64,000 bases of DNA from Paenibacillus harenae DSM 16969 (GTDB taxonomy: Bacteria; Bacillota; Bacilli; Paenibacillales; Paenibacillaceae). A program made the position numbers and the translations under genes. The DNA lies in assembly GCF_000422465.1 (NCBI RefSeq), contig NZ_AULV01000013.1, positions 186,001 through 250,000 of the forward strand, written 5' to 3'. Positions 1 through 64,000 of this stretch are shown piece by piece (position 1 is the stretch's first letter; every line of letters starts with the position of its first letter). The notes beneath the pieces are model-generated. The model did no database searches, was not told where the DNA came from, and saw nothing but the letters and a program-made list of their open reading frames with translations.

Positions 1-1093
1 CATCCAGGAGCTCGGTTTGACCCTCCGGATAATTTGTAATAACAACCTTAAGCGGACGGAGGACCGCCATCGTGCGAGGCGCCTTCAGCTTCAAGTCTTC
101 TCTTATAAAATGCTCCAGATTCCGCTCGTCAACGAGGCTGTTGCTCTTCGACACGCCGATCTCGCGGCAGAACGCGCGCATCGCTTCTGGCGTGTAGCCT
201 TTGCGGCGAAGTCCGCTGATCGTCGGCATGCGCGGATCGTCCCAGCCGTCAACAACGCCCTCATCCACCAGCTGCTTCAGCTTGCGCTTGCTCATAACGG
301 TATTCGTTACGTTCAAGCGGGCGAATTCGTATTGACGCGGCTTCGATTCCATCTCGCATTCGGCGATCGTCCAGTCGTAGAGCGGACGGTGATCCTCGAA
401 CTCCAGCGTGCAGATCGAATGCGTCACGCCTTCGATCGCATCGCTTATCGGATGCGCGTAGTCATACATCGGGTAAATACACCAAGCGTCGCCCGTGCGG
501 TGATGATGCGTATGAGCAATACGGTACAAGACAGGATCGCGCAGCGAAATATTCGGCGATGCCATATCGATCTTCGCGCGAAGCACCCGTTCGCCGTCCT
601 TGAACTCGCCTGCGCGCATGCGCGCGAACAGATCGAGATTTTCCTCCACGCTGCGGTTCCGGTAAGGACTTTCCTTGCCGGGCTCGGTCAGCGTACCGCG
701 ATATTCGCGCATTTGATCGGCCGTCAGATCGCAGACAAAAGCTTTGTCCTTCTTGATCAGGAGCACGGCGCGGTTATACAGCTCTTCGAAATAATCCGAG
801 GCAAATCGAAGCTCGTCCCATTCGAAGCCGAGCCAGCGGACATCCTCTTGAATGGATTCCACGTACTCCGTATCTTCTTTCAGCGGATTCGTATCGTCAA
901 AACGCAAGTTCGTTCTGCCTTTAAACTCATCGGCAAGCTCAAAGTTCAAGCAGATCGACTTGGCGTGGCCAATATGCAAGTAGCCGTTCGGCTCCGGCGG
1001 GAAGCGAGTAACAACCTCCTGTACATGGCCGCTCTTCAAATCTTCGATAACAATGTTTTTAATAAAATTCGAGGATGAGGACTTGTTTTCCAT
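1..1093 (-). CDS. glnS: Glutaminyl-tRNA synthetase, C-terminal part beyond the window
   Basis: Class I aminoacyl-tRNA synthetase that charges tRNA-Gln with glutamine in the cytoplasm. The frame opens at an ATG at 1093 behind a GGTGGAG ribosome site and stays open to the left edge, giving about 364 of the usual 550 or so residues. The ATP-binding signature [11 protein letters not shown] is at residues 33-43 and the second signature VMSKRK near residue 266, both of the GlnRS subtype. The anticodon-binding beta-barrels lie outside the window. Most Bacillus lack GlnRS and use Glu-tRNA amidotransferase, so its presence is informative about the lineage. No T-box leader is visible in the 140 bases upstream. 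Confidence 0.96.
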
Positions 1094-1237
1094 TGTGTTC
1101 TCCACCTGCGACCACCCTTTCCACGGAAAATATTCATCCTCCTATCATACACAATATTCCTTGAAAATATAAGACATGACGATGGGCAAGCTGCCCCATT
1201 TACCTCAGGAGCGCTTTAGGCATTATTTTATACCCTC

Positions 1238-1489
1238 TCAGATCATCTTCGTCTCCAGCGCTTCAATCCTTGCGCAAATATCCTGATGCCAGGACGTATC
1301 TCCGGTGTCATAAGCAATGAAAGCGAGCGATTTCAACGAGTCCAGCTTCAAGATCAAATCAAGGTTAACCGCCAGGCAATGGTCGAGTTCCAGTTTCTCA
1401 TTCTGCGTGAGCAGTTGATAGCCGCCGATTGCCTTTGCTTTAATAGTAAGTTCCGCCAGCCTGCGGTGTACGGGATGAATACCGACCAT
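1238..1489 (-). CDS. Small conserved-looking cytoplasmic protein
   Basis: A protein of about 83 residues with no signal peptide or membrane segment. It opens with HPVHRRLAELTIKAKA, and resembles short helical proteins I associate with Paenibacillus genomes (compare HxVHRRxAEL...), but I cannot name a function. An AGAAGG ribosome site lies 8 bases before the ATG at 1489 and only 2 bases before the ATG at 1495, so the inner start is preferred. It sits alone between glnS and a divergent gene. Confidence 0.6.
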   Translation of the reverse strand: MVGIHPVHRRLAELTIKAKAIGGYQLLTQNEKLELDHCLAVNLDLILKLDSLKSLAFIAYDTGDTSWHQDICARIEALETKMI

Positions 1490-1671
1490 GTGCATGACCT
1501 TCTTTCGGCAATAGAATATGGCTTACATTCCAAGCATCGCCCAAACTTTGCAGCTTCATAATCCAATCCGATAACAAAGTCGCTAGCATGACTGCTTCCC
1601 CAAAAGATATCTGCATTCGAACAAGCTGCCCTGCATAGGCTTCATAAAAGCGAATTCAGAATTTTATTGGA

Positions 1672-2889
1672 ATGGATGGTGAACCGATGGCGAACGCTTC
1701 TTCCATTATTATTTTTCCGGACGGCCCCTGGAGCGATATCCCCGTTCTCTATCAGAAGCTGTTCGAGAAGCTAATGGATCGACATCCCGTCTATATCGTA
1801 ACGAGTCAATTCCAATCCGATCCGGTTCCTGCCGGACTAACCGCTATTTCCATGAATCAAACGTCGGATATGGATTGGAACGAATCCGTCGCCGTCGTGA
1901 TGCAGCCGTATTTGGCCCCCATCGCTATTGCGGCGGCTCCGAAGAAGCTGATCGCCATGCCGCGCTCACCCAGGGAGAACGAGCCCGCGCTTTTGACAAA
2001 ATGCCGAAAATGGCTTTGCGGCCACGCCGATTTGATTATCGTAGACTCGGAGCCTTATTACTTGAAGCAGACCTTCTGTACGGAGCATGTCTTTCTGCTG
2101 GACGGGCGTGATGAGGGATGTGACTTGCTTACGCTGCAGGCGTTTTTCTGGACACTTGACGGCTACACGCCGAAACCGCTCGCAAGACTGCAGCAGCGCA
2201 GCCTCGCGGACGGCTATGAACGGAAGCTGCGCGAGCACGCGGAGAGCAATGAAGCGATTGCGGTGCAGGACCTATTTAATCATGCGGTTTACCGGTATTT
2301 GATTTATGATTTGGAACGTGCAAAAGGGGCTCTTCTCTCCTCATTCGGACTGGCCGTCAAGGAAGGAAAGATCGATGCTCTGCGCAAATATTACCGCTTC
2401 CTATCCGCGATCGAAACAAAACAAGGCTTAACGAGACAAGCGGTTCGAAGCTACAGCTTTACGGCCATTACGCCGGATGAGAAGAAAACGGTACGTCAAA
2501 TGGAGGAATGGCTGTTCTACGGAAAGGATGGCCTTGCGGCCGCTATGCTCTACAGTCTGAATGCGGATTTTCAGCAGGCGATGAACCAGCTTGAACTGGT
2601 CGAGCCGGAACCCGCCGCGAAGGGCTTAGTCACGGAATCCAGCATTCAGGCCGGCCGGCTGAATAAAGCGATGGAGCATATTTCTGCGGATCCGCCAGAG
2701 TCGGAAGACGAGGTTCAGCAATATGCGCTGCTGTGCGGCACGACGGCATGGCTGACAGGGAAGCGGCACGAGGCCGGTCAGGCCTTCTCGAAAGCGGGCG
2801 AAGCCCGTCATAAGGAGTTGGCTTGCCCTGCGGAATGGGATGAGCTGGAGACAGCCTTAAGAGAGCTTGCGCTTGAGCGCGAAGATTAA
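1672..2889 (+). CDS. Unrecognised 400-residue protein with glycosyltransferase-like N-terminus and TPR-like C-terminus
   Basis: Function not recognised. Residues 10-150 alternate hydrophobic strands and helices (SSIIIFPDGPW, HPVYIVTS, ADLIIVDSEP), as in the first Rossmann half of GT-B glycosyltransferases. No nucleotide-sugar motif is seen. Residues 190-400 are helical with Ala/Leu-rich pairs (AAAMLYSLNADFQQAMNQLELVE, AWLTGKRHEAGQAFSKAGEA) typical of tetratricopeptide repeats. No signal peptide. The start may be the ATG at 1672 or the one at 1687, since neither has a strong ribosome site. It stands alone, divergent from the small gene to its left, with a hairpin about 300 bases downstream. 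A role in cell-surface polysaccharide or spore assembly would be speculation. Confidence 0.6.
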   Translation: MDGEPMANASSIIIFPDGPWSDIPVLYQKLFEKLMDRHPVYIVTSQFQSDPVPAGLTAISMNQTSDMDWNESVAVVMQPYLAPIAIAAAPKKLIAMPRSPRENEPALLTKCRKWLCGHADLIIVDSEPYYLKQTFCTEHVFLLDGRDEGCDLLTLQAFFWTLDGYTPKPLARLQQRSLADGYERKLREHAESNEAIAVQDLFNHAVYRYLIYDLERAKGALLSSFGLAVKEGKIDALRKYYRFLSAIETKQGLTRQAVRSYSFTAITPDEKKTVRQMEEWLFYGKDGLAAAMLYSLNADFQQAMNQLELVEPEPAAKGLVTESSIQAGRLNKAMEHISADPPESEDEVQQYALLCGTTAWLTGKRHEAGQAFSKAGEARHKELACPAEWDELETALRELALERED

Positions 2890-3612
2890 CTTATCTATGC
2901 GAAAATATACAAATTTCACATATCCATTATCAGCTGCACGAACGAGCGATCACGCGAGATCTACCTCTATCATTTACTCATCGTTTCATCATCTATTTTG
3001 CATATAATCACCCATCAATTCTTCAATCGATCCCTCTTGGTAGATTATTGATTATAGCCAATAAATTAGGCATAAATGGACAGCACTTCGATTCAATTCT
3101 TGGGAATATGAGTTAATCATTTTTGCATAATTATAATCTTTATTTGTCATGCCGGTCTCGGGGGCCTCACCTTGTACGCACGGCTGTAAACATAACTAAA
3201 CGGACAGAAACGGCCATGCCGTTTCTGTCCGTTTTCACTCCGGGACTATTTTACCTGTGAATCGAAAGTCTTATCGAAAGAAGAAAAGCAGGGACAGGAT
3301 ATCAGCCTGTGCCATGAGGCTGATTCTGTTCCAATGATGCAAAAGCGTAAGGACATGCTGTTGATAGATGGTCTAAACATAGTTACCGAGTATTTCGCGC
3401 CGGACGAGTGAGATACCCATCCGCCCCGTCATCCTGGTGTTTGTGCCTTTACCGGTATGTCTCTCTGTTGTTGTTTCAATGCTTCAACTGAAAATTGTCG
3501 TTTCGGATCGCGGATAAACGCTATTATTCCTTCCCAATCGACCGAAACAGCCAATATATGGGCTTTTTTTCGCCGGGAAGCCGCATCTATTTCTGTTTTA
3601 AATGAGGGAGCA
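2890..3612. other. Long spacer, no convincing gene
   Basis: About 720 bases between convergent genes. The first 300 bases are AT-rich. A strong inverted repeat lies at 3198-3234 (separate entry). From 3199 to 3411 one plus-strand frame is open and reads protein-like towards its end (KEEKQGQD, LLIDGLNIVTEYFAPDE), but it has no start codon with a ribosome site, so a decayed gene is possible. Nothing else recognised. Confidence 0.4.
3198..3234. terminator. 17-bp perfect hairpin, likely bidirectional terminator
   Basis: Arms of 17 bases (AAACGGACAGAAACGGC and its exact complement) are separated by CAT. The plus strand continues TTTTC, and the arms' own A/T ends supply short tracts on both strands. 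It lies between the convergent genes ending at 2889 and 3613. Confidence 0.6.
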
Positions 3613-4158
3613 CTAGAGCAGCCGCTCGATTTCGCCTCTCATATCAAGCGGTTCAGCGGTCGATTCGTACCGGTTGACGACGCGCCCCTCACGGTCGATC
3701 AGAAATTTCGTGAAGTTCCATTTGATCGAGTTGCCCTGGAGGTAATGAGGGAGCTTCTCCTCCAGAAAGGCGTTCAGCATTTTGCCGCTAGGCTCGCTCG
3801 TGTCGAAGCCTTCGAAGGGCGCGGCTTCCGTTAAGTATTTGAAAAGCGGATGTGCGGTTTCGTCGCGCACGTCGGTCTTGGCGAACAGAGGGAAGGACAC
3901 GCCGTAATTGATCTGGCAAAAGCTTTGCACATCCGAATTCGCCCCCGGCTCCTGTTCACCGAATTGATTGCTTGGAAAACCCAGGATCTCCAGGCCATGC
4001 TCCTTGTATTCTTCATACAGCTTCTGCAAATCGCTGTATTGAGGGGTAAAGCCGCATTTGCTTGCCGTATTCACGATGACCAGCACCTTCCCCTTGTACG
4101 GCTCCATGCTTACCCGCTCACCTTTAATTGTCTCCAGCTTGTACGAATAAATGCTCAT
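3613..4158 (-). CDS. Glutathione peroxidase family protein (BsaA type)
   Basis: A 181-residue thiol peroxidase of the GPx family, expected to reduce hydrogen or lipid peroxides, in Firmicutes probably with thioredoxin or bacillithiol. The peroxidatic Cys35 is in NTASKCGFTPQY, the conserved Gln65 in FPSNQFGEQEP, and Trp147-Asn148 in KWNFTKFL, so the active-site set is complete. It has Cys rather than selenocysteine. Start chosen at the ATG at 4158, which has AAGGAGG nine bases upstream. An upstream ATG at 4185 lacks such a site. Monocistronic, with no peroxide operator seen nearby. Confidence 0.93.
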   Translation of the reverse strand: MSIYSYKLETIKGERVSMEPYKGKVLVIVNTASKCGFTPQYSDLQKLYEEYKEHGLEILGFPSNQFGEQEPGANSDVQSFCQINYGVSFPLFAKTDVRDETAHPLFKYLTEAAPFEGFDTSEPSGKMLNAFLEEKLPHYLQGNSIKWNFTKFLIDREGRVVNRYESTAEPLDMRGEIERLL

Positions 4159-4339
4159 TGTTTGTATCCTCCTTGTCGATTTCAAAAGATTTTAATAAAT
4201 TAAATTGTATACAATTAATATAACAAAAGAATAACACGCCGCATATAGGCATGTCAAACCAAAAAGGTGCGTCTTGCTCCCTCTGGATGAGAGATCGACA
4301 AGGCGCACCGCAAAGTCACGTCATATGAAAATTTAAAGA

Positions 4340-5674
4340 CTACTTTATGATTCCGGTCAGCCAATCAGTGAACAGCATATAATCATGCTCGACCTGATCC
4401 GCATACGATACCGCCCAATGCGAGATGGAAGCGCAGAACGCCTCCTCGTCTTCGCCCATGGCCTTCACGATTCCCTCCTCGCTGTGGTAAGCAAGGATAC
4501 CCTGTGCAACGTCGGCATCCGCCCGGGCATGGAGCTTCGCCGTCAGCCTGCCCATCGTCTCGGTAACGGACAGAAGGTCGCCTGTCGTCTCGAGCTTCTC
4601 CAGCTTCAACCGTTTCTTGTACGGAGACCGCTCCCGCACATAGAAATGGCGCTCTCCGATCGACAGCCAGCCGAGGTACGGATCCGCTTCATGATGCATC
4701 GCCTTCTGCGTCATCGTCACCCTCTTGCCCTGATGCTCGAACTCCGTCCAGAACGTCTCGTCATACGGCATAAAGTACGCCGGCACCGGCACGCGCACCT
4801 CTTTCACCTCAAGCACGATATCGTCCACGCCTTGTTCCACTTCTCCCGCCTCTATTAATACATAGAACCGGTCAAGGCCGATCGATGCCGTTCCCGATCC
4901 GCGCTTCACGGCGATGTCCTTCACCTCGAAATGACGCTGCTCCTCCTCGCTGTCCGCGGTAACCGATGCCAGATAGTCCGGCCATGCCGCAAGCAGCGCT
5001 TCGCGCTCCTCGTCCGTCGGCGGCACGATTTCCTCCGATGAAGCGAACTTGCGATCCTCCTGCACGAGAGCCGTTACCTTCTCCAGGAAATGCTCGTCCT
5101 TCCGCTGCTGCAGCTTCTTCAGCAGCTTTTTGACCGGCCCTTCCGCCTGCTGCATGTCGACCGCATACGTCCCGGGATCGTCCTTCCCCTTCGCAAACCT
5201 GCGCATTTGCTTCGAATAGGCTTGCAAATAAGCCTCAATCGCACGGATTTGCTCCGCGACCGTCTGCTCCTTCAATCTGCACACGAGCGCAATGCTCACC
5301 GTCATCCGCAGCAGATCATTGAGGTACGAGCCCAAATAACCCTCGTCGAAATCGTTCACATCATAGACCAACGTGCCTCGCTCATTACGGAAGGCGCCGA
5401 AATTCTCGAAGTGCAGGTCGCCTTGAATCCAGGTCGGACGGTCCGCAGGCGTATGATAAGCAAACCATTCGCGCGACACGTCGAAATAAAACAAATAAGC
5501 GCTGCCGCGAAAAAAAGAAAACGGCGACAGCGCCATTTTACGATACTTTTCTTCGCGCTTGCCTCGCTCGAGCTTCATAATCTTCTGATCGAATTCTTGA
5601 AAAATCGCGGACAGCGTCCGTTTTCTCAGCTTGTTCTGAGTTAGCTTCACCCGTTCCGTCAGTTTCGAATCCAT
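4340..5674 (-). CDS. DUF2252 family protein
   Basis: A 444-residue cytoplasmic protein. GDLHFEN at residues 85-91 and YDVNDFDE at 104-111 resemble the catalytic loop and metal-binding Asp of aminoglycoside-phosphotransferase-like kinases, as is usual in DUF2252. Substrate unknown. The start lies 20 bases after the stop of the ccdC-like gene, and the two probably form an operon. No membrane segments. Confidence 0.88.
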   Translation of the reverse strand: MDSKLTERVKLTQNKLRKRTLSAIFQEFDQKIMKLERGKREEKYRKMALSPFSFFRGSAYLFYFDVSREWFAYHTPADRPTWIQGDLHFENFGAFRNERGTLVYDVNDFDEGYLGSYLNDLLRMTVSIALVCRLKEQTVAEQIRAIEAYLQAYSKQMRRFAKGKDDPGTYAVDMQQAEGPVKKLLKKLQQRKDEHFLEKVTALVQEDRKFASSEEIVPPTDEEREALLAAWPDYLASVTADSEEEQRHFEVKDIAVKRGSGTASIGLDRFYVLIEAGEVEQGVDDIVLEVKEVRVPVPAYFMPYDETFWTEFEHQGKRVTMTQKAMHHEADPYLGWLSIGERHFYVRERSPYKKRLKLEKLETTGDLLSVTETMGRLTAKLHARADADVAQGILAYHSEEGIVKAMGEDEEAFCASISHWAVSYADQVEHDYMLFTDWLTGIIK

Positions 5675-5693
5675 ATTCGTTCCCCCGTTCGAA

Positions 5694-6176
5694 CTAGATT
5701 TCCACCTTCTGCAGTCTCATGAAGTCGCTCACCATCGCCAGGCGCCAAGGAATAATCATGCCGAAGGCCAGCAAATAAAAGATCGCTCCGGTCTGCGGAA
5801 TCGACATATACTGCTCGGCGATGCCGTGCAGCGCGAAGCGTATCGCAAACAGCGTGACCATAATGAAAATAAACGCCTTGGAGCGCCGGACATAAATCTC
5901 GGATTCCACCCGTTCCAGCCTCGTTGTAACGACAAGCGGGAAGGAGAAGATCAGCATGCCCGTTCCAAAGGCAGATACGCCCCAGCCCCATGGTATATGG
6001 GTGATCGGAAAGGCGAACATCATAAAGCCCGTTGCCATGCCGAGCGGCGGAATGATGATTTTGCGCAGGGAGGTCGGCTGCTTTCCGGCTCTTATGCGAA
6101 GAATGGCAAGTATAGTAAAGGCGAGCAAGGATACGACGACCGAACCTGCTTGAATCCATTCTGTAGACAGCAGCAC
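5694..6176 (-). CDS. ccdC: CcdC-like membrane protein
   Basis: A 160-residue integral membrane protein with about five hydrophobic segments. KIIIPPLGMATGFMMF (residues 39-54), EIYVRRSKAFIFIM and FGMIIPWRLAM match the pattern of Bacillus CcdC (DUF1453), a protein encoded beside cytochrome c maturation genes though of unclear need. Here the neighbour is DUF2252 and no cytochrome gene is near. The start is a GTG at 6176 with GGAGG about ten bases upstream. Confidence 0.85.
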   Translation of the reverse strand: MLLSTEWIQAGSVVVSLLAFTILAILRIRAGKQPTSLRKIIIPPLGMATGFMMFAFPITHIPWGWGVSAFGTGMLIFSFPLVVTTRLERVESEIYVRRSKAFIFIMVTLFAIRFALHGIAEQYMSIPQTGAIFYLLAFGMIIPWRLAMVSDFMRLQKVEI

Positions 6177-6280
6177 TGCGCGCTACCTCCGTTTGTTGTG
6201 AAGTGAAATTTACTTTTTGTTTACGTATGGTTAATCGTACTGCAAAAAAGCGTCCTCTGCAATCGAGTGTGCTGTATAAT

Positions 6281-6332
6281 GAAAAAAACGACAGTCCGGA
6301 GCATGATTTCATATGCCCGGACTGTCATTTTT
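6281..6332 (-). terminator. Terminator of the AraC-type gene
   Basis: Stem GACAGTCCGG (6290-6299) pairs with 6317-6326. On the minus strand it is followed by seven T, and on the plus strand by TTTTTC, so it may act in both directions. Confidence 0.8.
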
Positions 6333-6355
6333 CAATTTATGATTCCCTGTTCCGC

Positions 6356-7219
6356 TTATTTAATCGCAACCCAAATTTCATTCATGGAATCCGGACTGCT
6401 CAGATCGGAATCGATATACACCTCGAATGATGGAGCATCGGCCGGCTCGTAGCCATTGGAAGGAAACCATTCCGAATAAATGTCCTTCCAGGTCTGCACC
6501 ATGGCACCCGGAATGGGTCCCCGCACTTCGAACAAGACCCATTTGGACGCCGGAATATCGAGGCTTTCGAAACCTTCCGGCGTATCGCCGCTGTGCTCGG
6601 AAGCAATCCAATAGTCCATTGTATTGTTCTCCGCGTCAATATTGCCGCAAAGTCCCAGCATCCCTTTAATCTGCCCGTTGTTTAGTTCCAGCAACCGGCT
6701 AACGGTTCCATCCCCGTTGACTTGACCCCAAAATTCCGGAATCCCCGGAACGCCGTTGCCCTCCTCCTCCGCGCACGGAAAATTCCTTTTTACACCCGTT
6801 ACTTGAAAAGCGTCTCTGTCCACCATTTGATATCTCATCGGTTCTGCTCCCTTCAATTTAACCTGAATCGTCAGGCGGTTATAGGATTGCAGCCTTCCTA
6901 TGCCTTTCCGCGCCTCGCTCGGCGTTACGCCATGCTGCTTGCGAAAGGCTTTCGCGAAAGACTCGGGAGTGTCGTAGCCATATTTGTCAGCAAGGTCGAT
7001 GATTTTAAGCGAGGTGCCCGTAAGATCCTGGGCCGCCAGCGTTAACCGGCGACGGCGAAGATATTCCCCCACAGACAGATCGGTTAAGATCATGAAGGTC
7101 CGCTGAAAATGAAACGGAGACACATTCGCTTGCCCCGCTATTTCATCGATCGTCACGGTGTCCAGCAAATGCCGCTCCATATACTCTATCGCTTTCTGCA
7201 AGCCCTCGACCAATGCCAT
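6356..7219 (-). CDS. AraC-family regulator with GyrI-like effector domain
   Basis: A 287-residue transcription factor. Residues 5-105 hold the two helix-turn-helix motifs of the AraC/XylS domain (TIDEIAGQANVSPFHFQRTF and LADKYGYDTPESFAKAFRKQHG). Residues 125-287 form a SHS2/GyrI-like effector-binding domain, the BmrR/Rob type that binds hydrophobic drugs. The N-terminal DNA-binding arrangement is typical of this subfamily. AAGGAG precedes the ATG. Its target is unknown; the MFS exporter 700 bases away is one candidate by inference. Confidence 0.9.
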   Translation of the reverse strand: MALVEGLQKAIEYMERHLLDTVTIDEIAGQANVSPFHFQRTFMILTDLSVGEYLRRRRLTLAAQDLTGTSLKIIDLADKYGYDTPESFAKAFRKQHGVTPSEARKGIGRLQSYNRLTIQVKLKGAEPMRYQMVDRDAFQVTGVKRNFPCAEEEGNGVPGIPEFWGQVNGDGTVSRLLELNNGQIKGMLGLCGNIDAENNTMDYWIASEHSGDTPEGFESLDIPASKWVLFEVRGPIPGAMVQTWKDIYSEWFPSNGYEPADAPSFEVYIDSDLSSPDSMNEIWVAIK

Positions 7220-7316
7220 GTCTCTTCACTCCTTATATGAATTGTAATCGTGAGTTTGCTTTCAAGCCTGTCATTTTATGCTCTGTTCGGACCAAACGTG
7301 GAAGTTTGCCCGGGAA

Positions 7317-7781
7317 TTAACCGTCAAGGTTATTCTTCTTTTCAAAAAAAGACAAAGCAAGACCCGGTGCAACCTCTTGCTCATCAAGCAGCTGAAAGCC
7401 GTTTTTCAAGTAAAGCGTTTTGGCAGGCGTATTCCTTGCTCCGGTGGCTACGATAAATTTCACAGCCTCATCCTCCAGCTGCAATACAAAGCTTAGCAGC
7501 GCCTGGGCGATTCCTCTGCGGAAATAAGCGGGATGTACGACCATCCGGTGAATGTCAACAGTTCCCTCATCCAACTTAAATGAGATCGCTCCTGCCAAGG
7601 TCTCGTCGGTGTAATAGCCGTAGAAGGTCTCTCCGCAGGCCATCAACGAGCCGGTCGTATCCTTAAGAGGAGGAATCTCTTCGTACCCGATGAGCTCCGC
7701 CTCCACCCGATAAGCGGGAAGCTGCGCCGCAAGCACTTGTCGCGCCGTTTCCTCGTTCGTTATGTCAAGAATCTTTATCAT
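7317..7781 (-). CDS. GNAT family N-acetyltransferase
   Basis: A 154-residue single-domain acyl-CoA acyltransferase. The acetyl-CoA-binding motif A is VVHPAYFRRGIAQALLSFV (residues 91-109), and the C-terminal NTPAKTLYLKNGFQ is motif B. AAAGGGTGA lies before the ATG. Substrate cannot be told from sequence. No obvious partner gene. Confidence 0.85.
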   Translation of the reverse strand: MIKILDITNEETARQVLAAQLPAYRVEAELIGYEEIPPLKDTTGSLMACGETFYGYYTDETLAGAISFKLDEGTVDIHRMVVHPAYFRRGIAQALLSFVLQLEDEAVKFIVATGARNTPAKTLYLKNGFQLLDEQEVAPGLALSFFEKKNNLDG

Positions 7782-7894
7782 TTCTGTTCACCCTTTAATC
7801 ATGGTCTCTTGTACTTGAATATTTTAACCTATTCATTGAGAGAATGGTTGTATTTTGGATATTTTAATTCTCTTATTGCTTAGAGGATGAAGAC

Positions 7895-7926
7895 AAACAA
7901 ATAAGGCTGCCGACCGGCAGCCTTTA
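7895..7926 (-). terminator. Terminator after the MFS gene
   Basis: AAGGCTGCC and its complement flank the loop GACC (7903-7924). The minus strand then runs into TTATTTGTTTG. Confidence 0.7.
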
Positions 7927-7946
7927 TGCTGGAAAGTTAATTCAAT

Positions 7947-9143
7947 TTATGCTCCCATCTCTAGCAACTTTTCTTCCGCCGCTTTCTTACGGACGCCGGA
8001 ACCCGACAACCGGAAGGATGCGACTGCCGTCGCTGCCGCGATCATAACGCCTGCCGCTCCGATCCATGTGATGGACGACAGCGACAGCTGCTTGACGACT
8101 ACGCCGCCCAGTCCCGCGCCGGCAGCCATGGCTAGCTGCAGCATCGAGGTGTTCAAGCTGAGCATGATGCCGGAAGCCTCGGGAGCCAGGCTGATTAAAT
8201 TGTACTGCTGCGTCGGACCCGACGACCAAGCCGAGAACGACCAAAGCATAAGCAGCGGGAAGACGGCGACCGCGGACTGTCCGGCAAGCGAGAGCAAAAC
8301 TAGCGCAACCGCGTGAAGCAGCATGCCGATAACCAACGTACGGGGAGCCCCCCATTTATCGGTGCTGAAGCCTCCAAGCTTGGAGCCGATCAGACTGGCG
8401 ATCCCGAATGCAAATAGTCCAATGCTGACGCCCTGCTCGTTAAAACCCGACACGTTAAGAAGATACGGCGATAAATAGGTGTTCGCGATCGAATAACCGC
8501 CGATCCAGAAGAAAGTGACAAGCAAGGCGACAACGATCTTCGGCTGCTTCAGCAGCGCAAGCTGCTTGCCGATCGGCACCGGCTCTTCGCCGTCCGTTCG
8601 CGGAATCGTGAACATAATAAGCAGAATGGCAACGAGTCCCAATAGGCCGATTCCGGCGAAAATCATTTTCCAATCGAAGGCGGATGCTACGACCCTTCCT
8701 ATCGGCACGCCGATAATAAGAGCGGTGCTGAAACCCATAACGAGCGTCGCGATGGCGCTCCCTTGCTTCTCGGGCGGGGCGAGCTTGGCTGCTACGGTAA
8801 GCGCCGTAACGACGAACACCCCGGTGCTGAGCGCCAAGACGACTCTTGAAGCCATAAGGAACCCGAAACCCGGCAGCAAAACTGCGATTCCGTTGCCTGC
8901 GGCAAATACGGCGAGGGCAACGATCAGCAGCTTTCTGCGCTCCACCCGGGCCGTTGCGGCCATCAGAATCGGGGTGCCGAATGCGTAGGCCAGCGAGAAT
9001 ACGGTAATTAGCTGGCCAGCCGCGGACACCGATACTCCCGAATCCTCGGCTACCTTATCCAAAATGCCTGCGATAATAAACTCCGACGTACCGACCAGAA
9101 AGCTGATGACGGCGAGCATGTAAATTTTCAAAGCGTTCGACAT
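7947..9143 (-). CDS. MFS transporter, DHA1 (AraJ/YbcL-like) family
   Basis: A 398-residue drug:proton antiporter-type permease with 12 predicted membrane segments. The first helix carries FLVGTSEFIIAGIL and helix 2 SAAGQLITVFSLAYAFGTP, typical of DHA1 sugar/drug exporters of the AraJ, YdhP and YbcL group. The cytoplasmic loop 2-3 has ARVERRKLL, a loose form of the usual G-x-x-x-D-R-x-G-R-R/K motif. GAGGAG lies 11 bases before the ATG. An ArsR-type regulator is encoded just upstream on the same strand and is the likely controller. Confidence 0.9.
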   Translation of the reverse strand: MSNALKIYMLAVISFLVGTSEFIIAGILDKVAEDSGVSVSAAGQLITVFSLAYAFGTPILMAATARVERRKLLIVALAVFAAGNGIAVLLPGFGFLMASRVVLALSTGVFVVTALTVAAKLAPPEKQGSAIATLVMGFSTALIIGVPIGRVVASAFDWKMIFAGIGLLGLVAILLIMFTIPRTDGEEPVPIGKQLALLKQPKIVVALLVTFFWIGGYSIANTYLSPYLLNVSGFNEQGVSIGLFAFGIASLIGSKLGGFSTDKWGAPRTLVIGMLLHAVALVLLSLAGQSAVAVFPLLMLWSFSAWSSGPTQQYNLISLAPEASGIMLSLNTSMLQLAMAAGAGLGGVVVKQLSLSSITWIGAAGVMIAAATAVASFRLSGSGVRKKAAEEKLLEMGA

Positions 9144-9293
9144 GACGGTGTTGCTCCTCTCTCCACTCCAATAATTTTTATATTTCTAAATGTATAGAAA
9201 TAAAACTTAAAAAAAATGACTGCGTTTTTTCTGCCGTCTCCTCCCTGTGGACAGAACAAACCCGTCGTGCTGTGAAATATAGGCTTCTTCCCG

Positions 9294-9578
9294 CTAGATT
9301 TCAAGCAAATACGGCGCGTACTTTTGCGCCAATTCGCGGTTCACGCTGTAGTAGATGTAGGTACCGTCCTTGCGGGTGCTCAGAAGGCCGCAGTCCGTTA
9401 ATTGCTTCAGGTGATGCGACAGCGTCGAGCCCGCGACGGATTCCAGCTTGCTCCCGATGTCGGAGCAGCATAAGTTCCGTTCCTCGGTGAGCAGAAGAGC
9501 GATTTTGAGCCGTGTCGGTTCTCCGAGCGCCTTATATATCTTGACCGCTTGCCGTACGTCTGCGTTATCCTCCATCAT
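9294..9578 (-). CDS. ArsR-family winged-helix repressor
   Basis: About 94 residues: IYKALGEPTRLKIALLL followed by the recognition helix GSTLSHHLKQLTDCGLL and a beta-wing (RKDGTYIYYSVN). The Cys pair in RNLCCSDI could be metal- or thiol-responsive, but the canonical ELCVCD site is not intact. A GTG at 9590 would add four residues; the ATG at 9578 behind AAAGG/GTGGGGG is preferred. It is 150 bases upstream of the MFS exporter on the same strand and probably regulates it. Confidence 0.88.
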   Translation of the reverse strand: MMEDNADVRQAVKIYKALGEPTRLKIALLLTEERNLCCSDIGSKLESVAGSTLSHHLKQLTDCGLLSTRKDGTYIYYSVNRELAQKYAPYLLEI

Positions 9579-9590
9579 CGTCCCCCACAC

Positions 9591-10080
9591 CTTTACAAGT
9601 TGTCGTTATTTCTATGGATGTCGAAATAAAGATATCACAGCCTATTAGAAATGTAAAGCCCGGGTGTGGGAATTCTGCAACTATTGCCTGAGACCGGCCG
9701 TTCAGCATCACTTTACTCAACTCAGCCTATGTTCACTTTCCTATATAGCACCTTAATCTTACTATTCACGATGTTATCCTGTATTTCGTCCAGTAATTTT
9801 GTATGATCCAGACACGGATTGTCGTCTATACTGGAAATTTGCTGTAATACGTGCAGGGGACTACAAAAATAGTGACTTCGCGCCTGAAAAGGTGGGTGAA
9901 ATCCAGTATAGCCGCTAGTATCCGCACAAATAAGCTTCTATCCTGTACGAGATCCAGTATAGTTCGGATTCGGGTCTATAAAATCTGATCTCACAAAATC
10001 AACTAATTTCACTCAATCAGATCCAATAGATAGACCTGATTCCAATAATCTGCCTCTTCCCTGTATAATACAAGGACAGA
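9591..10080. repeat. Spacer with dispersed TATCCTGTATTTCGTCCAG-type repeats
   Basis: No gene seen. Four copies of a short motif occur in both orientations: 9775-9793 (TATCCTGTATTTCGTCCAG), 9826-9840 (CTATACTGGAAATTT), 9900-9912 and 9938-9962 (TATCCTGTACGAGATCCAGT). The same motif recurs at 57.7-57.9 kb, which makes it a genome-dispersed intergenic element rather than local noise. Confidence 0.55.
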
Positions 10081-10114
10081 CGCTGGCAAGCATTTATTGC
10101 TAAGGAGGGGCCAT

Positions 10115-10639
10115 ATGAGCGAACGCGTTATGTTAGTCAAGCCAACAGCTGCCTTAAATGAATCATATCTACCTTTCTATCGAGAATGGTTAGACAGCGG
10201 CGAAGACATGGTACCGTGGGTCATCAGCAAGGATCCTGAAGACTTTAACGGGATGGTGCGGTTTCTGCTGGAACAAGAGACGAGAGCAGGCGTGCAGGAC
10301 GGCTGGGTCAAAAACTCAACGTATTGGCTGGTTGCGGAGGAGAAGCGGGTCGTTGGAGCCGTGAACATCCGACACGCGTTGACCGAGCATTTGTTCAACT
10401 GCGGCGGCCACATCGGTTACGGTATTCGCCCTTCCGACAGGCGCAAAGGCTATGCCACGAAGCTGCTGGCGTTAGCGCTGGAAGAAGCGAGGGAGCTGGG
10501 CATTCTTAATGCCCTCGTCGTCTGTGACGCAACAAACACCGCATCCGAGCGGACGATCTTAAATAACGGAGGCATAGAGGACGAGAGCTTCACGGAAGAA
10601 GACGGAAACGTGGTCAAGCGATTCTGGATTGCCTTATGA
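10115..10639 (+). CDS. GNAT family N-acetyltransferase
   Basis: A 174-residue acetyltransferase with motif A at HIGYGIRPSDRRKGYATKLLALAL and a C-terminal ASERTILNNGGI motif, the form common in ribosomal-protein or small-molecule acetyltransferases of Firmicutes. AAGGAGGGG lies seven bases before the ATG at 10115, and this start is preferred over the upstream one at 10097. Substrate unknown. It is flanked on both sides by repeat-rich spacers. Confidence 0.88.
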   Translation: MSERVMLVKPTAALNESYLPFYREWLDSGEDMVPWVISKDPEDFNGMVRFLLEQETRAGVQDGWVKNSTYWLVAEEKRVVGAVNIRHALTEHLFNCGGHIGYGIRPSDRRKGYATKLLALALEEARELGILNALVVCDATNTASERTILNNGGIEDESFTEEDGNVVKRFWIAL

Positions 10640-10681
10640 ACCGAATCACATACAACCGGACGCTCCTTCAAACTGCTAACA

Positions 10682-10832
10682 ATGAGGCAACCTTATTATT
10701 TTATGAGGCAAACCTCATTCCACGTGATGGCAGCCTCATGGGGAGTGAGGTTTGCCTCACTATTTGTTCCGAGCATTATAAAAGACAACGAGAAGTGTAA
10801 GGTTTACCTCATAAATAGTGAAGTTTCCTCAG
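10682..10832. repeat. Nested inverted repeats of a TGAGGCAAACCTCA motif
   Basis: TGAGGCAAACCTCA (10704-10717) and its exact complement TGAGGTTTGCCTCA (10746-10759) form a 14-bp inverted repeat. Weaker outer copies are ATGAGGCAACCTTA (10682-10695), TAAGGTTTACCTCAT (10798-10812) and AGTGAAGTTTCCTCA (from 10817). Each unit is itself partly palindromic. No gene in the block. Confidence 0.65.
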
Positions 10833-10899
10833 CGCCGCCAACACGGATCATCATCACGTGCTTAAGGTCACGCACAAGGAGATCCCACGTCAATAATAT

Positions 10900-10941
10900 A
10901 ACAGGCCTTCCGCTCGGCAAATGCCGAATGGAAGGCCTGTT
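10900..10941 (-). terminator. Terminator-like hairpin after katA
   Basis: AACAGGCCTTCC (10900-10911) pairs with 10930-10941. The loop contains a second small palindrome, CGGCAAATGCCG. The following tract on the minus strand is only AT-rich (ATATTATT). It lies 10 bases past the katA stop. Confidence 0.65.
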
Positions 10942-10950
10942 TCATCTATG

Positions 10951-12405
10951 TTAACCCTTTGGGATATATTGGCGGATATCGACGCCAAGCGCTTCCGACA
11001 GCTTCATGCCAAACGTACGGTCGGCGCGGAAGAAGTTGCAGATGGCGCGCAGCCGGATGTCGTCATTCGTCTGCTTCAGCTCGCCGACGACGTTCGCGAT
11101 CAAATTGGCCTGCTGCTGCTCCGACAACGAGCGGTAACGCTCGCCGGCCTGCGTGAAGTCGTCCGTTTTGTCGATCTTCTGACGCCCGGCCATTCCTTGC
11201 ACGGGCACGTAGGAATCGATATAATCCGGCGCATCCTTCGGACTCTCGGATGAACTGTTCGGTTCGTAGTTTACGGGCGACGGATCGGCCTTCATCGTCA
11301 TCGCGCCATCTCTCTGATGGTTGCGGACGGGAGCGTAGGGACAGTTCACCGGAATGTTCAAGTAGTTGGCGCCAAGGCGGTACCGCTGCGTGTCCGGGTA
11401 CGAGAACAGCCGGCCTTGCAGCAGCTTATCTTCGGACGGCTCAATGCCCGGGACCAGCGCGCTCGGCGAGAATGCCGACTGCTCAACCTCGGCGAAGTAA
11501 TTGACCGGGTTGCGGTTCAACGTCATCGTTCCGACCTTCTGCAGCGGATACATATCCTCCGGCCACACCTTTGTCGGATCCAGCGGGTCGAAAGCGTACC
11601 GATCCACGTGCCAGGCCGGCATCAGCTGGACATGAAGCTCCCATTCCGGAAAATTGCCCAGTTCGATCGCATCGTACAAATCACGGGTAGCATGGTTGAA
11701 ATCCTTGCCCTGCATGTCGCCAGCTTCCGCTGCCGTAAAGTTGCGCACGCCTTGAAGCGACTTCCAATGATATTTGACATACGTTTGCTTGCCCAACGCG
11801 TTAATCCACTTGAAGGCATGAACGCCGAAGCCGTCCATTTCACGATAAGTCGCCGGGGTTCCGTCGTCCGAGAACACCCAAGCGAGCATATGCGTCGATT
11901 CCGGGCTTAGCGTCATGAAATCCCAATATCGCGCCGGATCTTGCAGATTCGTATGCGGCGCCGGCTTAAGCGAATGAACCATATCCGGGAACTTCATCGC
12001 ATCGCGAATGAAGAACACGGGCAAATGATTGCCTACGATGTCGTAGTTGCCTTCCTGCGTATAGAACTTGACCGCAAAGCCGCGAGGATCGCGAGCCGTC
12101 TCCGGCGAGCCCGAGCTGTTAATGACGGTCGAGAACCGGACAAATACGGGCGTCTCGCCTCCCGCCTCCTGCAGGAAATGAGCCTTCGTATGCTCCGACA
12201 TGCCGATCTCCGTCCGGAATACGCCGTGAGCGCCTGCTCCGCGGGCGTGCACGACCCTCTCAGGTATGCGCTCCCTGTCAAAATGCGCCAGCTTCTCCAG
12301 CAGATGATAGTCTTCCAATAATGCAGGACCGCGCTGCCCGGCTGTGCGGGAGCTTTGATTATTGCCAACCGGCGTGCCTTGATTCGTCGTTAAGAAGTTT
12401 TCCAT
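10951..12405 (-). CDS. katA: Catalase, small-subunit monofunctional haem type
   Basis: 484 residues, cytoplasmic; dismutates hydrogen peroxide to water and oxygen. The distal His53 (VVHARGAGAHG) and Asn126 (IVGNHLPVFF) and the haem-ligating Tyr336 (RLFSYPDTQRYRLG) are all present. The length is that of small-subunit clade 3 catalases. Start ATG at 12405 follows GAGGTG. A PerR-like 7-1-7 palindrome at 12433-12447 lies 28 bases before the start, and perR itself is encoded 1 kb upstream on the same strand, so peroxide-inducible control is well supported. Confidence 0.97.
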   Translation of the reverse strand: MENFLTTNQGTPVGNNQSSRTAGQRGPALLEDYHLLEKLAHFDRERIPERVVHARGAGAHGVFRTEIGMSEHTKAHFLQEAGGETPVFVRFSTVINSSGSPETARDPRGFAVKFYTQEGNYDIVGNHLPVFFIRDAMKFPDMVHSLKPAPHTNLQDPARYWDFMTLSPESTHMLAWVFSDDGTPATYREMDGFGVHAFKWINALGKQTYVKYHWKSLQGVRNFTAAEAGDMQGKDFNHATRDLYDAIELGNFPEWELHVQLMPAWHVDRYAFDPLDPTKVWPEDMYPLQKVGTMTLNRNPVNYFAEVEQSAFSPSALVPGIEPSEDKLLQGRLFSYPDTQRYRLGANYLNIPVNCPYAPVRNHQRDGAMTMKADPSPVNYEPNSSSESPKDAPDYIDSYVPVQGMAGRQKIDKTDDFTQAGERYRSLSEQQQANLIANVVGELKQTNDDIRLRAICNFFRADRTFGMKLSEALGVDIRQYIPKG

Positions 12406-12432
12406 GATAGCACCTCGTTGATTAGTTAGAAT

Positions 12433-12447
12433 TTAGACTTGATCTAA
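12433..12447. promoter_or_regulatory. Putative PerR box of katA
   Basis: TTAGACT-T-GATCTAA is a 7-1-7 inverted repeat in the same register as the PerR box (TTATAATnATTATAA). It differs from the box before perR mainly in the second arm. Spaced 28 bases from the katA start, where bound repressor would block the promoter. Confidence 0.65.
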
Positions 12448-12591
12448 ATCTTTAAACCAATCTTATCGGATGCGAGGCAGCCTGTCATGAAAACACGATG
12501 AATGAACAATGAATATTTCATGAAAATGCCTTTTGCGTGAAGGCCAAAGCCCGTATGCCGATAACGAGAACGTATCCTGAGGCGCATGCAC

Positions 12592-13449
12592 TCATTCGAT
12601 GCAGCTCACAGCCTGCCGGTCGCGGTCGTCCGCCAGCCGGTAGCCTGCGCCGCGTACGGTTACGATATATTTCGGCGACACGGCGCTGTCCTTGAGCTTC
12701 TTGCGCAGACTCTTGATATGAGCGTCGACGAGATTGCTCCCGCCGAAAAACTGAAGCCCCCATACGGTATCCAGAAGGGATTCACGCGTCAGGACTGATC
12801 CGTCGGACGATATGAAATGCAGCAGCAGATCGTACTCGGTTTTCGTCAAATCAATCCGCTTGCCGCCACGGTCAACCGTCATTTTCTTCAAATCGATGCG
12901 GATGTCCTTAAAGGCGCGAATATCGTCCTCAGCCGCATGCGGTACAGACGCCGGCCGGTTCTCCAGCATCCGGTTAATCCGCTGCAGCGCCTCCTCCGGC
13001 TTGGACGGCCATACGAGCAGCTCCGCCGCTCCAAGCGCCGCGCTACCGCGGGCTTCATACGATTGCCGGTCCAGCAGCACCAGAACAGGCACGCCATGTT
13101 GGTCCGCAGACTGGATCAACTCTTCGCCGGCCTTCAGCGTATTGCCCCCGCCCGAATGAATAACAGGAATCGCGTCGTATACGAGCAGCTCCGGCTGAAG
13201 GCTCCCCAGCATCCCCTTGTTAAAATCATGCAGCGAGAATACGTCGTAGCATTGCGCCGATAAAGCGACAAGCAGGCTCTTCACCCGTTCGGGCAGCGGG
13301 CTGATAATCATAACCCGCTTCGTCAGCGAGCAAAGCATGCCGCTTGGCAGCTCCGTCTCCCCCTGGTAGCCAGCCGAAGCAAGGCTTTCCAGGCTTTGTC
13401 CTGCTCTCGCGGCGGATACCGCACCCGTTATGATTGTTTCGTTGCGCAT
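12592..13449 (-). CDS. OmpR/PhoB-type DNA-binding protein with a degenerate receiver domain
   Basis: 285 residues. Residues 180-275 are a clear winged-helix OmpR domain (DLTKTEYDLLLHFISSDGSVLTRESLLDTVWG, NLVDAHIKSLRKKLK, VRGAGYRLA). Residues 44-160 fold like a receiver (RVMIISPLPERV, ELLVYDAIPV, PVLVLLDRQSYEARGSAALGAAELLVWPS). The acidic pair after strand 1 is replaced by Ser-Pro and the KPF lysine by Trp, so normal phosphorylation is unlikely. No histidine kinase is near. The start overlaps the end of perR by 22 bases, so it is translationally coupled to perR and lies upstream of katA. Role in the peroxide response is inferred. Confidence 0.85.
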   Translation of the reverse strand: MRNETIITGAVSAARAGQSLESLASAGYQGETELPSGMLCSLTKRVMIISPLPERVKSLLVALSAQCYDVFSLHDFNKGMLGSLQPELLVYDAIPVIHSGGGNTLKAGEELIQSADQHGVPVLVLLDRQSYEARGSAALGAAELLVWPSKPEEALQRINRMLENRPASVPHAAEDDIRAFKDIRIDLKKMTVDRGGKRIDLTKTEYDLLLHFISSDGSVLTRESLLDTVWGLQFFGGSNLVDAHIKSLRKKLKDSAVSPKYIVTVRGAGYRLADDRDRQAVSCIE

Positions 13450-13820
13450 GACTCACATACCCCCTCCAGCACGACCTGCGCGTGCTCTATCGTATATTTC
13501 GTCTCCTGCGCCACCTTCTCCAGCCACTCCTTCGGAAGATCGGTCAACACCTCGTCCACCCGTCCGCAGACCGTACAGACGATATGCTGGTGCTCCTCCG
13601 TTCTCGCGTCATAGCGGCTTACCGCCTCGCCCAGCTTAAGCTCGCGGATGAGGCCGGCATCGGTCAAATAACGCAGCGAGTTATAGACCGTACCGTAAGC
13701 GAAATTAAAACCTTTCTCTCGCAGGCGATCAATGACATCGGCTGCCGTCGGATGATCATGCGCGTGCTGCACCACCTCGAAAATCGCTTTACGCTGCACC
13801 GTTAAGTTGATTTTAGCCAC
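13428..13820 (-). CDS. perR: Fur-family peroxide regulator PerR
   Basis: 130 residues. The winged helix spans residues 5-65 (GTVYNSLRYLTDAGLI). The structural zinc site is formed by CTVCG (Cys82, Cys85) and CESC (Cys122, Cys125). Candidate regulatory-metal ligands His23 (HDHPTAAD), Asp71, His77, His79 (EEHQH) and Asp89 are all present, the pattern of PerR rather than Zur. The start is a GTG at 13820 behind AAGGAAGGA; the longer frame from 13886 would run over the operator. A 7-1-7 box at 13850-13864 indicates autoregulation. It is followed by an overlapping OmpR-like gene and then katA. Confidence 0.92.
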   Translation of the reverse strand: MAKINLTVQRKAIFEVVQHAHDHPTAADVIDRLREKGFNFAYGTVYNSLRYLTDAGLIRELKLGEAVSRYDARTEEHQHIVCTVCGRVDEVLTDLPKEWLEKVAQETKYTIEHAQVVLEGVCESCATKQS

Positions 13821-13849
13821 TTGGCATCCTTCCTTATTCAAAACTGACT

Positions 13850-13864
13850 TTAGACTAAGTATAA
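13850..13864. promoter_or_regulatory. Putative PerR box of perR
   Basis: TTAGACT-A-AGTATAA matches the PerR 7-1-7 consensus at most positions. The arms TTAGACT and TTATACT (complement) share the TTAGACT half-site with the katA box. It ends 30 bases before the GTG start. Confidence 0.7.
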
Positions 13865-13923
13865 ATTTAAAGCGCCGATCGGTCAACTTTTTGAAAAAGG
13901 CGAAGAAGCTCGTCCAGCAGAAA

Positions 13924-14277
13924 TTATATGCTGCTTTCCTTTTGATTCCCCCATTTGTGCACCCATTTCTCCATTTCCTTCAGCGCCGTTTGAAAATCGC
14001 TCCCTTTCTCGGTCAGCGAATACTCTACGGTAACGGGCACGGTCGGAAAAACTTGACGGCGGACAAGTCCGTTCTTCTCCAAATGGCGAAGCGTGTCCGT
14101 AAGTGACTGCGTCTTGATGACCGATACTTTCTTCTTCAGCTGATTGAACCGCACCGGGCCGCCCAGCAGCTCGTCGAGGACAAGAAATGCCCATTTGGCC
14201 CCGAGAATTTGCAGCACTTCACAAATGCTGGAGCTTGCCGGTTCCGTGACATGCAGGCTTTCACTTGGCTCTGTCAT
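13924..14277 (-). CDS. HxlR-family winged-helix regulator
   Basis: 117 residues: ICEVLQILGAKWAFLVLDELLGGPVRFNQLKK, then TQSLTDTLRHLEKNGLVRR and VPVTVEYSLTEKGSDF, the full HxlR (MarR-like) signature. AGGAGG precedes the ATG. It is divergent from an old-yellow-enzyme gene 170 bases away, and HxlR proteins of this layout often respond to electrophiles (quinones, aldehydes) that the flavoenzyme reduces. No Cys near the N-terminus except Cys19. Confidence 0.92.
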   Translation of the reverse strand: MTEPSESLHVTEPASSSICEVLQILGAKWAFLVLDELLGGPVRFNQLKKKVSVIKTQSLTDTLRHLEKNGLVRRQVFPTVPVTVEYSLTEKGSDFQTALKEMEKWVHKWGNQKESSI

Positions 14278-14445
14278 TTTTCATTCCTCCTATAAAAAAG
14301 TTAGTAGGTCCGCTTGATTGTCCAATGTCCAAATATTTTGCCTTCTTACATTATGAAATTTGCCATTCTATAATGTCAATAAATAGCCGCCTTGCTCCGG
14401 AGCAGCGGAATGAATCTAACACGAATAACCAAGGAGAGGTTTCTT

Positions 14446-15567
14446 ATGCATACATCCGATCAACCGATTTTCGCCCCTTTTGAATTCCAGCGGGGGTTAC
14501 GGCTTAAAAACCGCATCATCATGGCTCCCATGACACATATGAGCTCTAACCCGGACGGCTCCATATCCGAACAGGAACTGACCTACTACATGCGGCGCGC
14601 AAGCGGCGTAAGCATGGTGATCACCGCCGCCACTTGGGTTTCGGAAGCAGGAGGCCTTCCGGGAGCAGCCGGGGCGGACCGTGATGCTTTTATCCCCGGT
14701 CTGAGACGGCTGGCATCGTCCATTCAAGCGCAAGGAGCGGCGGCGGTATTGCAAATTTTCCATGCAGGCCGGCAATCCTCCAGAACCGGCGATTACGTCA
14801 GCGCCGGACCTATACCGGAGGATAAGGAGGGAGCCGCTATCCCTCGTGAGCTGACCGAAGCGGAGATTCCCGCGATTATCCGGGCATTCGGCGAAGCGGC
14901 CGGGCGGGCCGTCGACGCAGGCTTTGACGGTGTCGAAATTCATGGCGGCAACGGAAATCTGCTGCATCAGTTCTTCTCGCCCTACACGAACAGACGCAAC
15001 GACCGTTATGGCGGCACTCTCCGGAAGCGTATGGCTCTGGCACTTGCTATAATCGAAGAAGTTCAGCGCACCGTCCGCTCAAGAGCGGTGAAGCCGTTTA
15101 TCGTCGGCTACCGGTTATCGCCGGAAGAGCCCGGCACGCCCGGCATCACGATGTCCGATACGCTGGCGTTCGCGGATGCTCTTACGGACAGCGGCCTCGA
15201 TTACATTCATATATCGCTAAATGATTTCAGGTCTGTGCCGAGACGCGGTGCCGACAGCTCCCGTTCCCGACTATCCATCATGCAGGAACGTTACGGTCAC
15301 CGTATTCCGATCATTGGAGTAGGCGGCGTTCATACTCCAAGCGACGCGACCCTGGCCATGCAAACCGGAATTCCGCTCCTTGCCGTAGGCCGTCAGCTCG
15401 TCATGGAGCCCGATTGGATGAAGCTGGCTGCCGAGGGCCGTGAGGGCAAGATCAAAACAACACTTACAAGCAATGACCAGCAGCTGCTGGATATTCCCGA
15501 TTCCATGTGGAGCCTTATTTCCAGCATACCGGGCTGGTTCCCGTTCGAGCGGCATTCCGAGAAATAA
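14446..15567 (+). CDS. NADH:flavin oxidoreductase / old yellow enzyme family
   Basis: 373 residues, cytoplasmic FMN enzyme reducing activated C=C or nitro groups with NAD(P)H. The N-terminus RLKNRIIMAPMTHMSSN binds FMN. GVEIHGGNGNLLHQFFSPYTNRRNDRYGG (about residues 163-191) is the family signature, though the usual His-Asn pair region reads HGGNGN. The C-terminal GVGGVHTPSDA and AVGRQLVMEPDW bind phosphate. Start at 14446 with AAGGAGAGG; a longer frame from 14392 has no ribosome site. Probably controlled by the divergent HxlR protein. Confidence 0.92.
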   Translation: MHTSDQPIFAPFEFQRGLRLKNRIIMAPMTHMSSNPDGSISEQELTYYMRRASGVSMVITAATWVSEAGGLPGAAGADRDAFIPGLRRLASSIQAQGAAAVLQIFHAGRQSSRTGDYVSAGPIPEDKEGAAIPRELTEAEIPAIIRAFGEAAGRAVDAGFDGVEIHGGNGNLLHQFFSPYTNRRNDRYGGTLRKRMALALAIIEEVQRTVRSRAVKPFIVGYRLSPEEPGTPGITMSDTLAFADALTDSGLDYIHISLNDFRSVPRRGADSSRSRLSIMQERYGHRIPIIGVGGVHTPSDATLAMQTGIPLLAVGRQLVMEPDWMKLAAEGREGKIKTTLTSNDQQLLDIPDSMWSLISSIPGWFPFERHSEK

Positions 15568-15606
15568 ATCGACAAAAAAACGTTAGTTCGATAAATAATC
15601 TGAATA

Positions 15607-15635
15607 TTTACAAAATTCTAATAAAGAGGTATACT
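15607..15635 (+). promoter_or_regulatory. Strong sigma-A promoter of an RNA candidate
   Basis: TTTACA (15607-15612), 17 bases, TATACT (15630-15635). The predicted start site near 15643 coincides with the 5' arm of an RNA hairpin. Confidence 0.7.
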
Positions 15636-15642
15636 TAGCCTA

Positions 15643-15996
15643 TACCAATCGAGAGGGGATAGTCCATTGAAGTAAGTTAGCGAAGCGTGTCCCACTAACT
15701 TAGGAAGGAGTTCCGATTGGACAATAAAGGACATGCGGGGACCCCTGTTATAGAAAAAACGCCGTGACCAGAAGACACATACTTACGGAAGGATGGAATT
15801 TGGAACAAATCAAACGGAACGAGATGAAGGTCAATCAGGATAAGATCGAAATCGAGCATGGTTTGTAACAAATCAGTGAAAGGACCAAGAAGGAGCTTTT
15901 TTAAGAAGCGGAATGGAGCGTTAGAATAAATTGAATAGTTGTTTAGCAAGCATGTAAAGGGATTCTGGTTATCGCCGATAAGCAGAATCCCTTTTT
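15643..15996 (+). ncRNA. Candidate structured transcript, function unknown
   Basis: A consensus promoter starts transcription at the foot of a nested hairpin: outer stem CCAATCG (15645-15651) with CGATTGG (15714-15720), inner stem TAAGTTAG (15673-15680) with CTAACTTA (15695-15702). The transcript could end at the terminator at 15956-15996, giving about 350 bases. It contains AGGAAGGAG followed by a TTG-started 16-codon frame (MDNKGHAGTPVIEKTP) and an overlapping GTG-started 33-codon frame, both too short to judge. It may be a small RNA, a leader left by a lost gene, or a decayed short operon. Confidence 0.4.
15956..15996. terminator. Hairpin between the RNA candidate and cardiolipin synthase
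   Basis: AAAGGGATTCTG pairs with CAGAATCCCTTT and is followed by TTTTTAATT on the plus strand and by an AT tract on the minus strand. It probably serves the convergent genes on both sides. Confidence 0.8.
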
Positions 15997-16004
15997 AATT
16001 GCGT

Positions 16005-17453
16005 TTACAGGATCGGACTGAGAAGTCTCGATATCGATTCCTTTAGCCGGTTCATAAACGGACGAGCCGCATAGGTCTCAACCGTAAGACGGGTGCAGTA
16101 CAAGGAATCCTCTTCAAATATGCGTTGCAGCTCAGCTGCCGTCTGCGTATCATATATGAAAGCATTCATCTCGAAATTCAATTTGAAGCTGCGAATATCG
16201 AGATTGGCTGTTCCGACCGAAGCGATTTTGCCGTCGATGACGAGCGTCTTCGCATGAAGGAACCCTTTGTCGTACAAATAGCATTTGACCCCTCCTGCCA
16301 GCAGCTCGCCCAAATACGAATGCGTCGCCCAATAGACGAAGAAATGATCCGGCTTGCTCGGCAGCATGATGCGTACGTCAACGCCGGACATGGCAGCGAT
16401 TTTGAGCGAGGTCATTAAGCTTTCATCGGGAACGAAATACGGTGTCTGCAGGCAAATCGTTTGCTTGGCCGCGTAGATCATTTTGATATAGGCATCCTTA
16501 ATTTGCTGATATTCCGTGTCGGGGCCGCTGGCCACCAGCTGCATGCCGATCGATCCCGCCTTCTCGTTCATAACGGGAAAATAAAGCTCGTTCAGCTCGA
16601 TTCTGCCAAAGGCCGCAAGATTCCAATCCATGAGGAACTGCGCCTGCATCTGCAGCACCGCGTTGCCCCGCACCTTCAGATGCGTATCCCGCCATTCGCC
16701 GTAATGCTTGTTTAATCCCAGATATTCGTCTCCGATATTAAATCCGCCGATATAGCCGACATGACCGTCAATGATGGCCAGCTTGCGATGGTTGCGGTAA
16801 TTGATTTTCAAATTCAGATACGGAATGCGCGATGGAAAAAAAGCCGCCTCCTTGCCGCCTGCCGCTCTGAGCTCTTGAAAATACCTTCTTGGCAGTCTGG
16901 AGCTTCCGATGTGATCATACAGAAACTTAACCTCAACCCCTTGCGCGGCTTTCGCGGCAAGTGCTCTCACCAGCCGTCTTCCAAGCTCATCGTCGCGGAC
17001 AATGTAATAGACGAGATGGATGTGATGCTGCGCCGCTTCGATATCCTTGAGCAGCGCATCGAACTTCTGATTGCCCTCGGTGAAAATTTCAACCGCATTG
17101 TTGCTAGTGAACACCGCGTAGCTCGAGCGCAGATTCATATAGATCATATCTTGATATTCCCGCATATCCGGGTCATTAAAGCTTAACTCGCGGTCCCGAA
17201 GCTGCCGCATCTGCCTCTCTACCGTGTGCTCAATGATACGCTGGCTGTCGCCAAGCAGCTTATACAGCTTTCTTCTGCGAACCTTTTGGCCTAATATCAG
17301 ATAAAGCACGAAGCCGAAGACCGGAATAAAGAAAAGAACCATTACCCAAGCCCAGGTCGTGCTCGCATTCCGCCGTTCCAGAAAGATAACGGTCAACGCC
17401 AAAAAAATGTTAAGCAGTGTGATTAGTGCATATGCGCTGTCCATTGTGGCCAT
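16005..17453 (-). CDS. cls: Cardiolipin synthase (phospholipase D type)
   Basis: 482 residues. Two N-terminal membrane helices (residues 8-25 and 33-54) are followed by two HxKxxxxD catalytic motifs, at His222 (NHRKLAIIDG) and His400 (LHAKTLVIDG), each followed by a G-x-G or GTAN motif. Condenses two phosphatidylglycerols to cardiolipin and glycerol at the membrane. The length fits bacterial ClsA/YwnE enzymes. GAGGTG lies ten bases before the ATG. Monocistronic. Confidence 0.95.
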   Translation of the reverse strand: MATMDSAYALITLLNIFLALTVIFLERRNASTTWAWVMVLFFIPVFGFVLYLILGQKVRRRKLYKLLGDSQRIIEHTVERQMRQLRDRELSFNDPDMREYQDMIYMNLRSSYAVFTSNNAVEIFTEGNQKFDALLKDIEAAQHHIHLVYYIVRDDELGRRLVRALAAKAAQGVEVKFLYDHIGSSRLPRRYFQELRAAGGKEAAFFPSRIPYLNLKINYRNHRKLAIIDGHVGYIGGFNIGDEYLGLNKHYGEWRDTHLKVRGNAVLQMQAQFLMDWNLAAFGRIELNELYFPVMNEKAGSIGMQLVASGPDTEYQQIKDAYIKMIYAAKQTICLQTPYFVPDESLMTSLKIAAMSGVDVRIMLPSKPDHFFVYWATHSYLGELLAGGVKCYLYDKGFLHAKTLVIDGKIASVGTANLDIRSFKLNFEMNAFIYDTQTAAELQRIFEEDSLYCTRLTVETYAARPFMNRLKESISRLLSPIL

Positions 17454-17600
17454 TCGTGTAAAAGCACCTCAGTCATGTGTCAAAGTTAATGCGATCATAC
17501 TCTATGGACGAATTATGTTCAAGCTTGAAAATATGCTACAATTCACCGTAAGTGATGAAGTGATGAAAAGACCGCGGGTAAGGCACTGGAGGAATAGCAG

Positions 17601-18917
17601 ATGGACATTAGAAAGCTGAGGCTCGACGAGAAAGCGCTCGGTACCTTTAGCGAAGAACGCGACGAATATGAACGGGATTACGCACGGCTGATCCAGTCCC
17701 CGGCATTTCGGCGCTTGCAGGGAAAATCGCAGGTATTCGGCGCCGGAACGGGCGATTACTATCGGACAAGGCTCACCCATTCGCTGGAGGTGTCCCAGAT
17801 TGCGCGCGAGGTCGCCCGCAGGCTTGGAAAGCAGTATGAATTTCTCTCGAAGAAGGAGCATCCCGGACTTGTGCTTGATCCGGCCGTCGTGGAGATTGCC
17901 TCACTTGCGCATGATCTCGGTCACCCGCCGTTCGGACATAAAGGCGAAGAGGTGCTGAATCATCTCCTGCTGGAAGAGCACGGCATCCCTTACGAAGGCA
18001 ACGCGCAGAACTTTCGGATTCTTATGTTTCTGGAGAAACGCGCGGGCAGCGGCAGCGGCCTCGATCTGACGGCAGCCGTGCTGCTCGCCGTTAACAAATA
18101 TCCGTTCGGCCTCGACGAGCCTGGACGTCTCAAAGGCGTGTACAACACCGAGTGGGGCGAGATCGAACAGCTGCGGCGCGCCTGGAAAATACCGATCGGC
18201 TGCTCCACGTTAGAAGCCCAGCTCATGGATCTATGCGACGACATTGCGTATTCCACGCATGATATTGAGGACGGCATCCGGGCCGGCAAAATTCAGATGA
18301 ACCGGACCTTCTTCGAAGACAGCAGGCTTATCAACCATCTCGTTCAGGAGATCGTCGACGATAAGGGCAATACCAGCGTCGGTTGGGGTAAGGTTGACAT
18401 TCCCGCCATGGTGAAGCGGGTGCTCGCCTCCTACCTCGAGCAGTGGGAAGCCTTATATGCCGGCTGCGACCACGAATCCTCCCGGACGAGACGTGAGATG
18501 AAGGCTCGCTGGGTCAGTATTTTCGCAGGCAAGGTCGGAATTATCGATGATCCTGCGCATGGCTGGAAGAAGGTAACGTTCGTAAACAACGGCCAGCAGG
18601 ATATAGATTTGCTGCGGACGATGGAAATATTGAAGAAGCTCGCGTGGGTGACGCTTATTAAGGACTTCCGCGTGCAGCGGCTCCAGATGCGGAGCGAGAT
18701 TATGATCCGGCGGCTGTGGGAAAGCTTCAAGGTGCCCGATTACGGCAGGCTGATTATCCCGCCCGATTGGATCGAAAATTACGAGCTGCACCGGAACAAA
18801 TGGAGCTGGCCGCGCTTCGTGGCCGACTACATCTCGGGCATGACCGATGCTTATGCCGAGAAAGTATATGCCGAGCTGTACGCCAGCAAGTCCGGTTCGA
18901 TTTATGAAATGGATTAA
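17601..18917 (+). CDS. dgt: dGTP triphosphohydrolase-like HD-domain protein
   Basis: 438 residues. The HD metal site is seen at His60 (RLTHSLEVSQIAR), His104-Asp105 (LAHDLGHPPFGHKGE) and a distal Asp in DLCDDIAYSTHDIEDG. PAFRRLQGKSQVFG is the dGTPase N-terminal signature. Hydrolyses dNTPs, classically dGTP, to the nucleoside and triphosphate, controlling nucleotide pools. Cytoplasmic, with hexamer formation known in the family. GGAGGAATAGC precedes the ATG. A strong terminator follows directly. Confidence 0.93.
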   Translation: MDIRKLRLDEKALGTFSEERDEYERDYARLIQSPAFRRLQGKSQVFGAGTGDYYRTRLTHSLEVSQIAREVARRLGKQYEFLSKKEHPGLVLDPAVVEIASLAHDLGHPPFGHKGEEVLNHLLLEEHGIPYEGNAQNFRILMFLEKRAGSGSGLDLTAAVLLAVNKYPFGLDEPGRLKGVYNTEWGEIEQLRRAWKIPIGCSTLEAQLMDLCDDIAYSTHDIEDGIRAGKIQMNRTFFEDSRLINHLVQEIVDDKGNTSVGWGKVDIPAMVKRVLASYLEQWEALYAGCDHESSRTRREMKARWVSIFAGKVGIIDDPAHGWKKVTFVNNGQQDIDLLRTMEILKKLAWVTLIKDFRVQRLQMRSEIMIRRLWESFKVPDYGRLIIPPDWIENYELHRNKWSWPRFVADYISGMTDAYAEKVYAELYASKSGSIYEMD

Positions 18918-18966
18918 AAAAGCTCGGAAACCGATTTATGAATGAGTCGGTTTCCGAGCTTTTTTA
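18918..18966 (+). terminator. Terminator of dgt
   Basis: A 15-bp stem AAGCTCGGAAACCGA (18920-18934) with 18947-18961, followed by TTTTTT. Confidence 0.92.
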
Positions 18967-19049
18967 GTGATAACTGCTTCGCATAGCTATCGACTCCGCT
19001 GCTAAAATCAGGTCAGACCGCCGTCCGCTGCAGCGCCCGCGCAGCCCGT

Positions 19050-20021
19050 CTAGCCCCGGGCGTTAAGATAGCTTGCCGCGCCTGCGGACAGCTCCGTGAT
19101 GTAGTCGAAGAAGCGGACCGGATCGACGTCGTACACGAGACTGACGGGGCGGCCGTCCTTCGTCTCGATCGTACGGCCTTGGCTCGGGCCGTCCTTGACG
19201 ACGCGGCTGTGTACCGTGCGCACGTGAACGAGGCCGGGGTCGCCGACAACGGCAGTGGTCAACACATCCCATAAGTAATAAGTCGAGTTTGTTTCCATAT
19301 AGACAAGCGGCGGGCATGCCGCATAACATTGTCCGACAAAATCGAGACCCTCATGTCTGCGCAGCGAAGCCCAGCGGTTTCTGACTTCCGGCGTGAGCGG
19401 CACCTTATTCGTGCTCTCCAGAGCGACCAGGAGAATCGGTATTCCGCTATCCCACACCCGAGCCGCCGCATCCGGATCCCAGAACGCGTTCCATTCCGCC
19501 GTACCGTCATGCTCCGGCTCCTGTACGTTGCCCCGCTCCTCGAACGTTCCGCCCATCCAGACAAGCTTCTCGATCTTCTCTTCCATATCCGGCGCCTCAT
19601 CTAATGCCCGCGCAAGATCCGTCAGCGGGCCGGTAAATAACAGCGTAACCTTCTCATCCGAACGCCGAAGCCGCTCGATCATATGCTGATGCGCTGGAAG
19701 ATCGGCCTCCGCGGTCATCATCGTGCCGGATTCATTAAGGATAGGCAAAGCGTCCACAAAAAACGTATGCATCCGCCATTCCGCCGGAAACGGATTGCGT
19801 CCGCGCGAATTCGATCTCGCGACCTCTACCGCTCCCGTCTTCGCAGGGTCGCCGAACCGGTCAATGATCTTCCGGCTGGCTTTCACGCCCGGCTCCAAAT
19901 ATCCGTCGGCCGGAATGACGGATACGCCGGTCAGCTCCACCTCTTTCATCTGCAGCAGCAGAAACAACGACACCAGATCGTCAACGCCCGCATCGTGATT
20001 AAAATAAAGCTTCGTTCCCAT
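19050..20021 (-). CDS. Nucleoside hydrolase (inosine/uridine-preferring family)
   Basis: 323 residues. The N-terminal NHDAGVDD (Asp10, Asp14, Asp15) is the calcium-binding cluster of the family, and LLFTGPLTDLARAL and TAEWNAFWDPDAAARV follow in the usual order. Cleaves the N-glycosidic bond of ribonucleosides for salvage. A 16-bp palindrome (20047-20062) identical at its core to the PadR-gene operators lies 26 bases upstream, overlapping the spacer of its probable promoter (TATACT on the minus strand at 20041-20046), so control by that regulator is likely. Ends 130 bases from the dgt terminator. Confidence 0.9.
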   Translation of the reverse strand: MGTKLYFNHDAGVDDLVSLFLLLQMKEVELTGVSVIPADGYLEPGVKASRKIIDRFGDPAKTGAVEVARSNSRGRNPFPAEWRMHTFFVDALPILNESGTMMTAEADLPAHQHMIERLRRSDEKVTLLFTGPLTDLARALDEAPDMEEKIEKLVWMGGTFEERGNVQEPEHDGTAEWNAFWDPDAAARVWDSGIPILLVALESTNKVPLTPEVRNRWASLRRHEGLDFVGQCYAACPPLVYMETNSTYYLWDVLTTAVVGDPGLVHVRTVHSRVVKDGPSQGRTIETKDGRPVSLVYDVDPVRFFDYITELSAGAASYLNARG

Positions 20022-20046
20022 GCAGATCCCATCCTTTCGAAGTATA

Positions 20047-20062
20047 AAACGATATATCGTTT
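20047..20062. promoter_or_regulatory. AAACGATATATCGTTT palindrome, possible PadR-type operator
   Basis: A perfect 16-bp palindrome in the divergent spacer of the nucleoside hydrolase and the DUF1540 gene. Its core ACGATATATCGT also occurs upstream of the PadR-type gene at 25423-25434. Confidence 0.6.
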
Positions 20063-20092
20063 GACCATCCTATAGCAAGGGAGGTGAATACA

Positions 20093-20248
20093 ATGGCTAA
20101 GGATGTATTGTGCGAGGTCAATTCGTGCAAGTATTGGGCTGCAGGAAACCAATGCGCCGCTTCTTCCATCTACGTCGTCAATAACCGCAGCAAGCAAGCC
20201 AGCAACTCCGAAGAAACAGATTGCAAGACGTTCGAACCAAAGATCTAA
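20093..20248 (+). CDS. DUF1540 domain protein
   Basis: A 51-residue Cys-rich protein: CEVNSCKYW, NQCAASSIYV and ETDCKTF give four cysteines in the spacing of the DUF1540 family (CxVxxCxYWxxGNxC...CxTF), probably a small metal-binding domain common in spore-formers. GGGAGGTG lies seven bases before the ATG. Divergent from the nucleoside hydrolase, sharing the palindrome between them. Function unknown. Confidence 0.88.
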   Translation: MAKDVLCEVNSCKYWAAGNQCAASSIYVVNNRSKQASNSEETDCKTFEPKI

Positions 20249-20401
20249 CGAACGTCCTCACCATTAGAAAAGCAGCGCAAGCCGCCGGGGGAAGTTTGCC
20301 GCCAGTAAACTTCCAGACATGCAGGATCCGCATTCCGCATACGCGGCAGATGCTTCCTGTACGTATTACACCGGTATGGCTTGCGCCGCTGCTATTGCTG
20401 C

Positions 20402-21331
20402 TTATTGTGTTACCGGAACGGCGTCGTAATACTCCTCAAGCGTCTCGCCGCTTTCTTCAAGCTCCGCTGCCACGTCAACGCCTACGTAGCGGATATGCCA
20501 CGGTTCATATTGATAGCCCGTAATATCTTCTTTTCCTTTTGGATAACGAATAATAAATCCGTATTCGTGCGCATGCTCCGCGAGCCATGCCGCCTCGTCC
20601 GTATCCGCGAAGCAGTCCGCCGCCGCGCATTTGCCGTCGCTGCCGGATATGTCGATCGCCAAGCCCGTCTCATGCTCGCTTGTTCCCGGATACGCGCTGT
20701 ATGTTCTGGCTTTCACAAGACCGTCTCTCTTCACGTAACGCTCGAACAAAGTTTTTTGCGTACTGTGCGAACGATAGGCGGATACGCCTGCCAGCAGAAT
20801 GTTATCCTTCTCCGCCGCTCCGAACAACTCCTCCAGAGCCGACGCCGCTTCCTTGCGCAGCTTGCGCTTCTCAATCTTCTCTGAAAATATAAACCGCACG
20901 TCCGGGTATACTAAGTCTGTCGGATTGTAATCCTCGGGCAGCTTATTCCGCTTGTTGACAAGGACTCCAATATTTGCAGGCTCCGCGATGACAGCCAGCC
21001 CGTCTTCGCCGACTTCGGCGCTGCCGCCATTCGACGGCTTGTCCGTCTGCGCCTGATCCGGCTCTTGACCGTCCGCTTCGCCGCCATTCGAAGGCTGGTC
21101 CGCATTCCCGCCTGTGTCCCCTTCGTCCGGCTCCTCGGACGGAGTCACATCTTCCGTGCCCGAACCAAGCTCACCCTGCACTTCGCCCCCGCTAACCTCC
21201 GCCTCCTCTTCCGAAGGCGCCTGCTTTGGAGGAATTATCGCCGAATCCCCTGACTTTATAAAGGTGTAGCCGATCACCATAACCGCGCATACCATAACAA
21301 AAAATAAAAGCCGTCTTCTTCTTTTTTTCAT
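20402..21331 (-). CDS. VanY/DacB-type D-alanyl-D-alanine carboxypeptidase
   Basis: 309 residues; a lone N-terminal membrane anchor (KKRRRRLLFFVMVCAVMVIGYTF), then a low-complexity acidic linker (residues 35-110, Glu/Gly/Asp-rich with the repeat KPSNGGSAEVG/QPSNGGEADG), then the M15B peptidase domain. The zinc ligands are His220 and Asp227 (SEHETGLAID) and His279, with Glu276 as base (EPWHIRYVG). Trims the terminal D-Ala of peptidoglycan stem peptides outside the membrane. Start at the ATG at 21331 with GGAGG; a GTG five codons upstream is less likely. Vancomycin-resistance function is not implied. Confidence 0.92.
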   Translation of the reverse strand: MKKRRRRLLFFVMVCAVMVIGYTFIKSGDSAIIPPKQAPSEEEAEVSGGEVQGELGSGTEDVTPSEEPDEGDTGGNADQPSNGGEADGQEPDQAQTDKPSNGGSAEVGEDGLAVIAEPANIGVLVNKRNKLPEDYNPTDLVYPDVRFIFSEKIEKRKLRKEAASALEELFGAAEKDNILLAGVSAYRSHSTQKTLFERYVKRDGLVKARTYSAYPGTSEHETGLAIDISGSDGKCAAADCFADTDEAAWLAEHAHEYGFIIRYPKGKEDITGYQYEPWHIRYVGVDVAAELEESGETLEEYYDAVPVTQ

Positions 21332-21655
21332 GAAGAACCTCCACACCTATTGTTTTTACATATATTTCATGTCATTATAATAATCTGGGCATTACGAATG
21401 AGCATGAGATTCTGTTATCCTGTTAAGGCTTTTAAAGAGCTAATTAATAGACTACTAAAACCGCCGAAATGTTTCAATCCGTCCGCAGAAGATTATGATT
21501 GGGCTGACTGGTTGCGGAGGGTCCATTTGCCTTTTGACATTCGAGAGCAATTCGGAGCATAATGATTATGACTTCAGCGTACGTATATATAACTTCAAGC
21601 GGGCTGGGCCGGCACTATAGACGGCCTGTTTTTGCTTTGAAAGGAAGGCGATTAT
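21332..21655. other. Spacer before the LTA synthase gene
   Basis: A 320-base divergent spacer. It contains a 71-codon open frame without a ribosome site (rejected) and a short hairpin GGCCG...CGGCC followed by TGTTTTT at about 21608-21633, just before the next gene's ribosome site, perhaps an attenuator or an old terminator. Confidence 0.35.
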
Positions 21656-23521
21656 ATGACATTTCTGACTCCAAAACGGCTGCTCAGCACTCGTCCCATC
21701 CTGTTCTTCTCGTTCATTATGCTGCTCAAAAGCTACTTGGCATGGATGGTCATATTCGAAGACGGGTTCTCCTGGACAACCATTTTAAAAGAAATTCCGT
21801 TCGTTCTTATCGTTTATTGTTTAATAGAATGGTTTGCTTCCAAGCGCAAGCTTCATTACTATTTAATTGCCAATCTGGTTATGACGCTCATTCTGTTCGC
21901 CGTCATTATGTATTACAAGTACTACGGCGTAATCGTGACCTATCTCGCGCTGCAGCAGGTCAATCAGGTGACCGCGGTTAAGAACAGCGTGTTCTCACTT
22001 ATGGATCCTTATTATCTGCTTATTTTCATCGATATTATTATTATGGCCGTTATTTTGTTCCGGAAGAAGAAGGCTGTGAACTGGAAAAAAGAGAACTCGA
22101 AGAAAGAGAGCAAGCGGCTCGTCGTCGCGTTGTTCAGCATTTCGGTCGCGCTCTGCTTATTTAACATTCTGCCGAACCGCGCCAGCATGAACGAAATCGT
22201 CAAAGCGGAGCAGATGGGCATTCTCAACTACGAAGCTTACATGATCTTCTCGAAGAAAGAGATCGAGTATGTCGATCCGAACCAAATTACGCAGCAAAAA
22301 ATCAACGCCGTCAAAAAGACCGAGCAGCCGGCAACGCCGCAGCTGTGGCAGAAAGCGGCCGGCAAGAACGTCATTATTTTGCAAATGGAGTCGTTCCAGA
22401 ACTTCCTTGTAAATTTGAAGATCGACGGGCAAGAGATTACGCCGAATATCAATAAACTCGTGAACGAGAACTATTACTTCAAGCACTTCTACCAGCAGGT
22501 CGGACAAGGGAATACGTCGGATGCGGAATTCGTCGTGAACACGTCGCTCTACATCCCGCCGCACGGCGCGGCTACGATGGAGTACGCGGATAAAGAGCTC
22601 CCAAGCCTGCCTAAGCTCCTGAAGTCGCAGGGCTACGATACGTCGACCTATCATACGAACGTCGTTGAATTCTGGAACCGCGGCGATCTTTATAAGTCGC
22701 TTGGCTTCGACCGTTACTATGACCAGAAATTTTTCGGTACGGAGGATACCATATTCTTCGGATCGTCCGACGAGCATCTCTATGCGAAAACCGCGGAAGA
22801 ACTTGACCGCATAAGCAAGACCGGCAAGCCGTTCTACTCCCATGTGATTTCGATGACGGCGCACCATCCGTATACGATTCCTGAGGATAAGTACAAAATG
22901 ACCCTGCCTGAGCGTTATGAAGGCACCTTCGTCGGCGATTATATCCGTTCGCAGAACTATGCCGACTACGCGCTTGGCTTGTTCATCGAGGACCTGAAGG
23001 AACGCGGAATCTGGGATAACAGCTTGATCCTGCTATACGGCGATCACCTGGGTCTGCCGATCTACTCGCTGGACCGGGACGACAAAGACTTGATGGCTGA
23101 AATTTACGGCCGCGAATACGGCTACACCGATATGATCAATATCCCGCTTGTCGTTGCTTCGACCGGGGTCACCGAGCCGAAAGTATTCGACCAGCTGGGC
23201 GGTCAAGTCGATATTATGCCGACCATCGCGAATTTGCTTGGCATCGCCCTGGACGATCATATCTACTTCGGCCAAGACTTGTTCAACCAGACTTACAACG
23301 TGCTGCCGCAGCGCTATTACCTGCCAAGCGGCTCGTTCCTTAGCAGCAAGGAGCTGTTCATGTCCGGAAGCGGCTATGAGGACGGCAAGCACTACTCCTT
23401 GGCCGGCGACGGTTTAACGGAGCAGGAAGCGACGGAGGACGAATACCAGCGTGCGCTGGAACTTCTGAAGCTGTCCGACAGCTACGTCAGCCAGCTCCCA
23501 AGCTGGAAGAAAGAGAAATAA
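21656..23521 (+). CDS. LtaS-like lipoteichoic acid synthase / sulfatase-fold membrane enzyme
   Basis: 621 residues; five N-terminal membrane helices (about 13-33, 46-62, 68-88, 118-135 and 157-173) followed by an extracellular sulfatase-fold domain. Catalytic Thr287 in GQGNTSDAEF, metal ligands Glu245 (LQMES) and Asp463-His464 (YGDHLG) are all present. Polymerises glycerol phosphate from phosphatidylglycerol onto a lipid anchor in this family. GAAAGGAAGG precedes the ATG. Paralogues (YfnI, YqgS, YvgJ types) differ in primer or polymerase role and sequence alone cannot separate them here. A strong terminator follows. Confidence 0.93.
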   Translation: MTFLTPKRLLSTRPILFFSFIMLLKSYLAWMVIFEDGFSWTTILKEIPFVLIVYCLIEWFASKRKLHYYLIANLVMTLILFAVIMYYKYYGVIVTYLALQQVNQVTAVKNSVFSLMDPYYLLIFIDIIIMAVILFRKKKAVNWKKENSKKESKRLVVALFSISVALCLFNILPNRASMNEIVKAEQMGILNYEAYMIFSKKEIEYVDPNQITQQKINAVKKTEQPATPQLWQKAAGKNVIILQMESFQNFLVNLKIDGQEITPNINKLVNENYYFKHFYQQVGQGNTSDAEFVVNTSLYIPPHGAATMEYADKELPSLPKLLKSQGYDTSTYHTNVVEFWNRGDLYKSLGFDRYYDQKFFGTEDTIFFGSSDEHLYAKTAEELDRISKTGKPFYSHVISMTAHHPYTIPEDKYKMTLPERYEGTFVGDYIRSQNYADYALGLFIEDLKERGIWDNSLILLYGDHLGLPIYSLDRDDKDLMAEIYGREYGYTDMINIPLVVASTGVTEPKVFDQLGGQVDIMPTIANLLGIALDDHIYFGQDLFNQTYNVLPQRYYLPSGSFLSSKELFMSGSGYEDGKHYSLAGDGLTEQEATEDEYQRALELLKLSDSYVSQLPSWKKEK

Positions 23522-23523
23522 GC

Positions 23524-23572
23524 AAAGGCTCACCAAGGAGCAGCAACAGCTGCTCAAGGTGAGCCTTTTTTT
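23524..23572 (+). terminator. Terminator of the LTA synthase gene
   Basis: AAGGCTCACC pairs with GGTGAGCCTT, with an inner GAGCAGC/GCTGCTC stem, followed by TTTTTTT. Confidence 0.92.
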
Positions 23573-23595
23573 CATGGATGCCGCCTAAAGCACAA

Positions 23596-24069
23596 TTAGA
23601 TGCTTTTAACCGCCTCGAGTACTTCCTTCACATGTCCCTCCACGCTGACGCTGCGCCATTCCTTCGCCAGAACGCCATTCTCGTCAATAAGGAACGTCGA
23701 ACGCTCAATGCCCATAAACTCCTTGCCCTCCCAGCTGCGAAGCTTCCATACGCCGAACAGCTCGGATACGGTATGCTCCGGGTCGGACAGCAGAAGGAAC
23801 GGCAGCTTGTGCATAGCTATGAATTGCTCATGCGAGGTCAAATCATCGGGGCTGATCCCGATAACCTCCGCGTTGTTCATGCCGAACCCGCCGTTAAAAT
23901 CACGGAAATCGCAGGATTCCGTCGTACAGCCCGGTGTCATATCCTTCGGATAAAAATAAATGATAAGCTTCTTGCCGGCATAATCCGCAAGCTGTACATC
24001 CTTGCCATTCGAAGCCGACAGCTTAAAATTCGGCACTTGGCCGCCTACATGCAGGGCATTTTGTCCCAT
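23596..24069 (-). CDS. bcp: Thiol peroxidase, Bcp/PrxQ family
   Basis: 157 residues. Peroxidatic Cys48 in YPKDMTPGCTTESCDF with resolving Cys53 five residues on, the atypical two-Cys PrxQ arrangement, thioredoxin-dependent. Reduces hydroperoxides in the cytoplasm. Start ATG at 24069, with AAAGGAGAAT on the minus strand. It lies 41 bases after the asparaginase gene on the same strand, so co-transcription is possible. No peroxide box is visible. Confidence 0.93.
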   Translation of the reverse strand: MGQNALHVGGQVPNFKLSASNGKDVQLADYAGKKLIIYFYPKDMTPGCTTESCDFRDFNGGFGMNNAEVIGISPDDLTSHEQFIAMHKLPFLLLSDPEHTVSELFGVWKLRSWEGKEFMGIERSTFLIDENGVLAKEWRSVSVEGHVKEVLEAVKSI

Positions 24070-24110
24070 TTCTCATTCTCCTTTGTGTTTCATTCTGACC
24101 GGTCGTCGAT

Positions 24111-25181
24111 TTACGCCTCGTTGCTTTCATAGAATAGAGCCGTCTCCGTTACGAAAGCCTTTGCTTTCGCATTTTCTTCATACAGCCCGTACCCCAGCAT
24201 GAGCTTCATCAGCGCCGCTTCCGCCGACAGCTTCTCAATGACGATCGCACCCGCGTCAATCAAGCGTTGAGAAGAGGAATAAAGCGCGTCCGAACGGTCT
24301 TTGATCGGGCAAATATAGAAGTCGATGCCGAGCGCCCTGCAGCCCGCAATAAATTGCGGAAGGGAATACGGACCCTCCGGGACAGCGCACGCGGTGCCGG
24401 AATGATGCAAATCATGAAGAACCGCCTTCGGTTGATGCGCCGAGAAATCATAAAACGAATAATTCAGCCCCGGATAAGGCTTTATGTATACGATGCTGTC
24501 ATCGATGGCGAGGGTATCCGGCTCCCAGCCCGGCTGTGCGAGCGGACGATTTCTCAAGTCATCCGGCTTAGGATTACGCTCATGCTCGCGCCATTGAAAC
24601 CGCCGATTGACCATCGTGCCATAAGGTACGCCGTATGGACTGCCGAATTGGTCGGTGAAGGATACCGCCTGCGTTATTCTCGTGCCCAGATAGACAAGCG
24701 GCTCGCCTTGATCATTCTCGTAAATGACGAATATGCCCGGCAAGTCTTCATCCGCAGCAAAATCAACCGCGTTCGTAAAGTTTCGCAGACCGTTGCTCCG
24801 CTCGTCGGCCAGCGGATAATTGCTCGCCGTCAATACGACCGGTATCCGCGCATCGGCGAATAAATAGCTGATCATTGCCGCGCCGTACGCCAGCGTATCC
24901 GATCCGTGAGTGATGATCACCCCTGCATATGCCGTCAAATCCACGCTTCGAATAGCTGCAGCCAGCGTCCGGTAATCGCCCGGGGTCAGATTTTCGCTTA
25001 ATAGGTTGAGGGGCTGTACCGAATGAAGCGTGACATCGCCGCGCTGCTTTCCGCTGTTGTTGTAAGCATCTATCAATGCATATGAACCCGACTCATGCAC
25101 ATCGATGCCGGCCCCCTGCTTTCTGCTGCCGATCGTTCCGCCTGTAAATATAACTAAAAGCTCTTTCACTTGTCCGCACAC
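24111..25181 (-). CDS. Type I-like L-asparaginase
   Basis: 356 residues, asparaginase/glutaminase family. The first catalytic Thr is in IFTGGTIGS (residues 11-19), and Thr91-Asp95 lie in IITHGSDTLAYG. No signal peptide, so cytoplasmic as for type I enzymes. Hydrolyses asparagine to aspartate and ammonia. The start is uncertain: a GTG at 25181 sits only two bases after AAAGG, and a second GTG four codons later is also possible. Followed by bcp. Confidence 0.9.
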   Translation of the reverse strand: MCGQVKELLVIFTGGTIGSRKQGAGIDVHESGSYALIDAYNNSGKQRGDVTLHSVQPLNLLSENLTPGDYRTLAAAIRSVDLTAYAGVIITHGSDTLAYGAAMISYLFADARIPVVLTASNYPLADERSNGLRNFTNAVDFAADEDLPGIFVIYENDQGEPLVYLGTRITQAVSFTDQFGSPYGVPYGTMVNRRFQWREHERNPKPDDLRNRPLAQPGWEPDTLAIDDSIVYIKPYPGLNYSFYDFSAHQPKAVLHDLHHSGTACAVPEGPYSLPQFIAGCRALGIDFYICPIKDRSDALYSSSQRLIDAGAIVIEKLSAEAALMKLMLGYGLYEENAKAKAFVTETALFYESNEA

Positions 25182-25324
25182 TGCCTTTCTTTCCGACTTT
25201 TGCTGCCTACCCGCTAAATGGAATACCTTTATCGTATATGTGTACCAGATGCCCGGTCAAGTACCGCCGCCCTCTCTTAACAGGTTTCCCTGCTATCGCG
25301 GGTTGATTCCGTTATTCATAACAT

Positions 25325-25339
25325 TGATAATCATTGTCA
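25325..25339. promoter_or_regulatory. Fur-box-like 7-1-7 sequence without an obvious gene
   Basis: TGATAAT-C-ATTGTCA differs at one base from the Gram-positive Fur box TGATAATnATTATCA. Its minus-strand half includes TTGACA, which could be a -35 element. No iron gene lies on either side. Confidence 0.45.
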
Positions 25340-25415
25340 ATGATATAGGGAGGGAAAGCTTTCGTCCCGAATTAACGGATTCACATATGCTGCATACACA
25401 GTGTAAAAAATTTTA

Positions 25416-25458
25416 TTGCAATACGATATATCGTTAACTTATAATTGCGATATATCGT
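25416..25458 (+). promoter_or_regulatory. Promoter of the PadR/ABC operon with two CGATATATCG operators
   Basis: TTGCAA (25416-25421), 18 bases, TATAAT (25440-25445). Palindrome 1 (ACGATATATCGT, 25423-25434) fills the promoter spacer and palindrome 2 (GCGATATATCGT, 25447-25458) covers the start-site region, with centres 24 bp apart. This is the geometry of an autorepressed promoter. Confidence 0.75.
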
Positions 25459-25484
25459 ATTCGAATAATTAGAGGTGATCGCAT

Positions 25485-26087
25485 ATGGCTACGGAACCAA
25501 CAAAGACTCAGGAAGAACAGCTGCCCCCGAGCGGAGAAGAATATACAGCGGAAGAACCGCGCGGCAGCGGGAAGCGGTATTTTGGCCGTGGTGGCGTGAA
25601 GATCGCCCTGCTCCGGCTGCTCGAGGGCGAGCCGATGCACGGCTATCAGATGATGAAGGCCTTGGAGGAGAGGTCCGGCGGGCTATACGTTCCCAGCGCA
25701 GGCTCGATCTACCCTACCCTTCAGATGCTGGAGGAACGGGGCTTCGTCACCGCGCAGGAAGAGGACGGCGGCAAGAAGGTCTATTCCATTACCGGGCAGG
25801 GCCGCTCCGCTTTAACCATTTTGCCGGACAAATCAAGAAGAGACCCGGCGTGCGAGGGCCGGCACTCTCCGGAGGCTGAAGCCTACCGGTTCGAGAAAAT
25901 CCGCCGCAAGCTCGGGCTGTCGAATGAATCCATCGATTTGCTGCGGCTCATTACCCGCGCGGAGCAAGCTGCAGCTGTCAATAAGGATCAACTGAAGCGG
26001 CTTCTGGAAGAGCAGCAGCGGCAAATTCTTGAACTGCTGGATACCGGCAATCATTCGGAAGCGGATAGCAATGAGGTGACAGTCTAA
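25485..26087 (+). CDS. PadR-family transcriptional regulator
   Basis: 200 residues. A polar N-terminal tail of 35 residues is followed by the PadR winged helix (KIALLRLLEGEPMHGYQMMKALEERSGGLYVPSAGSIYPTLQMLEERGFVTAQEEDGGKKVYSITGQG, about residues 38-105) and a C-terminal helical domain with a coiled-coil (NKDQLKRLLEEQQRQILELL) for dimerisation. AGAGGTG precedes the ATG. Its stop codon overlaps the start of the ABC exporter gene (TAATG), so it is the likely local repressor of that exporter. Two palindromes at its promoter are the probable operators. Confidence 0.92.
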   Translation: MATEPTKTQEEQLPPSGEEYTAEEPRGSGKRYFGRGGVKIALLRLLEGEPMHGYQMMKALEERSGGLYVPSAGSIYPTLQMLEERGFVTAQEEDGGKKVYSITGQGRSALTILPDKSRRDPACEGRHSPEAEAYRFEKIRRKLGLSNESIDLLRLITRAEQAAAVNKDQLKRLLEEQQRQILELLDTGNHSEADSNEVTV

Positions 26088-27958
26088 TGCCAGCACAATC
26101 ATCACCCGGCATGTCCGGCCATCGTTCCTTCCAGGCGCCGGCGGCCAAGCCGCAGCCGGGCAGCATTTGGGCGATGTATAAACGGATGTTTTTTCACGTG
26201 CGGTCGCACTGGCTCCTGCTGGCCGGCGCTTTCTTCTGCATCATCGCCGTATCGCTGCTCGAATTCGCTATTCCGCGGCTCTCGCAGTACACCATTGACG
26301 TGATTATTCCGGATAAGCGTTACAGCTCCTTAATAGGGGTAGGCGCCGGCGTGATCGGTACGGCTATCTTGCTCGGCGTCTTTCATTTTCTCAGCAGCCT
26401 GCTGCTGGCTTCGGTCGGCCAGCGCGCGGTCTATGACATTCGTAACGAAATGTACCGCCATATTCAGAAGCTGGATATCGGTTTTTTTGACCGCAACCGT
26501 ACGGGGGATCTGATGTCGCGGGTGACGAATGACGTAAATATGCTGCAGCAGCTCGTCTCCTCCGGCATGATGTCGCTTCTTACCGACTGGTTCACGTTCG
26601 TTGTCGTTGCCGCTTATATGCTGTGGATCAATTGGCAGCTGACGCTTATTGTCCTTATTACGTTTCCTATTATGATCGTGACGACTCATTTCTTCGGCAA
26701 AAGAATGCGGGCGGCCTTCAAGAAGGTTCAGGAGACGGTCGCCGAGGTAAGCAACCATCTGCAGGATACGCTGTCGTCGATCCGGTTGATCAAGTCCTTC
26801 TCGAACGAGGATTTTGAATCCGACCGTTTCTCCGTCCGCAGCCGGAACAATATGAACGCCAACCTGAATGCGATCCGCATTCGCGCAAGCTTCGAACCGT
26901 TTATTGATTTGATGCTATTTGTCGGCTTGGCTTCCGTCCTTGTCGTGGGCGCGATGCATACGATGGACGGCAGCATGACGACCGGCACGATTGTCGCATT
27001 CATGGCCTATCTGCGGCTGCTGCAAAATCCGATCCGCAGGTTCAGCCGGACCATCAACACGATTCAACAATCGGCGGCAGCTTATGAACGGATCGTCGAT
27101 ATTCTGGGCACGCAGCCGCAGGTTACCGATGCTCCTGACGCGGTGGAGCTCACGGACGTTAAGGGCAGCATGGTTTTTAAGAACGTCAGCTTCGCTTATC
27201 ATAACGATGTTCCGGTACTGAGAAATTTTGATTTTGACATTCAGGCAGGGAGAATCACCGCTATCGTCGGCTCCTCCGGCGCCGGAAAATCGACGATAAC
27301 GCATCTGATGACGAGGTTCTACGATCCCCAGGAAGGCGAGATCACCATCGACGGCCAGCCGCTCACCCGCGTAACGATGAAGTCTCTGCGCGAAAATATG
27401 GGCATCGTCTCGCAGGATATCGTGCTGCTGAACGGATCGATTCGCGAGAACATCGTATACGGCAAGCCCGACGCGACGGATGAGGAAGTGATCGCGGCGG
27501 CTCGCGCAGCCAGCGCGCATGCATTCATTATGTCGTTTCCGCAAGGCTACGACGCCCAGATCGGAGAGCGGGGCGTGAAGCTGTCCGGCGGGCAGAAGCA
27601 GCGCATCTCCATCGCCCGGGCGATATTGAAAAATCCGCGCCTTATTATTTTGGATGAAGCCACCTCCTCCCTCGACACCGAGTCGGAGAAATCGATTCAG
27701 GACGCGCTTGCTTATTTGCTCGAAGGGCGCACCTGCCTGGTCATCGCGCACCGGCTGTCTACGATCCAGAAGGCAGATACGATCTATGTGCTCGACAAAG
27801 GCGACATTATCGAATCCGGCACGCATGATACGCTGCTCCGTCAGCAGGGCCGGTATGCCCAGCTCTATGAGCTGCAATTTCCGCAGAAGCTCTCAGCGGC
27901 AGAACCGGCTGCCGATGTAGATGCGTTGCCTCCCAGCCGCAAATCCATTGGGCGTTAA
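26087..27958 (+). CDS. ABC exporter, fused membrane and ATPase domains
   Basis: 623 residues; six membrane helices (residues 40-330) and a C-terminal ATPase. Walker A GSSGAGKS at 395-402, LSGGQ signature at 499, Walker B LIILDEA at about 519-525, and H-loop IAHRLST. The catalytic Glu is present, so a homodimeric multidrug/lipid exporter of the MsbA/LmrA type is likely. Translationally coupled to the PadR gene (overlap by one base), implying induction by the exported compound. The substrate is not predictable. Confidence 0.94.
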   Translation: MPAQSSPGMSGHRSFQAPAAKPQPGSIWAMYKRMFFHVRSHWLLLAGAFFCIIAVSLLEFAIPRLSQYTIDVIIPDKRYSSLIGVGAGVIGTAILLGVFHFLSSLLLASVGQRAVYDIRNEMYRHIQKLDIGFFDRNRTGDLMSRVTNDVNMLQQLVSSGMMSLLTDWFTFVVVAAYMLWINWQLTLIVLITFPIMIVTTHFFGKRMRAAFKKVQETVAEVSNHLQDTLSSIRLIKSFSNEDFESDRFSVRSRNNMNANLNAIRIRASFEPFIDLMLFVGLASVLVVGAMHTMDGSMTTGTIVAFMAYLRLLQNPIRRFSRTINTIQQSAAAYERIVDILGTQPQVTDAPDAVELTDVKGSMVFKNVSFAYHNDVPVLRNFDFDIQAGRITAIVGSSGAGKSTITHLMTRFYDPQEGEITIDGQPLTRVTMKSLRENMGIVSQDIVLLNGSIRENIVYGKPDATDEEVIAAARAASAHAFIMSFPQGYDAQIGERGVKLSGGQKQRISIARAILKNPRLIILDEATSSLDTESEKSIQDALAYLLEGRTCLVIAHRLSTIQKADTIYVLDKGDIIESGTHDTLLRQQGRYAQLYELQFPQKLSAAEPAADVDALPPSRKSIGR

Positions 27959-28074
27959 GCGGCGAATTGACGAAAAAAATAATCGGTACTACCATAGAAG
28001 GACGACATAATCTTTCATTCTAGCGCGTTCCTTTACCCTCTCCCAGGTTTCGGGTTTATACTATAAAGAAGAAG

Positions 28075-28962
28075 GTGTCCCCCGCTGTGCTTGATAACTT
28101 TAATTATAACGATAATGAATATTTGAGCGGCAGAAGCCGCCGAAATATGACGGGGGACTGCGAGAGCTGCTTCGGCTTGTGCTGCGTCGCGCTGCCCTTC
28201 ACCGCGTCGGCGGATTTTGCGGTCGATAAAAAAGCCGGTCAGCCCTGTCAAAACCTGCAGACGGATTTCCGCTGCGGCGTCCATACGAATCTTAGACAAC
28301 TCGGCTTTCGCGGTTGTACGGTGTATGACTGCTTTGGCGCGGGGCAGAAGGTTTCCCAAGCGACCTACGGCGGCCGCGATTGGCGCCAAGCCCCGAAGAC
28401 TGCGCGGCAAATGTTCGAGGTGTTCTATGTCATGAAGCAGCTTCATGAGCTGATCTGGTATCTTACCGAAGCGCTGTCGCTGCGGGAAGCCCGGCCGGTT
28501 CATGATGAGCTTTCCTCGGCGCTGGACGAGACGGAACGCCTGACTGATCTCAGTCCCGACTCTCTCATGGATCTGGACGCGGCGGCGCACCGCGCAGAGG
28601 TGAATAAGCTTCTGCTTAGGACCAGTGAACTCGTACGGGAGGAAGCCCTTCGCAAGCTGAAGAGCCGTCCCGGCAATCGCAAGTCCTACGGCCGCGGAGC
28701 GGACCTGATCGGCGCCAAGCTGCGGGGAGCGGATCTTCGGGCAGCCAACTTGAGAGGAGCATATCTGATCGCCGCCGATCTCAGAGGAGCCGACCTGAGG
28801 GCGGCGGACCTGATCGGGGCCGATTTCCGCGACGCGGACCTCCGGGGTGCCGACTTAACGGGAAGCCTCTTCCTTACCCAGGCCCAGCTTAACGCGGCAA
28901 AAGGCGACGCACGCACCAAGCTGCCGCCGGTCCTTACCCGCCCGGCGCATTGGTCCGCTTGA
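28075..28962 (+). CDS. Pentapeptide-repeat protein with Cys-rich N-terminal domain
   Basis: Up to 295 residues. The N-terminal part has Cys in DCESCFGLCCVALPF, GQPCQNLQTDFRCGVH and GFRGCTVYDCFGAGQ, suggesting metal or Fe-S binding, and matches a widespread domain that precedes pentapeptide repeats. Residues 207-265 hold about 12 repeats of A[DN]LxG, a right-handed beta-helix. Pentapeptide proteins can mimic DNA and protect gyrase, but that role is not shown here. The start is uncertain: GTG at 28075, GTG at 28087 (better spaced from AGAAGG) or ATG at 28147. Confidence 0.85.
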   Translation: MSPAVLDNFNYNDNEYLSGRSRRNMTGDCESCFGLCCVALPFTASADFAVDKKAGQPCQNLQTDFRCGVHTNLRQLGFRGCTVYDCFGAGQKVSQATYGGRDWRQAPKTARQMFEVFYVMKQLHELIWYLTEALSLREARPVHDELSSALDETERLTDLSPDSLMDLDAAAHRAEVNKLLLRTSELVREEALRKLKSRPGNRKSYGRGADLIGAKLRGADLRAANLRGAYLIAADLRGADLRAADLIGADFRDADLRGADLTGSLFLTQAQLNAAKGDARTKLPPVLTRPAHWSA

Positions 28963-29045
28963 GAGAAGTCGCAGCCGAATCACATTTCGTGCCCTTTCAG
29001 ACTAGAATGAAATAATGGAAGATAACAACGGCAAGGGGTACGAAT

Positions 29046-29792
29046 ATGATTACGATAAAGACGAAGGAAGAAATCTTGAGGATGAAACAGGCAGGCGAGA
29101 TCCTGGCAGCCTGTCACCGGGAAATCAGGAAGCTTATCCGCCCTGGCATCACAACAATGGAAATCGATCAATTTGCCGAAAAGTTTATGAAAGAGCACGG
29201 GGCTACGCCGGAACAAAAAGGTTACCACGGATACCCTTACGCGACCTGCGCTTCCGTTAACGACGTCATTTGTCACGGTTTTCCCAGTCAGACACCGTTA
29301 GCGGACGGGGACATCGTAACCATCGATATGGTCGTAAATCTGAACGGATGGCTTGCGGACTCCGCTTGGTCGTATGCCGTAGGAAAGGTATCGGAGAAGT
29401 CGCAGAAGCTGCTCGATGTCACGAAGGAAGCGCTCTATAAAGGCATTGAACAGGCCGTCGTCGGGAATCGGATCGGAGACATCTCCCATGCGGTTCAGAG
29501 CTTTGCAGAGCAGCAGGGGTATGCTGTCGTGAGGGAGTTTATCGGCCACGGCATTGGACAGAAAATGCATGAAGAACCTCAAGTGCCCCATTACGGGCCG
29601 CCTCATCGGGGTCCGCGTTTAAAAGAAGGAATGGTTATTACCATAGAACCGATGCTAAATACCGGGACATCCTACAGCAGGATTGATGAAGACGGCTGGA
29701 CGGCCAGAACGTTCGATGGAGGTTTGTCAGCCCAATATGAGCATACGCTTGCGATTACGAAAGATGGACCGTTCCTATTGACGGAGCAATGA
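29046..29792 (+). CDS. map: Methionine aminopeptidase, type I
   Basis: 248 residues. The di-metal ligands Asp94, Asp105, His168, Glu201 and Glu232 are all in place (IVTIDMV, LADSAWSY, IGHGIG, TIEPML, YEHTLAI). Removes N-terminal Met from new proteins. No N-terminal zinc finger, as usual in Firmicutes. It stands outside the ribosomal-protein operon, so it is probably a second MAP comparable to B. subtilis MapB/YflG. GGGGTACG precedes the ATG weakly. Terminator downstream. Confidence 0.95.
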   Translation: MITIKTKEEILRMKQAGEILAACHREIRKLIRPGITTMEIDQFAEKFMKEHGATPEQKGYHGYPYATCASVNDVICHGFPSQTPLADGDIVTIDMVVNLNGWLADSAWSYAVGKVSEKSQKLLDVTKEALYKGIEQAVVGNRIGDISHAVQSFAEQQGYAVVREFIGHGIGQKMHEEPQVPHYGPPHRGPRLKEGMVITIEPMLNTGTSYSRIDEDGWTARTFDGGLSAQYEHTLAITKDGPFLLTEQ

Positions 29793-29863
29793 CCGATATA
29801 GAGAAACGTATATCAAGCAGAAACGCCGGTCGGCGTCCATGTCAGAGGACGAAAAATTTAGAA

Positions 29864-29915
29864 AAAGGGTTACCCCAAGGCCGATTGAACAGCCTTGCCA
29901 GGGTAACCCTTTGTT
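29864..29915. terminator. Terminator between map and the MMPL gene
   Basis: AAAGGGTTACCC pairs with GGGTAACCCTTT, with inner CAAGGC/GCCTTG. It can serve both converging genes. Confidence 0.85.
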
Positions 29916-29918
29916 ACG

Positions 29919-32900
29919 TTAAATATGCGTATCCGGAGATACTTGACTTCCGCGCAAGCGGTGAGTGTGGCTCTCGCCCGCTTCTTCAGCCTGCTTGCGC
30001 CCCATGAACGGCCACCAGTTCGCCGGACCGAAGGTGCGGACCATTACCGGTATGAACAGGGGAAGCATGAGCAGCGCGTACATGAACAGTCCGCACAGGA
30101 CGATCGTTGCGATCTGCAGCAGCGACATGACCCCCGACGGCAGCATCGCGGCGAACGTTCCGCCTAGAATTACGGCTGCCGACATGATGACCGTACCCAT
30201 GTTTCTCATCGCTTCCAGGATCGCTTCCTGCGGCGTCAGGTGACGGTACTCTTTGAACCGGTCCATCAGGAAGATGCTGTAGTCGATGCCGAGCGCCACC
30301 AGCATGACGAAGCCGAAGAACGGAACCGCCCAGCTGATGCCGCTTAGGCCGAGAATCCGTACGAAGATGACCTCCGTAATCGCCATCGAGGTATAGAACG
30401 TAACAAGCAGCGACGCGATAAGGTAGATCGGCATGACGATCGAACGGAACAGGATAATCAGAATAATCGATATTCCGATCAGCATCAGAACGACCGTACG
30501 CGAATAATCGGCTGCCGATATGTTGCTCAGGTCGTTGTTCATGCTCGTGACGCCGCCAATCGCGATCTGCGCTCCGCTGTAATCCGTTCCTTGAACGGCG
30601 CGTTTCACGGCAGCCTCAAGCCCGTCGATTTCCCCCATTGTTTCCTGCGCATACGGATTTCCGCTGAATACGACATCGAACTTCGCGGTTTGCCGGTCCT
30701 CCGACATATATACATTCAGAGCGGATTGGAATTCCTCGTTCGCAATAGCTTCTTCCGGAATGTACCAGCCCGTCATTTGCTTGTTCGGCGAATCCGCAAG
30801 ACCGTTCAAATAACCGCCGGCGGACGCCAAGCCGTCCGATACCTGACTTAATCCGTCCACGCTTTGATCAAGCCCGCTCGTCAGCTCGCCGAGCTGATCG
30901 TTTAAGGCGGCGAATCCGGCTTGCAGCTCCTGCTGGCCTTCCGCGAGCTCATTGAAGCCCTGCGTGACGCCCGGCAGCTTCGAGACGATCTGCCCCTGGC
31001 CCGCGGCTGCCTGCGCGATTCCGCTTTGCAGCTCGGCAATCCCCGCCGCCAGATGGCCGAGACCGGCTGCCAGCGCCGATTGACCTTCCGAAGCTTGAGC
31101 GAAGCCCGCGTTAGCCTGTGTCATACCGGCCGAAATGCCGGCTAGCTGTTCGTTCATCTGCGTCAACTGCCCGCTAATACCGGCGGCGCCCTGCTGCAGT
31201 TGATTCAGCGTGCCTAGCGCTTGCTGGTAATCGGCGTCATTCTTCAGCTCCGGATAACGCTCCTGCAGGCCGCTAAGCCCTTGCTCTACGCCCGATAAGC
31301 CATCCGCCAGCTTCGCTTGCTCCGACGCAACCGCCTGATAAGCACCCGTCAGCTGGCCGAGGCCTCCGCCGAGCTGACCGTAGCTGTCGAGCAGCTGACC
31401 GCTTGCAGCCGCGAGCTGTTCCGCGCTTGCTTGCGCCTGCTTCAGCCCTTCACTAAGCTCGCTTGCGCCAGCCGAGCCATCTAACAGGCCCTGCTGAATT
31501 TGCTTCAAGCCGCCGCCCAGCTGCACGATGCCCGCTTTCAGCCGGTTCGTGCCGTCGATCAGCTGTCCGGCGCCGTCAACCGCCTTGTTCAGCTTCGGCG
31601 CGTTCTCGTTCAGCGCGCTGCTTGCTTCCGCGAGGCCGTCTCCGATCTTGCCCAGGCCGTCCCCGCTCTGACCGAGTCCGTCCTCAAGCTTCACGACCTG
31701 GTCGGCGACGAGAAACTCCTCCATCACTTCGCCGGTAGGACGGGTCGCGCTGCGAACGGCTTTGACTCCTTCCGTGTTCGCCAGCTCACGGCTTACCTGC
31801 TCGAGCGCCGCTAATCCGTCAGGCGTATCGAACGGCTTATCGGCCTTCACGATGACCGTTGTCGGCAGCGAATCGCCAGGGCCGAAGCTGTCGGAAATGA
31901 TGTTGAATGCTTTAACCGAGTCATATTTGTCGCCGATCTCATCCAGCGAGTTGAAGGAGATCGAGCCTTTGTAGGCGGTAAGGAACGGTACGATAATAAC
32001 CGCCAAAATAAGGAGCGCCCAAAGCGGACGTTTCAACGAGAATTTGCCAACCGTCCCCCACAGCTTGCTCGGCTTATGCTCGAGCGAGCCCTTCGACGGC
32101 CAGAACAACGTTTTGCCCAGCACCGCCATGAAGAACGGCACGATCGTAAACAGCGCGATAAGAAGCACCGCTACCCCGACGGCAACCGCTACGGCCGAGC
32201 GATACAGCACAAAGGTCGAGAAGCCGATCGACGCGAAGCCGACCATCACCGCGAGCCCGGAGAACAGCACCGTTTTGCCCGCCGTACGATACGTATGAAT
32301 GATGGCTTCCGTCTTATCGCCGCGATGGGCGAGCTCTTCCTTAAATCGGCTGATCAGCAGGATGCAGTAATCCGTCCCGATGCCGAACAGCACGGCGACG
32401 AGGAAAATTTGCGTAAAGTTCGAAAGCGGAAAATCGATATATTCCACCAAATATGCAACGACCGATTGCGATACCAAGTAAGTAAAGCCCACCGCGATAA
32501 GAGGAACGAGCGGCGCAACGGCCGAACGGAATACCACGAACAGGATGATCAAAATAAATCCAAGCGTTATGAATTCGGTTTTCTTGAGCCCTTCCTGCGA
32601 GCTTTGCACGACATCCTCGGAAATGATCCAGTTGCCGGTGTAATAATGCTCTACGCCAACGTCGGAGATCGCCTCATACAGACCGTCGCGCAGCTCGGTC
32701 AGCTCGCGGTCCCCCGCCTCTACGTTAACGAGGGTCAGGATCGTGCTGCCATCTTCGGATACCATCTGCTCCTTCAGCTCTTCGGTATCAAAGTGCGTCG
32801 TGACGGAGAGGACGCCTATCGCTTCCCCTTCGCTCTTCAGCTTCTCGATGCCGCTCTTCATCTCAGCCAAATCGGCCTTGGCTAAGCCGCCATCCTTATG

Positions 32901-33125
32901 GAACACAAGCACGGTCGCCATTCCGCTGCTTGCCCCGGCCTCGCCGCCGCCTCCGATCGCTTGCTCCAAATCGCTGGCAATCGTCGATGAGTAGCCGTCG
33001 GGAACGGCAATTTGCCCCTTAGTCCGGACGAGCTCCTCCATTGCCGGCGCGCTGATCATTAAGCCGGCCGCCGCAGCCAGCCACAGAGCCAGCACCAGCC
33101 ATTTAAACCTCAGTATGATTCTCAT
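29919..33125 (-). CDS. MMPL/RND-family transporter (YdgH-like)
   Basis: 1068 residues. One N-terminal helix, a large extracellular loop, then two RND membrane bundles at about residues 178-385 and 890-1045 (IGTDYCILLISRFKEEL and LGIDYSIFLMDRFKEY are the paired GxDY signatures). Between them, residues 480-790 form a long Gly/Leu/Gln-rich region with a heptad-like LxxGLxxLxxG pattern, predicted extracellular coiled coil. Function in the family is export of lipids or drugs. The start overlaps the upstream MarR gene by 23 bases, the arrangement of B. subtilis ydgG-ydgH. Confidence 0.92.
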   Translation of the reverse strand: MRIILRFKWLVLALWLAAAAGLMISAPAMEELVRTKGQIAVPDGYSSTIASDLEQAIGGGGEAGASSGMATVLVFHKDGGLAKADLAEMKSGIEKLKSEGEAIGVLSVTTHFDTEELKEQMVSEDGSTILTLVNVEAGDRELTELRDGLYEAISDVGVEHYYTGNWIISEDVVQSSQEGLKKTEFITLGFILIILFVVFRSAVAPLVPLIAVGFTYLVSQSVVAYLVEYIDFPLSNFTQIFLVAVLFGIGTDYCILLISRFKEELAHRGDKTEAIIHTYRTAGKTVLFSGLAVMVGFASIGFSTFVLYRSAVAVAVGVAVLLIALFTIVPFFMAVLGKTLFWPSKGSLEHKPSKLWGTVGKFSLKRPLWALLILAVIIVPFLTAYKGSISFNSLDEIGDKYDSVKAFNIISDSFGPGDSLPTTVIVKADKPFDTPDGLAALEQVSRELANTEGVKAVRSATRPTGEVMEEFLVADQVVKLEDGLGQSGDGLGKIGDGLAEASSALNENAPKLNKAVDGAGQLIDGTNRLKAGIVQLGGGLKQIQQGLLDGSAGASELSEGLKQAQASAEQLAAASGQLLDSYGQLGGGLGQLTGAYQAVASEQAKLADGLSGVEQGLSGLQERYPELKNDADYQQALGTLNQLQQGAAGISGQLTQMNEQLAGISAGMTQANAGFAQASEGQSALAAGLGHLAAGIAELQSGIAQAAAGQGQIVSKLPGVTQGFNELAEGQQELQAGFAALNDQLGELTSGLDQSVDGLSQVSDGLASAGGYLNGLADSPNKQMTGWYIPEEAIANEEFQSALNVYMSEDRQTAKFDVVFSGNPYAQETMGEIDGLEAAVKRAVQGTDYSGAQIAIGGVTSMNNDLSNISAADYSRTVVLMLIGISIILIILFRSIVMPIYLIASLLVTFYTSMAITEVIFVRILGLSGISWAVPFFGFVMLVALGIDYSIFLMDRFKEYRHLTPQEAILEAMRNMGTVIMSAAVILGGTFAAMLPSGVMSLLQIATIVLCGLFMYALLMLPLFIPVMVRTFGPANWWPFMGRKQAEEAGESHTHRLRGSQVSPDTHI

Positions 33126-33576
33126 CTCTGTACTCCTCTCCTTGCATTAATCTAGCAGCAAGCTTCTCGAAGGTATGGATAAAGCTTAGCGCCTCCTGCT
33201 CGTCAAATTGCGTAATAAATTTCGATAGCAGCGTATGAATCTTCTCCTCCATCATGTCGCACATCCGCTTGCCTTCTTCGGTTAAAGCCAAATAGGTCAC
33301 GCGGCGATCCTTGTCGTCCGGAATCCGGACGAGCAGGCTTTTGTCGAATAAGCGGGTGATGATGGCGGTAATGGAGCTCTTGCCCACGCAGAAGATGTCC
33401 GCCAGCTCGGAAGACGTGCTCTTCTCGTTCATCCGCAAATAACGCAGCGTTGCGAATTGATCGATCGTCAGCTCCTCCGGCATTAACTCGCGGATCATCG
33501 CATTTAATCGCCGGTTCACGAGGAAATTTGCCGCCTCGTAACGGTCGACGATCTGCTTCAATAATTCTCGATCCAC
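33103..33576 (-). CDS. MarR-family repressor of the MMPL operon
   Basis: 157 residues with a MarR winged helix: DQFATLRYLRMNEKSTSSELADIFCVGKSSITAIITRLFDKSLLVRIPDDKDRRVTYLALTEEGKR. Overlaps the MMPL gene and surely shares its mRNA. Two palindromes just upstream (33604-33618 and 33617-33637) are candidate operators. YdgG of B. subtilis is the closest arrangement known to me. Confidence 0.92.
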   Translation of the reverse strand: MDRELLKQIVDRYEAANFLVNRRLNAMIRELMPEELTIDQFATLRYLRMNEKSTSSELADIFCVGKSSITAIITRLFDKSLLVRIPDDKDRRVTYLALTEEGKRMCDMMEEKIHTLLSKFITQFDEQEALSFIHTFEKLAARLMQGEEYRDENHTEV

Positions 33577-33603
33577 ACCGATGTCCTCCCTTTGCGCAAA
33601 ATG

Positions 33604-33637
33604 ATTCTACTGTAGAATAGTTTAATAATAGAACTAT
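33604..33637. promoter_or_regulatory. Tandem palindromes, likely MarR operators
   Basis: ATTCTAC-T-GTAGAAT (33604-33618) is a perfect 7-1-7 palindrome. ATAGTT...AACTAT (33617-33637) abuts it. Both lie 28-60 bases before the MarR start. Confidence 0.65.
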
Positions 33638-33914
33638 ATCAGATGGATAGACTCCTTGCAAAGATGAAGTTTGTTAACATTACGTGAACAGCAGCTGCCC
33701 AAACGGCGGACATGCGTTTGCTTTTTGCCCATAATCATCCATATACTTAGGATGTAACAATTGTTTCTATTTTAGGAGGCAGGTTGCATGTACGATATCA
33801 TTTCACAAACCTAAATAGAGGACGCGCGGGGCCTTTTTAAAACACTAACTGATTTCGTAGATCTGATTTTCGGATTTGAACGGTTTAACTGTAAACAGGC
33901 AGAATCACCAACAT
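33638..33914. other. Spacer, no gene recognised
   Basis: AT-rich. A perfect AGGAGG site at 33775-33780 precedes an 8-codon frame (MYDIISQT, from 33789) and a stop, perhaps the stump of a lost gene. Nothing else seen. Confidence 0.35.
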
Positions 33915-33962
33915 GCAAAAGAGCTTTCTCACGGCAGCCCTAAGGCTTCCGGAGAAAGCTCC
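33915..33962 (-). terminator. Terminator of the secreted-protein gene
   Basis: AGCTTTCTC and GAGAAAGCT flank a 21-base loop, with CTTTT following on the minus strand. Confidence 0.65.
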
Positions 33963-33978
33963 TTATCCATTTAAACCG

Positions 33979-34878
33979 TTATACCGCAAAGTCATCCGCA
34001 GCTGTTTCGTCAGCGCTCGTTCCGTCTGTCGCCGGCTCGCCCGGACGCTCGCCGCGCGGACCTTTGCCGCCGGGACCGCCCTTGCCGCCTTCGCCGCGAA
34101 GCGGAAGCTCGCCGTTCACATGCTTCGTTGCATGCTCTACCGCTGCCGCAAGCCTCTCGTCATACTGCTCCTGCGTAATCGTGCCGGAAGCCAACTTCTC
34201 GCTCAGCTTCGTTTTTTGTCCGCTGACCATCGCATCAATGACTGTCTGAACCGCAATGCCCTTCTCGGTCGCTATAGCCGCAATCGTCTTCCCTCCCGTA
34301 ACCTCTGCGCGCAGCTCCTCAACCGTTAAGCTCAGTGCCGACGCCACAGAATCAAGATTTCCTCCGAAGCCGCTCTTACCGCCTGCTCCGTGCTTCCCGA
34401 AGCCGAAGCCTTTGGAATCAAGCAGCTTGTCCGCCAGTGTGGCCGCGTCCGGTTTATTCAACGCTTTCGTATCATCCTGCTGTTCGTCTGCTTCGGTATC
34501 AGCCTGGCGTGCTGCCTCCGCCGCTTCCAACCATTCCACGAGTTTCGCTTTCAGCTCCTCGCGCGTTTTCCCTTGTTCAACCGCCGCCTCAGCCAGCGTT
34601 AGCGTCTCCAGCTTCGTCCGCAGCGCCTCTTCCTCCAAGCCTAAGTAGGTGAGCAGCTGCTCCTGGATTTGCCGGAAGCCGTGGCCGAAGCCGCCCCGTT
34701 TGCCTCTGGGATCCTTCTGCTGCGTGCCCGCCTCCGTCTCCGTGTTTTGGGATTGCGTATTTCCGCTATCGACGGTTGCGGCTGCATTTACGTATTGGGT
34801 TGTTGCCCATAAACCTCCGCCTCCGAGCGTCAATGTAAGTGCGATAGCGCCTGCCGTCATTGCCTTTGATCTTTTCAT
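33979..34878 (-). CDS. Secreted Ala/Gly/Glu-rich protein
   Basis: 299 residues. Signal peptide MKRSKAMTAGAIALTLTLGGGGLWA...VNAAA. Mature part: Gly-rich segment GKRGGFGHGF, then two helical stretches with a repeated theme (QEQLLTYLGLEEEALRTKLETLTLAEAAVEQG at 71-102 and VASALSLTVEELRAEVTGGKTIAAIATEKGI at about 178-208), then a Gly/Pro/Arg-rich tail. The repeated LGL-x-x-EELRAKL...LAEIAxxxGI pattern resembles DUF2680-like envelope proteins. Strong AGGATGA site before the ATG. Function unknown. Confidence 0.8.
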   Translation of the reverse strand: MKRSKAMTAGAIALTLTLGGGGLWATTQYVNAAATVDSGNTQSQNTETEAGTQQKDPRGKRGGFGHGFRQIQEQLLTYLGLEEEALRTKLETLTLAEAAVEQGKTREELKAKLVEWLEAAEAARQADTEADEQQDDTKALNKPDAATLADKLLDSKGFGFGKHGAGGKSGFGGNLDSVASALSLTVEELRAEVTGGKTIAAIATEKGIAVQTVIDAMVSGQKTKLSEKLASGTITQEQYDERLAAAVEHATKHVNGELPLRGEGGKGGPGGKGPRGERPGEPATDGTSADETAADDFAV

Positions 34879-34973
34879 GTTAGGGTCATCCTTTCGCTTT
34901 CGATTTGTTGTTACACTTTCATCCTAACCAACCAGTCTTAAGCCTTCTTTAACGCGGGCTGAAAGTTGGCTGA

Positions 34974-35171
34974 ATGTGGAAAGCCGCGTTGGCTGATCGT
35001 TTGGCAGAGAGATTACAGGGCATCAAGAAGGCGGCATCATTGTTGAACGATGCGAATAAGGATGTACTCATCGAAACGTTAAAACGCAAAATCAAAGCAC
35101 TGGAGAACGAGAACAAAGAATTACGAGAACAAATGAAAAAAGCTTATGCTCAGATTTACAAAAAATTTTAG
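34974..35171 (+). pseudogene. Remnant of a DUF6262/TnpC-type transposition protein
   Basis: 65 residues ending in a coiled coil: LLNDANKDVLIETLKRKIKALENENKELREQMKKAYAQIY. This matches only the C-terminal part of the small TnpC/DUF6262 proteins that accompany the TnpA/TnpB recombinases of Tn554-type transposons; the DNA-binding N-terminus is missing and no ribosome site is seen. No recombinase gene is near, so this is a fossil. It marks the left side of a segment (35-37 kb) with different codon use. Confidence 0.6.
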
Positions 35172-35328
35172 TTGCACTTCATGGAGTTAACGGAGGTTAA
35201 TGACACAAGTAGAGAACATGATTTCGTTGAAATGGGGGAGTGAACCCAACGTCTTTAAGCTGGTTTGGAGTCTTGGCCAACTGAATTTACATTAGATACT
35301 TATATAAATTTGTGATATAGTTTTATTC

Positions 35329-35775
35329 ATGGAACCTAAAAATAACCTGACTGAGTTGAACGTTAGCGACTTCGCTATGGTGTTCGAAGATTTAACGAGG
35401 ATTTTTATTCGGTTGCCGTCAATTGAAAAACTAAGCTTCACTACACTTTCCGTCCTGCACACGTTGTCCCTCAAGAGTCCCATGCGGCTTACTGAGTTGA
35501 CAGTTAATGAGCAAGTTACGCAGTCGGCAATCACACAGTTGGTGACCCGACTTGAACGAGACGGGCTCGTCGAGCGCCGACCAGATCCAAATGATGGCCG
35601 AGTCGTTCAAGTGTATATTACCGCGCTGGGGGCAAATGTTATTGATTCGCGTCGTTTGAATCGCATAACGCAGCTCTCGAAATTCAGTGAAGGGCTCACT
35701 CAGGAGGAAAAACGGGCAATTGCATCCGCAATTCCCGCATTGAGGCGTCTGGTCGAACTGGGAACCGATTCGTAG
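35329..35775 (+). CDS. MarR-family regulator
   Basis: 148 residues. LSFTTLSVLHTLSLKSPMRLTELTVNEQVTQSAITQLVTRLERDGLVERRPDPNDGRVVQVYITALG is the complete winged helix. The ribosome site before the ATG is weak. It is 75 bases upstream of the epoxide hydrolase gene on the same strand and probably controls it. Codon use (less GC-biased third positions) and the adjacent transposon fossil suggest the pair arrived by transfer. Confidence 0.88.
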   Translation: MEPKNNLTELNVSDFAMVFEDLTRIFIRLPSIEKLSFTTLSVLHTLSLKSPMRLTELTVNEQVTQSAITQLVTRLERDGLVERRPDPNDGRVVQVYITALGANVIDSRRLNRITQLSKFSEGLTQEEKRAIASAIPALRRLVELGTDS

Positions 35776-35850
35776 TCTCAGTCGCGGCTGCATTTCCGTT
35801 GTTCATACCTAAGTGACGGACGAAACAAACGAATACAAGGAGGAACACTT

Positions 35851-37077
35851 ATGACAACAGCTCCTTTCGTGCTTGAACCGAGTCCGATCTACGTGTCGGA
35901 TGAGTTACTTGCTGATCTTCAAAATCGTTTAAAGTCCACCAGATGGCCTCTCGATGCCGGTAATGATGACTGGTTTTACGGAGTTAGTCGGAACTACCTT
36001 GAGAAACTCGTCGACTACTGGATTAACGAGTTTGACTGGCGCAAATCCGAGAAGGCGATCAACGCCTACGAACACTATAAAGTAAATGTTGACGGAGTTC
36101 CTGTGCACTTTATGCGTAAACCTGGCGTGGGGCCTAAACCTGTACCATTGATCCTGTCCCATGGCTGGCCTTGGACGTTCTGGCATTGGTCCAAGGTCAT
36201 TGATCCGCTAGCGGACCCCGGCGCATTCGGGGGCGATCCGGCTGAAGCATTCGACGTAATCGTGCCCTCACTTCCTGGCTTTGGATTCTCGACGCCACTG
36301 CCAAACAATCCAGACATGAACTTTTGGAAAATTGCCGATCTCTGGCATACGCTCATGACCGATACTCTCGGCTATGCGAAATACGCGGCAGGGGGATGCG
36401 ATGTAGGTGCTCTCGTGACCGGGCAACTGGGACATAAATATAGTGATGAGCTCTACGGAATACATATCGGGTCTGCTCTAAAACTGAGCTTTTTTAATGG
36501 AGATCGCGCTTGGGATTTCTCCCGCGGCCGTCCCATTTCCGACAACATCCCTGAGAAAATCCGATCGCAGATTTTGGAGTTTGATCGCCGTTTCGCATCG
36601 CATCTCGCCGTTCACGTTCTTGATCCCAGCACACTCGCCTACGGACTGAGCGACTCGCCAGTTGGAATGCTCGCATGGATCTTGGAACGATGGACCAGAT
36701 GGAGTGACAATAACGGCAACGTCGAGAATGTCTTTACAAAGGACGACATCCTTACACACGCAACAATCTTCTGGGTCAACAACGCCATCGAAACCTCAAT
36801 ACGCGTCTATGCGAACGCTAACCGCTATCCATGGACACCCGATCATAGTCGCTTGCCTGTCATTGAGGCACCAACCGGTATAACCTTTGTGGGCTACGAA
36901 AATCCGCCGGGTATCACGACCGAAAATCGCGTACCGAATTTTCTCGACAGCGATCGGGCTCCTTGGTATAAACATGTCAACATCACAGCCCACGAACATG
37001 GTGGACACTTCATCCCCTGGGAAATTCCGGACAAGTGGGTTGAGGATTTGCGCCGCACCTTCCGAGGACGTCGATAA
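35851..37077 (+). CDS. Epoxide hydrolase with N-terminal EHN domain
   Basis: 408 residues, alpha/beta hydrolase of the microsomal/juvenile-hormone epoxide hydrolase type. Residues 9-115 form the epoxide-hydrolase N-terminal domain (ELLADLQNRLKSTRWPL, HYKVNVDGVPVHFMR). Oxyanion-hole motif HGWP at 104-107, nucleophile Asp184 in GGCDVGA, and catalytic His386 in EHGGHF. Opens epoxides to diols in detoxification. No signal peptide. AAGGAGG lies before the ATG. Paired with the upstream MarR gene. Confidence 0.93.
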   Translation: MTTAPFVLEPSPIYVSDELLADLQNRLKSTRWPLDAGNDDWFYGVSRNYLEKLVDYWINEFDWRKSEKAINAYEHYKVNVDGVPVHFMRKPGVGPKPVPLILSHGWPWTFWHWSKVIDPLADPGAFGGDPAEAFDVIVPSLPGFGFSTPLPNNPDMNFWKIADLWHTLMTDTLGYAKYAAGGCDVGALVTGQLGHKYSDELYGIHIGSALKLSFFNGDRAWDFSRGRPISDNIPEKIRSQILEFDRRFASHLAVHVLDPSTLAYGLSDSPVGMLAWILERWTRWSDNNGNVENVFTKDDILTHATIFWVNNAIETSIRVYANANRYPWTPDHSRLPVIEAPTGITFVGYENPPGITTENRVPNFLDSDRAPWYKHVNITAHEHGGHFIPWEIPDKWVEDLRRTFRGRR

Positions 37078-37173
37078 ATCTAACACCAACCGCCATTGAT
37101 CACAAATAGGGCTGTCCGACAAATGTCGGCAGCCTGATTAGCGAAAGCGGCGGCTTGCGTTCTGCAACCTGCC

Positions 37174-37641
37174 TTACGATTCCTTTTTGGCATCCTTCAC
37201 GGCTTCGCTGCGAACCAAATCGACAAACTCATCGACGACCTTATCGTTATTTTTGGAACCTCCTAATCTTAACAGGGAACGTCCCAGAAAATTGATGCCT
37301 TCGTTCTGGCCCGTATAAATAAAAGTCGTCAAATTCTCGTCTACTTTCTTTAACGTAAACCCGGCCTGAATTTTGAACGCCTTCGCCAGAACAAATTCAA
37401 TTCTTTTATGCTTTAACCGCCCGGTATTCTCATACTCAATGTCCGTAACGATATACGTTTCTTTCCTTTTGCCTTCTTGATAGGTCTGCTGATACGTGGA
37501 TCCTATTACGCCTTCTTTTAAATCAACCGGCTTATGTTCGATGACATTGGGCATGATTCGCTGAATTTGATCCAAGTCGAACAGCCTCCACACGGTTTCA
37601 ATAGAAGCCGGAATTTTTATTTCTTTACTCCAAGTAATCAT
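37174..37641 (-). CDS. SRPBCC (START-like) family protein
   Basis: 155 residues: KEIKIPASIETVWRLFDLDQIQRIMPNVIEHKPVDLKEG at the N-terminus and FVDLVRSEAVKDAKK at the end are typical of the helix-grip fold that binds hydrophobic ligands. The ATG overlaps the stop of the MerR gene by four bases (ATGA), so the two are coupled. The ligand is unknown; it may report to, or be controlled by, the MerR protein. Confidence 0.88.
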   Translation of the reverse strand: MITWSKEIKIPASIETVWRLFDLDQIQRIMPNVIEHKPVDLKEGVIGSTYQQTYQEGKRKETYIVTDIEYENTGRLKHKRIEFVLAKAFKIQAGFTLKKVDENLTTFIYTGQNEGINFLGRSLLRLGGSKNNDKVVDEFVDLVRSEAVKDAKKES

Positions 37642-37982
37642 TCTTCTCCCCCGTTTCCTTCGTCAATAAATGAGTCGATGTCTTGAATAATGACCGTGAT
37701 TTCCTCGATCTGCCGATTCAGCTTCCTCTTCTTCTCCTGTAATATATCCTCCAAGTCATCCAATGAGCGCTTCTCGACGAAATCCTTCATTTCTTGAATC
37801 GTAAATCCGAATCTGCGCAAATGAAACAGCAGCCGTGCCATTAAATACGAATGATTGTCGTAATACTTGTAATGGTTAACGGGATCTACGTATACAGGCT
37901 CCAGAAGCTTAATGTCCGCATAATATCTCAACGTCTCTTTGGTCAGCTCGGTCATAGAGGCAAACTCGCCTATGCGATACAT
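37638..37982 (-). CDS. MerR-family regulator
   Basis: 114 residues. MYRIGEFASMTELTKETLRYYADIKLLEPVYVDPVNHYKYYDNHSYLMARLLFHLRRFGF is the MerR DNA-binding region, followed by a long coiled coil (DLEDILQEKKRKLNRQIEEITVIIQDIDSF). No C-terminal effector domain. The start at 37982 has GGGGGAG upstream; a frame from 38060 has none. Coupled to the SRPBCC gene by a four-base overlap. Confidence 0.9.
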   Translation of the reverse strand: MYRIGEFASMTELTKETLRYYADIKLLEPVYVDPVNHYKYYDNHSYLMARLLFHLRRFGFTIQEMKDFVEKRSLDDLEDILQEKKRKLNRQIEEITVIIQDIDSFIDEGNGGEE

Positions 37983-38165
37983 TTCGGCTCCCCCTTCAGA
38001 GTCGATTATAAACAATGTGGCGCACCACGCAGTCAAGGACCCGGCAAGCTTCCGATTCAAGTTTAGCTTATTATGCCAGTATTTCCGAACAAAAAAACGG
38101 CAGTCGAGGCCCTCATGGGCCGCAACTGCTACACTCGCTCTTGATCATAATCTCTATAGCCGCCG

Positions 38166-38951
38166 TTACTCTTGCAGCGCTTCTTCCAACAGTTTAATGA
38201 TTTCCTCCTGCTCGCCATGCGCCAGCTCATCGATCCTAACGGCTAATGTCGGCAGCATCCACTGCTCGACATCATCCGTGTGGACTCCGCTCAAATGGAC
38301 ATACTCGCTTATATAATGTTGATGATACAATAATCGAAGCTCCCTCTCTACTAACCAGCTAGGAGCATCCGGCGGTACGGCATGCGATTGCAGCATCATC
38401 GACGTTCTGGCCACATCCGCGAGCCGGTTCCCTACCAGAACGTTCATCCAATCAATGACAACAGGCCCGTCCGGCGACATCAGAATGTTATCCGGATGGA
38501 GATCATAATGGCAGAGATCTTGTCCGTCTTGGAGAACACGAATTTTATCCGTAACGATTTGTTTCTGGCGCTCCGACAGATGCGCAGATCTCTGTACTTT
38601 ATGGGTAAGCTCCGCCTTGAGATTCGGAGGATAGGCCACTTTGATGCGATGCAGTCCAAAATGAACTTGCGCCAGGATTTTGGCGTTCCGGACGAAGCTT
38701 TCCTTCGTTGGCTCGAACTGCCGCAGCAGCGACGAGCCTTGAATACGCTCATAGATGATACCGAATCGCCCCTCATATTCGATAAGGCCTGACGATTTGG
38801 GCGCCCGTATGCCTAGAGAATCAACCAAATCCGCATTCTTGGCTTCGTGGACGGCATGTTGGCGGTCATGGAACAGCTTAATGACCTCGGCATGTCCCCA
38901 TTCAAACACATCCGCAGTATTTCCTTTTCCGATGCATTCCCCTAATTTCAT
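38166..38951 (-). CDS. Aminoglycoside-phosphotransferase-like kinase
   Basis: 261 residues, protein-kinase-like fold. CHYDLHPDNIL (Asp150, Asn155) is the catalytic loop and VVIDWMN (Asp167) the metal-binding motif. GKGNTADVFEWG is a Gly-rich loop and VIKLF holds the ATP-binding Lys. Members phosphorylate antibiotics, choline or other small molecules; no evidence for an antibiotic here. AAATTAGGGGAATGC surrounds a weak start region. It follows the GNAT gene by 27 bases. Confidence 0.88.
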   Translation of the reverse strand: MKLGECIGKGNTADVFEWGHAEVIKLFHDRQHAVHEAKNADLVDSLGIRAPKSSGLIEYEGRFGIIYERIQGSSLLRQFEPTKESFVRNAKILAQVHFGLHRIKVAYPPNLKAELTHKVQRSAHLSERQKQIVTDKIRVLQDGQDLCHYDLHPDNILMSPDGPVVIDWMNVLVGNRLADVARTSMMLQSHAVPPDAPSWLVERELRLLYHQHYISEYVHLSGVHTDDVEQWMLPTLAVRIDELAHGEQEEIIKLLEEALQE

Positions 38952-38978
38952 CGTTCACTTCTCTCCCCTGGCCAAGAT

Positions 38979-39395
38979 TCACGATCGTTTGGGCCTTCTT
39001 ATCATAAACCTGTCGGCATCCCGCACAAATCCATATTGTTCATATAATCCGTGGGCATCCGCCGTCCCCAGGAACCCGGAAAGGTCCTTTAGTTCTTCGC
39101 TATGTATAATGGCTTCGACTAGCTGTTTGCCTATGCCCTTACCCCGGTAATCTTTATCGACCACAACATCGCATAACCAATAGGTCGTAGCCCAATCCGT
39201 AATAACACGGGCAAATCCAATCTGTCTCTCTCCGTGATAAACCCCGTAGCATAGAGAAGTTTCAATCGATTTATTTATTTTGTTCAATGGCCTCTTGTTT
39301 GCCCAATACGAATCCTGCAGAAACCGGTGAATAACCTCCCGCTGCAAGAGAGACTTATCCGAGCTAATCACGTAATCCGTGCTATTTGCTTCCAT
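38979..39395 (-). CDS. GNAT family N-acetyltransferase
   Basis: 138 residues. Motif A VVVDKDYRGKGIGKQLVEAII and motif B-like AHGLYEQYGFVRDADRFM are intact. The shape (SLCYGVYHGERQIGFARVITD) is close to small Firmicute acetyltransferases of unknown substrate. Same strand as the phosphatase and kinase-like genes, in a run of small stand-alone enzymes. Confidence 0.88.
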   Translation of the reverse strand: MEANSTDYVISSDKSLLQREVIHRFLQDSYWANKRPLNKINKSIETSLCYGVYHGERQIGFARVITDWATTYWLCDVVVDKDYRGKGIGKQLVEAIIHSEELKDLSGFLGTADAHGLYEQYGFVRDADRFMIRRPKRS

Positions 39396-39450
39396 TATTC
39401 ATCCCCCGGAACTCTATCGAATCGTACTCCCGCTATTCCGGCACTCGATT

Positions 39451-39990
39451 TTATTTCCAAATCCGCTCCATGGAGCGTTCGCCGTCCTTCACGCTTATCA
39501 GATAAACATCGGGATTGCTTAGATTGCGCCATTCCCTGAATCCGAAGGCGGGATCAATCGATTTTAACATCAACGACATCAAAGCGCCGTGCGTCACGAC
39601 TGCCGCATTCCGATACGGACCGCCTGCGATTTCCTCGATTACCGCCGCCCCTCTGCACATGGCTTCGCGGGAGGATTCCCCGCCTTCGTATACGAGATCC
39701 AGATTCACATAGGTATGCTCTAACAGCTCCATCCAGTTGGGAGCATTCGCCGAACTCAGTACTCTCTCCTTGAGCCTGTCATCCACTGTATAGTCCAAAT
39801 TCCGTTTTTGGCAAAAGGGGGAAATCGTAGCAATCGTTCGCGCGAACGGGCTGGTTACGACGTAGTCGATCTGTTTCTCCGCCAAAAATCCCGCAAGCCG
39901 ATCGGCTTGTTCTTCGCCTTCCGCGGTCAATGCGGCTGCGGGCTCTTGCCCTTCCGCCTTGCAATGCCTGATGAGATAAATATTTTTCAC
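39451..39990 (-). CDS. Histidine phosphatase (phosphoglycerate-mutase-like) family
   Basis: 179 residues. IYLIRHCKAEG carries the phospho-accepting His9, with RHC in place of the usual RHG. Second arginine in TSPFARTIATI, acid in EGGESSREA and second His in VVTHGALM. Dephosphorylates small phosphoesters. The start is taken as the GTG at 39990 eight bases after AAGGAGG, not the ATG at 40014. Confidence 0.88.
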   Translation of the reverse strand: MKNIYLIRHCKAEGQEPAAALTAEGEEQADRLAGFLAEKQIDYVVTSPFARTIATISPFCQKRNLDYTVDDRLKERVLSSANAPNWMELLEHTYVNLDLVYEGGESSREAMCRGAAVIEEIAGGPYRNAAVVTHGALMSLMLKSIDPAFGFREWRNLSNPDVYLISVKDGERSMERIWK

Positions 39991-40073
39991 CGAGCCATCC
40001 TCCTTGCCCATCATATTGGCTACCAGTCCTCTCTTCCGGTATATAAATCAGGGACAGCCGGGTAGAGAAATGT

Positions 40074-40793
40074 TTACCGCTTGTTTATGATGCTGATTCT
40101 CTCTTCCGCGCTTATTGCGTCTATAAACTTAACGAGGAGCGAGATTCGATTCTCCGGGTTTAATGTCTGCCAGTAGTAATCCTTCACTTCTTCTATATCG
40201 TCAAATAGAGACACCTCGAACGGTTCTCCGTAGAAGGAAAGAAGAGTTCCATCCGCTTCATCTTGATACGTATGGATGCAATGCCCTTCTCCCGGCACAA
40301 AACGATTGAAGTTAAAAAAGTTTCTTACGCAGATTTCCGGACGATTCCGGGAGCTTTTCAAAATGGAAAGCTTATAATTTTGTTGGGCCGTGTCGATCAC
40401 ACCCGATATTCTTGGGGTAAAATGCGGAGCATCCGGCTCATATTCACGGGTAAATAAGGAGCTTTCAAAGGTCTGATTATTCATTAAGCCGTCCATTATC
40501 GTTTCCGTCTGGTCGCCATTGGAGACGATGTGGTAAGGTCCCGTTTTCTTCAGCGGGTAATAAATAATCAAAGATGGATCGGTCATCTTGGTCTCATCGA
40601 ATGCTTTGTTTTTGACAAAGTCCCCTTCTCTTGCAAACACGCGGTTTCGGCTGTTTTCGCTTCTCCCCATAATCCAATACACCTGCACGTAATGCTGCCG
40701 GGAAGGCGTCATACCAATGACGATCCCCCGACCGGGGTAAACATTCTCCTTTAGTTTAAGCCAGTTTTCATTTAAAAGCCGGTGATTCATCAT
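40074..40793 (-). CDS. PurO-like IMP cyclohydrolase family protein
   Basis: About 240 residues. ENVYPGRGIVIGMTPSRQHYVQVYWIMGRSENSRNRVF at the N-terminus matches the IMP cyclohydrolase (PurO) family, which closes the purine ring of FAICAR to IMP in archaea. Three ATG codons in a row (40796, 40793, 40790) follow AGGAGAG, and the middle one has the best spacing. Bacteria normally use PurH, so this copy may be a paralogue with a changed substrate. Stand-alone among small enzymes. Confidence 0.78.
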   Translation of the reverse strand: MMNHRLLNENWLKLKENVYPGRGIVIGMTPSRQHYVQVYWIMGRSENSRNRVFAREGDFVKNKAFDETKMTDPSLIIYYPLKKTGPYHIVSNGDQTETIMDGLMNNQTFESSLFTREYEPDAPHFTPRISGVIDTAQQNYKLSILKSSRNRPEICVRNFFNFNRFVPGEGHCIHTYQDEADGTLLSFYGEPFEVSLFDDIEEVKDYYWQTLNPENRISLLVKFIDAISAEERISIINKR

Positions 40794-40928
40794 CATTTCT
40801 CTCCTTTTGTTTAGCAGCATCCTCAATGATCGGTTTACATCCTATTTCGAGAAACGATCTTCCACATTCCGGATCATGCTTCGCGTTGTCCATAGCCGAA
40901 ATCGACTGCGCTAACCCACGTAGGATGA

Positions 40929-41489
40929 CTAATCCATGTCCCTGACCATTAAACGCTCCAAACGATGATCTTCGATCAGATCAATATTTTTCTTCGTCTC
41001 CATGTAACTCCTAATCTGTTCCTTAATATTTGGAATAAGCAGGATGCCGTCTAAATCTGCGATGGGGATCCACTTCACGGCTGACTGGTGAGGATCGGGA
41101 TGCTCAGGCAAGCGCGGAACTGAATAATCTTTTAATGTACATTCGAAAATAAGATGAAGTCCGTGCCGTTCATTGCTTCCATAATCGCCGGACTGTTTGT
41201 GAGGGGCAAATTCGTAGATCAACGCGAGCGGGCCAACGTCCACTTCCGCCGCCGTTTCTTCCCATACCTCACGGGCTACGCCTTCGAGGATGGTTTCTCC
41301 CGGCTCCAGTCCTCCGCCAGGCAAATTATAGTGGATGCCATTGTCGTCGTATTCAACAAGAAGAATCGACTCATTCTCGACGATTAGAGCTGTGCATCTA
41401 ATTCGAACATGCGGGATTGCAGCGCCTCCATTTTTAATTGACATAGCTATACCGTTATTCAGTTCTCCGCTCAGGCTATTGCATTTCAT
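40929..41489 (-). CDS. Nudix hydrolase
   Basis: 186 residues. Nudix box GGLEPGETILEGVAREVWEETAAEV is complete, with all four catalytic acidic residues. N-terminal strand VRIRCTALIVENESILLVEY. Cleaves nucleoside-diphosphate-X compounds. The start is uncertain because neither the ATG at 41489 nor the one 15 codons on has a clear ribosome site. Confidence 0.87.
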   Translation of the reverse strand: MKCNSLSGELNNGIAMSIKNGGAAIPHVRIRCTALIVENESILLVEYDDNGIHYNLPGGGLEPGETILEGVAREVWEETAAEVDVGPLALIYEFAPHKQSGDYGSNERHGLHLIFECTLKDYSVPRLPEHPDPHQSAVKWIPIADLDGILLIPNIKEQIRSYMETKKNIDLIEDHRLERLMVRDMD

Positions 41490-41584
41490 CCAGCTGACTT
41501 AAGTTTCTTGGGAGCTCAGGAGCGCCAGCTTCGAAGGAAATGGCCATTCAGATCCTCCGGATCGGCATCGGCCAGCTCACTCCT

Positions 41585-42076
41585 CTACTCGACAAATAAC
41601 TCCATTCTTCTGCTCCTGATCTTCATCCCCAAAGATTCATAGAAGGCGATTGCTTCGACATTAAATTCGGATACTCCCAATTCGATACATTCGGCGGATA
41701 TCTCTCTTGCGTTATCCATTACATATTCCATTAACTTCTTCCCGATTCCTTGTCCCCGGTACGACCTATCCACACAAAAATCGTCAATATGGATATAGTT
41801 CCTTGGTTTGAAAATTTGCCGATAAGGAGCCGAATTAATTCGAATCACCGTATAGGCCATAACTGCTCCTGTATCGGCGGCCGCTGCAACGATAACTTTC
41901 GCCTTTTCATCTTGCAGCAGCTTTTGATAATACTCCCGGCCTAACGGACACGGATCCGGCGAGTAAATATCCGGTCTGGCCATAACATGCATCTCATGGA
42001 GCTGTGCTACCAGCTTTGCTACAGACGGATAGTCCTCTGCTTCCGCCGAACGAATGATCGTATCGATGAAGTTCAC
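41585..42076 (-). CDS. GNAT family N-acetyltransferase
   Basis: 163 residues. Motif A FCVDRSYRGQGIGKKLMEYVMDNA and motif B FNVEAIAFYESLGMKIRSRRMEL. The N-terminal IRSAEAEDYPSVAKLVAQLHEMH is the usual helix 1 for this group. Substrate unknown. AAAAGGAAGTG precedes the ATG. Confidence 0.88.
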   Translation of the reverse strand: MNFIDTIIRSAEAEDYPSVAKLVAQLHEMHVMARPDIYSPDPCPLGREYYQKLLQDEKAKVIVAAAADTGAVMAYTVIRINSAPYRQIFKPRNYIHIDDFCVDRSYRGQGIGKKLMEYVMDNAREISAECIELGVSEFNVEAIAFYESLGMKIRSRRMELFVE

Positions 42077-42102
42077 TTCCTTTTGCGAAATTTACAGTGC
42101 CT

Positions 42103-42609
42103 CTAGTTCCCTGACGCAGACTCGCCATAATTCTTTATTGTCTCTTGTAATGTCCTATTGCTCCTCTCATCCCAGATAAAACTCATTTCAAAAGTTCCCC
42201 GGCGAAAGAACAACGGAAATCTTCTCTTGAACCAATCCTGCATCGGCAGCTTTAATGCCTCTTCGATTTCGACCCAAACCAACTCTCCTTCAGGCGGGTT
42301 CTTGCGTATATCCCCCTTAAATGAGGTTGTCAAATAGTTAAATACCATATATCTTAACCCTGTATTCGGGTCGCAAAATTCATCCAGCCCTTTATAAGTA
42401 ATGTCCGTTACATCCAGCCCGGTTTCTTCTTTGACTTCCCTAATTGCTCCATTAACGATACTCTCCGGAAAATCCACTTTGCCTCCCGGCGCTATGTAAC
42501 CCGGAAATCCTAATTTGTCGGGTCTATTCATTAATAGCACTTTTGATCCGTCCTGCACCATGCACATGGTGTATAGCTTATGTTCAATAGGATTCGGCAA
42601 GATATCCAC
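42103..42609 (-). CDS. Nudix hydrolase, 8-oxo-dGTPase-like
   Basis: 168 residues. GGKVDFPESIVNGAIREVKEETGLDV is the Nudix box. YTMCMVQDGSKVLLMNRP and WDERSNRTLQETIKNYG are common to MutT-like 8-oxo-dGTP diphosphatases of Bacilli (YjhB/MutT group), sanitising oxidised nucleotides. It precedes the GNAT gene by 26 bases on the same strand. Substrate assignment is by family only. Confidence 0.87.
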   Translation of the reverse strand: MDILPNPIEHKLYTMCMVQDGSKVLLMNRPDKLGFPGYIAPGGKVDFPESIVNGAIREVKEETGLDVTDITYKGLDEFCDPNTGLRYMVFNYLTTSFKGDIRKNPPEGELVWVEIEEALKLPMQDWFKRRFPLFFRRGTFEMSFIWDERSNRTLQETIKNYGESASGN

Positions 42610-43089
42610 TCCAATTTCAATTTAAGGCTCCAACCCATCTTATCATTATTCGAAAATTTGGAAAATAAAAAATGGGAGGATTAGAACGCTCTTTAAACCA
42701 TTGGTTATCTGATCGGGGTAACCGCCTCATCGCCGTCAAAAATTCTAAAGCTCGCATGGAAGAAAGCAATTATTTCCATAATCTGTGATGTTGCGTGAGC
42801 GGCATGGATGGCTAACGAGTAATAACGGGTACAGCGGGAAAATCGCCCGCTAAATTCGGCCTATCCGCTAAAAAGTTCAATCTTGCCGGAATTCCTCCCG
42901 TTAAATCGCGAGTATCCCCCGCATCAGGCTGTTTCCGCCAAAATTAGCCCCGCAATTTCCCGCTAAGCCGTACCCAACGTTTATCCAGCCGAAAATTGCG
43001 GGAGGTTTTCAGATTAATTCGTTCAAACCATGCGGCTGCATTAGTCCTGGGTGAGCAGCTCCGTGAATGATCTCTACCTCCGTTTAAGC
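42610..43089. repeat. Spacer with CCCGCTAA-type short repeats
   Basis: No gene. From about 42830 to 43010 the motif CCCGCTAA or its variants recurs (GCGGGAAAATCGCCCGCTAAATTC, CTATCCGCTAAAA, TCCCGTTAAATC, TTTCCCGCTAAGC, AAAATTGCGGGAGG), in both orientations. Similar G-triplet/CTAAT motifs occur at 63.2-63.4 kb. Confidence 0.45.
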
Positions 43090-43151
43090 AAAAAAAAGAG
43101 GACAACCCCAGCCTACTATGAAGAATAACCATAGCAAACGGATTGTCCTCT
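43090..43151 (-). terminator. Terminator of the bmrCD-like operon
   Basis: GAGGACAA (43098-43105) pairs with TTGTCCTC (43143-43150) around an inner CTATG/CATAG stem, with seven T on the minus strand. Confidence 0.85.
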
Positions 43152-43158
43152 ACCATCA

Positions 43159-45180
43159 TCAAGCCGGCAATGCCGAGCCGAACTGCAATTGATACATCGC
43201 GTAATACTTGCCGCGGTGCTCCATAAGCTCGTCGTGATTGCCGCGCTCCACGATCACGCCGCGGTCCAGCACAAGAATCTGGTCCGCATTCCGGATGGTC
43301 GACAAGCGATGCGCGATGACGAACGTCGTACGGCCCTTCTTCAGCACGTCGAGCGCCTCCTGAATGATCGCTTCCGTCTCCGTATCGATGCTCGCGGTCG
43401 CTTCGTCCAGGATCAGAATCGCCGGATCGTAGGCAAGCGCCCGCGCGAACGAGATGAGCTGCCGCTGACCGGCGGACAGCGTGCTGCCCTTCTCAATGAC
43501 AGGCGCGTCGATGCCGCCCGGCAATTGGCTAAACATCTCGTATGCGCCGACATCGCGAAGCGCCTGTTCGATCTTCTCCCTGCCGATCGCCGGGTTGTCG
43601 AGACTGATGTTCGAGGCGATCGTACCGGTGAACAGGAACGGATCCTGCAGCACGATGCCCATATGCTGGCGAAGCAGCTGCTTCGGGATATCGCGCACAT
43701 CCGTTCCGTCTATGATGATCCGCCCCTCGTTCGTATCATAGAAGCGGAACAGCAGGTTCAGAATCGAGCTTTTGCCCGAGCCGGTATGTCCGACGAGCGC
43801 TACAGTCTCGCCTTGACGCGCATGGAAGGAAATATGCTTCAGCACATACTCATCCTTCTTGTATGCGAACGATACATCGTCGAACCGCACGTCGCCTTTA
43901 TAGCGCTCCATCGAGCCGGACACAACGTCAATGCCTTCTTCGTCCATCAGCTTGAATACCCGCTCTGCGGATACTCTCGCCGTCTCCAGGTTGGACAGCT
44001 GGTTCACGATTCCGACGACCGGCGCGAACATCCGGTTCATATAATCGACGAACGCGTACAGCACCCCGACCGATACGGCCGTGCCCAGCGCATCACCCCA
44101 GAACATCCATATCACGACCAAGAACAGCACATTCCGTACCACGTTAACCAGGTTATGCGACGTGATCGAATTCAGGCTGAGCAGCTTATTCTGATACGTA
44201 AAGTAATGCTCATTCAGCTCCTCGAATTCCTTCGTCGTTTCTTTCTGGCGGCGAAACGCTTGAATGATCGGCATCCCTTGAATCGATTCGTTGATCATGC
44301 CGTTAATTTCGCTGAGCTTCGACCTGATAATCCGGTTATAACGGGCCGCAAACCGGCGGTACACGATAATCCAGACGATCAGAATCGGCACAAGCGGCAG
44401 CGCAATCAGCGCCAAGCGCGCATCAAGCAGGAACAACGCCCCGTATATCGCTGTCATGTAAATAATACCCGTAAAAAAGTTCGCCAGAACGGCGACATAC
44501 AGCTCGCGAATCGCCTCCGTATCGTTCGTGATCCGGGAGACGACCTGCCCCGCCGCCAAATTATCGTAGTAATTTACCGGGAGCCGCTGCGTATGCGCGA
44601 AAATGTCGGTGCGCATCTTGCGTACGATCCGGTTAGCCGACGTCTGCAGCATCAGCCGCTGGCCGTAGGTGAATGCCGCGACGAGCAGCAGAAAGCCGAA
44701 ATACATCGCTGCCAGTCTCAGCAGCGCCGGAAACTCCGGCTTATAGAAAGCGAACAGCTCCTGCTTCGTCAGCTGTGTCACCGGATACGATTCACTCTCT
44801 CCCGTCTCCTTGCCGGTGACCGTTAACGTTGTTCCGTCCACCTCGCGTTTTCCGTTCTCTATGCCCAGCTCAGCGTCCAGCCAATAGAATTGACGGCCGA
44901 CCTGGAGCACGCGTACCTCCTTGCTCTTCTCTTCCATTGCCGCGAAGTGATCCTCGCGCTTATACCATTTCTCTTTATAAAAAACCGCATAAGGCTGTTC
45001 TGCCTCGACCTCATGCCATTTCTTCTCGATGCCGAGAATGTTCTGATCGATCATTCGCTTCGCGATCAGCGGTCCGGCCAGCTCTGCGCATACGGCCAGC
45101 ACAAGCAGCAGCAGCGCGAGAATGATCGGTTTTTTATAGAGCATGGCGTATTGAAACAATCTCTTTCCCGTGTTTCCCAT
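43159..45180 (-). CDS. bmrD: Heterodimeric multidrug ABC exporter subunit, BmrD/YheH-like
   Basis: 673 residues, the length of B. subtilis YheH/BmrD. An extra extracellular domain of about 115 residues (38-152) sits between membrane helices 1 and 2, as known for BmrD. Walker A GHTGSGKSS, signature LSAGQ (altered from LSGGQ), Walker B ILILDEA with the catalytic Glu, and IAHRLST H-loop. It therefore supplies the intact Walker B of the dimer. It lies 22 bases after the partner gene, so both are expressed together. Exports drugs and other hydrophobic compounds. Confidence 0.93.
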   Translation of the reverse strand: MGNTGKRLFQYAMLYKKPIILALLLLVLAVCAELAGPLIAKRMIDQNILGIEKKWHEVEAEQPYAVFYKEKWYKREDHFAAMEEKSKEVRVLQVGRQFYWLDAELGIENGKREVDGTTLTVTGKETGESESYPVTQLTKQELFAFYKPEFPALLRLAAMYFGFLLLVAAFTYGQRLMLQTSANRIVRKMRTDIFAHTQRLPVNYYDNLAAGQVVSRITNDTEAIRELYVAVLANFFTGIIYMTAIYGALFLLDARLALIALPLVPILIVWIIVYRRFAARYNRIIRSKLSEINGMINESIQGMPIIQAFRRQKETTKEFEELNEHYFTYQNKLLSLNSITSHNLVNVVRNVLFLVVIWMFWGDALGTAVSVGVLYAFVDYMNRMFAPVVGIVNQLSNLETARVSAERVFKLMDEEGIDVVSGSMERYKGDVRFDDVSFAYKKDEYVLKHISFHARQGETVALVGHTGSGKSSILNLLFRFYDTNEGRIIIDGTDVRDIPKQLLRQHMGIVLQDPFLFTGTIASNISLDNPAIGREKIEQALRDVGAYEMFSQLPGGIDAPVIEKGSTLSAGQRQLISFARALAYDPAILILDEATASIDTETEAIIQEALDVLKKGRTTFVIAHRLSTIRNADQILVLDRGVIVERGNHDELMEHRGKYYAMYQLQFGSALPA

Positions 45181-45202
45181 TGTTCTTCACGCCTTTCCTT
45201 TA

Positions 45203-46948
45203 TTACGTTTCAATAATGGCTTCAAGCTGCTGGCGGTCATACTGCTCGCGGTACCAGCCGCCTCTCTCCAGCAGCTGTTCATGCGTGCCTTCCTGCACGA
45301 TCCGGCCTTCGTCGAGGACGATAATCCAATCGGCGTGCTGTACGGCAGACAGGCGATGCGTTGTAATCAGCGTCGTTTTGCCGGCACGCTCCGTACGGAT
45401 GCCCTCGATTATTTCCGACTCGGTCTTCCCGTCTACCGCGGATAACGCATCATCCAGCAATAATATTTCCGGATCGGCAATAAGCGCCCGCGCAATGCTG
45501 ACCCGCTGCTTCTGTCCGCCGGACAGGGCAACGCCCTTCTCGCCGACCATCGTGTCCAGCCCGTCAGGCAGAAACCGGATGTCCTTCGCGAACGAAGCGC
45601 GTTCGAGCGCCCGCTGCAAATCCTCTTCTGTGCCTTCCGTCAACCCGAAAAATATATTCTCGCGAATCGTCTTCGAGAAGAGAATCGGCTGCTGCGGAAC
45701 ATAACCGATCCAGCCGAGCAGCTCCTCGATCCTCAGGCTGTTCAGCGATACGTCCGAAATGTAGACGCCGCCGCTGCCGAGCGGATACTCCCGCAACAGC
45801 TGCTTCAGCAGCGTCGTCTTGCCGCTTCCGGTCCGCCCGACTATGCCGAGCGTCTGCCCTTGGCGGAGCGTGAAGGACACACCGGCCAAGTTATCGACCT
45901 GCGACGAAGGGTACCGGAACGTGACGTTCCGGAATTCAAGCGTCGAAGGCTCCTCCACATGGACGGTTTCGCTTGCTTCCTCCACGTCCGGCTTGTAGCC
46001 GAGCGTCTCGCTGACCCGGTCGAGAGAAGCATTTCCGCGCTGCATAATGTTTATGAGCTCGCCGATCGCGAACATCGGCCAGATGAGCATCCCCAGAAAT
46101 ACGTTGAACGAAACCAATTCGCCTAATGTGATCTCGTTCCGGAATACTAAGTAACCGCCGTAGCAGAGCCCAATCAAGTAGCTCGTGCCGACGAGTATTT
46201 TCATCGTTGGTTCGAACAATGCGTCGATGCGGGCGACCGCGATATTTTTGCTGAGCACCTCGTTCGTCTTGGCGCCGAAGCGTTCCTCGCTCGCTTCCTC
46301 CTGCACGAATGCCCGGATTACCCTTACGCCGGACACCGATTCCAGCACCTGATCGTTCAGCTCGCCGAACGCATCCTGCGCGTCCGTGAACCGCTCGTGA
46401 ATTTTCTTCCCGTAATGCTTCATCGCCAGCGCCATCAATGGCAGCGGGAGCAAAGCGGCCAGCGTCAGCTTCACGCTGATCAGACCCGCCATCATGACAA
46501 GAATCGTCAGCATGAATAAAGTGGAATCGATCAGCGTCAGAATACCGAACCCGGCCGTCGTCGCGACCGCCCCAAGATCGTTCGTCGCGCGCGCCATCAG
46601 GTCGCCCGTCCGGTTGCGTTCATAGAAGGTCGGCGTCATCCGCAGAAAATGTCTTATGAGCCGCGACCGGAGCAGCTTCTCCAGTACGTATGCTCCGCCG
46701 AACAGCTTATAGAACCACACATACGTAATGATGTAACCGACGATCGTCACCGCGATCCAGCCGTACAGTACGCGGTTAAATTCCGACTGCCCGAGTAATC
46801 CCAGATGGATGCCGTCTATCGTATATCCGATCAGCCAAGGCGGTATGACGTCGAGAAAGCCCGTCAGGATAAGCAGCGTTATCGCCAGCGCATACCGCTT
46901 ACAGTTCATTTTGAAAAACCAGCTTAATTTTTTGAGTACACTAAACAT
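45203..46948 (-). CDS. bmrC: Heterodimeric multidrug ABC exporter subunit, BmrC/YheI-like
   Basis: 581 residues; six membrane helices then ATPase. Walker A GRTGSGKTT, canonical LSGGQ, but Walker B ILLLDDALSAVD has Asp where the catalytic Glu should be, the mark of the degenerate site in BmrC. With BmrD it forms one active and one dead ATP site. First structural gene of the operon; GGAAGGTG lies upstream. A leader ORF and two hairpins precede it, pointing to attenuation control. Confidence 0.93.
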   Translation of the reverse strand: MFSVLKKLSWFFKMNCKRYALAITLLILTGFLDVIPPWLIGYTIDGIHLGLLGQSEFNRVLYGWIAVTIVGYIITYVWFYKLFGGAYVLEKLLRSRLIRHFLRMTPTFYERNRTGDLMARATNDLGAVATTAGFGILTLIDSTLFMLTILVMMAGLISVKLTLAALLPLPLMALAMKHYGKKIHERFTDAQDAFGELNDQVLESVSGVRVIRAFVQEEASEERFGAKTNEVLSKNIAVARIDALFEPTMKILVGTSYLIGLCYGGYLVFRNEITLGELVSFNVFLGMLIWPMFAIGELINIMQRGNASLDRVSETLGYKPDVEEASETVHVEEPSTLEFRNVTFRYPSSQVDNLAGVSFTLRQGQTLGIVGRTGSGKTTLLKQLLREYPLGSGGVYISDVSLNSLRIEELLGWIGYVPQQPILFSKTIRENIFFGLTEGTEEDLQRALERASFAKDIRFLPDGLDTMVGEKGVALSGGQKQRVSIARALIADPEILLLDDALSAVDGKTESEIIEGIRTERAGKTTLITTHRLSAVQHADWIIVLDEGRIVQEGTHEQLLERGGWYREQYDRQQLEAIIET

Positions 46949-46997
46949 ATTTCTCTACCACACCTTCCGATATCCATCCTTGCATCAATTTTTCCAT

Positions 46998-47031
46998 AAA
47001 AAAGAAGCGCGCCGCCGTAACGACACGCTTC
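46998..47031 (-). terminator. Proximal leader terminator upstream of bmrC
   Basis: On the minus strand GAAGCG (47031-47026) pairs with CGCTTC (47009-47004) and is followed by six T. The loop carries GGCGGCG (47016-47010), which can pair with CGCCGCC at 47066-47060, offering an alternative fold. Confidence 0.7.
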
Positions 47032-47086
47032 CTTCCGCGTTTGGAGCATGACGCGCACAGGCGGCGGTCAAGCTCCAAAAGCACAG

Positions 47087-47122
47087 AAAAGGCGCACGGT
47101 TACGGTAACGTAACCATGCGCC
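47087..47122 (-). terminator. Attenuator-like hairpin after the leader ORF
   Basis: A 13-base stem GGCGCATGGTTAC / GTAACCGTGCGCC (one G-T type mismatch) followed by TTTTCTGTGCTTTT on the minus strand. It begins 24 bases past the leader stop codon. Confidence 0.7.
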
Positions 47123-47145
47123 TCTTGTACCGGGATTCCCCTGGT

Positions 47146-47235
47146 TTAAAAATCGACGCGCGGATGGATTACGTTATTCATGTTCAAACGATGATTCTTT
47201 GCTGCCGACGAAATAAATCCTTTGCCGTTTCTCAT
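47146..47235 (-). CDS. Leader peptide upstream of bmrCD (BmrB-like position)
   Basis: A 29-residue frame, sequence beginning MRNGKGFISSAAKNH and ending NNVIHPRVDF, translated from an ATG at 47235 with AGGAGG ten bases upstream, the best ribosome site in the region. It is followed by two terminator-like hairpins and then bmrC. In B. subtilis a small ORF, bmrB, in the same position controls bmrCD by ribosome-mediated transcription attenuation. Sequence similarity to BmrB is not evident to me; the call rests on position, ribosome site and hairpins. Confidence 0.7.
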   Translation of the reverse strand: MRNGKGFISSAAKNHRLNMNNVIHPRVDF

Positions 47236-47334
47236 GGAACGTAATCCTCCTCTCGATAAAATCTAATTGTCACTTTACCATCCGAAGAAAATACTGTCAA
47301 TACCCGATCAAGCAAAAAGAAAAAGTTACAACTA

Positions 47335-47360
47335 AGGACCGGAGAATATTCTCCGGTCCT
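47335..47360 (-). terminator. 26-bp palindrome after the small membrane-protein gene
   Basis: AGGACCGGAGAAT and its exact complement, with almost no loop. AT-rich tracts follow, the minus strand reaching CTTTTTCTTTTT about 15 bases on. Confidence 0.6.
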
Positions 47361-47378
47361 AGTTTAATATCTATTAAC

Positions 47379-47552
47379 TTATTTTTGATTTCCTTTAAAC
47401 CATCGAATAGCAAATGAAAGTATAACAAAAACTATTCCTAGCACTCCCATATACATGTAGTAATCAGGACTTTCATTGTTTAAAATACGTCCTAATCCAA
47501 AGATTACAGCTAATGGGATACCGACAACGAGAAATATTTTTGATAGTTTCAC
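47379..47552 (-). CDS. 57-residue two-helix membrane protein, candidate immunity protein
   Basis: Starts with GTG at 47552, six bases after AGGAGG. Two hydrophobic segments (KIFLVVGIPLAVIFGL, residues 5-20, and YMYMGVLGIVFVILSFAI, 32-49) and a basic end RWFKGNQK. It begins 26 bases after the halocin-like precursor gene on the same strand and shares its AT-rich composition. Small two-helix proteins behind bacteriocin genes often give self-protection; this is inference from position and size. Confidence 0.65.
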   Translation of the reverse strand: MKLSKIFLVVGIPLAVIFGLGRILNNESPDYYMYMGVLGIVFVILSFAIRWFKGNQK

Positions 47553-47578
47553 ATACAGCCTCCTATTCTAAGTTGTTA

Positions 47579-48280
47579 TTAGGCGAGGGGCACGTAGGTA
47601 CACATATACATCATTGTCGCACTACAGATAAATCCGCCCCATCCTCCAGTAATTACACCCAATACAGCACACATTACTACACTACTCCATCCACATTTTT
47701 CACTTTCAGACATTGCTGCTTCTGCTTTGGGGGTTGATAAGAGATTATCAACAACAGCAGCTATGCCGCTTTTATTTTCTACAACTTTTGAACCTACGCA
47801 ACCGCAATCCTCCTTGTTGAATGCTTTTTGATCTTTTTCGAATACTTCTTTAGAACGTGTTACTTCTTTATTTTTCACTTTATTATTTACTGTTATTGTA
47901 TCTTCTGTCACTACTCCAAAGGTAGCATCTATAAGTTCATTATTATTAAAATCATAGACTACGGTTAGTGACCATCCTGTTTTATCTTGGTTTTCCTTTT
48001 TTTCTACATGTTCAAAAGCAAACACGTATACATCCTTTTCAGGAACAAGTGCCATCCCCATGAAATGCTTTTTTAATTGGCCGTAGTTGAGGTCTGAAAA
48101 ATCGTTAAACCCTTTATTTTGCGATAGGTTTTTTAATACATTATCAATTTCTTTTGCATCCTCCACCATACTCAAAGTTAATTCTTTTTCGTTCGCGAAT
48201 GAAGTAAAACCGGTATTCAGCATCAATAGTGAAACAATGAGACTTAGCGTTACCAGCACTTTCATTCTAAATTTAACCAT
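47579..48280 (-). CDS. Secreted precursor with halocin C8-like Cys-rich C-terminus, candidate bacteriocin
   Basis: 233 residues. Signal peptide MKVLVTLSLIVSLLMLNTGFTSFA. Middle part (residues 35-165) charged and beta-rich. After EDCGCVG and a spacer ending PKAEAA, the last 42 residues are hydrophobic and Gly/Cys-rich (EKCGWSSVVMCAVLGVITGG, GGFICSATMMYMCTY). This layout, a long N-terminal region and a C-terminal Cys-rich peptide with GGFIC, resembles halocin C8-type bacteriocins found in archaea and Firmicutes. Processing probably near the AEAA site. AGGAGGAAG precedes the ATG. Strongly AT-rich, unlike its surroundings. Confidence 0.62.
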   Translation of the reverse strand: MVKFRMKVLVTLSLIVSLLMLNTGFTSFANEKELTLSMVEDAKEIDNVLKNLSQNKGFNDFSDLNYGQLKKHFMGMALVPEKDVYVFAFEHVEKKENQDKTGWSLTVVYDFNNNELIDATFGVVTEDTITVNNKVKNKEVTRSKEVFEKDQKAFNKEDCGCVGSKVVENKSGIAAVVDNLLSTPKAEAAMSESEKCGWSSVVMCAVLGVITGGWGGFICSATMMYMCTYVPLA

Positions 48281-48388
48281 GAAAACTTCCTCCTAATAAT
48301 GATAATTTTTGTAAGACAGTATAAATATACCATTCGAGAATTTAGGTTGTATTTATATTTTTTGTAAATATTAGCTTATTATCTATAT

Positions 48389-48535
48389 GGGGTTCCACCA
48401 CATGCCCATCAAGTTAAGTAATTATTACACCCCCAAAACGATAAAAAGCTATTCTTTTTGTTAATAAAGGATAGCTTTTTTTCGTTGTCGGGGTATTCGA
48501 AAAATTTTAGCTTGATGGGCATTTGGCGGAACCCC
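48389..48535. mobile_element. Short MITE with IS231-type ends
   Basis: 147 bases with no gene. The left end GGGGTTCCACCACATGCCC... (48389 onward) and right end ...GGGCATTTGGCGGAACCCC (to 48535) are inverted copies for about 32 bases. The inner CATGCCCATCAAG-type part matches the ends of the intact IS231-like element 2 kb away. Inside is a hairpin (AAAAAGCTATTC / AGGATAGCTTTTT) like the one at the 5' end of that IS. It can move only with transposase supplied in trans. Confidence 0.75.
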
Positions 48536-48935
48536 TATAATAACATTCTTCCCAGAAGTTCACTCCTATGAGCATCTTACCCGTTAAGGTAACACAGCTG
48601 CTGTAGGAAAATTTGTACTGGATTGTACAGTTTTTAAATATCAACTAGGGGTAATACCCGAAAGTGAGGCCGGTCTGGGAAATATTAAATTTCATTAAGC
48701 TAATGTTCAGATAGACGCAACTTTCCAGCCACTGGAAACGTTTATTTATTGAAGGGTTTTGGGTGAAGCTCGGTGGCTAGATATATATTATAAAGACTTT
48801 GAAATTTGATAAATCAATATTTTCAAACCAAACGGCATGAATGAATACATCCATTAACCTGATATGGGTTACTTTCATTGTTTTCTCCTTGTTCGTACCA
48901 TTGAGTCTGCCACTTGTTAATTATCCAAATAAATA
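48536..48935. other. AT-rich spacer, nothing recognised
   Basis: About 400 bases between the MITE and the promoter of the next gene. A small imperfect repeat (CCAGCCACTGG) and scattered A/T tracts only. Confidence 0.4.
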
Positions 48936-48964
48936 TTGACAGAAAATTGAAATGGCAATAAAAT
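48936..48964 (+). promoter_or_regulatory. Sigma-A promoter of the secreted paralogue pair
   Basis: TTGACA (48936-48941), 17 bases, TAAAAT (48959-48964). It leaves a leader of about 110 bases before the first gene. Confidence 0.65.
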
Positions 48965-49079
48965 GTAAAGATGGTATAGACTTACTCCATGAAAGCAATC
49001 TTTTAACAAATATATTAATAGCTAAAGTCATTTAACATATAATGAAGTAACAATCAATCATTGAAAGGGTGTGTTATGT

Positions 49080-49484
49080 ATGAAGCATAAATCAATTCTA
49101 GGAGTATTTTTTGGTCTTGCTTTGATAGCATCCACTGTTTACGCCTCCGATTCAACCAAGCCTTCTTTAAATAATGTACATGAGGTTGAAAAATCGATTC
49201 CTGATTACCCTACCAATGAACAAGGACAAACTTTTGGTAGTGGACCATTTCCTGCAGGTGAAGTAAAAGAGCCTGATTTAATTATGGCAGAAGGTGAAAA
49301 TGGGGTTGTGGGATATGTTAAATCCTCAGATTTAGTACCATCAGTTTCGTCACCAGAAGAAGCTTTGGCACACAATAAATTAATGAAAGAACTTGGTTAT
49401 AAATCACTCCCGCTATATGAAGCAGACGGAAAAACCATTATTGGTGAATTCAGGATGTATTCTTCTACCAATGGTGATAAATAA
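49080..49484 (+). CDS. Small secreted protein, paralogue 1
   Basis: 134 residues. Signal peptide MKHKSILGVFFGLALIASTVYAS. Mature part holds a domain with the landmarks NEQGQTFGS, EPDLIMAEGENGVVGYVKSSDL, SPEEALAH and LPLYEADGKTIIGEFRM. The EPDLIxAxGxxGxxGYVxxxDL motif occurs in many secreted or membrane proteins of Bacilli, function unknown. Start at the ATG at 49080 with AAAGGGTG. The next gene, 41 bases on, carries the same domain. Confidence 0.8.
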   Translation: MKHKSILGVFFGLALIASTVYASDSTKPSLNNVHEVEKSIPDYPTNEQGQTFGSGPFPAGEVKEPDLIMAEGENGVVGYVKSSDLVPSVSSPEEALAHNKLMKELGYKSLPLYEADGKTIIGEFRMYSSTNGDK

Positions 49485-49525
49485 AATTTATCATAAAAAC
49501 TATCTTACAAGAAGTGTTATTTTCA

Positions 49526-50311
49526 ATGAAATGGAAGAATTTAGCTTCTAAAGTGACGGGAATATCTATCTTGTCTATCTTTTTAATGTCAGCAACAGTA
49601 TTTGCTTATACAGCAGAATCACCGAAGTCAACAAAAACACTTTTTGGTTATACTTACGATGCTTATTCAAGAGCACATGTTGAACCATGGACTTCAACAA
49701 GCGATCATGTTTTTGCTTCTACATTAATCTTAACACAGAACTCTGATTTTGTTCCCGTTGGTTATATGGGTGCACAAGCACGTTTATACAGTATAACTGG
49801 AGTGTTAAAAGATTCAAGCACTGTGAAATATAATTCAAGTTCAAGTAATAATTTAGTAGTATTTACACCGCTAAGATTACTAACATCCGATACATACTAT
49901 TCGCAAGGTAGAGCTGAATTTTACAATGGTAATAGTTATGAGGGCCTTAGTATAAATATGTCTCCTCGTGTTACTTTATCAAATACAAAATCCCTTTCCG
50001 TAACTAATCCATTGCCAGATAACTTGAAACAGCAAGAAGAATATGCTGTAAATAATAATGGAGAAACGTTTGGTTCCGCTTTATTAGAAGCTAAAATAGG
50101 AGAAGAGCCAGATTTGATTAGTGCATTGGGCACCAACGGAATTCAAGGGTATGTCAAGGCTGACGATTTATTTCCAGATGTATCCGATCCTCAAGAGGCA
50201 CTTCGTAGTTACAGTGTTAGCGCAATAATTCCTTTATATGATACGGATGGTATAACAGTTATTGGTGAATTCGAAATGAAAACCGAAGAATCGATTCCGG
50301 TAAGTAATTAA
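49526..50311 (+). CDS. Secreted protein, paralogue 2 with extra N-terminal domain
   Basis: 261 residues. Signal peptide MKWKNLASKVTGISILSIFLMSATVFA. Residues 25-150 form a beta-rich domain (YTYDAYSRAHVEPWTS, VPVGYMGAQARLYSITGVL) with no name I can give. Residues 170-255 repeat the domain of the gene before it (NNNGETFGSALL, EPDLISALGTNGIQGYVKADDL, IPLYDTDGITVIGEFEM). A GTG at 49514 is a less likely start. Same operon as paralogue 1; a strong terminator follows. AT-rich, like the rest of the island. Confidence 0.8.
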   Translation: MKWKNLASKVTGISILSIFLMSATVFAYTAESPKSTKTLFGYTYDAYSRAHVEPWTSTSDHVFASTLILTQNSDFVPVGYMGAQARLYSITGVLKDSSTVKYNSSSSNNLVVFTPLRLLTSDTYYSQGRAEFYNGNSYEGLSINMSPRVTLSNTKSLSVTNPLPDNLKQQEEYAVNNNGETFGSALLEAKIGEEPDLISALGTNGIQGYVKADDLFPDVSDPQEALRSYSVSAIIPLYDTDGITVIGEFEMKTEESIPVSN

Positions 50312-50324
50312 CATACTAATGACT

Positions 50325-50370
50325 TAAAAGAAGATGCAGCCTTCTTATTCAGGCTGCATCTTCTTTTATT
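50325..50370 (+). terminator. Terminator of the paralogue pair
   Basis: A 16-bp stem AAAAGAAGATGCAGCC with its complement, 10-base loop, then TTTTATT. Confidence 0.9.
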
Positions 50371-50456
50371 CAAACGTCTTGTTTGATAATCATGAGATGC
50401 GTACTGGCTGCCTTGATCCGTAAGGCCCAAGAAGGCCTCATACAGGGGTACCGCCA

Positions 50457-52129
50457 CATGCCCATCAAGCTAAGAAGAATCTATACTCCAAAATAGGAAA
50501 ATAAGCTATCCTTTCTATATCAAGCATAATTCCATAGAAAGGATGGTTTTCCATGAATTCTCCACTTTCTATCAGCGAAGAAATGCATTTATTAGCCCAA
50601 CAGCTTCAACATCATTTTTCTCCTACCCAACTTGAGGAACTCGCTAGAAAAGCTGGATTCGTCCAACGAAAAAGCAAATATACCGCGCAGGATTTGGTTT
50701 CCTTATGTGTCTTTTTAAATGAGCATGTATCGATGACTCCCCTCGCACGATTATGTAGCCAACTTGATGCCTCCAATCATCTTTCGATGAGCGCAGAAGG
50801 ATTGAACCAGCGGTTCAATCCTTCTGCAGTTGCCTTCCTTCAATCCCTTTTTTCAACACTTCTCCAAAAAAAAATCTCGACTTCTTTCTCGCTACCTTGT
50901 GAATGTAACTCCTATTTTCACCGAATTCGTATTCTGGATTCGACTGTTTTTCAACTTCCAGATCCCTATGCCGAACGTTATCAGGGATCCGGAGGAAGTT
51001 CTCATACGGCTGGTATGAAAATTCAACTCGAATACGAGTTAAAAACTGGAGAATTTTTACAAGTGGATGTTGGCCCCGGAAAAAACAACGACGGTTTATA
51101 TGGTTCAAAACGAGCGAAAACGGTGGAAATGAACGATCTTTGTATTCGAGATTTGGGCTACTTTAGTTTAGAAGACTTCGAAGAAGTGGAGCAGCGTGGA
51201 GCTTTTTATGTTTCGCGGTTAAAATTGAATGTCCGTGTATATGAACAAAATAAGGAAGTTGAACAATTCAAAGATGGCAAGGTAAAAAAGCAATCGTTGT
51301 ACAAAGAAATCGATTTGGAAGCTATAATGAATCGTCTTCAATCCGGAGAAATGGTTGAACTTCCCGAAGTGTATCTGGGTCTCTATAAAAAATTTCGCAC
51401 GCGGCTTCTCATTTGCAAACTTACGGAAGAACAGACTCAAAAGCGGCTCCTGATGCGTGCTAAACAGGAGAAAAAGAAAAACATAACCTATAAAGAACGA
51501 ACAAAGCGTTTAAGTGCCATCAATATCTACATGACCAATGCCCCTGACATCTATTTAAAAAAAGAGCATGTCCATGACCTGTATTCCCTACGCTGGCAAA
51601 TCGAGATCTTATTTAAAACATGGAAATTCATCTTCCATATCGACCGGTGTAAGCCGATCAAAACTGAACGATTTGAATGTCATGTATACGGGCAGTTGAT
51701 CGCCATTTTGCTTAGTTCTACTCTCATGTTTCAGATGCGTAGGCTTTTGCTGTTGAAGAAAAAGAAAGAAGCCAGTGAATTCAAAGTAATCTGTATCTTA
51801 AAAGAATATTTTCTTTCTCTACATGATGCCATTAAAAAACAAGCGGATGATGTCCAGCGAGTGCTTCTCCAATTCTTTCGGATGATTGAAAAGAATGGAC
51901 GTAAGTCACATCGGTATGAGAAGAAAACCGTATTTGACATTCTAGGTGTAGTCTATGAGTGTAGACAGAAATACCGATCTGCTGCCTAGAAATTTGAAAT
52001 ATCAAAAAAATGAAGCGGCGAAGGCTTGTTTAAGTCTGTACAAAATCCAGTTCTAAGCTAATTGATTTGGATCAAGTGACGAACTTTAGCATCTGTTCCT
52101 TTTTCTTTGTTCTTAGCTTGATGGGCATG
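50457..52129 (+). mobile_element. IS231-type insertion sequence (IS4 family)
   Basis: About 1.67 kb, the size of IS231 elements. Left end CATGCCCATCAAGCTAAG (50457 onward) and right end CTTAGCTTGATGGGCATG (to 52129) are 18-bp perfect inverted repeats. Flanking bases GGGTACCGCCA and GGGTTCCACCA form an imperfect 11-bp direct repeat with two mismatches. A hairpin (AAGCTATCCTTTCTAT / ATAGAAAGGATGGTTTT) just before the transposase start is the usual device limiting read-through. One intact gene. Confidence 0.9.
50553..51989 (+). CDS. IS231-family transposase
   Basis: 478 residues, the same length as IS231A transposase. DDE residues: Asp in RILDSTVFQLP (about residue 131), middle Asp region DLGYFSLEDF, and the YREK signature YSLRWQIEILFKTWK (about 345-359). 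Basic and full length, so likely active. It probably moves both this element and the short MITE nearby. Confidence 0.95.
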   Translation: MNSPLSISEEMHLLAQQLQHHFSPTQLEELARKAGFVQRKSKYTAQDLVSLCVFLNEHVSMTPLARLCSQLDASNHLSMSAEGLNQRFNPSAVAFLQSLFSTLLQKKISTSFSLPCECNSYFHRIRILDSTVFQLPDPYAERYQGSGGSSHTAGMKIQLEYELKTGEFLQVDVGPGKNNDGLYGSKRAKTVEMNDLCIRDLGYFSLEDFEEVEQRGAFYVSRLKLNVRVYEQNKEVEQFKDGKVKKQSLYKEIDLEAIMNRLQSGEMVELPEVYLGLYKKFRTRLLICKLTEEQTQKRLLMRAKQEKKKNITYKERTKRLSAINIYMTNAPDIYLKKEHVHDLYSLRWQIEILFKTWKFIFHIDRCKPIKTERFECHVYGQLIAILLSSTLMFQMRRLLLLKKKKEASEFKVICILKEYFLSLHDAIKKQADDVQRVLLQFFRMIEKNGRKSHRYEKKTVFDILGVVYECRQKYRSAA

Positions 52130-52164
52130 GGGTTCCACCAGCAAAACGCATATTTACAACGCTA

Positions 52165-52618
52165 AAGAGATTCAGACAAAGTTGCTCCTCGTTCGAATGA
52201 TGCGGCCTATGTGAAGCTCAGTAATAACGTACAGCTCGACCATGTATTTACCATCCGCGAGTATCGAACGTTGGGGCATGGCAATACCCTCTCTTATGGC
52301 GGTACTTCCTATACTCTCGCTGATTCCTCGATCCTGCGTTTCGACGCCAAAACGGTCGTTGAAGTGCGTCAGACGCTTTCGGGAGAAGTGTTCCTTTGGC
52401 ATCGTGATCAGGCTCTGCTACTCAAGAAAACAGAGCGGCCGGAACGGAAGCAACAGCAAAAGAAAAAGGCGAGTTCTGCGCTCCAACGCAAACCCGCCGA
52501 CAATCATCCGTGGAAAACCACGTATGATACCAACCTTTCTAAGGGTAACACAAAACGCAGCGCCTTCCAAGACGCTATGTATTCGCAACACAACAGTTAT
52601 TCAGAGGCCCCCTGGTAA
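52165..52618 (+). pseudogene. C-terminal fragment of an ISNCY/IS1202-like transposase
   Basis: The frame is open from a stop at about 52162 and reads DKVAPRSNDAAYVKLSNNVQLDHVFTIREYRTLGHGNTLSYGG and later NHPWKTTYD, the C-terminal region of IS1202-type ISNCY transposases as I recall them. The catalytic half is missing, apparently lost at or before the IS231 insertion. Not functional. Confidence 0.7.
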
Positions 52619-52639
52619 AGGCGGCCTCCATTCTAACAA

Positions 52640-52690
52640 GTGACATTTTCACTGCACAGTTAGAGTGACATTTTCACAGACGATTGACAT
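52640..52690. repeat. Terminal repeats of the broken transposon
   Basis: GTGACATTTTCAC occurs at 52640-52652 and 52665-52677, 25 bases apart, followed by a partial third (GATTGACAT). Repeated TGACATTTTCA units are typical of the ends of some ISNCY and IS21 elements. Confidence 0.6.
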
Positions 52691-52755
52691 ACCCATCAGG
52701 TAACAATTTGGTCCTGCTCGTCCCAAGCATCCCGTCACAAATCGTTGCGGTTTGC

Positions 52756-52771
52756 TGTGATTGAAATCACA
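52756..52771. promoter_or_regulatory. Crp/Fnr-type palindrome at the hmp promoter
   Basis: TGTGA-TTGAAA-TCACA, a perfect 5-6-5 site. A TATACT -10 lies at 52793-52798 with a poor -35, so the site centre is at about -41.5 from the predicted start, the position of a class II activator. Confidence 0.7.
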
Positions 52772-52889
52772 AGTCCGCCTCCAACACGTGTATATACTGA
52801 AATTATTAAGCAGACTACGCAAGTTTATCGCACAACGATGCTTTTGATGTGAAGCTTTGCTTCATCAAACTTTTCTGGAGGGGATCTGC

Positions 52890-54125
52890 ATGTTAAGCGA
52901 ACAATCCGTTCAAATTATTAAATCCACTGTGCCTGTACTAGAGGTGCACGGCGTTACCATTACGAAACGCTTCTACGAGCTCTTGTTCACCGCTCATCCG
53001 GAGCTGCTCAACCTATTCAACCACGCTAACCAGAAGCAGGGCCGCCAACAGACCGCTTTGGCTAACACCGTGTACGCCGCTGCTCTGCATATCGATAACC
53101 TGGCTACCATTATTCCCGCCGTTAAGCAAATTGCGCATAAGCACCGCAGCCTTGGCGTAAAGCCGGAGCATTATCCGATCGTCGGCAAATATTTTCTCGC
53201 GGCGATTAAAGACGTGCTGGGGGATGCCGCAACCGACGAGATTTTGAATGCGTGGGCTGAAGCCTATGGCGTGATCGCGGACGCTTTTATCGGGGTTGAA
53301 GCCGAAATGTACGATCAGACGCACAAGCAGTCCGGCGGTTGGGAGGATTTCCGCGCATTCCGCGTGGAGCGGAAGGTGAAAGAAAGCGACGTGATCACTT
53401 CCTTCTATTTCGTTCCGGAGGACGGAGGTGCGATCGCAGCCTTCGAGCCCGGCCAATATGTAAGCATAAAGATTGAAATTCCTGACGATAATTATACGCA
53501 TATCCGGCAGTACAGCCTCTCCGATTCACCCGGCAAGCCTTACTACCGGATCTCCGTGAAACGCGAGGACGCAGCGCAAGGACGTCCTGCCGGCAAAGCG
53601 TCGAATTACTTGCATGAACATATCGCAGAAGGCAACACCGTTTATTTGTCGGCACCTGCAGGCGATTTTGTTCTGGATCGAAAGGACGAACGCCCTGTCG
53701 TGCTCCTTAGCGGCGGCGTCGGCTTAACGCCTATGATCAGCATGCTTAATACGCTGGTCGAGAAGTACCCGCAGCGCCCGGTAACGTTCATTCATGCCGC
53801 GCAGAACGGCAAAGTCCATGCGATGAAAGAGCATGTGGACACGCTGGCTCGGAAGCATCCGCAGCTATCCGTCTACTACTGCTATCAGCAGCCGACCGCT
53901 AAGGACCGTGAGCAGCATGCTTACAACAAAGAAGGCTACATCGATCTGCCGTGGCTGAAATCCGTTATCGCGGAGCCGAACGCACGTTATTATTTCTGCG
54001 GTCCGATTCCGTTCATGCAGACGGTTAACCAAGCTTTGCAGGAATGGGGCATACCAAGTCCGGACATTCATTTTGAATTTTTCGGTCCCTCCGCCAGTCT
54101 GGAGCCAGCAACCGCCGTCCGTTAA
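52890..54125 (+). CDS. hmp: Flavohemoglobin / nitric oxide dioxygenase
   Basis: 411 residues. Globin domain with Tyr29 (B10), Gln53 (E7) and proximal His85 (F8), then the FAD domain (RQYSLSDSPGKPYYRISVKRE) and NAD domain (LLSGGVGLTPMISML, FCGPIPFMQ). Converts nitric oxide and oxygen to nitrate using NADH. GGAGGGG lies before the ATG at 52890; the longer frame from 52857 is not supported. A Crp/Fnr-type site lies at the promoter. Its end overlaps the convergent Crp/Fnr gene by four bases. Confidence 0.96.
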   Translation: MLSEQSVQIIKSTVPVLEVHGVTITKRFYELLFTAHPELLNLFNHANQKQGRQQTALANTVYAAALHIDNLATIIPAVKQIAHKHRSLGVKPEHYPIVGKYFLAAIKDVLGDAATDEILNAWAEAYGVIADAFIGVEAEMYDQTHKQSGGWEDFRAFRVERKVKESDVITSFYFVPEDGGAIAAFEPGQYVSIKIEIPDDNYTHIRQYSLSDSPGKPYYRISVKREDAAQGRPAGKASNYLHEHIAEGNTVYLSAPAGDFVLDRKDERPVVLLSGGVGLTPMISMLNTLVEKYPQRPVTFIHAAQNGKVHAMKEHVDTLARKHPQLSVYYCYQQPTAKDREQHAYNKEGYIDLPWLKSVIAEPNARYYFCGPIPFMQTVNQALQEWGIPSPDIHFEFFGPSASLEPATAVR

Positions 54126-54631
54126 TTCGAATCCTTCGCCTTCGCGCGCAGCAGCCGGTTCACCGTCTCGCGGCGTAGGCCGATCAACTGCCCGATCTCG
54201 TCCTGCGTCAGGATGTCCGTCAGCGCCGCGGGTCCGATATACGTCTGGAACCACTGCTGCAGCTTAAGCAGCTTATCGGCCGGGGCAACCTGCGTTAATT
54301 GGTCGATCCGATGCTGCATCATACGCAGCTTACTCTGCAGCAGCAGCGCGATTTCTCGGCTTTTCTCCGGGCTCGACATCAGATCGTCATACCACTGCTG
54401 CGGCGGTATCCGCTCAATCTCGCACGTTACAAGCGCAATGGCCGTTCCATGATAAGGCATCGGGCTGATCAAGGAATGATGCGGAATCCTTTCGCCCTCT
54501 ACGATAATATTAACGAGATAAGGATTGCCGTCCTCATGCACGCGGACAATCTTGAGCAGGCCGCTCTTCACATGAAAGAGATCCCCGGTCTCGCCTTGAT
54601 GAAACAGCGTTTCGCCTTTATGCAGCAGCAC
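54122..54631 (-). CDS. Short Crp/Fnr-family regulator
   Basis: 169 residues, against about 220-230 for the family. Cyclic-nucleotide-binding fold from the first residues (KGETLFHQGETGDLFHVKSGLLKIVR), dimer helix around 80-110, and HTH TQDEIGQLIGLRRETVNRLL at 138-158. The first beta-strands of the sensor domain are missing, yet AAGGAGG lies before the GTG start, so the short form seems real. No Cys cluster for Fe-S; only one Cys (TCEIER). The nearby perfect Crp/Fnr palindrome at the hmp promoter is its likely target. Confidence 0.87.
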   Translation of the reverse strand: MLLHKGETLFHQGETGDLFHVKSGLLKIVRVHEDGNPYLVNIIVEGERIPHHSLISPMPYHGTAIALVTCEIERIPPQQWYDDLMSSPEKSREIALLLQSKLRMMQHRIDQLTQVAPADKLLKLQQWFQTYIGPAALTDILTQDEIGQLIGLRRETVNRLLRAKAKDSN

Positions 54632-54651
54632 GATGAAGCCTCCTTCTTCTA

Positions 54652-54684
54652 CAGCCCGTCCGGCCTGCCGGCGGGCTCTTTTTT
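54652..54684 (+). terminator. Plus-strand terminator beyond the Crp/Fnr gene
   Basis: AGCCCG and CGGGCT enclose CCGGCCTGCCGG, followed by CTTTTTT on the plus strand. It is the first terminator seen after hmp, 527 bases past the hmp stop. Confidence 0.75.
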
Positions 54685-54743
54685 ACAGCAAATCCCGTGT
54701 TCAAAAAGATCCGCCAAAGCGGGAACCGATTCCGCCCTGTAGC

Positions 54744-57032
54744 TTACTCCTTCCACTCCTCCGGCAGCAGTCTCTGGTACTGCGGCTGCAAGTAACGGTC
54801 ATCGATGAGCACAAGCGTGCCACGATCCGTCTCCGAGCGGATCAATCGGCCGCCGGCCTGCAGCACTTTATTCATGCCGGGGAATACGTAGGCGTAATCA
54901 TAGCCGCTCTTCCCCTGCTCGTTAAAATAATCCTTCAGCATATTCCGCTCCACCCCCAGCTGAGGCAGACCGACTCCCACCACAATGACGCCGACCAGCC
55001 GGTCTCCGGCAAGATCCACCCCCTCAGAGAACACGCCTCCCATGACGGCAAAAGCGACTAAGGACCGCTCGTTCCCCGCCTGAAAGGCAGCAAGAAACCC
55101 GTCCCGCTCCTCCTCCGGCATATCCGGCCTCTGCAGCAGCACATCCGCTCCCTCACCGGAATCCGACCATTCCATCAACTCCATATACGTCTCATAGACG
55201 GCATTCATATAGGCATAAGACGGGAAAAACACAAAATAATTGCCCGGTCTCTCGCCCACCAGCCGCTTAATAAGCTGCGCGATCGGCAGCTTCGATTCAT
55301 CGCGGTCGTTGTACCTCGTCGACAACGGCTTAACGATCACGTCAAGCTGCTCCTTCGAGAACGGCGACGGGACAGCCAACGTATAATCTTCCTCGCCCGC
55401 GCCGAGCATGTCCATGTAATACGAGACCGGCGACAGCGTTGCGGAGAAATAGACATGTGACCGGTAGCCCTTGCCCATGTGCCGGAGCAGATGCGAAGGG
55501 TCGAGGCAGAACAGCTTCAGCCGGACGTCGCTCTTCGACAGCTCCGTATACACGACGTAACGCTCGTCGTACAGCTTCGCCGTGCGGATGAAATTTTGCG
55601 CGGCAAAATACGTATCGAGCAGCAAGCCGCCTATACCGATCCCAAGTGCCTGCTCGGCAGCCGCCGCGAAGGCCTCCGCGAGCGCGACCAGCTCATCCGG
55701 CAGCTGCCGTTCCACCAAATGAGGCGCTCCGTCGCTCCGCTTCCGCAGCGCGATAAAATAATCATTAACCGCCTTCGCCGCCCGGAAGCCGGTTTCATGA
55801 ACGCCCTTCAGCTCCCGCTGCAGCGCAAGGAACGGCGCTTTCGACAGCTCCGCCGAGAACATGTCCCGCGCCCGGTCGACCAGATTATGCGCCTCATCGA
55901 CGAGCAGCGCCGTCCGCTTCTTCTGCTCGGCATACTGGCGTTTGAACGAAATACGCGGATCAAATATATAATTATAATCGCAAATGACGGCATCCGCCGC
56001 GTAAGCGGCGTCCAACGAAAACTCGAACGGACATACGCGATGCTTGCGGGCGTACGCTTCAATGACCGCCCTCGTCATGATCGATTCATGCTCGAGCAGG
56101 TCCAGCACCGCGCCGTTAATCCGGTCGTAATAGCCGTCCGCATACGGACAATGCTCTTTCTCGCAGCGCACCACGTCCTGGAAGCAGATTTTCTCCTTGG
56201 CCGTAATGGTAACCGCTTGAAGCTGCAGCCCCTTCGACCTCATGAACAGCAGCGCGTCCTCGGCTGCCGCTCTCGTCGTCGTGCGCGCCGTCAAATAATA
56301 AAACCGCTGCAGCATGCCCGCTCCTATCGCTTTGACCGCCGGGTAGGTCGTCGAGATCGTCTTGCCGATGCCGGTCGGCGCTTTCGCGAACAGGCGCACG
56401 CCCTCCTCGATCGACTTGTAGACCGCTCCGGCCAGCTTGCGCTGTCCCGCGCGGTACGACTCGAACGGAAAAGCCAGCTCCCGGATGCTCTCATCCCTCG
56501 CCTGCTCATGCCTGCGCCGCTGCTGCGCATAAGGAGCGTATCGCGCCGCTACCTCATGAACGTACTCCTCCAGCTCCGTATAGCTGTACTCCCGCACGAA
56601 GCGCCGCTCCTCCTCCGTATCCGTCTGCACGTACGTAAGCTGCACGCGCATCGACGGCTGCTCTTGCTCCTTGGCAACCATATAGGCGTAGAACAACGCC
56701 TGCGCCCAGTGGACCGCATAGCCGTCCCCCTCGATCCGGTCCAGGTCGCCGCCGGTCGATTTGATCTCATCGACCGTAAGCATCGGCTCCGTACCTAGCA
56801 GCCCGTCGCATCTTCCGTCCACCGCAAACAGCAGATCATCCACCCGGATGTCCGCTTTCACGTAAACCTCCTTGCGATCCTGCTCGCCGTAAGACCGCTG
56901 CACCCGCTGATGCGCCTTCGTTCCTTCATGCATCGTATCGATCGCATTTAACCGGACATCGATGCTTCCGCTCAAAAACACATATTCCACTAAGTGCCTT
57001 ACCGATATCTCGACCGTCGCCTTGGTTAACAT
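54744..57032 (-). CDS. XPD/DinG-like helicase with N-terminal nuclease-like domain
   Basis: 762 residues, superfamily 2. An N-terminal PD-(D/E)xK-like motif (Asp76 in VDGRCDG, Glu89-x-Lys91 in VDEIKST) is followed by Walker A APTGIGKT (218-225), four Fe-S cysteines (Cys283, 290, 295, 334), DEAH at 379-382, and C-terminal helicase motifs (FVFFPSYAYM, VMGGVFSEGVDLAGDRL, AGGRLIRSETDRG). Likely a 5'-3' DNA helicase in repair. The intact nuclease acid-Lys pair suggests a real nuclease, unproven. On the same strand as the Crp/Fnr gene. Confidence 0.9.
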   Translation of the reverse strand: MLTKATVEISVRHLVEYVFLSGSIDVRLNAIDTMHEGTKAHQRVQRSYGEQDRKEVYVKADIRVDDLLFAVDGRCDGLLGTEPMLTVDEIKSTGGDLDRIEGDGYAVHWAQALFYAYMVAKEQEQPSMRVQLTYVQTDTEEERRFVREYSYTELEEYVHEVAARYAPYAQQRRRHEQARDESIRELAFPFESYRAGQRKLAGAVYKSIEEGVRLFAKAPTGIGKTISTTYPAVKAIGAGMLQRFYYLTARTTTRAAAEDALLFMRSKGLQLQAVTITAKEKICFQDVVRCEKEHCPYADGYYDRINGAVLDLLEHESIMTRAVIEAYARKHRVCPFEFSLDAAYAADAVICDYNYIFDPRISFKRQYAEQKKRTALLVDEAHNLVDRARDMFSAELSKAPFLALQRELKGVHETGFRAAKAVNDYFIALRKRSDGAPHLVERQLPDELVALAEAFAAAAEQALGIGIGGLLLDTYFAAQNFIRTAKLYDERYVVYTELSKSDVRLKLFCLDPSHLLRHMGKGYRSHVYFSATLSPVSYYMDMLGAGEEDYTLAVPSPFSKEQLDVIVKPLSTRYNDRDESKLPIAQLIKRLVGERPGNYFVFFPSYAYMNAVYETYMELMEWSDSGEGADVLLQRPDMPEEERDGFLAAFQAGNERSLVAFAVMGGVFSEGVDLAGDRLVGVIVVGVGLPQLGVERNMLKDYFNEQGKSGYDYAYVFPGMNKVLQAGGRLIRSETDRGTLVLIDDRYLQPQYQRLLPEEWKE

Positions 57033-57207
57033 AACGAATTTCCCGCTCCCATGAAGAACATTTGTTCCTCAATTGTACCACATTGCGGATTTCATTATTA
57101 GATTAGGCTTGACGGGCTTTCGGCGACTGGTCAATAGTAGGGATACATTCATAAGCATCGCGTTGAAATTGGTTGCAGGAAATCGAATTCATACAGGAGT
57201 GAACAAC

Positions 57208-57615
57208 ATGAGGAAATGGTTCTATATTGTCATTCTAATGGCGATTAGCGGTCTTGTCGGCTGTAGTACAGGGGAAGAGAAAGACATTCAGGAGATTAGA
57301 TTGGAATGCACGGAGCTATGCCAACAGCTCGAGAAACCGCCACTTCAAGAGAAAGTTGTGACGGATGCGGATGAAATAGACATTTTTAAGAAGGCAATCA
57401 ATCGTGCGGTGAAAATGGGCGGCGAGCTTGATTACGGCGTCATGTTTTTTATGCATCTATCGTATACGGACGGAACCAAACAGAAATACGCATTAAACAT
57501 TACGCGTGAGGCGGGCCAATCCGGACTGCTTGTCGATACGGCGAACAGCGGGCAAGGATATATTATACCTGAGGATATTTCGGAAGCGTTAAGTGAAATT
57601 ATATATGGGAAGTAG
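57208..57615 (+). CDS. Putative lipoprotein
   Basis: 135 residues. Signal peptide with lipobox LVGC (Cys19) from MRKWFYIVILMAISGLVGC, so it is anchored outside the membrane. The rest is acidic and mixed alpha/beta (LECTELCQQLEKPPLQEKVV, AINRAVKMGGELDYGVMFFMHLSYTDGTKQKYAL), like small proteins that inhibit or sense. AGGAGTG lies seven bases before the ATG. Function unknown. Confidence 0.8.
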   Translation: MRKWFYIVILMAISGLVGCSTGEEKDIQEIRLECTELCQQLEKPPLQEKVVTDADEIDIFKKAINRAVKMGGELDYGVMFFMHLSYTDGTKQKYALNITREAGQSGLLVDTANSGQGYIIPEDISEALSEIIYGK

Positions 57616-57659
57616 GCGGCTGGCCGTATGGTCAGCCCACAGCACCGGAAGCGCTATAA

Positions 57660-57911
57660 TGCATCTCATCCAAGATAAAACATTTCTTGGCGCTTCATCA
57701 CCGTTTCTATCCTGTATTTCATCCATGATAAAATCATTTCTCGGCGTATCATCCCTCCTATACTGTATTCCATCCAGCGTAAATGCTCCAAACCGTCCAT
57801 TAGCTCGCCAAAAGTGCTTTTTTGATGCATAAAATACAGGATAGCGCGCAATCTGGGCAGACTCCGGGTAAATGACTGTACGAAATACAGGATAGCTTCG
57901 TACAAAACCTG
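57660..57911. repeat. Tandem 55-base units with TATCCTGTATTTCGTCCAG-type motif
   Basis: Two units (57667-57721 and 57722-57775) align at about three bases in four: ATCCAAGATAAAACATTTCT... and ATCCATGATAAAATCATTTCT... . Inverse copies (AAATACAGGATAG) lie at 57832-57844 and 57883-57895. Same family as the repeats at 9.78-9.96 kb. Confidence 0.6.
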
Positions 57912-57990
57912 GAAATTACATCTACATCTACTTCTACTTCTACTTCTACTTCTACTTCTACATAAGTTTCTACATTTACTTCTACATCTT
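57912..57990. repeat. CTTCTA/CATCTA hexanucleotide microsatellite
   Basis: About 12 units of (C/A)TTCTA with few changes, at 57918-57987. It lies in a spacer with no gene, so slippage would change spacing but not a reading frame. Confidence 0.75.
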
Positions 57991-58221
57991 GTTATAAATC
58001 TTCACCTGCAACTGCATCTTCATCACATAACCTTCTTCATCACACATACATCTCCATCACATACCATCTGATCTATTCGGCAGTGGACAACATAAACCCA
58101 TCCGCGAACAGCACTAAGAAGGACGCCGGAGCGCCCCTATTTTGATACCGGATTTCACAGCAGATCTGTCGTGTCCTCCGTTTTCACAGCAACTGCTCGA
58201 TATCTCACATACCTCCGGCCA

Positions 58222-58653
58222 TCACACCAACTCAATATCTTCCTCGTCCACGATTTCTACCATATCCAAGAAATCCTCGGTCTCTTCCTCCGGATGATTG
58301 CCTACGCCGTTCAGCAGGTCCGTTCCGTGGAACTCATCCCCCGGCGAAGCGGGATCGACCGGGCTGTTGCTCGCGACCGCATCCGCGTCGGGCACGGCGG
58401 CCAGCTCCTCCGATATTTCTTCCGGCGTATCCGCCTCGGAGTCTCCGACTCCCGCCTCCAACGCTTCCGGCACATGCGATTCATGCACGCGCGCGACGTC
58501 ATGCTCCGGATATTTCTCCTTCAGCTGGTCTACCGCATTCCGCACACCGCCGCCCAGTACGTCCTGCGTGAACAATCCAAATTCAGGATCGATGTCCCTC
58601 TCCGTTACTAAGCTGTGAGGCTCATGCTCATGACGATCGTTATCCTTGGCCAC
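58222..58653 (-). CDS. Acidic hypothetical protein
   Basis: 143 residues; very acidic C-terminus (GNHPEEETEDFLDMVEIVDEEDIELV). The N-terminal part reads KDNDRHEHEPHSLVTERDIDPEFGLFTQDVLGGGVRNAV. No signal or membrane segment. A GTG at 58653 sits eight bases after AGAGGAGG, and the ATG at 58659 sits only two bases after it. Follows the PP2C gene by 55 bases on the same strand, so it may be a partner or substrate. Not recognised. Confidence 0.65.
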   Translation of the reverse strand: MAKDNDRHEHEPHSLVTERDIDPEFGLFTQDVLGGGVRNAVDQLKEKYPEHDVARVHESHVPEALEAGVGDSEADTPEEISEELAAVPDADAVASNSPVDPASPGDEFHGTDLLNGVGNHPEEETEDFLDMVEIVDEEDIELV

Positions 58654-58708
58654 TTTCATTACCTCCTCTAATCGTATCCCCCCTATAATACCCAAATCCG
58701 TTATTGTT

Positions 58709-59653
58709 CTAACCATAGGCCAAAATCGCAATCGTCGCGTTATCCTGATACGGCCTCCGCCAGACAAGCACCTGCCGCAAAATATATTCGGCGGCACGCT
58801 GGGGCGGCAATCGCACGGCTTCCGCAAGAAGAGGCTCTGACAGCACATCATACAGCCCGTCGCTGCACAGTAGAATCCAATCCCCCGCCTGCAGCAGAAG
58901 CGGCTCCCGATTGGCGTCGATCTCAACCAGCTTCGGGATGCCTAAATAGCTGGTCAACAATTGGCGCTCCGGATGCGTGTCCGCCTCTTCCTGCGTCATC
59001 ACGCCCGCCCGAACCCGCTCCTGCAGCCGATTGGCATAGACGTGGTCTTGGGTCAGCTGGGTAAGCCCGCCGTTCCTGTACAAATAAATGCGGCTGTCCC
59101 CGACGGAGGTCCAATAAAGCCGCCCCTCCTTAACAGCCGCGGCAATGAGCGTAGTGCCGACGCTCCATTCCAGACCGTGCTGCTTCGCCAGCTCGTATAC
59201 CGCCCTGCCCGCCTCCCGCAGCGAACGCTCGAGCGCTTGCGGAACAGGCTCATCGGATGTTTTGCCCGTATACGCGCTCAGCATAGTCTGAACGGCAAGC
59301 CGGCCGGCTTCGCCTCCCATGGCGAACCCGCCCATACCGTCGGCCAATACCGCCAATACGCCATGGCGTTCAATCGCTTCCGGGTTGTCTATCGGCGAGA
59401 AACACCAGGCATCCTGCTGCTCCTCCCGGGCTCCGATATGCTGGGCATTACCAGGTATTACCCGGAGCCCGCTCTTGCCCGCGCCGGACAAGGCAGTCGC
59501 TTCCGCCCCTTCTCCATGACCCGCTTGCGCGCCGGTTGCGCCTGACTTGCGACTTGCAAGCCTACGGGCAACGATCAAGACCGCCAGCAAAATAACAGCG
59601 GCAAGAATCAAGAAAATAACCGTCAGCTCATCGCCCATCCATTTGTTAGCCAT
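58709..59653 (-). CDS. PP2C-family serine/threonine phosphatase with N-terminal helix
   Basis: 314 residues. One membrane helix (residues 11-30) anchors a PP2C/Stp domain: QDAWCF (Asp81), LADGMGG (Asp105), GDSRIYLYR, LLCSDGLYDVL and DNATIA, all metal-binding motifs present. Dephosphorylates Ser/Thr phosphoproteins. Usually paired with a PASTA kinase; none is in this window. Same strand as the acidic protein. Confidence 0.93.
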   Translation of the reverse strand: MANKWMGDELTVIFLILAAVILLAVLIVARRLASRKSGATGAQAGHGEGAEATALSGAGKSGLRVIPGNAQHIGAREEQQDAWCFSPIDNPEAIERHGVLAVLADGMGGFAMGGEAGRLAVQTMLSAYTGKTSDEPVPQALERSLREAGRAVYELAKQHGLEWSVGTTLIAAAVKEGRLYWTSVGDSRIYLYRNGGLTQLTQDHVYANRLQERVRAGVMTQEEADTHPERQLLTSYLGIPKLVEIDANREPLLLQAGDWILLCSDGLYDVLSEPLLAEAVRLPPQRAAEYILRQVLVWRRPYQDNATIAILAYG

Positions 59654-59787
59654 ATAGTCCCCCTGCCTCCGATACGAATCTTTCCGGATATTATATGGAC
59701 ATTTTTATTTAGGGGACTGGGGAATTATGTCAGACATTAAACTTCCTTGGCAACTACAGCCGATTGCCTGCTTGAGCGGACCGTATT

Positions 59788-59832
59788 GAAAAAAAAGCCC
59801 TTAAAGCAGCTAACACTGCTTTAAGGGCTTTG
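59788..59832 (-). terminator. Terminator of the GH2 gene
   Basis: AAGCCCTTAAAGCAG pairs with CTGCTTTAAGGGCTT, then eight T on the minus strand. Confidence 0.9.
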
Positions 59833-59838
59833 GCTTGT

Positions 59839-61542
59839 TTATTTCCCTTCCGGCTGCCGGAAATACGGCTTGACCGTGTCGTAGGCAAGCTTTGGCCTGC
59901 GGTACCGGTCTACGATGCCTTTGCTGTTCTGCGTGCCCGCCCGGGCAAGGAGCCAGCCGGTTCCTTCCGTAACGCGGCAATCGCAGAACTGCCAGATGAA
60001 CATGCCGGAAATGAACGGACGTTTCGTGTACGCATCGAGATTGCGCCCGATAATATCGGCCTGCCTCTCCTCCGAGCCTTTGACCCGATTCAACGGATCG
60101 CGCAGTCCGTAATGGCCGTCGCCGCCGAATTCGCTCATGATCATCGGCTTGCCTAAGCCGCCTAGCTCGTCGGCCCATCCGCGCGCCTGATCGCTCAGCT
60201 CGCCCGGATCCTCGTCCCCGTACCAGAGCGGATACAGATTGAACGAGACGATATCGGCCAGATCGAAGCAAAGCTCCCTCTCACGGTGATGGCTGGCGAA
60301 TGTGAGCGGGCGCGAGCCGTCCAGGCCGCGGATTTGCTCCAGCTGCTTTTTGTACATCGCCCGGCCCTCGTGCGTGTCGCTGGCGCACTCATTGAGAATC
60401 GCCCAAATGATAATGCTCGGATGATTATAGTGGCTCTCCACCATCTCGCGGTTGCAATCCTCGCATTGCCGCTCGAAATTCGGATTTTTCATCTGCTCCA
60501 GACTTAAGCCGCGCGCGTGATTCTCCTCCCACACGAGCAGGCCGCGCTCATCGCATAGATCCAGAAAGCGCTCATCGTTGGGGTAATGGCTCGTCCGTAC
60601 CGCATTTGCCCCCGCTTCGACCATCAAATCGATATCGTGGACCATCAGCTGATACGGGAACGATGCGCCGACGATCGGATGATCCTCATGGCGGTTAAAG
60701 CCCTTCAGAACGACATCCTCCCCGTTCACTTGAATCCGGTTATTCAGCGTCGTCACGGTCCGGAAGCCGACTCGCTCGATTAAATCGTCGACCGGCTCCG
60801 CGCTTCCTTCGGCATATAGCGTCATTTCCAACAGGTACAGCTGCGGATTCGTCTGCGACCATGCGTGAACATCCGGGAACGAATGGGTCAAAGCAATAGC
60901 TTTCACCTGTCCGCCGCCAATTTGAACAACGTCTGCCGCCAATTGTTCGTCCGCCAGCTGCCCCCGCAGCTGAATGGAACTCGTCTCAGTACCGATGTTA
61001 CGGACATATACGGTAATATCCGCTTCCCAAACCCCTTTAGCCATCCTCGGCGTAAAAGCGATTCTCTCCATAAACAGCTCGGATACATACTCGACCGATA
61101 CCGGACGAATAATGCCTCCGTATGTATAATAGTCGTTCGGCACGTGAAGCGCGGAGGCTTCGCTGAAGCTGTTATCAACCTCAACGGCCAGCTCATGCCT
61201 GCCGGCGGGAACATGGGCGATAACGGCGCTAAACGGCGTATAAGCATTATAATGGTGCGCGACGTGGTTTCCGTTAAAATAAACGTCTGCGGTATGACTC
61301 ACGCCTTGAAAGCTTAAACGAAGCGCAGTATCCTTCGCGACCTCAACCGTCCTGCGGTAAGCGGCCTTCCCTTGATAGGTGCCGAACCGGGGATGCATCT
61401 CCCAACAGCCCGGAACCGGCATTTTATAACGTGGATGGCCATCGGCGGGCTCCGGAATATTTCCGCCCAGCGGCTGGAATTCCCACTCTCCCTCCAAAGA
61501 CTCCACCTTACGTACGTTATGGGTATTGAATAATCGCAGCAT
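59839..61542 (-). CDS. Glycoside hydrolase family 2, beta-glucuronidase/galactosidase-like
   Basis: 567 residues. N-terminal sugar-binding jelly roll, immunoglobulin-like domain, then TIM barrel with acid/base Glu385 (WAILNECASD) and nucleophile Glu471 (IMSEFGGDG). Closest in arrangement to bacterial beta-glucuronidases (NxNHHExH-like NRHEDHP at 284-290, and C-terminal QNSKGIVDRYRRPK), though substrate choice cannot be proven. No signal peptide. The ATG at 61542 has GAGGAGATTG upstream, inside the tail of the broken gene before it. Confidence 0.9.
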   Translation of the reverse strand: MLRLFNTHNVRKVESLEGEWEFQPLGGNIPEPADGHPRYKMPVPGCWEMHPRFGTYQGKAAYRRTVEVAKDTALRLSFQGVSHTADVYFNGNHVAHHYNAYTPFSAVIAHVPAGRHELAVEVDNSFSEASALHVPNDYYTYGGIIRPVSVEYVSELFMERIAFTPRMAKGVWEADITVYVRNIGTETSSIQLRGQLADEQLAADVVQIGGGQVKAIALTHSFPDVHAWSQTNPQLYLLEMTLYAEGSAEPVDDLIERVGFRTVTTLNNRIQVNGEDVVLKGFNRHEDHPIVGASFPYQLMVHDIDLMVEAGANAVRTSHYPNDERFLDLCDERGLLVWEENHARGLSLEQMKNPNFERQCEDCNREMVESHYNHPSIIIWAILNECASDTHEGRAMYKKQLEQIRGLDGSRPLTFASHHRERELCFDLADIVSFNLYPLWYGDEDPGELSDQARGWADELGGLGKPMIMSEFGGDGHYGLRDPLNRVKGSEERQADIIGRNLDAYTKRPFISGMFIWQFCDCRVTEGTGWLLARAGTQNSKGIVDRYRRPKLAYDTVKPYFRQPEGK

Positions 61543-61590
61543 CCGTCAATCTCCTCCTCTTTCGTCATCGAACAGCGTCCGCTACCCGTA

Positions 61591-61805
61591 TCATACGAGA
61601 AACCGGGGATCGCTGTCCATGATGAGATGTCCGCGCCCCGGCTTTCCAGCACGATTCGCTTCGGTTCCCTTAGGTCGATGGCCCCCTGCACGGCATGGTC
61701 CCCAAATTGCAAAAAGCGGTATTTCCCTATTTGTCCATATATTTGCGCGGCCTCATATACCGTCATTTCTTGGTACAAGCTAATCTCCTTGGCCAACTGA
61801 TGCAT
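61591..61805 (-). pseudogene. Broken spermidine-synthase-like gene, N-terminal part only
   Basis: Starts with ATG at 61805 and GGAGG. The first 55 residues (MHQLAKEISLYQEMTVYEAA, GKYRFLQFGDHAVQGAIDL, PKRIVLE) match the N-terminus of spermidine-synthase-like proteins of Bacilli. Near 61635 the similarity ends, continues only after a frame change as GHLIMDSDPRFLV, then meets a stop at 61591. The SAM-binding core is absent. The GH2 gene begins 49 bases further on, so the rest was probably lost when that gene arrived. Confidence 0.55.
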
Positions 61806-61913
61806 ACGCCCGCCTCCTTTCAACCAAAAACAAATGGAAATTTCAAGCTTGTCTGATCGCATCCGTTCATGTTATTATACTACTTGTGTCCAAGACACAA
61901 ATGATGAATGTGT

Positions 61914-61990
61914 GGAGCCGTGGTGTAGAGGCCTAACATGCCTGCCTGTCACGCAGGAGACCGCGGGTTCGAATCCCGTCGGCTCCGCCA
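61914..61990 (+). tRNA. tRNA-Asp (GUC anticodon)
   Basis: 77 bases with encoded CCA. Acceptor stem GGAGCCG/CGGCTCC, anticodon stem CCTGC/GCAGG around loop CTGTCAC giving GTC, and T arm CGGGTTCGAATCCCG. All four arms are intact. Confidence 0.97.
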
Positions 61991-62049
61991 TATCCATTTT
62001 CGATGCATGGGGCAAGTAGCTGCCTCAACTTACATAACCTAGAGAACAC

Positions 62050-62079
62050 CGGGCAGAGCGACAATTCTGCTCTTTTTTG
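62050..62079 (+). terminator. Terminator after tRNA-Asp
   Basis: GCAGA...TCTGC (or AGAGC...GCTCT) hairpin followed by TTTTTT, between the tRNA and gluQ. Confidence 0.7.
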
Positions 62080-62102
62080 TATTCTTCAAGGAGCGTGAGA
62101 AT

Positions 62103-63071
62103 ATGACCCGCCGCGGACGTTTTGCACCAACCCCATCCGGACTGCTTCATATCGGCAATGCATTCACCGCCCTCGCGGCCTGGCTGCAAATGCGCCAGGC
62201 CGGCGGCGAATTCGTGCTGCGCATAGAAGACATTGACAAGGCCCGCTCCCGCGCCGCCTATGCGGAGCAGCTGCAGGACGACCTGCTCTGGCTGGGTCTC
62301 GACTGGGATGAAGGGCCGCGGATCGGCGGCAGGTTCGCGCCATACGAACAGAGCCGGCGCGAGCGGCTGTACGAGGAGGCGCTTGACCGGCTGCAGCAGG
62401 CCGGACGGCTGTATCCGTGCTATTGCAGCCGGAGCGAGCTGGCATCCATCGGCAGCGCGCCGCACGGGCTGGCCTCAGAAGGTGCCGCCTATCCCGGCTT
62501 CTGCCGCTCCCTCTCGGCCGAGGAGCGCCAAGCTCGGGCGGCGAAGAAGACGCCCGCCCTGCGGTTCATCATGCCGGCGGACGCGCCATTGTTCCGGGAT
62601 ACGCTGACCGGGCAGCAGAGCTGCGCGGGCGAAGCGTCTCCCGGCGACTTTGTCGTCAAGCGTGCCGACGGCATGTTCAGCTACCAGCTCGCCGTTACGG
62701 TCGACGATGCCGCTATGGGCATCACAGACGTGCTGCGCGGCGCCGACCTGCTTGATTCAACGCCCAGGCAGCTTGCGCTGTATGAAGCGATTGACCGTAC
62801 GCCTCCGGACTTCGCCCACGTTCCGCTGCTCGTCGATGCAAGCAGCCGGCGCCTGTCCAAACGCGATCACTCGCTTACGCTTGCCGCTCTGCGCGGCGCA
62901 GCAGTGCCGCCCGAGCAACTGCTCGGCAGACTGGCCCATCTGGCCGGCTGGATCGACCGGCCGGAGCCGGTTACCGCCCGGGAGCTCGTCCAGGCTTTCG
63001 GACCGGTCCGCCCTGCGAGCGACAGGCTCGTCATTAGCGACCAGCTCCGGCAGGCGCTTACGGCAGGCTAA
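62103..63071 (+). CDS. gluQ: Glutamyl-Q tRNA(Asp) synthetase
   Basis: 322 residues, a paralogue of the GluRS catalytic core that lacks the anticodon domain. Attaches glutamate to queuosine at the wobble base of tRNA-Asp. HIGN at residues 16-19, zinc ligands Cys106, Cys108, Tyr130 and Cys134 and RRLSKRDHS near 247 are the GluQ pattern. AAGGAG precedes the ATG. It is encoded directly after the tRNA-Asp gene, whose product is its substrate, separated by a terminator. Confidence 0.95.
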   Translation: MTRRGRFAPTPSGLLHIGNAFTALAAWLQMRQAGGEFVLRIEDIDKARSRAAYAEQLQDDLLWLGLDWDEGPRIGGRFAPYEQSRRERLYEEALDRLQQAGRLYPCYCSRSELASIGSAPHGLASEGAAYPGFCRSLSAEERQARAAKKTPALRFIMPADAPLFRDTLTGQQSCAGEASPGDFVVKRADGMFSYQLAVTVDDAAMGITDVLRGADLLDSTPRQLALYEAIDRTPPDFAHVPLLVDASSRRLSKRDHSLTLAALRGAAVPPEQLLGRLAHLAGWIDRPEPVTARELVQAFGPVRPASDRLVISDQLRQALTAG

Positions 63072-63083
63072 GCCTTATAAGCG

Positions 63084-63130
63084 AAGCCGGCTGCCTATCC
63101 AGGGTGGGCGGCAGCCGGCTCTCTTTTTCA
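63084..63130 (+). terminator. Terminator of gluQ
   Basis: AGCCGGCTGCC pairs with GGCAGCCGGCT, then CTCTTTTTC. Confidence 0.85.
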
Positions 63131-63388
63131 TTCGATTATGGTTTAAGCCAAGAGCCCCTTAAGTATTATGAGTTAAGCTCAGAACTTCAGAATCCCCGGA
63201 AGCAAGTTAACGGGAAAAACGCCTGCTAATCTCGACGTAACTCTTCATTTAGCAGAGTTAAAGGGAATTTCTACCTCTAATAGAGAGAATTAACTAGCTA
63301 AGGACGGAAATCCACATTATTAACGTCATCTTTTCCCGTAATAGTTCGAAAGAACATAACGGGGATTATTTAAAGGGAGATTTTCCTG
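63131..63388. repeat. Spacer with TTAA-GGGA-CTAAT repeats
   Basis: No gene. A 24-base pattern occurs three times: GTTAACGGGAAAAACGCCTGCTAAT (63205-63229), GTTAAAGGGAATTTCTACCTCTAAT (63258-63282), and TTTAAAGGGAGATTTTCCTGCTAAT (63369-63393). Confidence 0.5.
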
Positions 63389-63544
63389 CTAATACCGTTT
63401 GTTCCACCTAGACTTCCTTAACGCACGCACATACCCAAAATAGAAAAGCGTAAGACTCATCATCCCGCATAACGGAATCCATGGACAGCCGCCGATTATA
63501 ATCTGCATGAAGCCTATAAGCATGGCAATCAAGCCCGCTTCCAT
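63389..63544 (-). CDS. Small membrane protein
   Basis: 51 residues. MEAGLIAMLIGFMQIIIGG, then CPWIPLCGMMSLTLFYFGYV, then basic RALRKSRWNKRY: two hydrophobic segments, inside-positive end. GGAGG lies seven bases before the ATG at 63544, and an upstream frame has none. It follows the partial membrane-protein gene by 37 bases. Function unknown. Confidence 0.65.
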   Translation of the reverse strand: MEAGLIAMLIGFMQIIIGGCPWIPLCGMMSLTLFYFGYVRALRKSRWNKRY

Positions 63545-63581
63545 GCAAAAGCCTCCGCTATCCGCCGCCAAGCTGTTGAAA

Positions 63582-64000
63582 TCAACCAAGCATCGTCCGC
63601 GCCTTACGCTGTCCCCACGGTTTAAACACCGAAATGGCAAACATCGCCGCCAGAGATATGATTTGCAGAATAATGCCAGCCAGAAGCTGCCCATTGTTCA
63701 CCGTAAACGATGGATTCAGCCAGACATCCAGTCCTTCCGCCGTTACGATCGTTACAGCCTTCAATGTCCATTCATACATACCAACGATGCCGATACCAAT
63801 CGAAACGACCGTCAACAGCTCTTTGACGATTATCCAATAGAACTTGAACAATCCCCAGCCCGTCATCACGGAAAGCAAAATTCCCGTTACGACAGTGCCA
63901 ATCGTCGATGCCCGGACGGATGAATCAGCCAGTACATGCATGGCATTGTAGCAGGCTTTTAGTATATCCTCGCTGTCCGTGTTCGCCGCCGCGATGCTCA
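63582..64000 (-). CDS. Membrane protein, N-terminus at or beyond the window edge
   Basis: The frame is open to the right edge (reading SIAAANTDSEDILKACYNAMHVLAD at its visible start) for about 139 residues. Four hydrophobic segments (IGTVVTGILLSVMTGWGLFKF, ELLTVVSIGIGIVGMYEW, LLAGIILQIISLAAMFAISVF and a weaker one). It may belong to the DUF2269-like family; not certain. The true start may lie within one or two codons of the edge or beyond. Confidence 0.65.
   Translation of the reverse strand, partial: SIAAANTDSEDILKACYNAMHVLADSSVRASTIGTVVTGILLSVMTGWGLFKFYWIIVKELLTVVSIGIGIVGMYEWTLKAVTIVTAEGLDVWLNPSFTVNNGQLLAGIILQIISLAAMFAISVFKPWGQRKARTMLG

Follow-up and report, generated by a model that had tools for sequence, protein, structure and literature searches.

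The leader of the bmrC-bmrD drug exporter genes in the window, i.e. the whole 64-kb stretch of DNA that was analysed, quite probably forms a ribosome-mediated transcription attenuator in which two terminators (T1 and T2) are wired in series. Judged from its sequence, what is new lies in six segments that form a chain, every one of them being able to pair with the segment on either side; the parts themselves, the reading frame, and the complementarity and coevolution of the neighbouring pairs were established computationally. We further incline to the view that this is a proofreading attenuator: T2 would be opened only by the strand released when a stalled ribosome has opened T1, leakage past T1 would be caught at T2 and authorised read-through let pass, and the arrangement would represent a widespread and ancient way of controlling bmrCD across the class Bacilli, which acts through RNA pairing and frame alone and is indifferent to the peptide.

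On the minus strand the locus reads promoter, AGGAGG ribosome site, leader ORF, T1, middle hairpin, T2, bmrC and bmrD (Table 1), with the RNA predicted to start near 47265; the -35 and extended -10 motifs are both present in 44 of the 47 same-genus loci. The gene names bmrC and bmrD, proposed in a preliminary description of this DNA, are borne out by the PDB: the top match of the first product is B. subtilis YheI/BmrC (779 bits) and that of the second YheH/BmrD (855 bits), with a wide gap to the next other protein in either case (435 and 492 bits). The 317-nt leader folds at -131.8 kcal/mol versus -93.4 kcal/mol for 100 shuffles (z -8.6), and leader DNA was matched in 45 of 51 same-genus genomes (E <= 0.001). 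Structure as strong as this would also suit a ligand-binding riboswitch or a protein-binding leader, an explanation that we regard as very improbable given that no Rfam family reaches its gathering score at the leader (only tRNA does so elsewhere in the window), that relaxed thresholds yield only two miRNA families, far below their cut-offs, and that the pairings, together with the ORF, account for the conserved segments.

Table 1. Features of the bmrC-bmrD locus in the window
Feature	Position	Strand	Basis or pairing
Promoter TTGACA-17-TAAAGT, extended -10 (TGG)	47272..47300	minus	motif scan, 10/12 matches
Segment 1, ribosome site of the leader and the bases after it, GGAGGATTACGTT	47238..47250	minus	pairs with 2
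Leader ORF, 29 codons, MRNGKGFISSAAKNHRLNMNNVIHPRVDF	47146..47235	minus	ORF list; frame comparison
Segment 2, within the last part of the leader ORF, AACGTAATCCATCCGCGCG	47157..47175	minus	pairs with 1 or 3
Terminator T1, short interrupted U tract (UUUUC)	47087..47126	minus	consensus and folding scans, -28 kcal/mol
Segment 3, T1 5' arm	47107..47122	minus	pairs with 2 (antiterminator) or 4 (terminator)
Segment 4, T1 3' arm	47091..47105	minus	pairs with 3 or 5
Middle hairpin TTGGAGC...GCTCCAA, between T1 and T2	47041..47078	minus	leader fold
Terminator T2, hairpin and six T	47031-47004 (hairpin), 47003-46998 (six T)	minus	folding scan, -23 kcal/mol; missed by consensus scan
Segment 5, T2 5' arm and loop, GAAGCGTGTCGTTACGG	47015..47031	minus	pairs with 4 or 6
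Segment 6, T2 3' arm	47014-47004 (46998..47014 with U6 tract)	minus	pairs with 5
Possible bmrC ribosome site, GGAAGGTG	46968-46961	minus	
bmrC orthologue, one subunit (581 aa) of a heterodimeric ABC multidrug exporter	45203..46948	minus	PDB match
bmrD orthologue, 673 aa, partner subunit	43159..45180	minus	PDB match

The leader ORF and its strong ribosome site, reported earlier, are present, with AGGAGG at 47251-47246 lying 10 nt ahead of the ATG. Its start is in frame with segment 2 (the distance is a multiple of three) in all 47 same-genus loci, although the start-to-switch-segment distance takes 11 different values between 48 and 138 nt; taking the first ATG past the ribosome-site motif again puts 47 of 47 in frame. 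The leader frame is thus kept across relatives, as the preliminary description required of an attenuator. Over all sets, a leader was recognised by fixed rules, which miss odd tails and odd start codons, in 127 of the 158 loci having T1. One could conceive of two ordinary terminators preceded by a chance ORF, with no regulation at all. This is highly implausible in view of a frame kept at so many distances, of the coevolution of segment 1 with 2 and of 2 with 3 (see below), and of the attenuation shown for the B. subtilis orthologue, as described in PMC4191407.

The peptide itself seems free to change, as far as sequence comparison can tell. Among 19 close relatives the upstream leader codons differ by 0.43, 0.39 and 0.43 at codon positions 1-3, and ungapped pairwise comparison yields 1505 nonsynonymous versus 255 synonymous differences. 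The last leader codons read NVIHPRV in most close relatives and vary by only 0.04, 0.01 and 0.03 at the three codon positions; because this stretch, which is segment 2, is near-invariant at every codon position, it suggests a constraint on the RNA. The leader peptides of other families look unrelated, and a conserved peptide of the kind found in drug-specific arrest-peptide leaders was not encountered, there being no conserved sequence outside the switch segment. The leader would therefore probably report the general speed of translation, and not one drug.

Just ahead of bmrC (about -105 to -20), many loci outside the window's family contain another short ORF of 17-27 codons, likewise preceded by a ribosome site (L200, L209, L212, L214, L216, L218, L261, L263, L264, L266 and L270-L273). 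Its peptide ends with two acidic or small residues plus Gly before the stop (e.g. DPESG, LEGG, SLENG); a variant in L269 ends EGD, and the L274 ORF was read by eye. It may be another regulatory uORF.

Both hairpins of the preliminary description are present, the second with its six T before bmrC. The first hairpin with the TTTTC tail starts 19-22 nt past the leader stop, depending on the stem extent counted, and not 24 bases as had been given; T2 ends 49 nt ahead of the bmrC ATG (46948). The T1-T2 stretch is more stable than mononucleotide shuffles both in the window (z -3.6) and in the 95 of 150 loci in which it measures at least 28 nt (mean z -2.9). It had also been claimed that the loop of the T2 hairpin can pair 44 bases upstream, which is true of the window sequence (CCGCCGCC, 47067-47060). 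The motif between T1 and T2 is found in 1 of 47 same-genus loci, namely the window itself, and a 6-base part of it in 3 of 47, so this pairing was dropped as a switch element; what comparison upholds, on the pattern of B. subtilis bmrB-bmrCD, is the leader ORF, the antiterminator overlapping its end and the terminator ahead of bmrCD. The T2 hairpin can instead pair with the 3' arm of T1, 60-90 nt upstream. This genome has another ABC exporter gene, a paralogue (L096), for which the folding scan found no terminator.

Related loci were assembled in three sets. The first comprised 66 loci, reduced to 60 by leaving out six by hand: L084, L086, L087, L094 and L095, with no clear T1-T2 pair, and the paralogue L096. 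The named set was drawn from the best 80 matches listed, in which species of Paenibacillus and Cohnella rank as the nearest relatives with a name; of its 56 new loci 14 were dropped (6 without T1, 8 without T2). The diverse set, taken from loci among the matches listed and including 60 regions hand-picked to span families, contributed 90 new loci, 42 of which were dropped for lack of a pair. Altogether 150 of the 212 upstream regions examined, a total that includes the paralogue, yielded a T1 together with a T2; the rules for calling a pair are strict, and these figures therefore count detections, not absences. At least one of the pairs called, that of L204, looks mis-assigned.

In the window the duplexes 1:2 (-17.6 kcal/mol), 2:3 (-17.7 kcal/mol) and 4:5 (-15.3 kcal/mol) compete with T1 (3:4) and T2 (5:6). 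For each locus, after removal of similar sequences, we compared the energy of its own duplex with that of segments swapped between loci. Swapping preserves composition and consensus, and non-neighbour pairs serve as controls of the same ancestry; the permutation p-values treat representatives as exchangeable, ancestry being handled through these control pairs and through stricter clustering. When 67 dissimilar representatives were taken from 123 loci, the neighbour pairs occupied the first five places among all 15 pairs, with z of -9.5 (1:2), -9.1 (2:3), -15.1 (3:4), -6.6 (4:5) and -19.2 (5:6). The ten non-neighbour pairs range from +1.1 to -3.5, the largest being 4:6 (-3.5) and 1:4 (-3.3), and the control 3:6 gives -1.7. 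Under stricter clustering 4:5 retains z -3.6 (29 representatives) and -3.4 (14 representatives), the latter nearly equalled by the off-model pair 1:4 (-3.2), a signal that may arise because segment 1 resembles segment 3.

An antiterminator that overlaps the leader ORF and excludes the terminator is apparent from the coevolution of both 2:3 and 3:4. The region from segment 2 to segment 3 folds at -27.2 kcal/mol on average versus -23.3 kcal/mol for T1, and at least 8 pairs between the leader end and the T1 arm were counted, without a shuffled control, in 115 of 127 loci. In 31 of 47 same-genus loci TTTGA at the leader stop can additionally pair with TCRRAG just before T1, which lengthens the antiterminator; this pairing is absent from the window, and in L024 and similar loci a small GGG/CCC hairpin is situated inside it, between segments 2 and 3.

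The link between the two terminators rests on the pair 4:5. In the first set (60 loci, 31 representatives) its z is -5.6, compared with 0.3, -0.3 and -1.6 for the controls 3:6, 3:5 and 4:6; the diverse set (48 of 90 loci, 36 representatives, many families) gives -5.0, with 3:6 at -2.1 (p 0.02), and all loci pooled (82 representatives) give -6.8, with 3:6 at -1.3 and 4:6 at -2.7. Significance was not reached in the named Paenibacillus and Cohnella set (42 of 56 new loci), where 18 representatives yield -11.8 kcal/mol for own versus -11.4 kcal/mol for swapped duplexes (p 0.13) and 11 representatives p 0.23, nor under the strictest pooled clustering (8 representatives, p 0.24) or in the genus alone (p 0.07 with 16 representatives, p 1.0 with 2). 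This variation among subsets indicates that the signal comes mainly from divergent lineages, in which both partners have changed. At the level of single bases, a position in the T2 loop, as the hairpin is drawn, set against the T1 arm was scored in 87 loci and reads C:G in 44, T:A in 13, T:G in 8 and never C:A, with exceptions at the same site of A:G (11), T:T (7) and others (4); the next position, scored in 93 loci, reads A:T in 74, G:C in 3 and A:C in 10. These counts come from related loci and are hence dependent.

The results for 4:5 have to be weighed against a simpler explanation, namely that regulation acts on T1 alone, in line with the model published for B. subtilis, that T2 is a weak terminator or a back-up independent of T1, and that 4:5 reflects similar hairpins, e.g. 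a duplicated terminator. On the one hand, tandem terminators are a simple means of reducing leakage, T1 and T2 of the window share the motif GTTACG, 4:5 falls short of significance in the subsets named above, and 3:6 carries a weak signal in the diverse set. On the other hand, a duplicate predicts 3:6 to be as good and as coevolved as 4:5, whereas the z of 3:6 is only 0.3 to -2.1; a T2 that stays active whenever T1 is opened would cancel induction; and a base of the T2 loop tends to track its counterpart in the T1 arm. We thus consider regulation of T1 alone unlikely and prefer two terminators in series.

How the work of stopping is divided between them may be read from the U tails. Among the 47 same-genus loci the U run of T1 is at most four in 29 and at least six in 10, that of T2 is at least six in 38, and the tail of T2 is the richer in U in 32 loci and that of T1 in 5. 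Averaged over all 150 loci the tails differ little, with 6.5 (T1) versus 7.1 (T2) U of 9, a count in which a few T2 tails (e.g. L018, L020) were measured too far downstream because the scanned hairpin included part of the T run. Five loci (L014, L017, L025, L072 and L074) combine poor T1 tails (3-5 U of 9) with T2 tails of 5-8 U of 9. Since this comparison favours T2, T2 may do much of the stopping and T1 may in part be a relay. Carried to its end, this becomes a version overlapping with our preferred explanation, in which T1 is mainly a relay hairpin, T2 the main terminator, and 3:4 serves only to keep segment 4 off T2. The short runs of T1 beside the long ones of T2 in the genus, and the five loci just named, argue for it; the genus loci with a T1 run of at least six and the similar means over all loci argue against it, and we regard it as possible, if somewhat doubtful.

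For the attenuator with two terminators in series we infer termination at T1 and T2, stalling of the ribosome, the order of events and drugs as the signal as follows. Under free translation the ribosome at the stop codon would cover part of segment 2, 3:4 (T1) would form and the polymerase would stop; with no ribosome 1:2 would form, and T1 likewise. A polymerase slipping past T1 would meet T2, which would form because segment 4, still locked in T1, cannot disturb 5:6. A ribosome held on the first codons would instead cover segment 1, leaving 2 to pair with 3 once 3 is made; with T1 blocked, segment 4 would be free to pair with 5 before 6 is made, T2 would be blocked as well, and bmrC-bmrD would be transcribed through two open terminators. 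T2 thus seems to be disarmed by a T1 arm that is freed only when a stalled ribosome opens T1, and would act as a second check, one that catches unauthorised read-through and yields only to a genuine stall.

Conditional folds, for which the window RNA was folded with ribosome footprints masked and as partly made transcripts, agree with this passage from stall to read-through only for the partly made transcripts. With a ribosome on codon 3, segment 1 being covered, 2:3 forms with 15 bp as segment 3 emerges; without a ribosome 1:2 forms (13 bp), and with a ribosome at the stop codon 2:3 is absent. When 2:3 is held, 4:5 pairs (11 bp) before 6 is made, and when 3:4 is held 4:5 is absent. A stall at codon 10 leaves 1:2 and no full 2:3, at codon 15 it gives 2:3, at codon 20 six pairs of 2:3 and at codon 23 none, which in this model suggests that inhibitors acting on the first codons would induce best. 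As soon as a terminator has been transcribed in full, it is part of the lowest-energy fold at every ribosome position tried, and a complete T2 wins even with 2:3 held; the switch would consequently have to be kinetic.

A covariance model (R1) spanning segment 2 to T1 and built from 22 genus sequences matched all 51 same-genus genomes (E <= 0.01), a count that includes a match in G061 and a weak one in G065, both taken irrespective of their position relative to bmrC. In the window's own genome it yields one strong match, at bmrC, with its reverse-strand echo, and one weak match (29 bits), which follows a gene that we take, by eye, for cysteine synthase and which was put down to chance. Given the lack of any other convincing R1 match in this genome, the switch seems to be dedicated to bmrCD.

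Several of these features are familiar from B. subtilis, in which bmrCD is controlled by translation of the bmrB leader and induced by ribosome-targeting drugs, lincomycin, erythromycin and chloramphenicol being the inducers described (Reilman et al. 2014, PMC4191407). The two systems share orthologous bmrC-bmrD genes, a short leader, and a terminator, an antiterminator and an anti-antiterminator. In B. subtilis, according to the description in that paper, these elements lie within bmrB, which is 162 bp long and separated from bmrC by 119 bp; here, in contrast, a terminator inside the leader ORF was not encountered and both terminators lie past the leader stop. A further difference, with bmrB taken as described there, is that the leader ribosome site serves here as segment 1 and that T2 is linked to T1. 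Neither 'second terminator' nor 'tandem' occurs in the main text of PMC4191407, and no B. subtilis locus is among the best 80 named loci listed. We found no description of a second bmrCD terminator, or of pairing between the arms of T1 and T2, in the literature searched, most subscription papers being outside its scope. The attenuator itself is of a known kind, and it is a variant by virtue of having its terminators beyond the ORF, a ribosome site that doubles as segment 1 and above all the T1-T2 link.

The ermA leader likewise comprises six segments. ermA and ermC, the latter described as a translation attenuator (PMC5418344), resemble the switch proposed here in their alternative pairings triggered by a stalled ribosome; those pairings free a ribosome site, whereas the present attenuator would remove transcription terminators. 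For ermK of B. licheniformis, a leader ORF and a pair of adjacent Rho-independent terminators are described upstream of a drug-resistance gene (Kwak et al. 1991, cited in PMC4335068). Two adjacent intrinsic terminators also separate leader and gene here, but the gene family differs, bmrC taking the place of an erm methylase. The mef(E)/mel attenuator of streptococci is similar in that efflux genes are preceded by a leader peptide and a terminator; as for the last stem-loop, the authors concluded that it is not a second terminator (PMC4335068).

If the proofreading attenuator is real, a leader attenuator can be both tight and inducible by having a second terminator that senses the legitimate opening of the first, and bmrCD attenuation would extend from one model species to many Bacilli. 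It would also offer a compact design for chained RNA switches, and an early block of translation in general, rather than one particular drug, would be predicted to turn on the pump.

The surroundings of the locus contain a perfect 11-bp hairpin with weakly T-rich flanks (47335-47360) between a 57-aa ORF and the bmrCD promoter, which could be a terminator insulating the leader. The 57-aa ORF (47379-47552, minus strand) encodes a membrane protein, and its upstream neighbour on the same strand (47579-48280) a predicted secreted protein of 233 aa whose C-terminus contains Cys and Gly. Because the latter has a halocin C8-like domain match, sub-threshold at 17 bits against a cut-off of 24, it could be a bacteriocin with an immunity-like partner.
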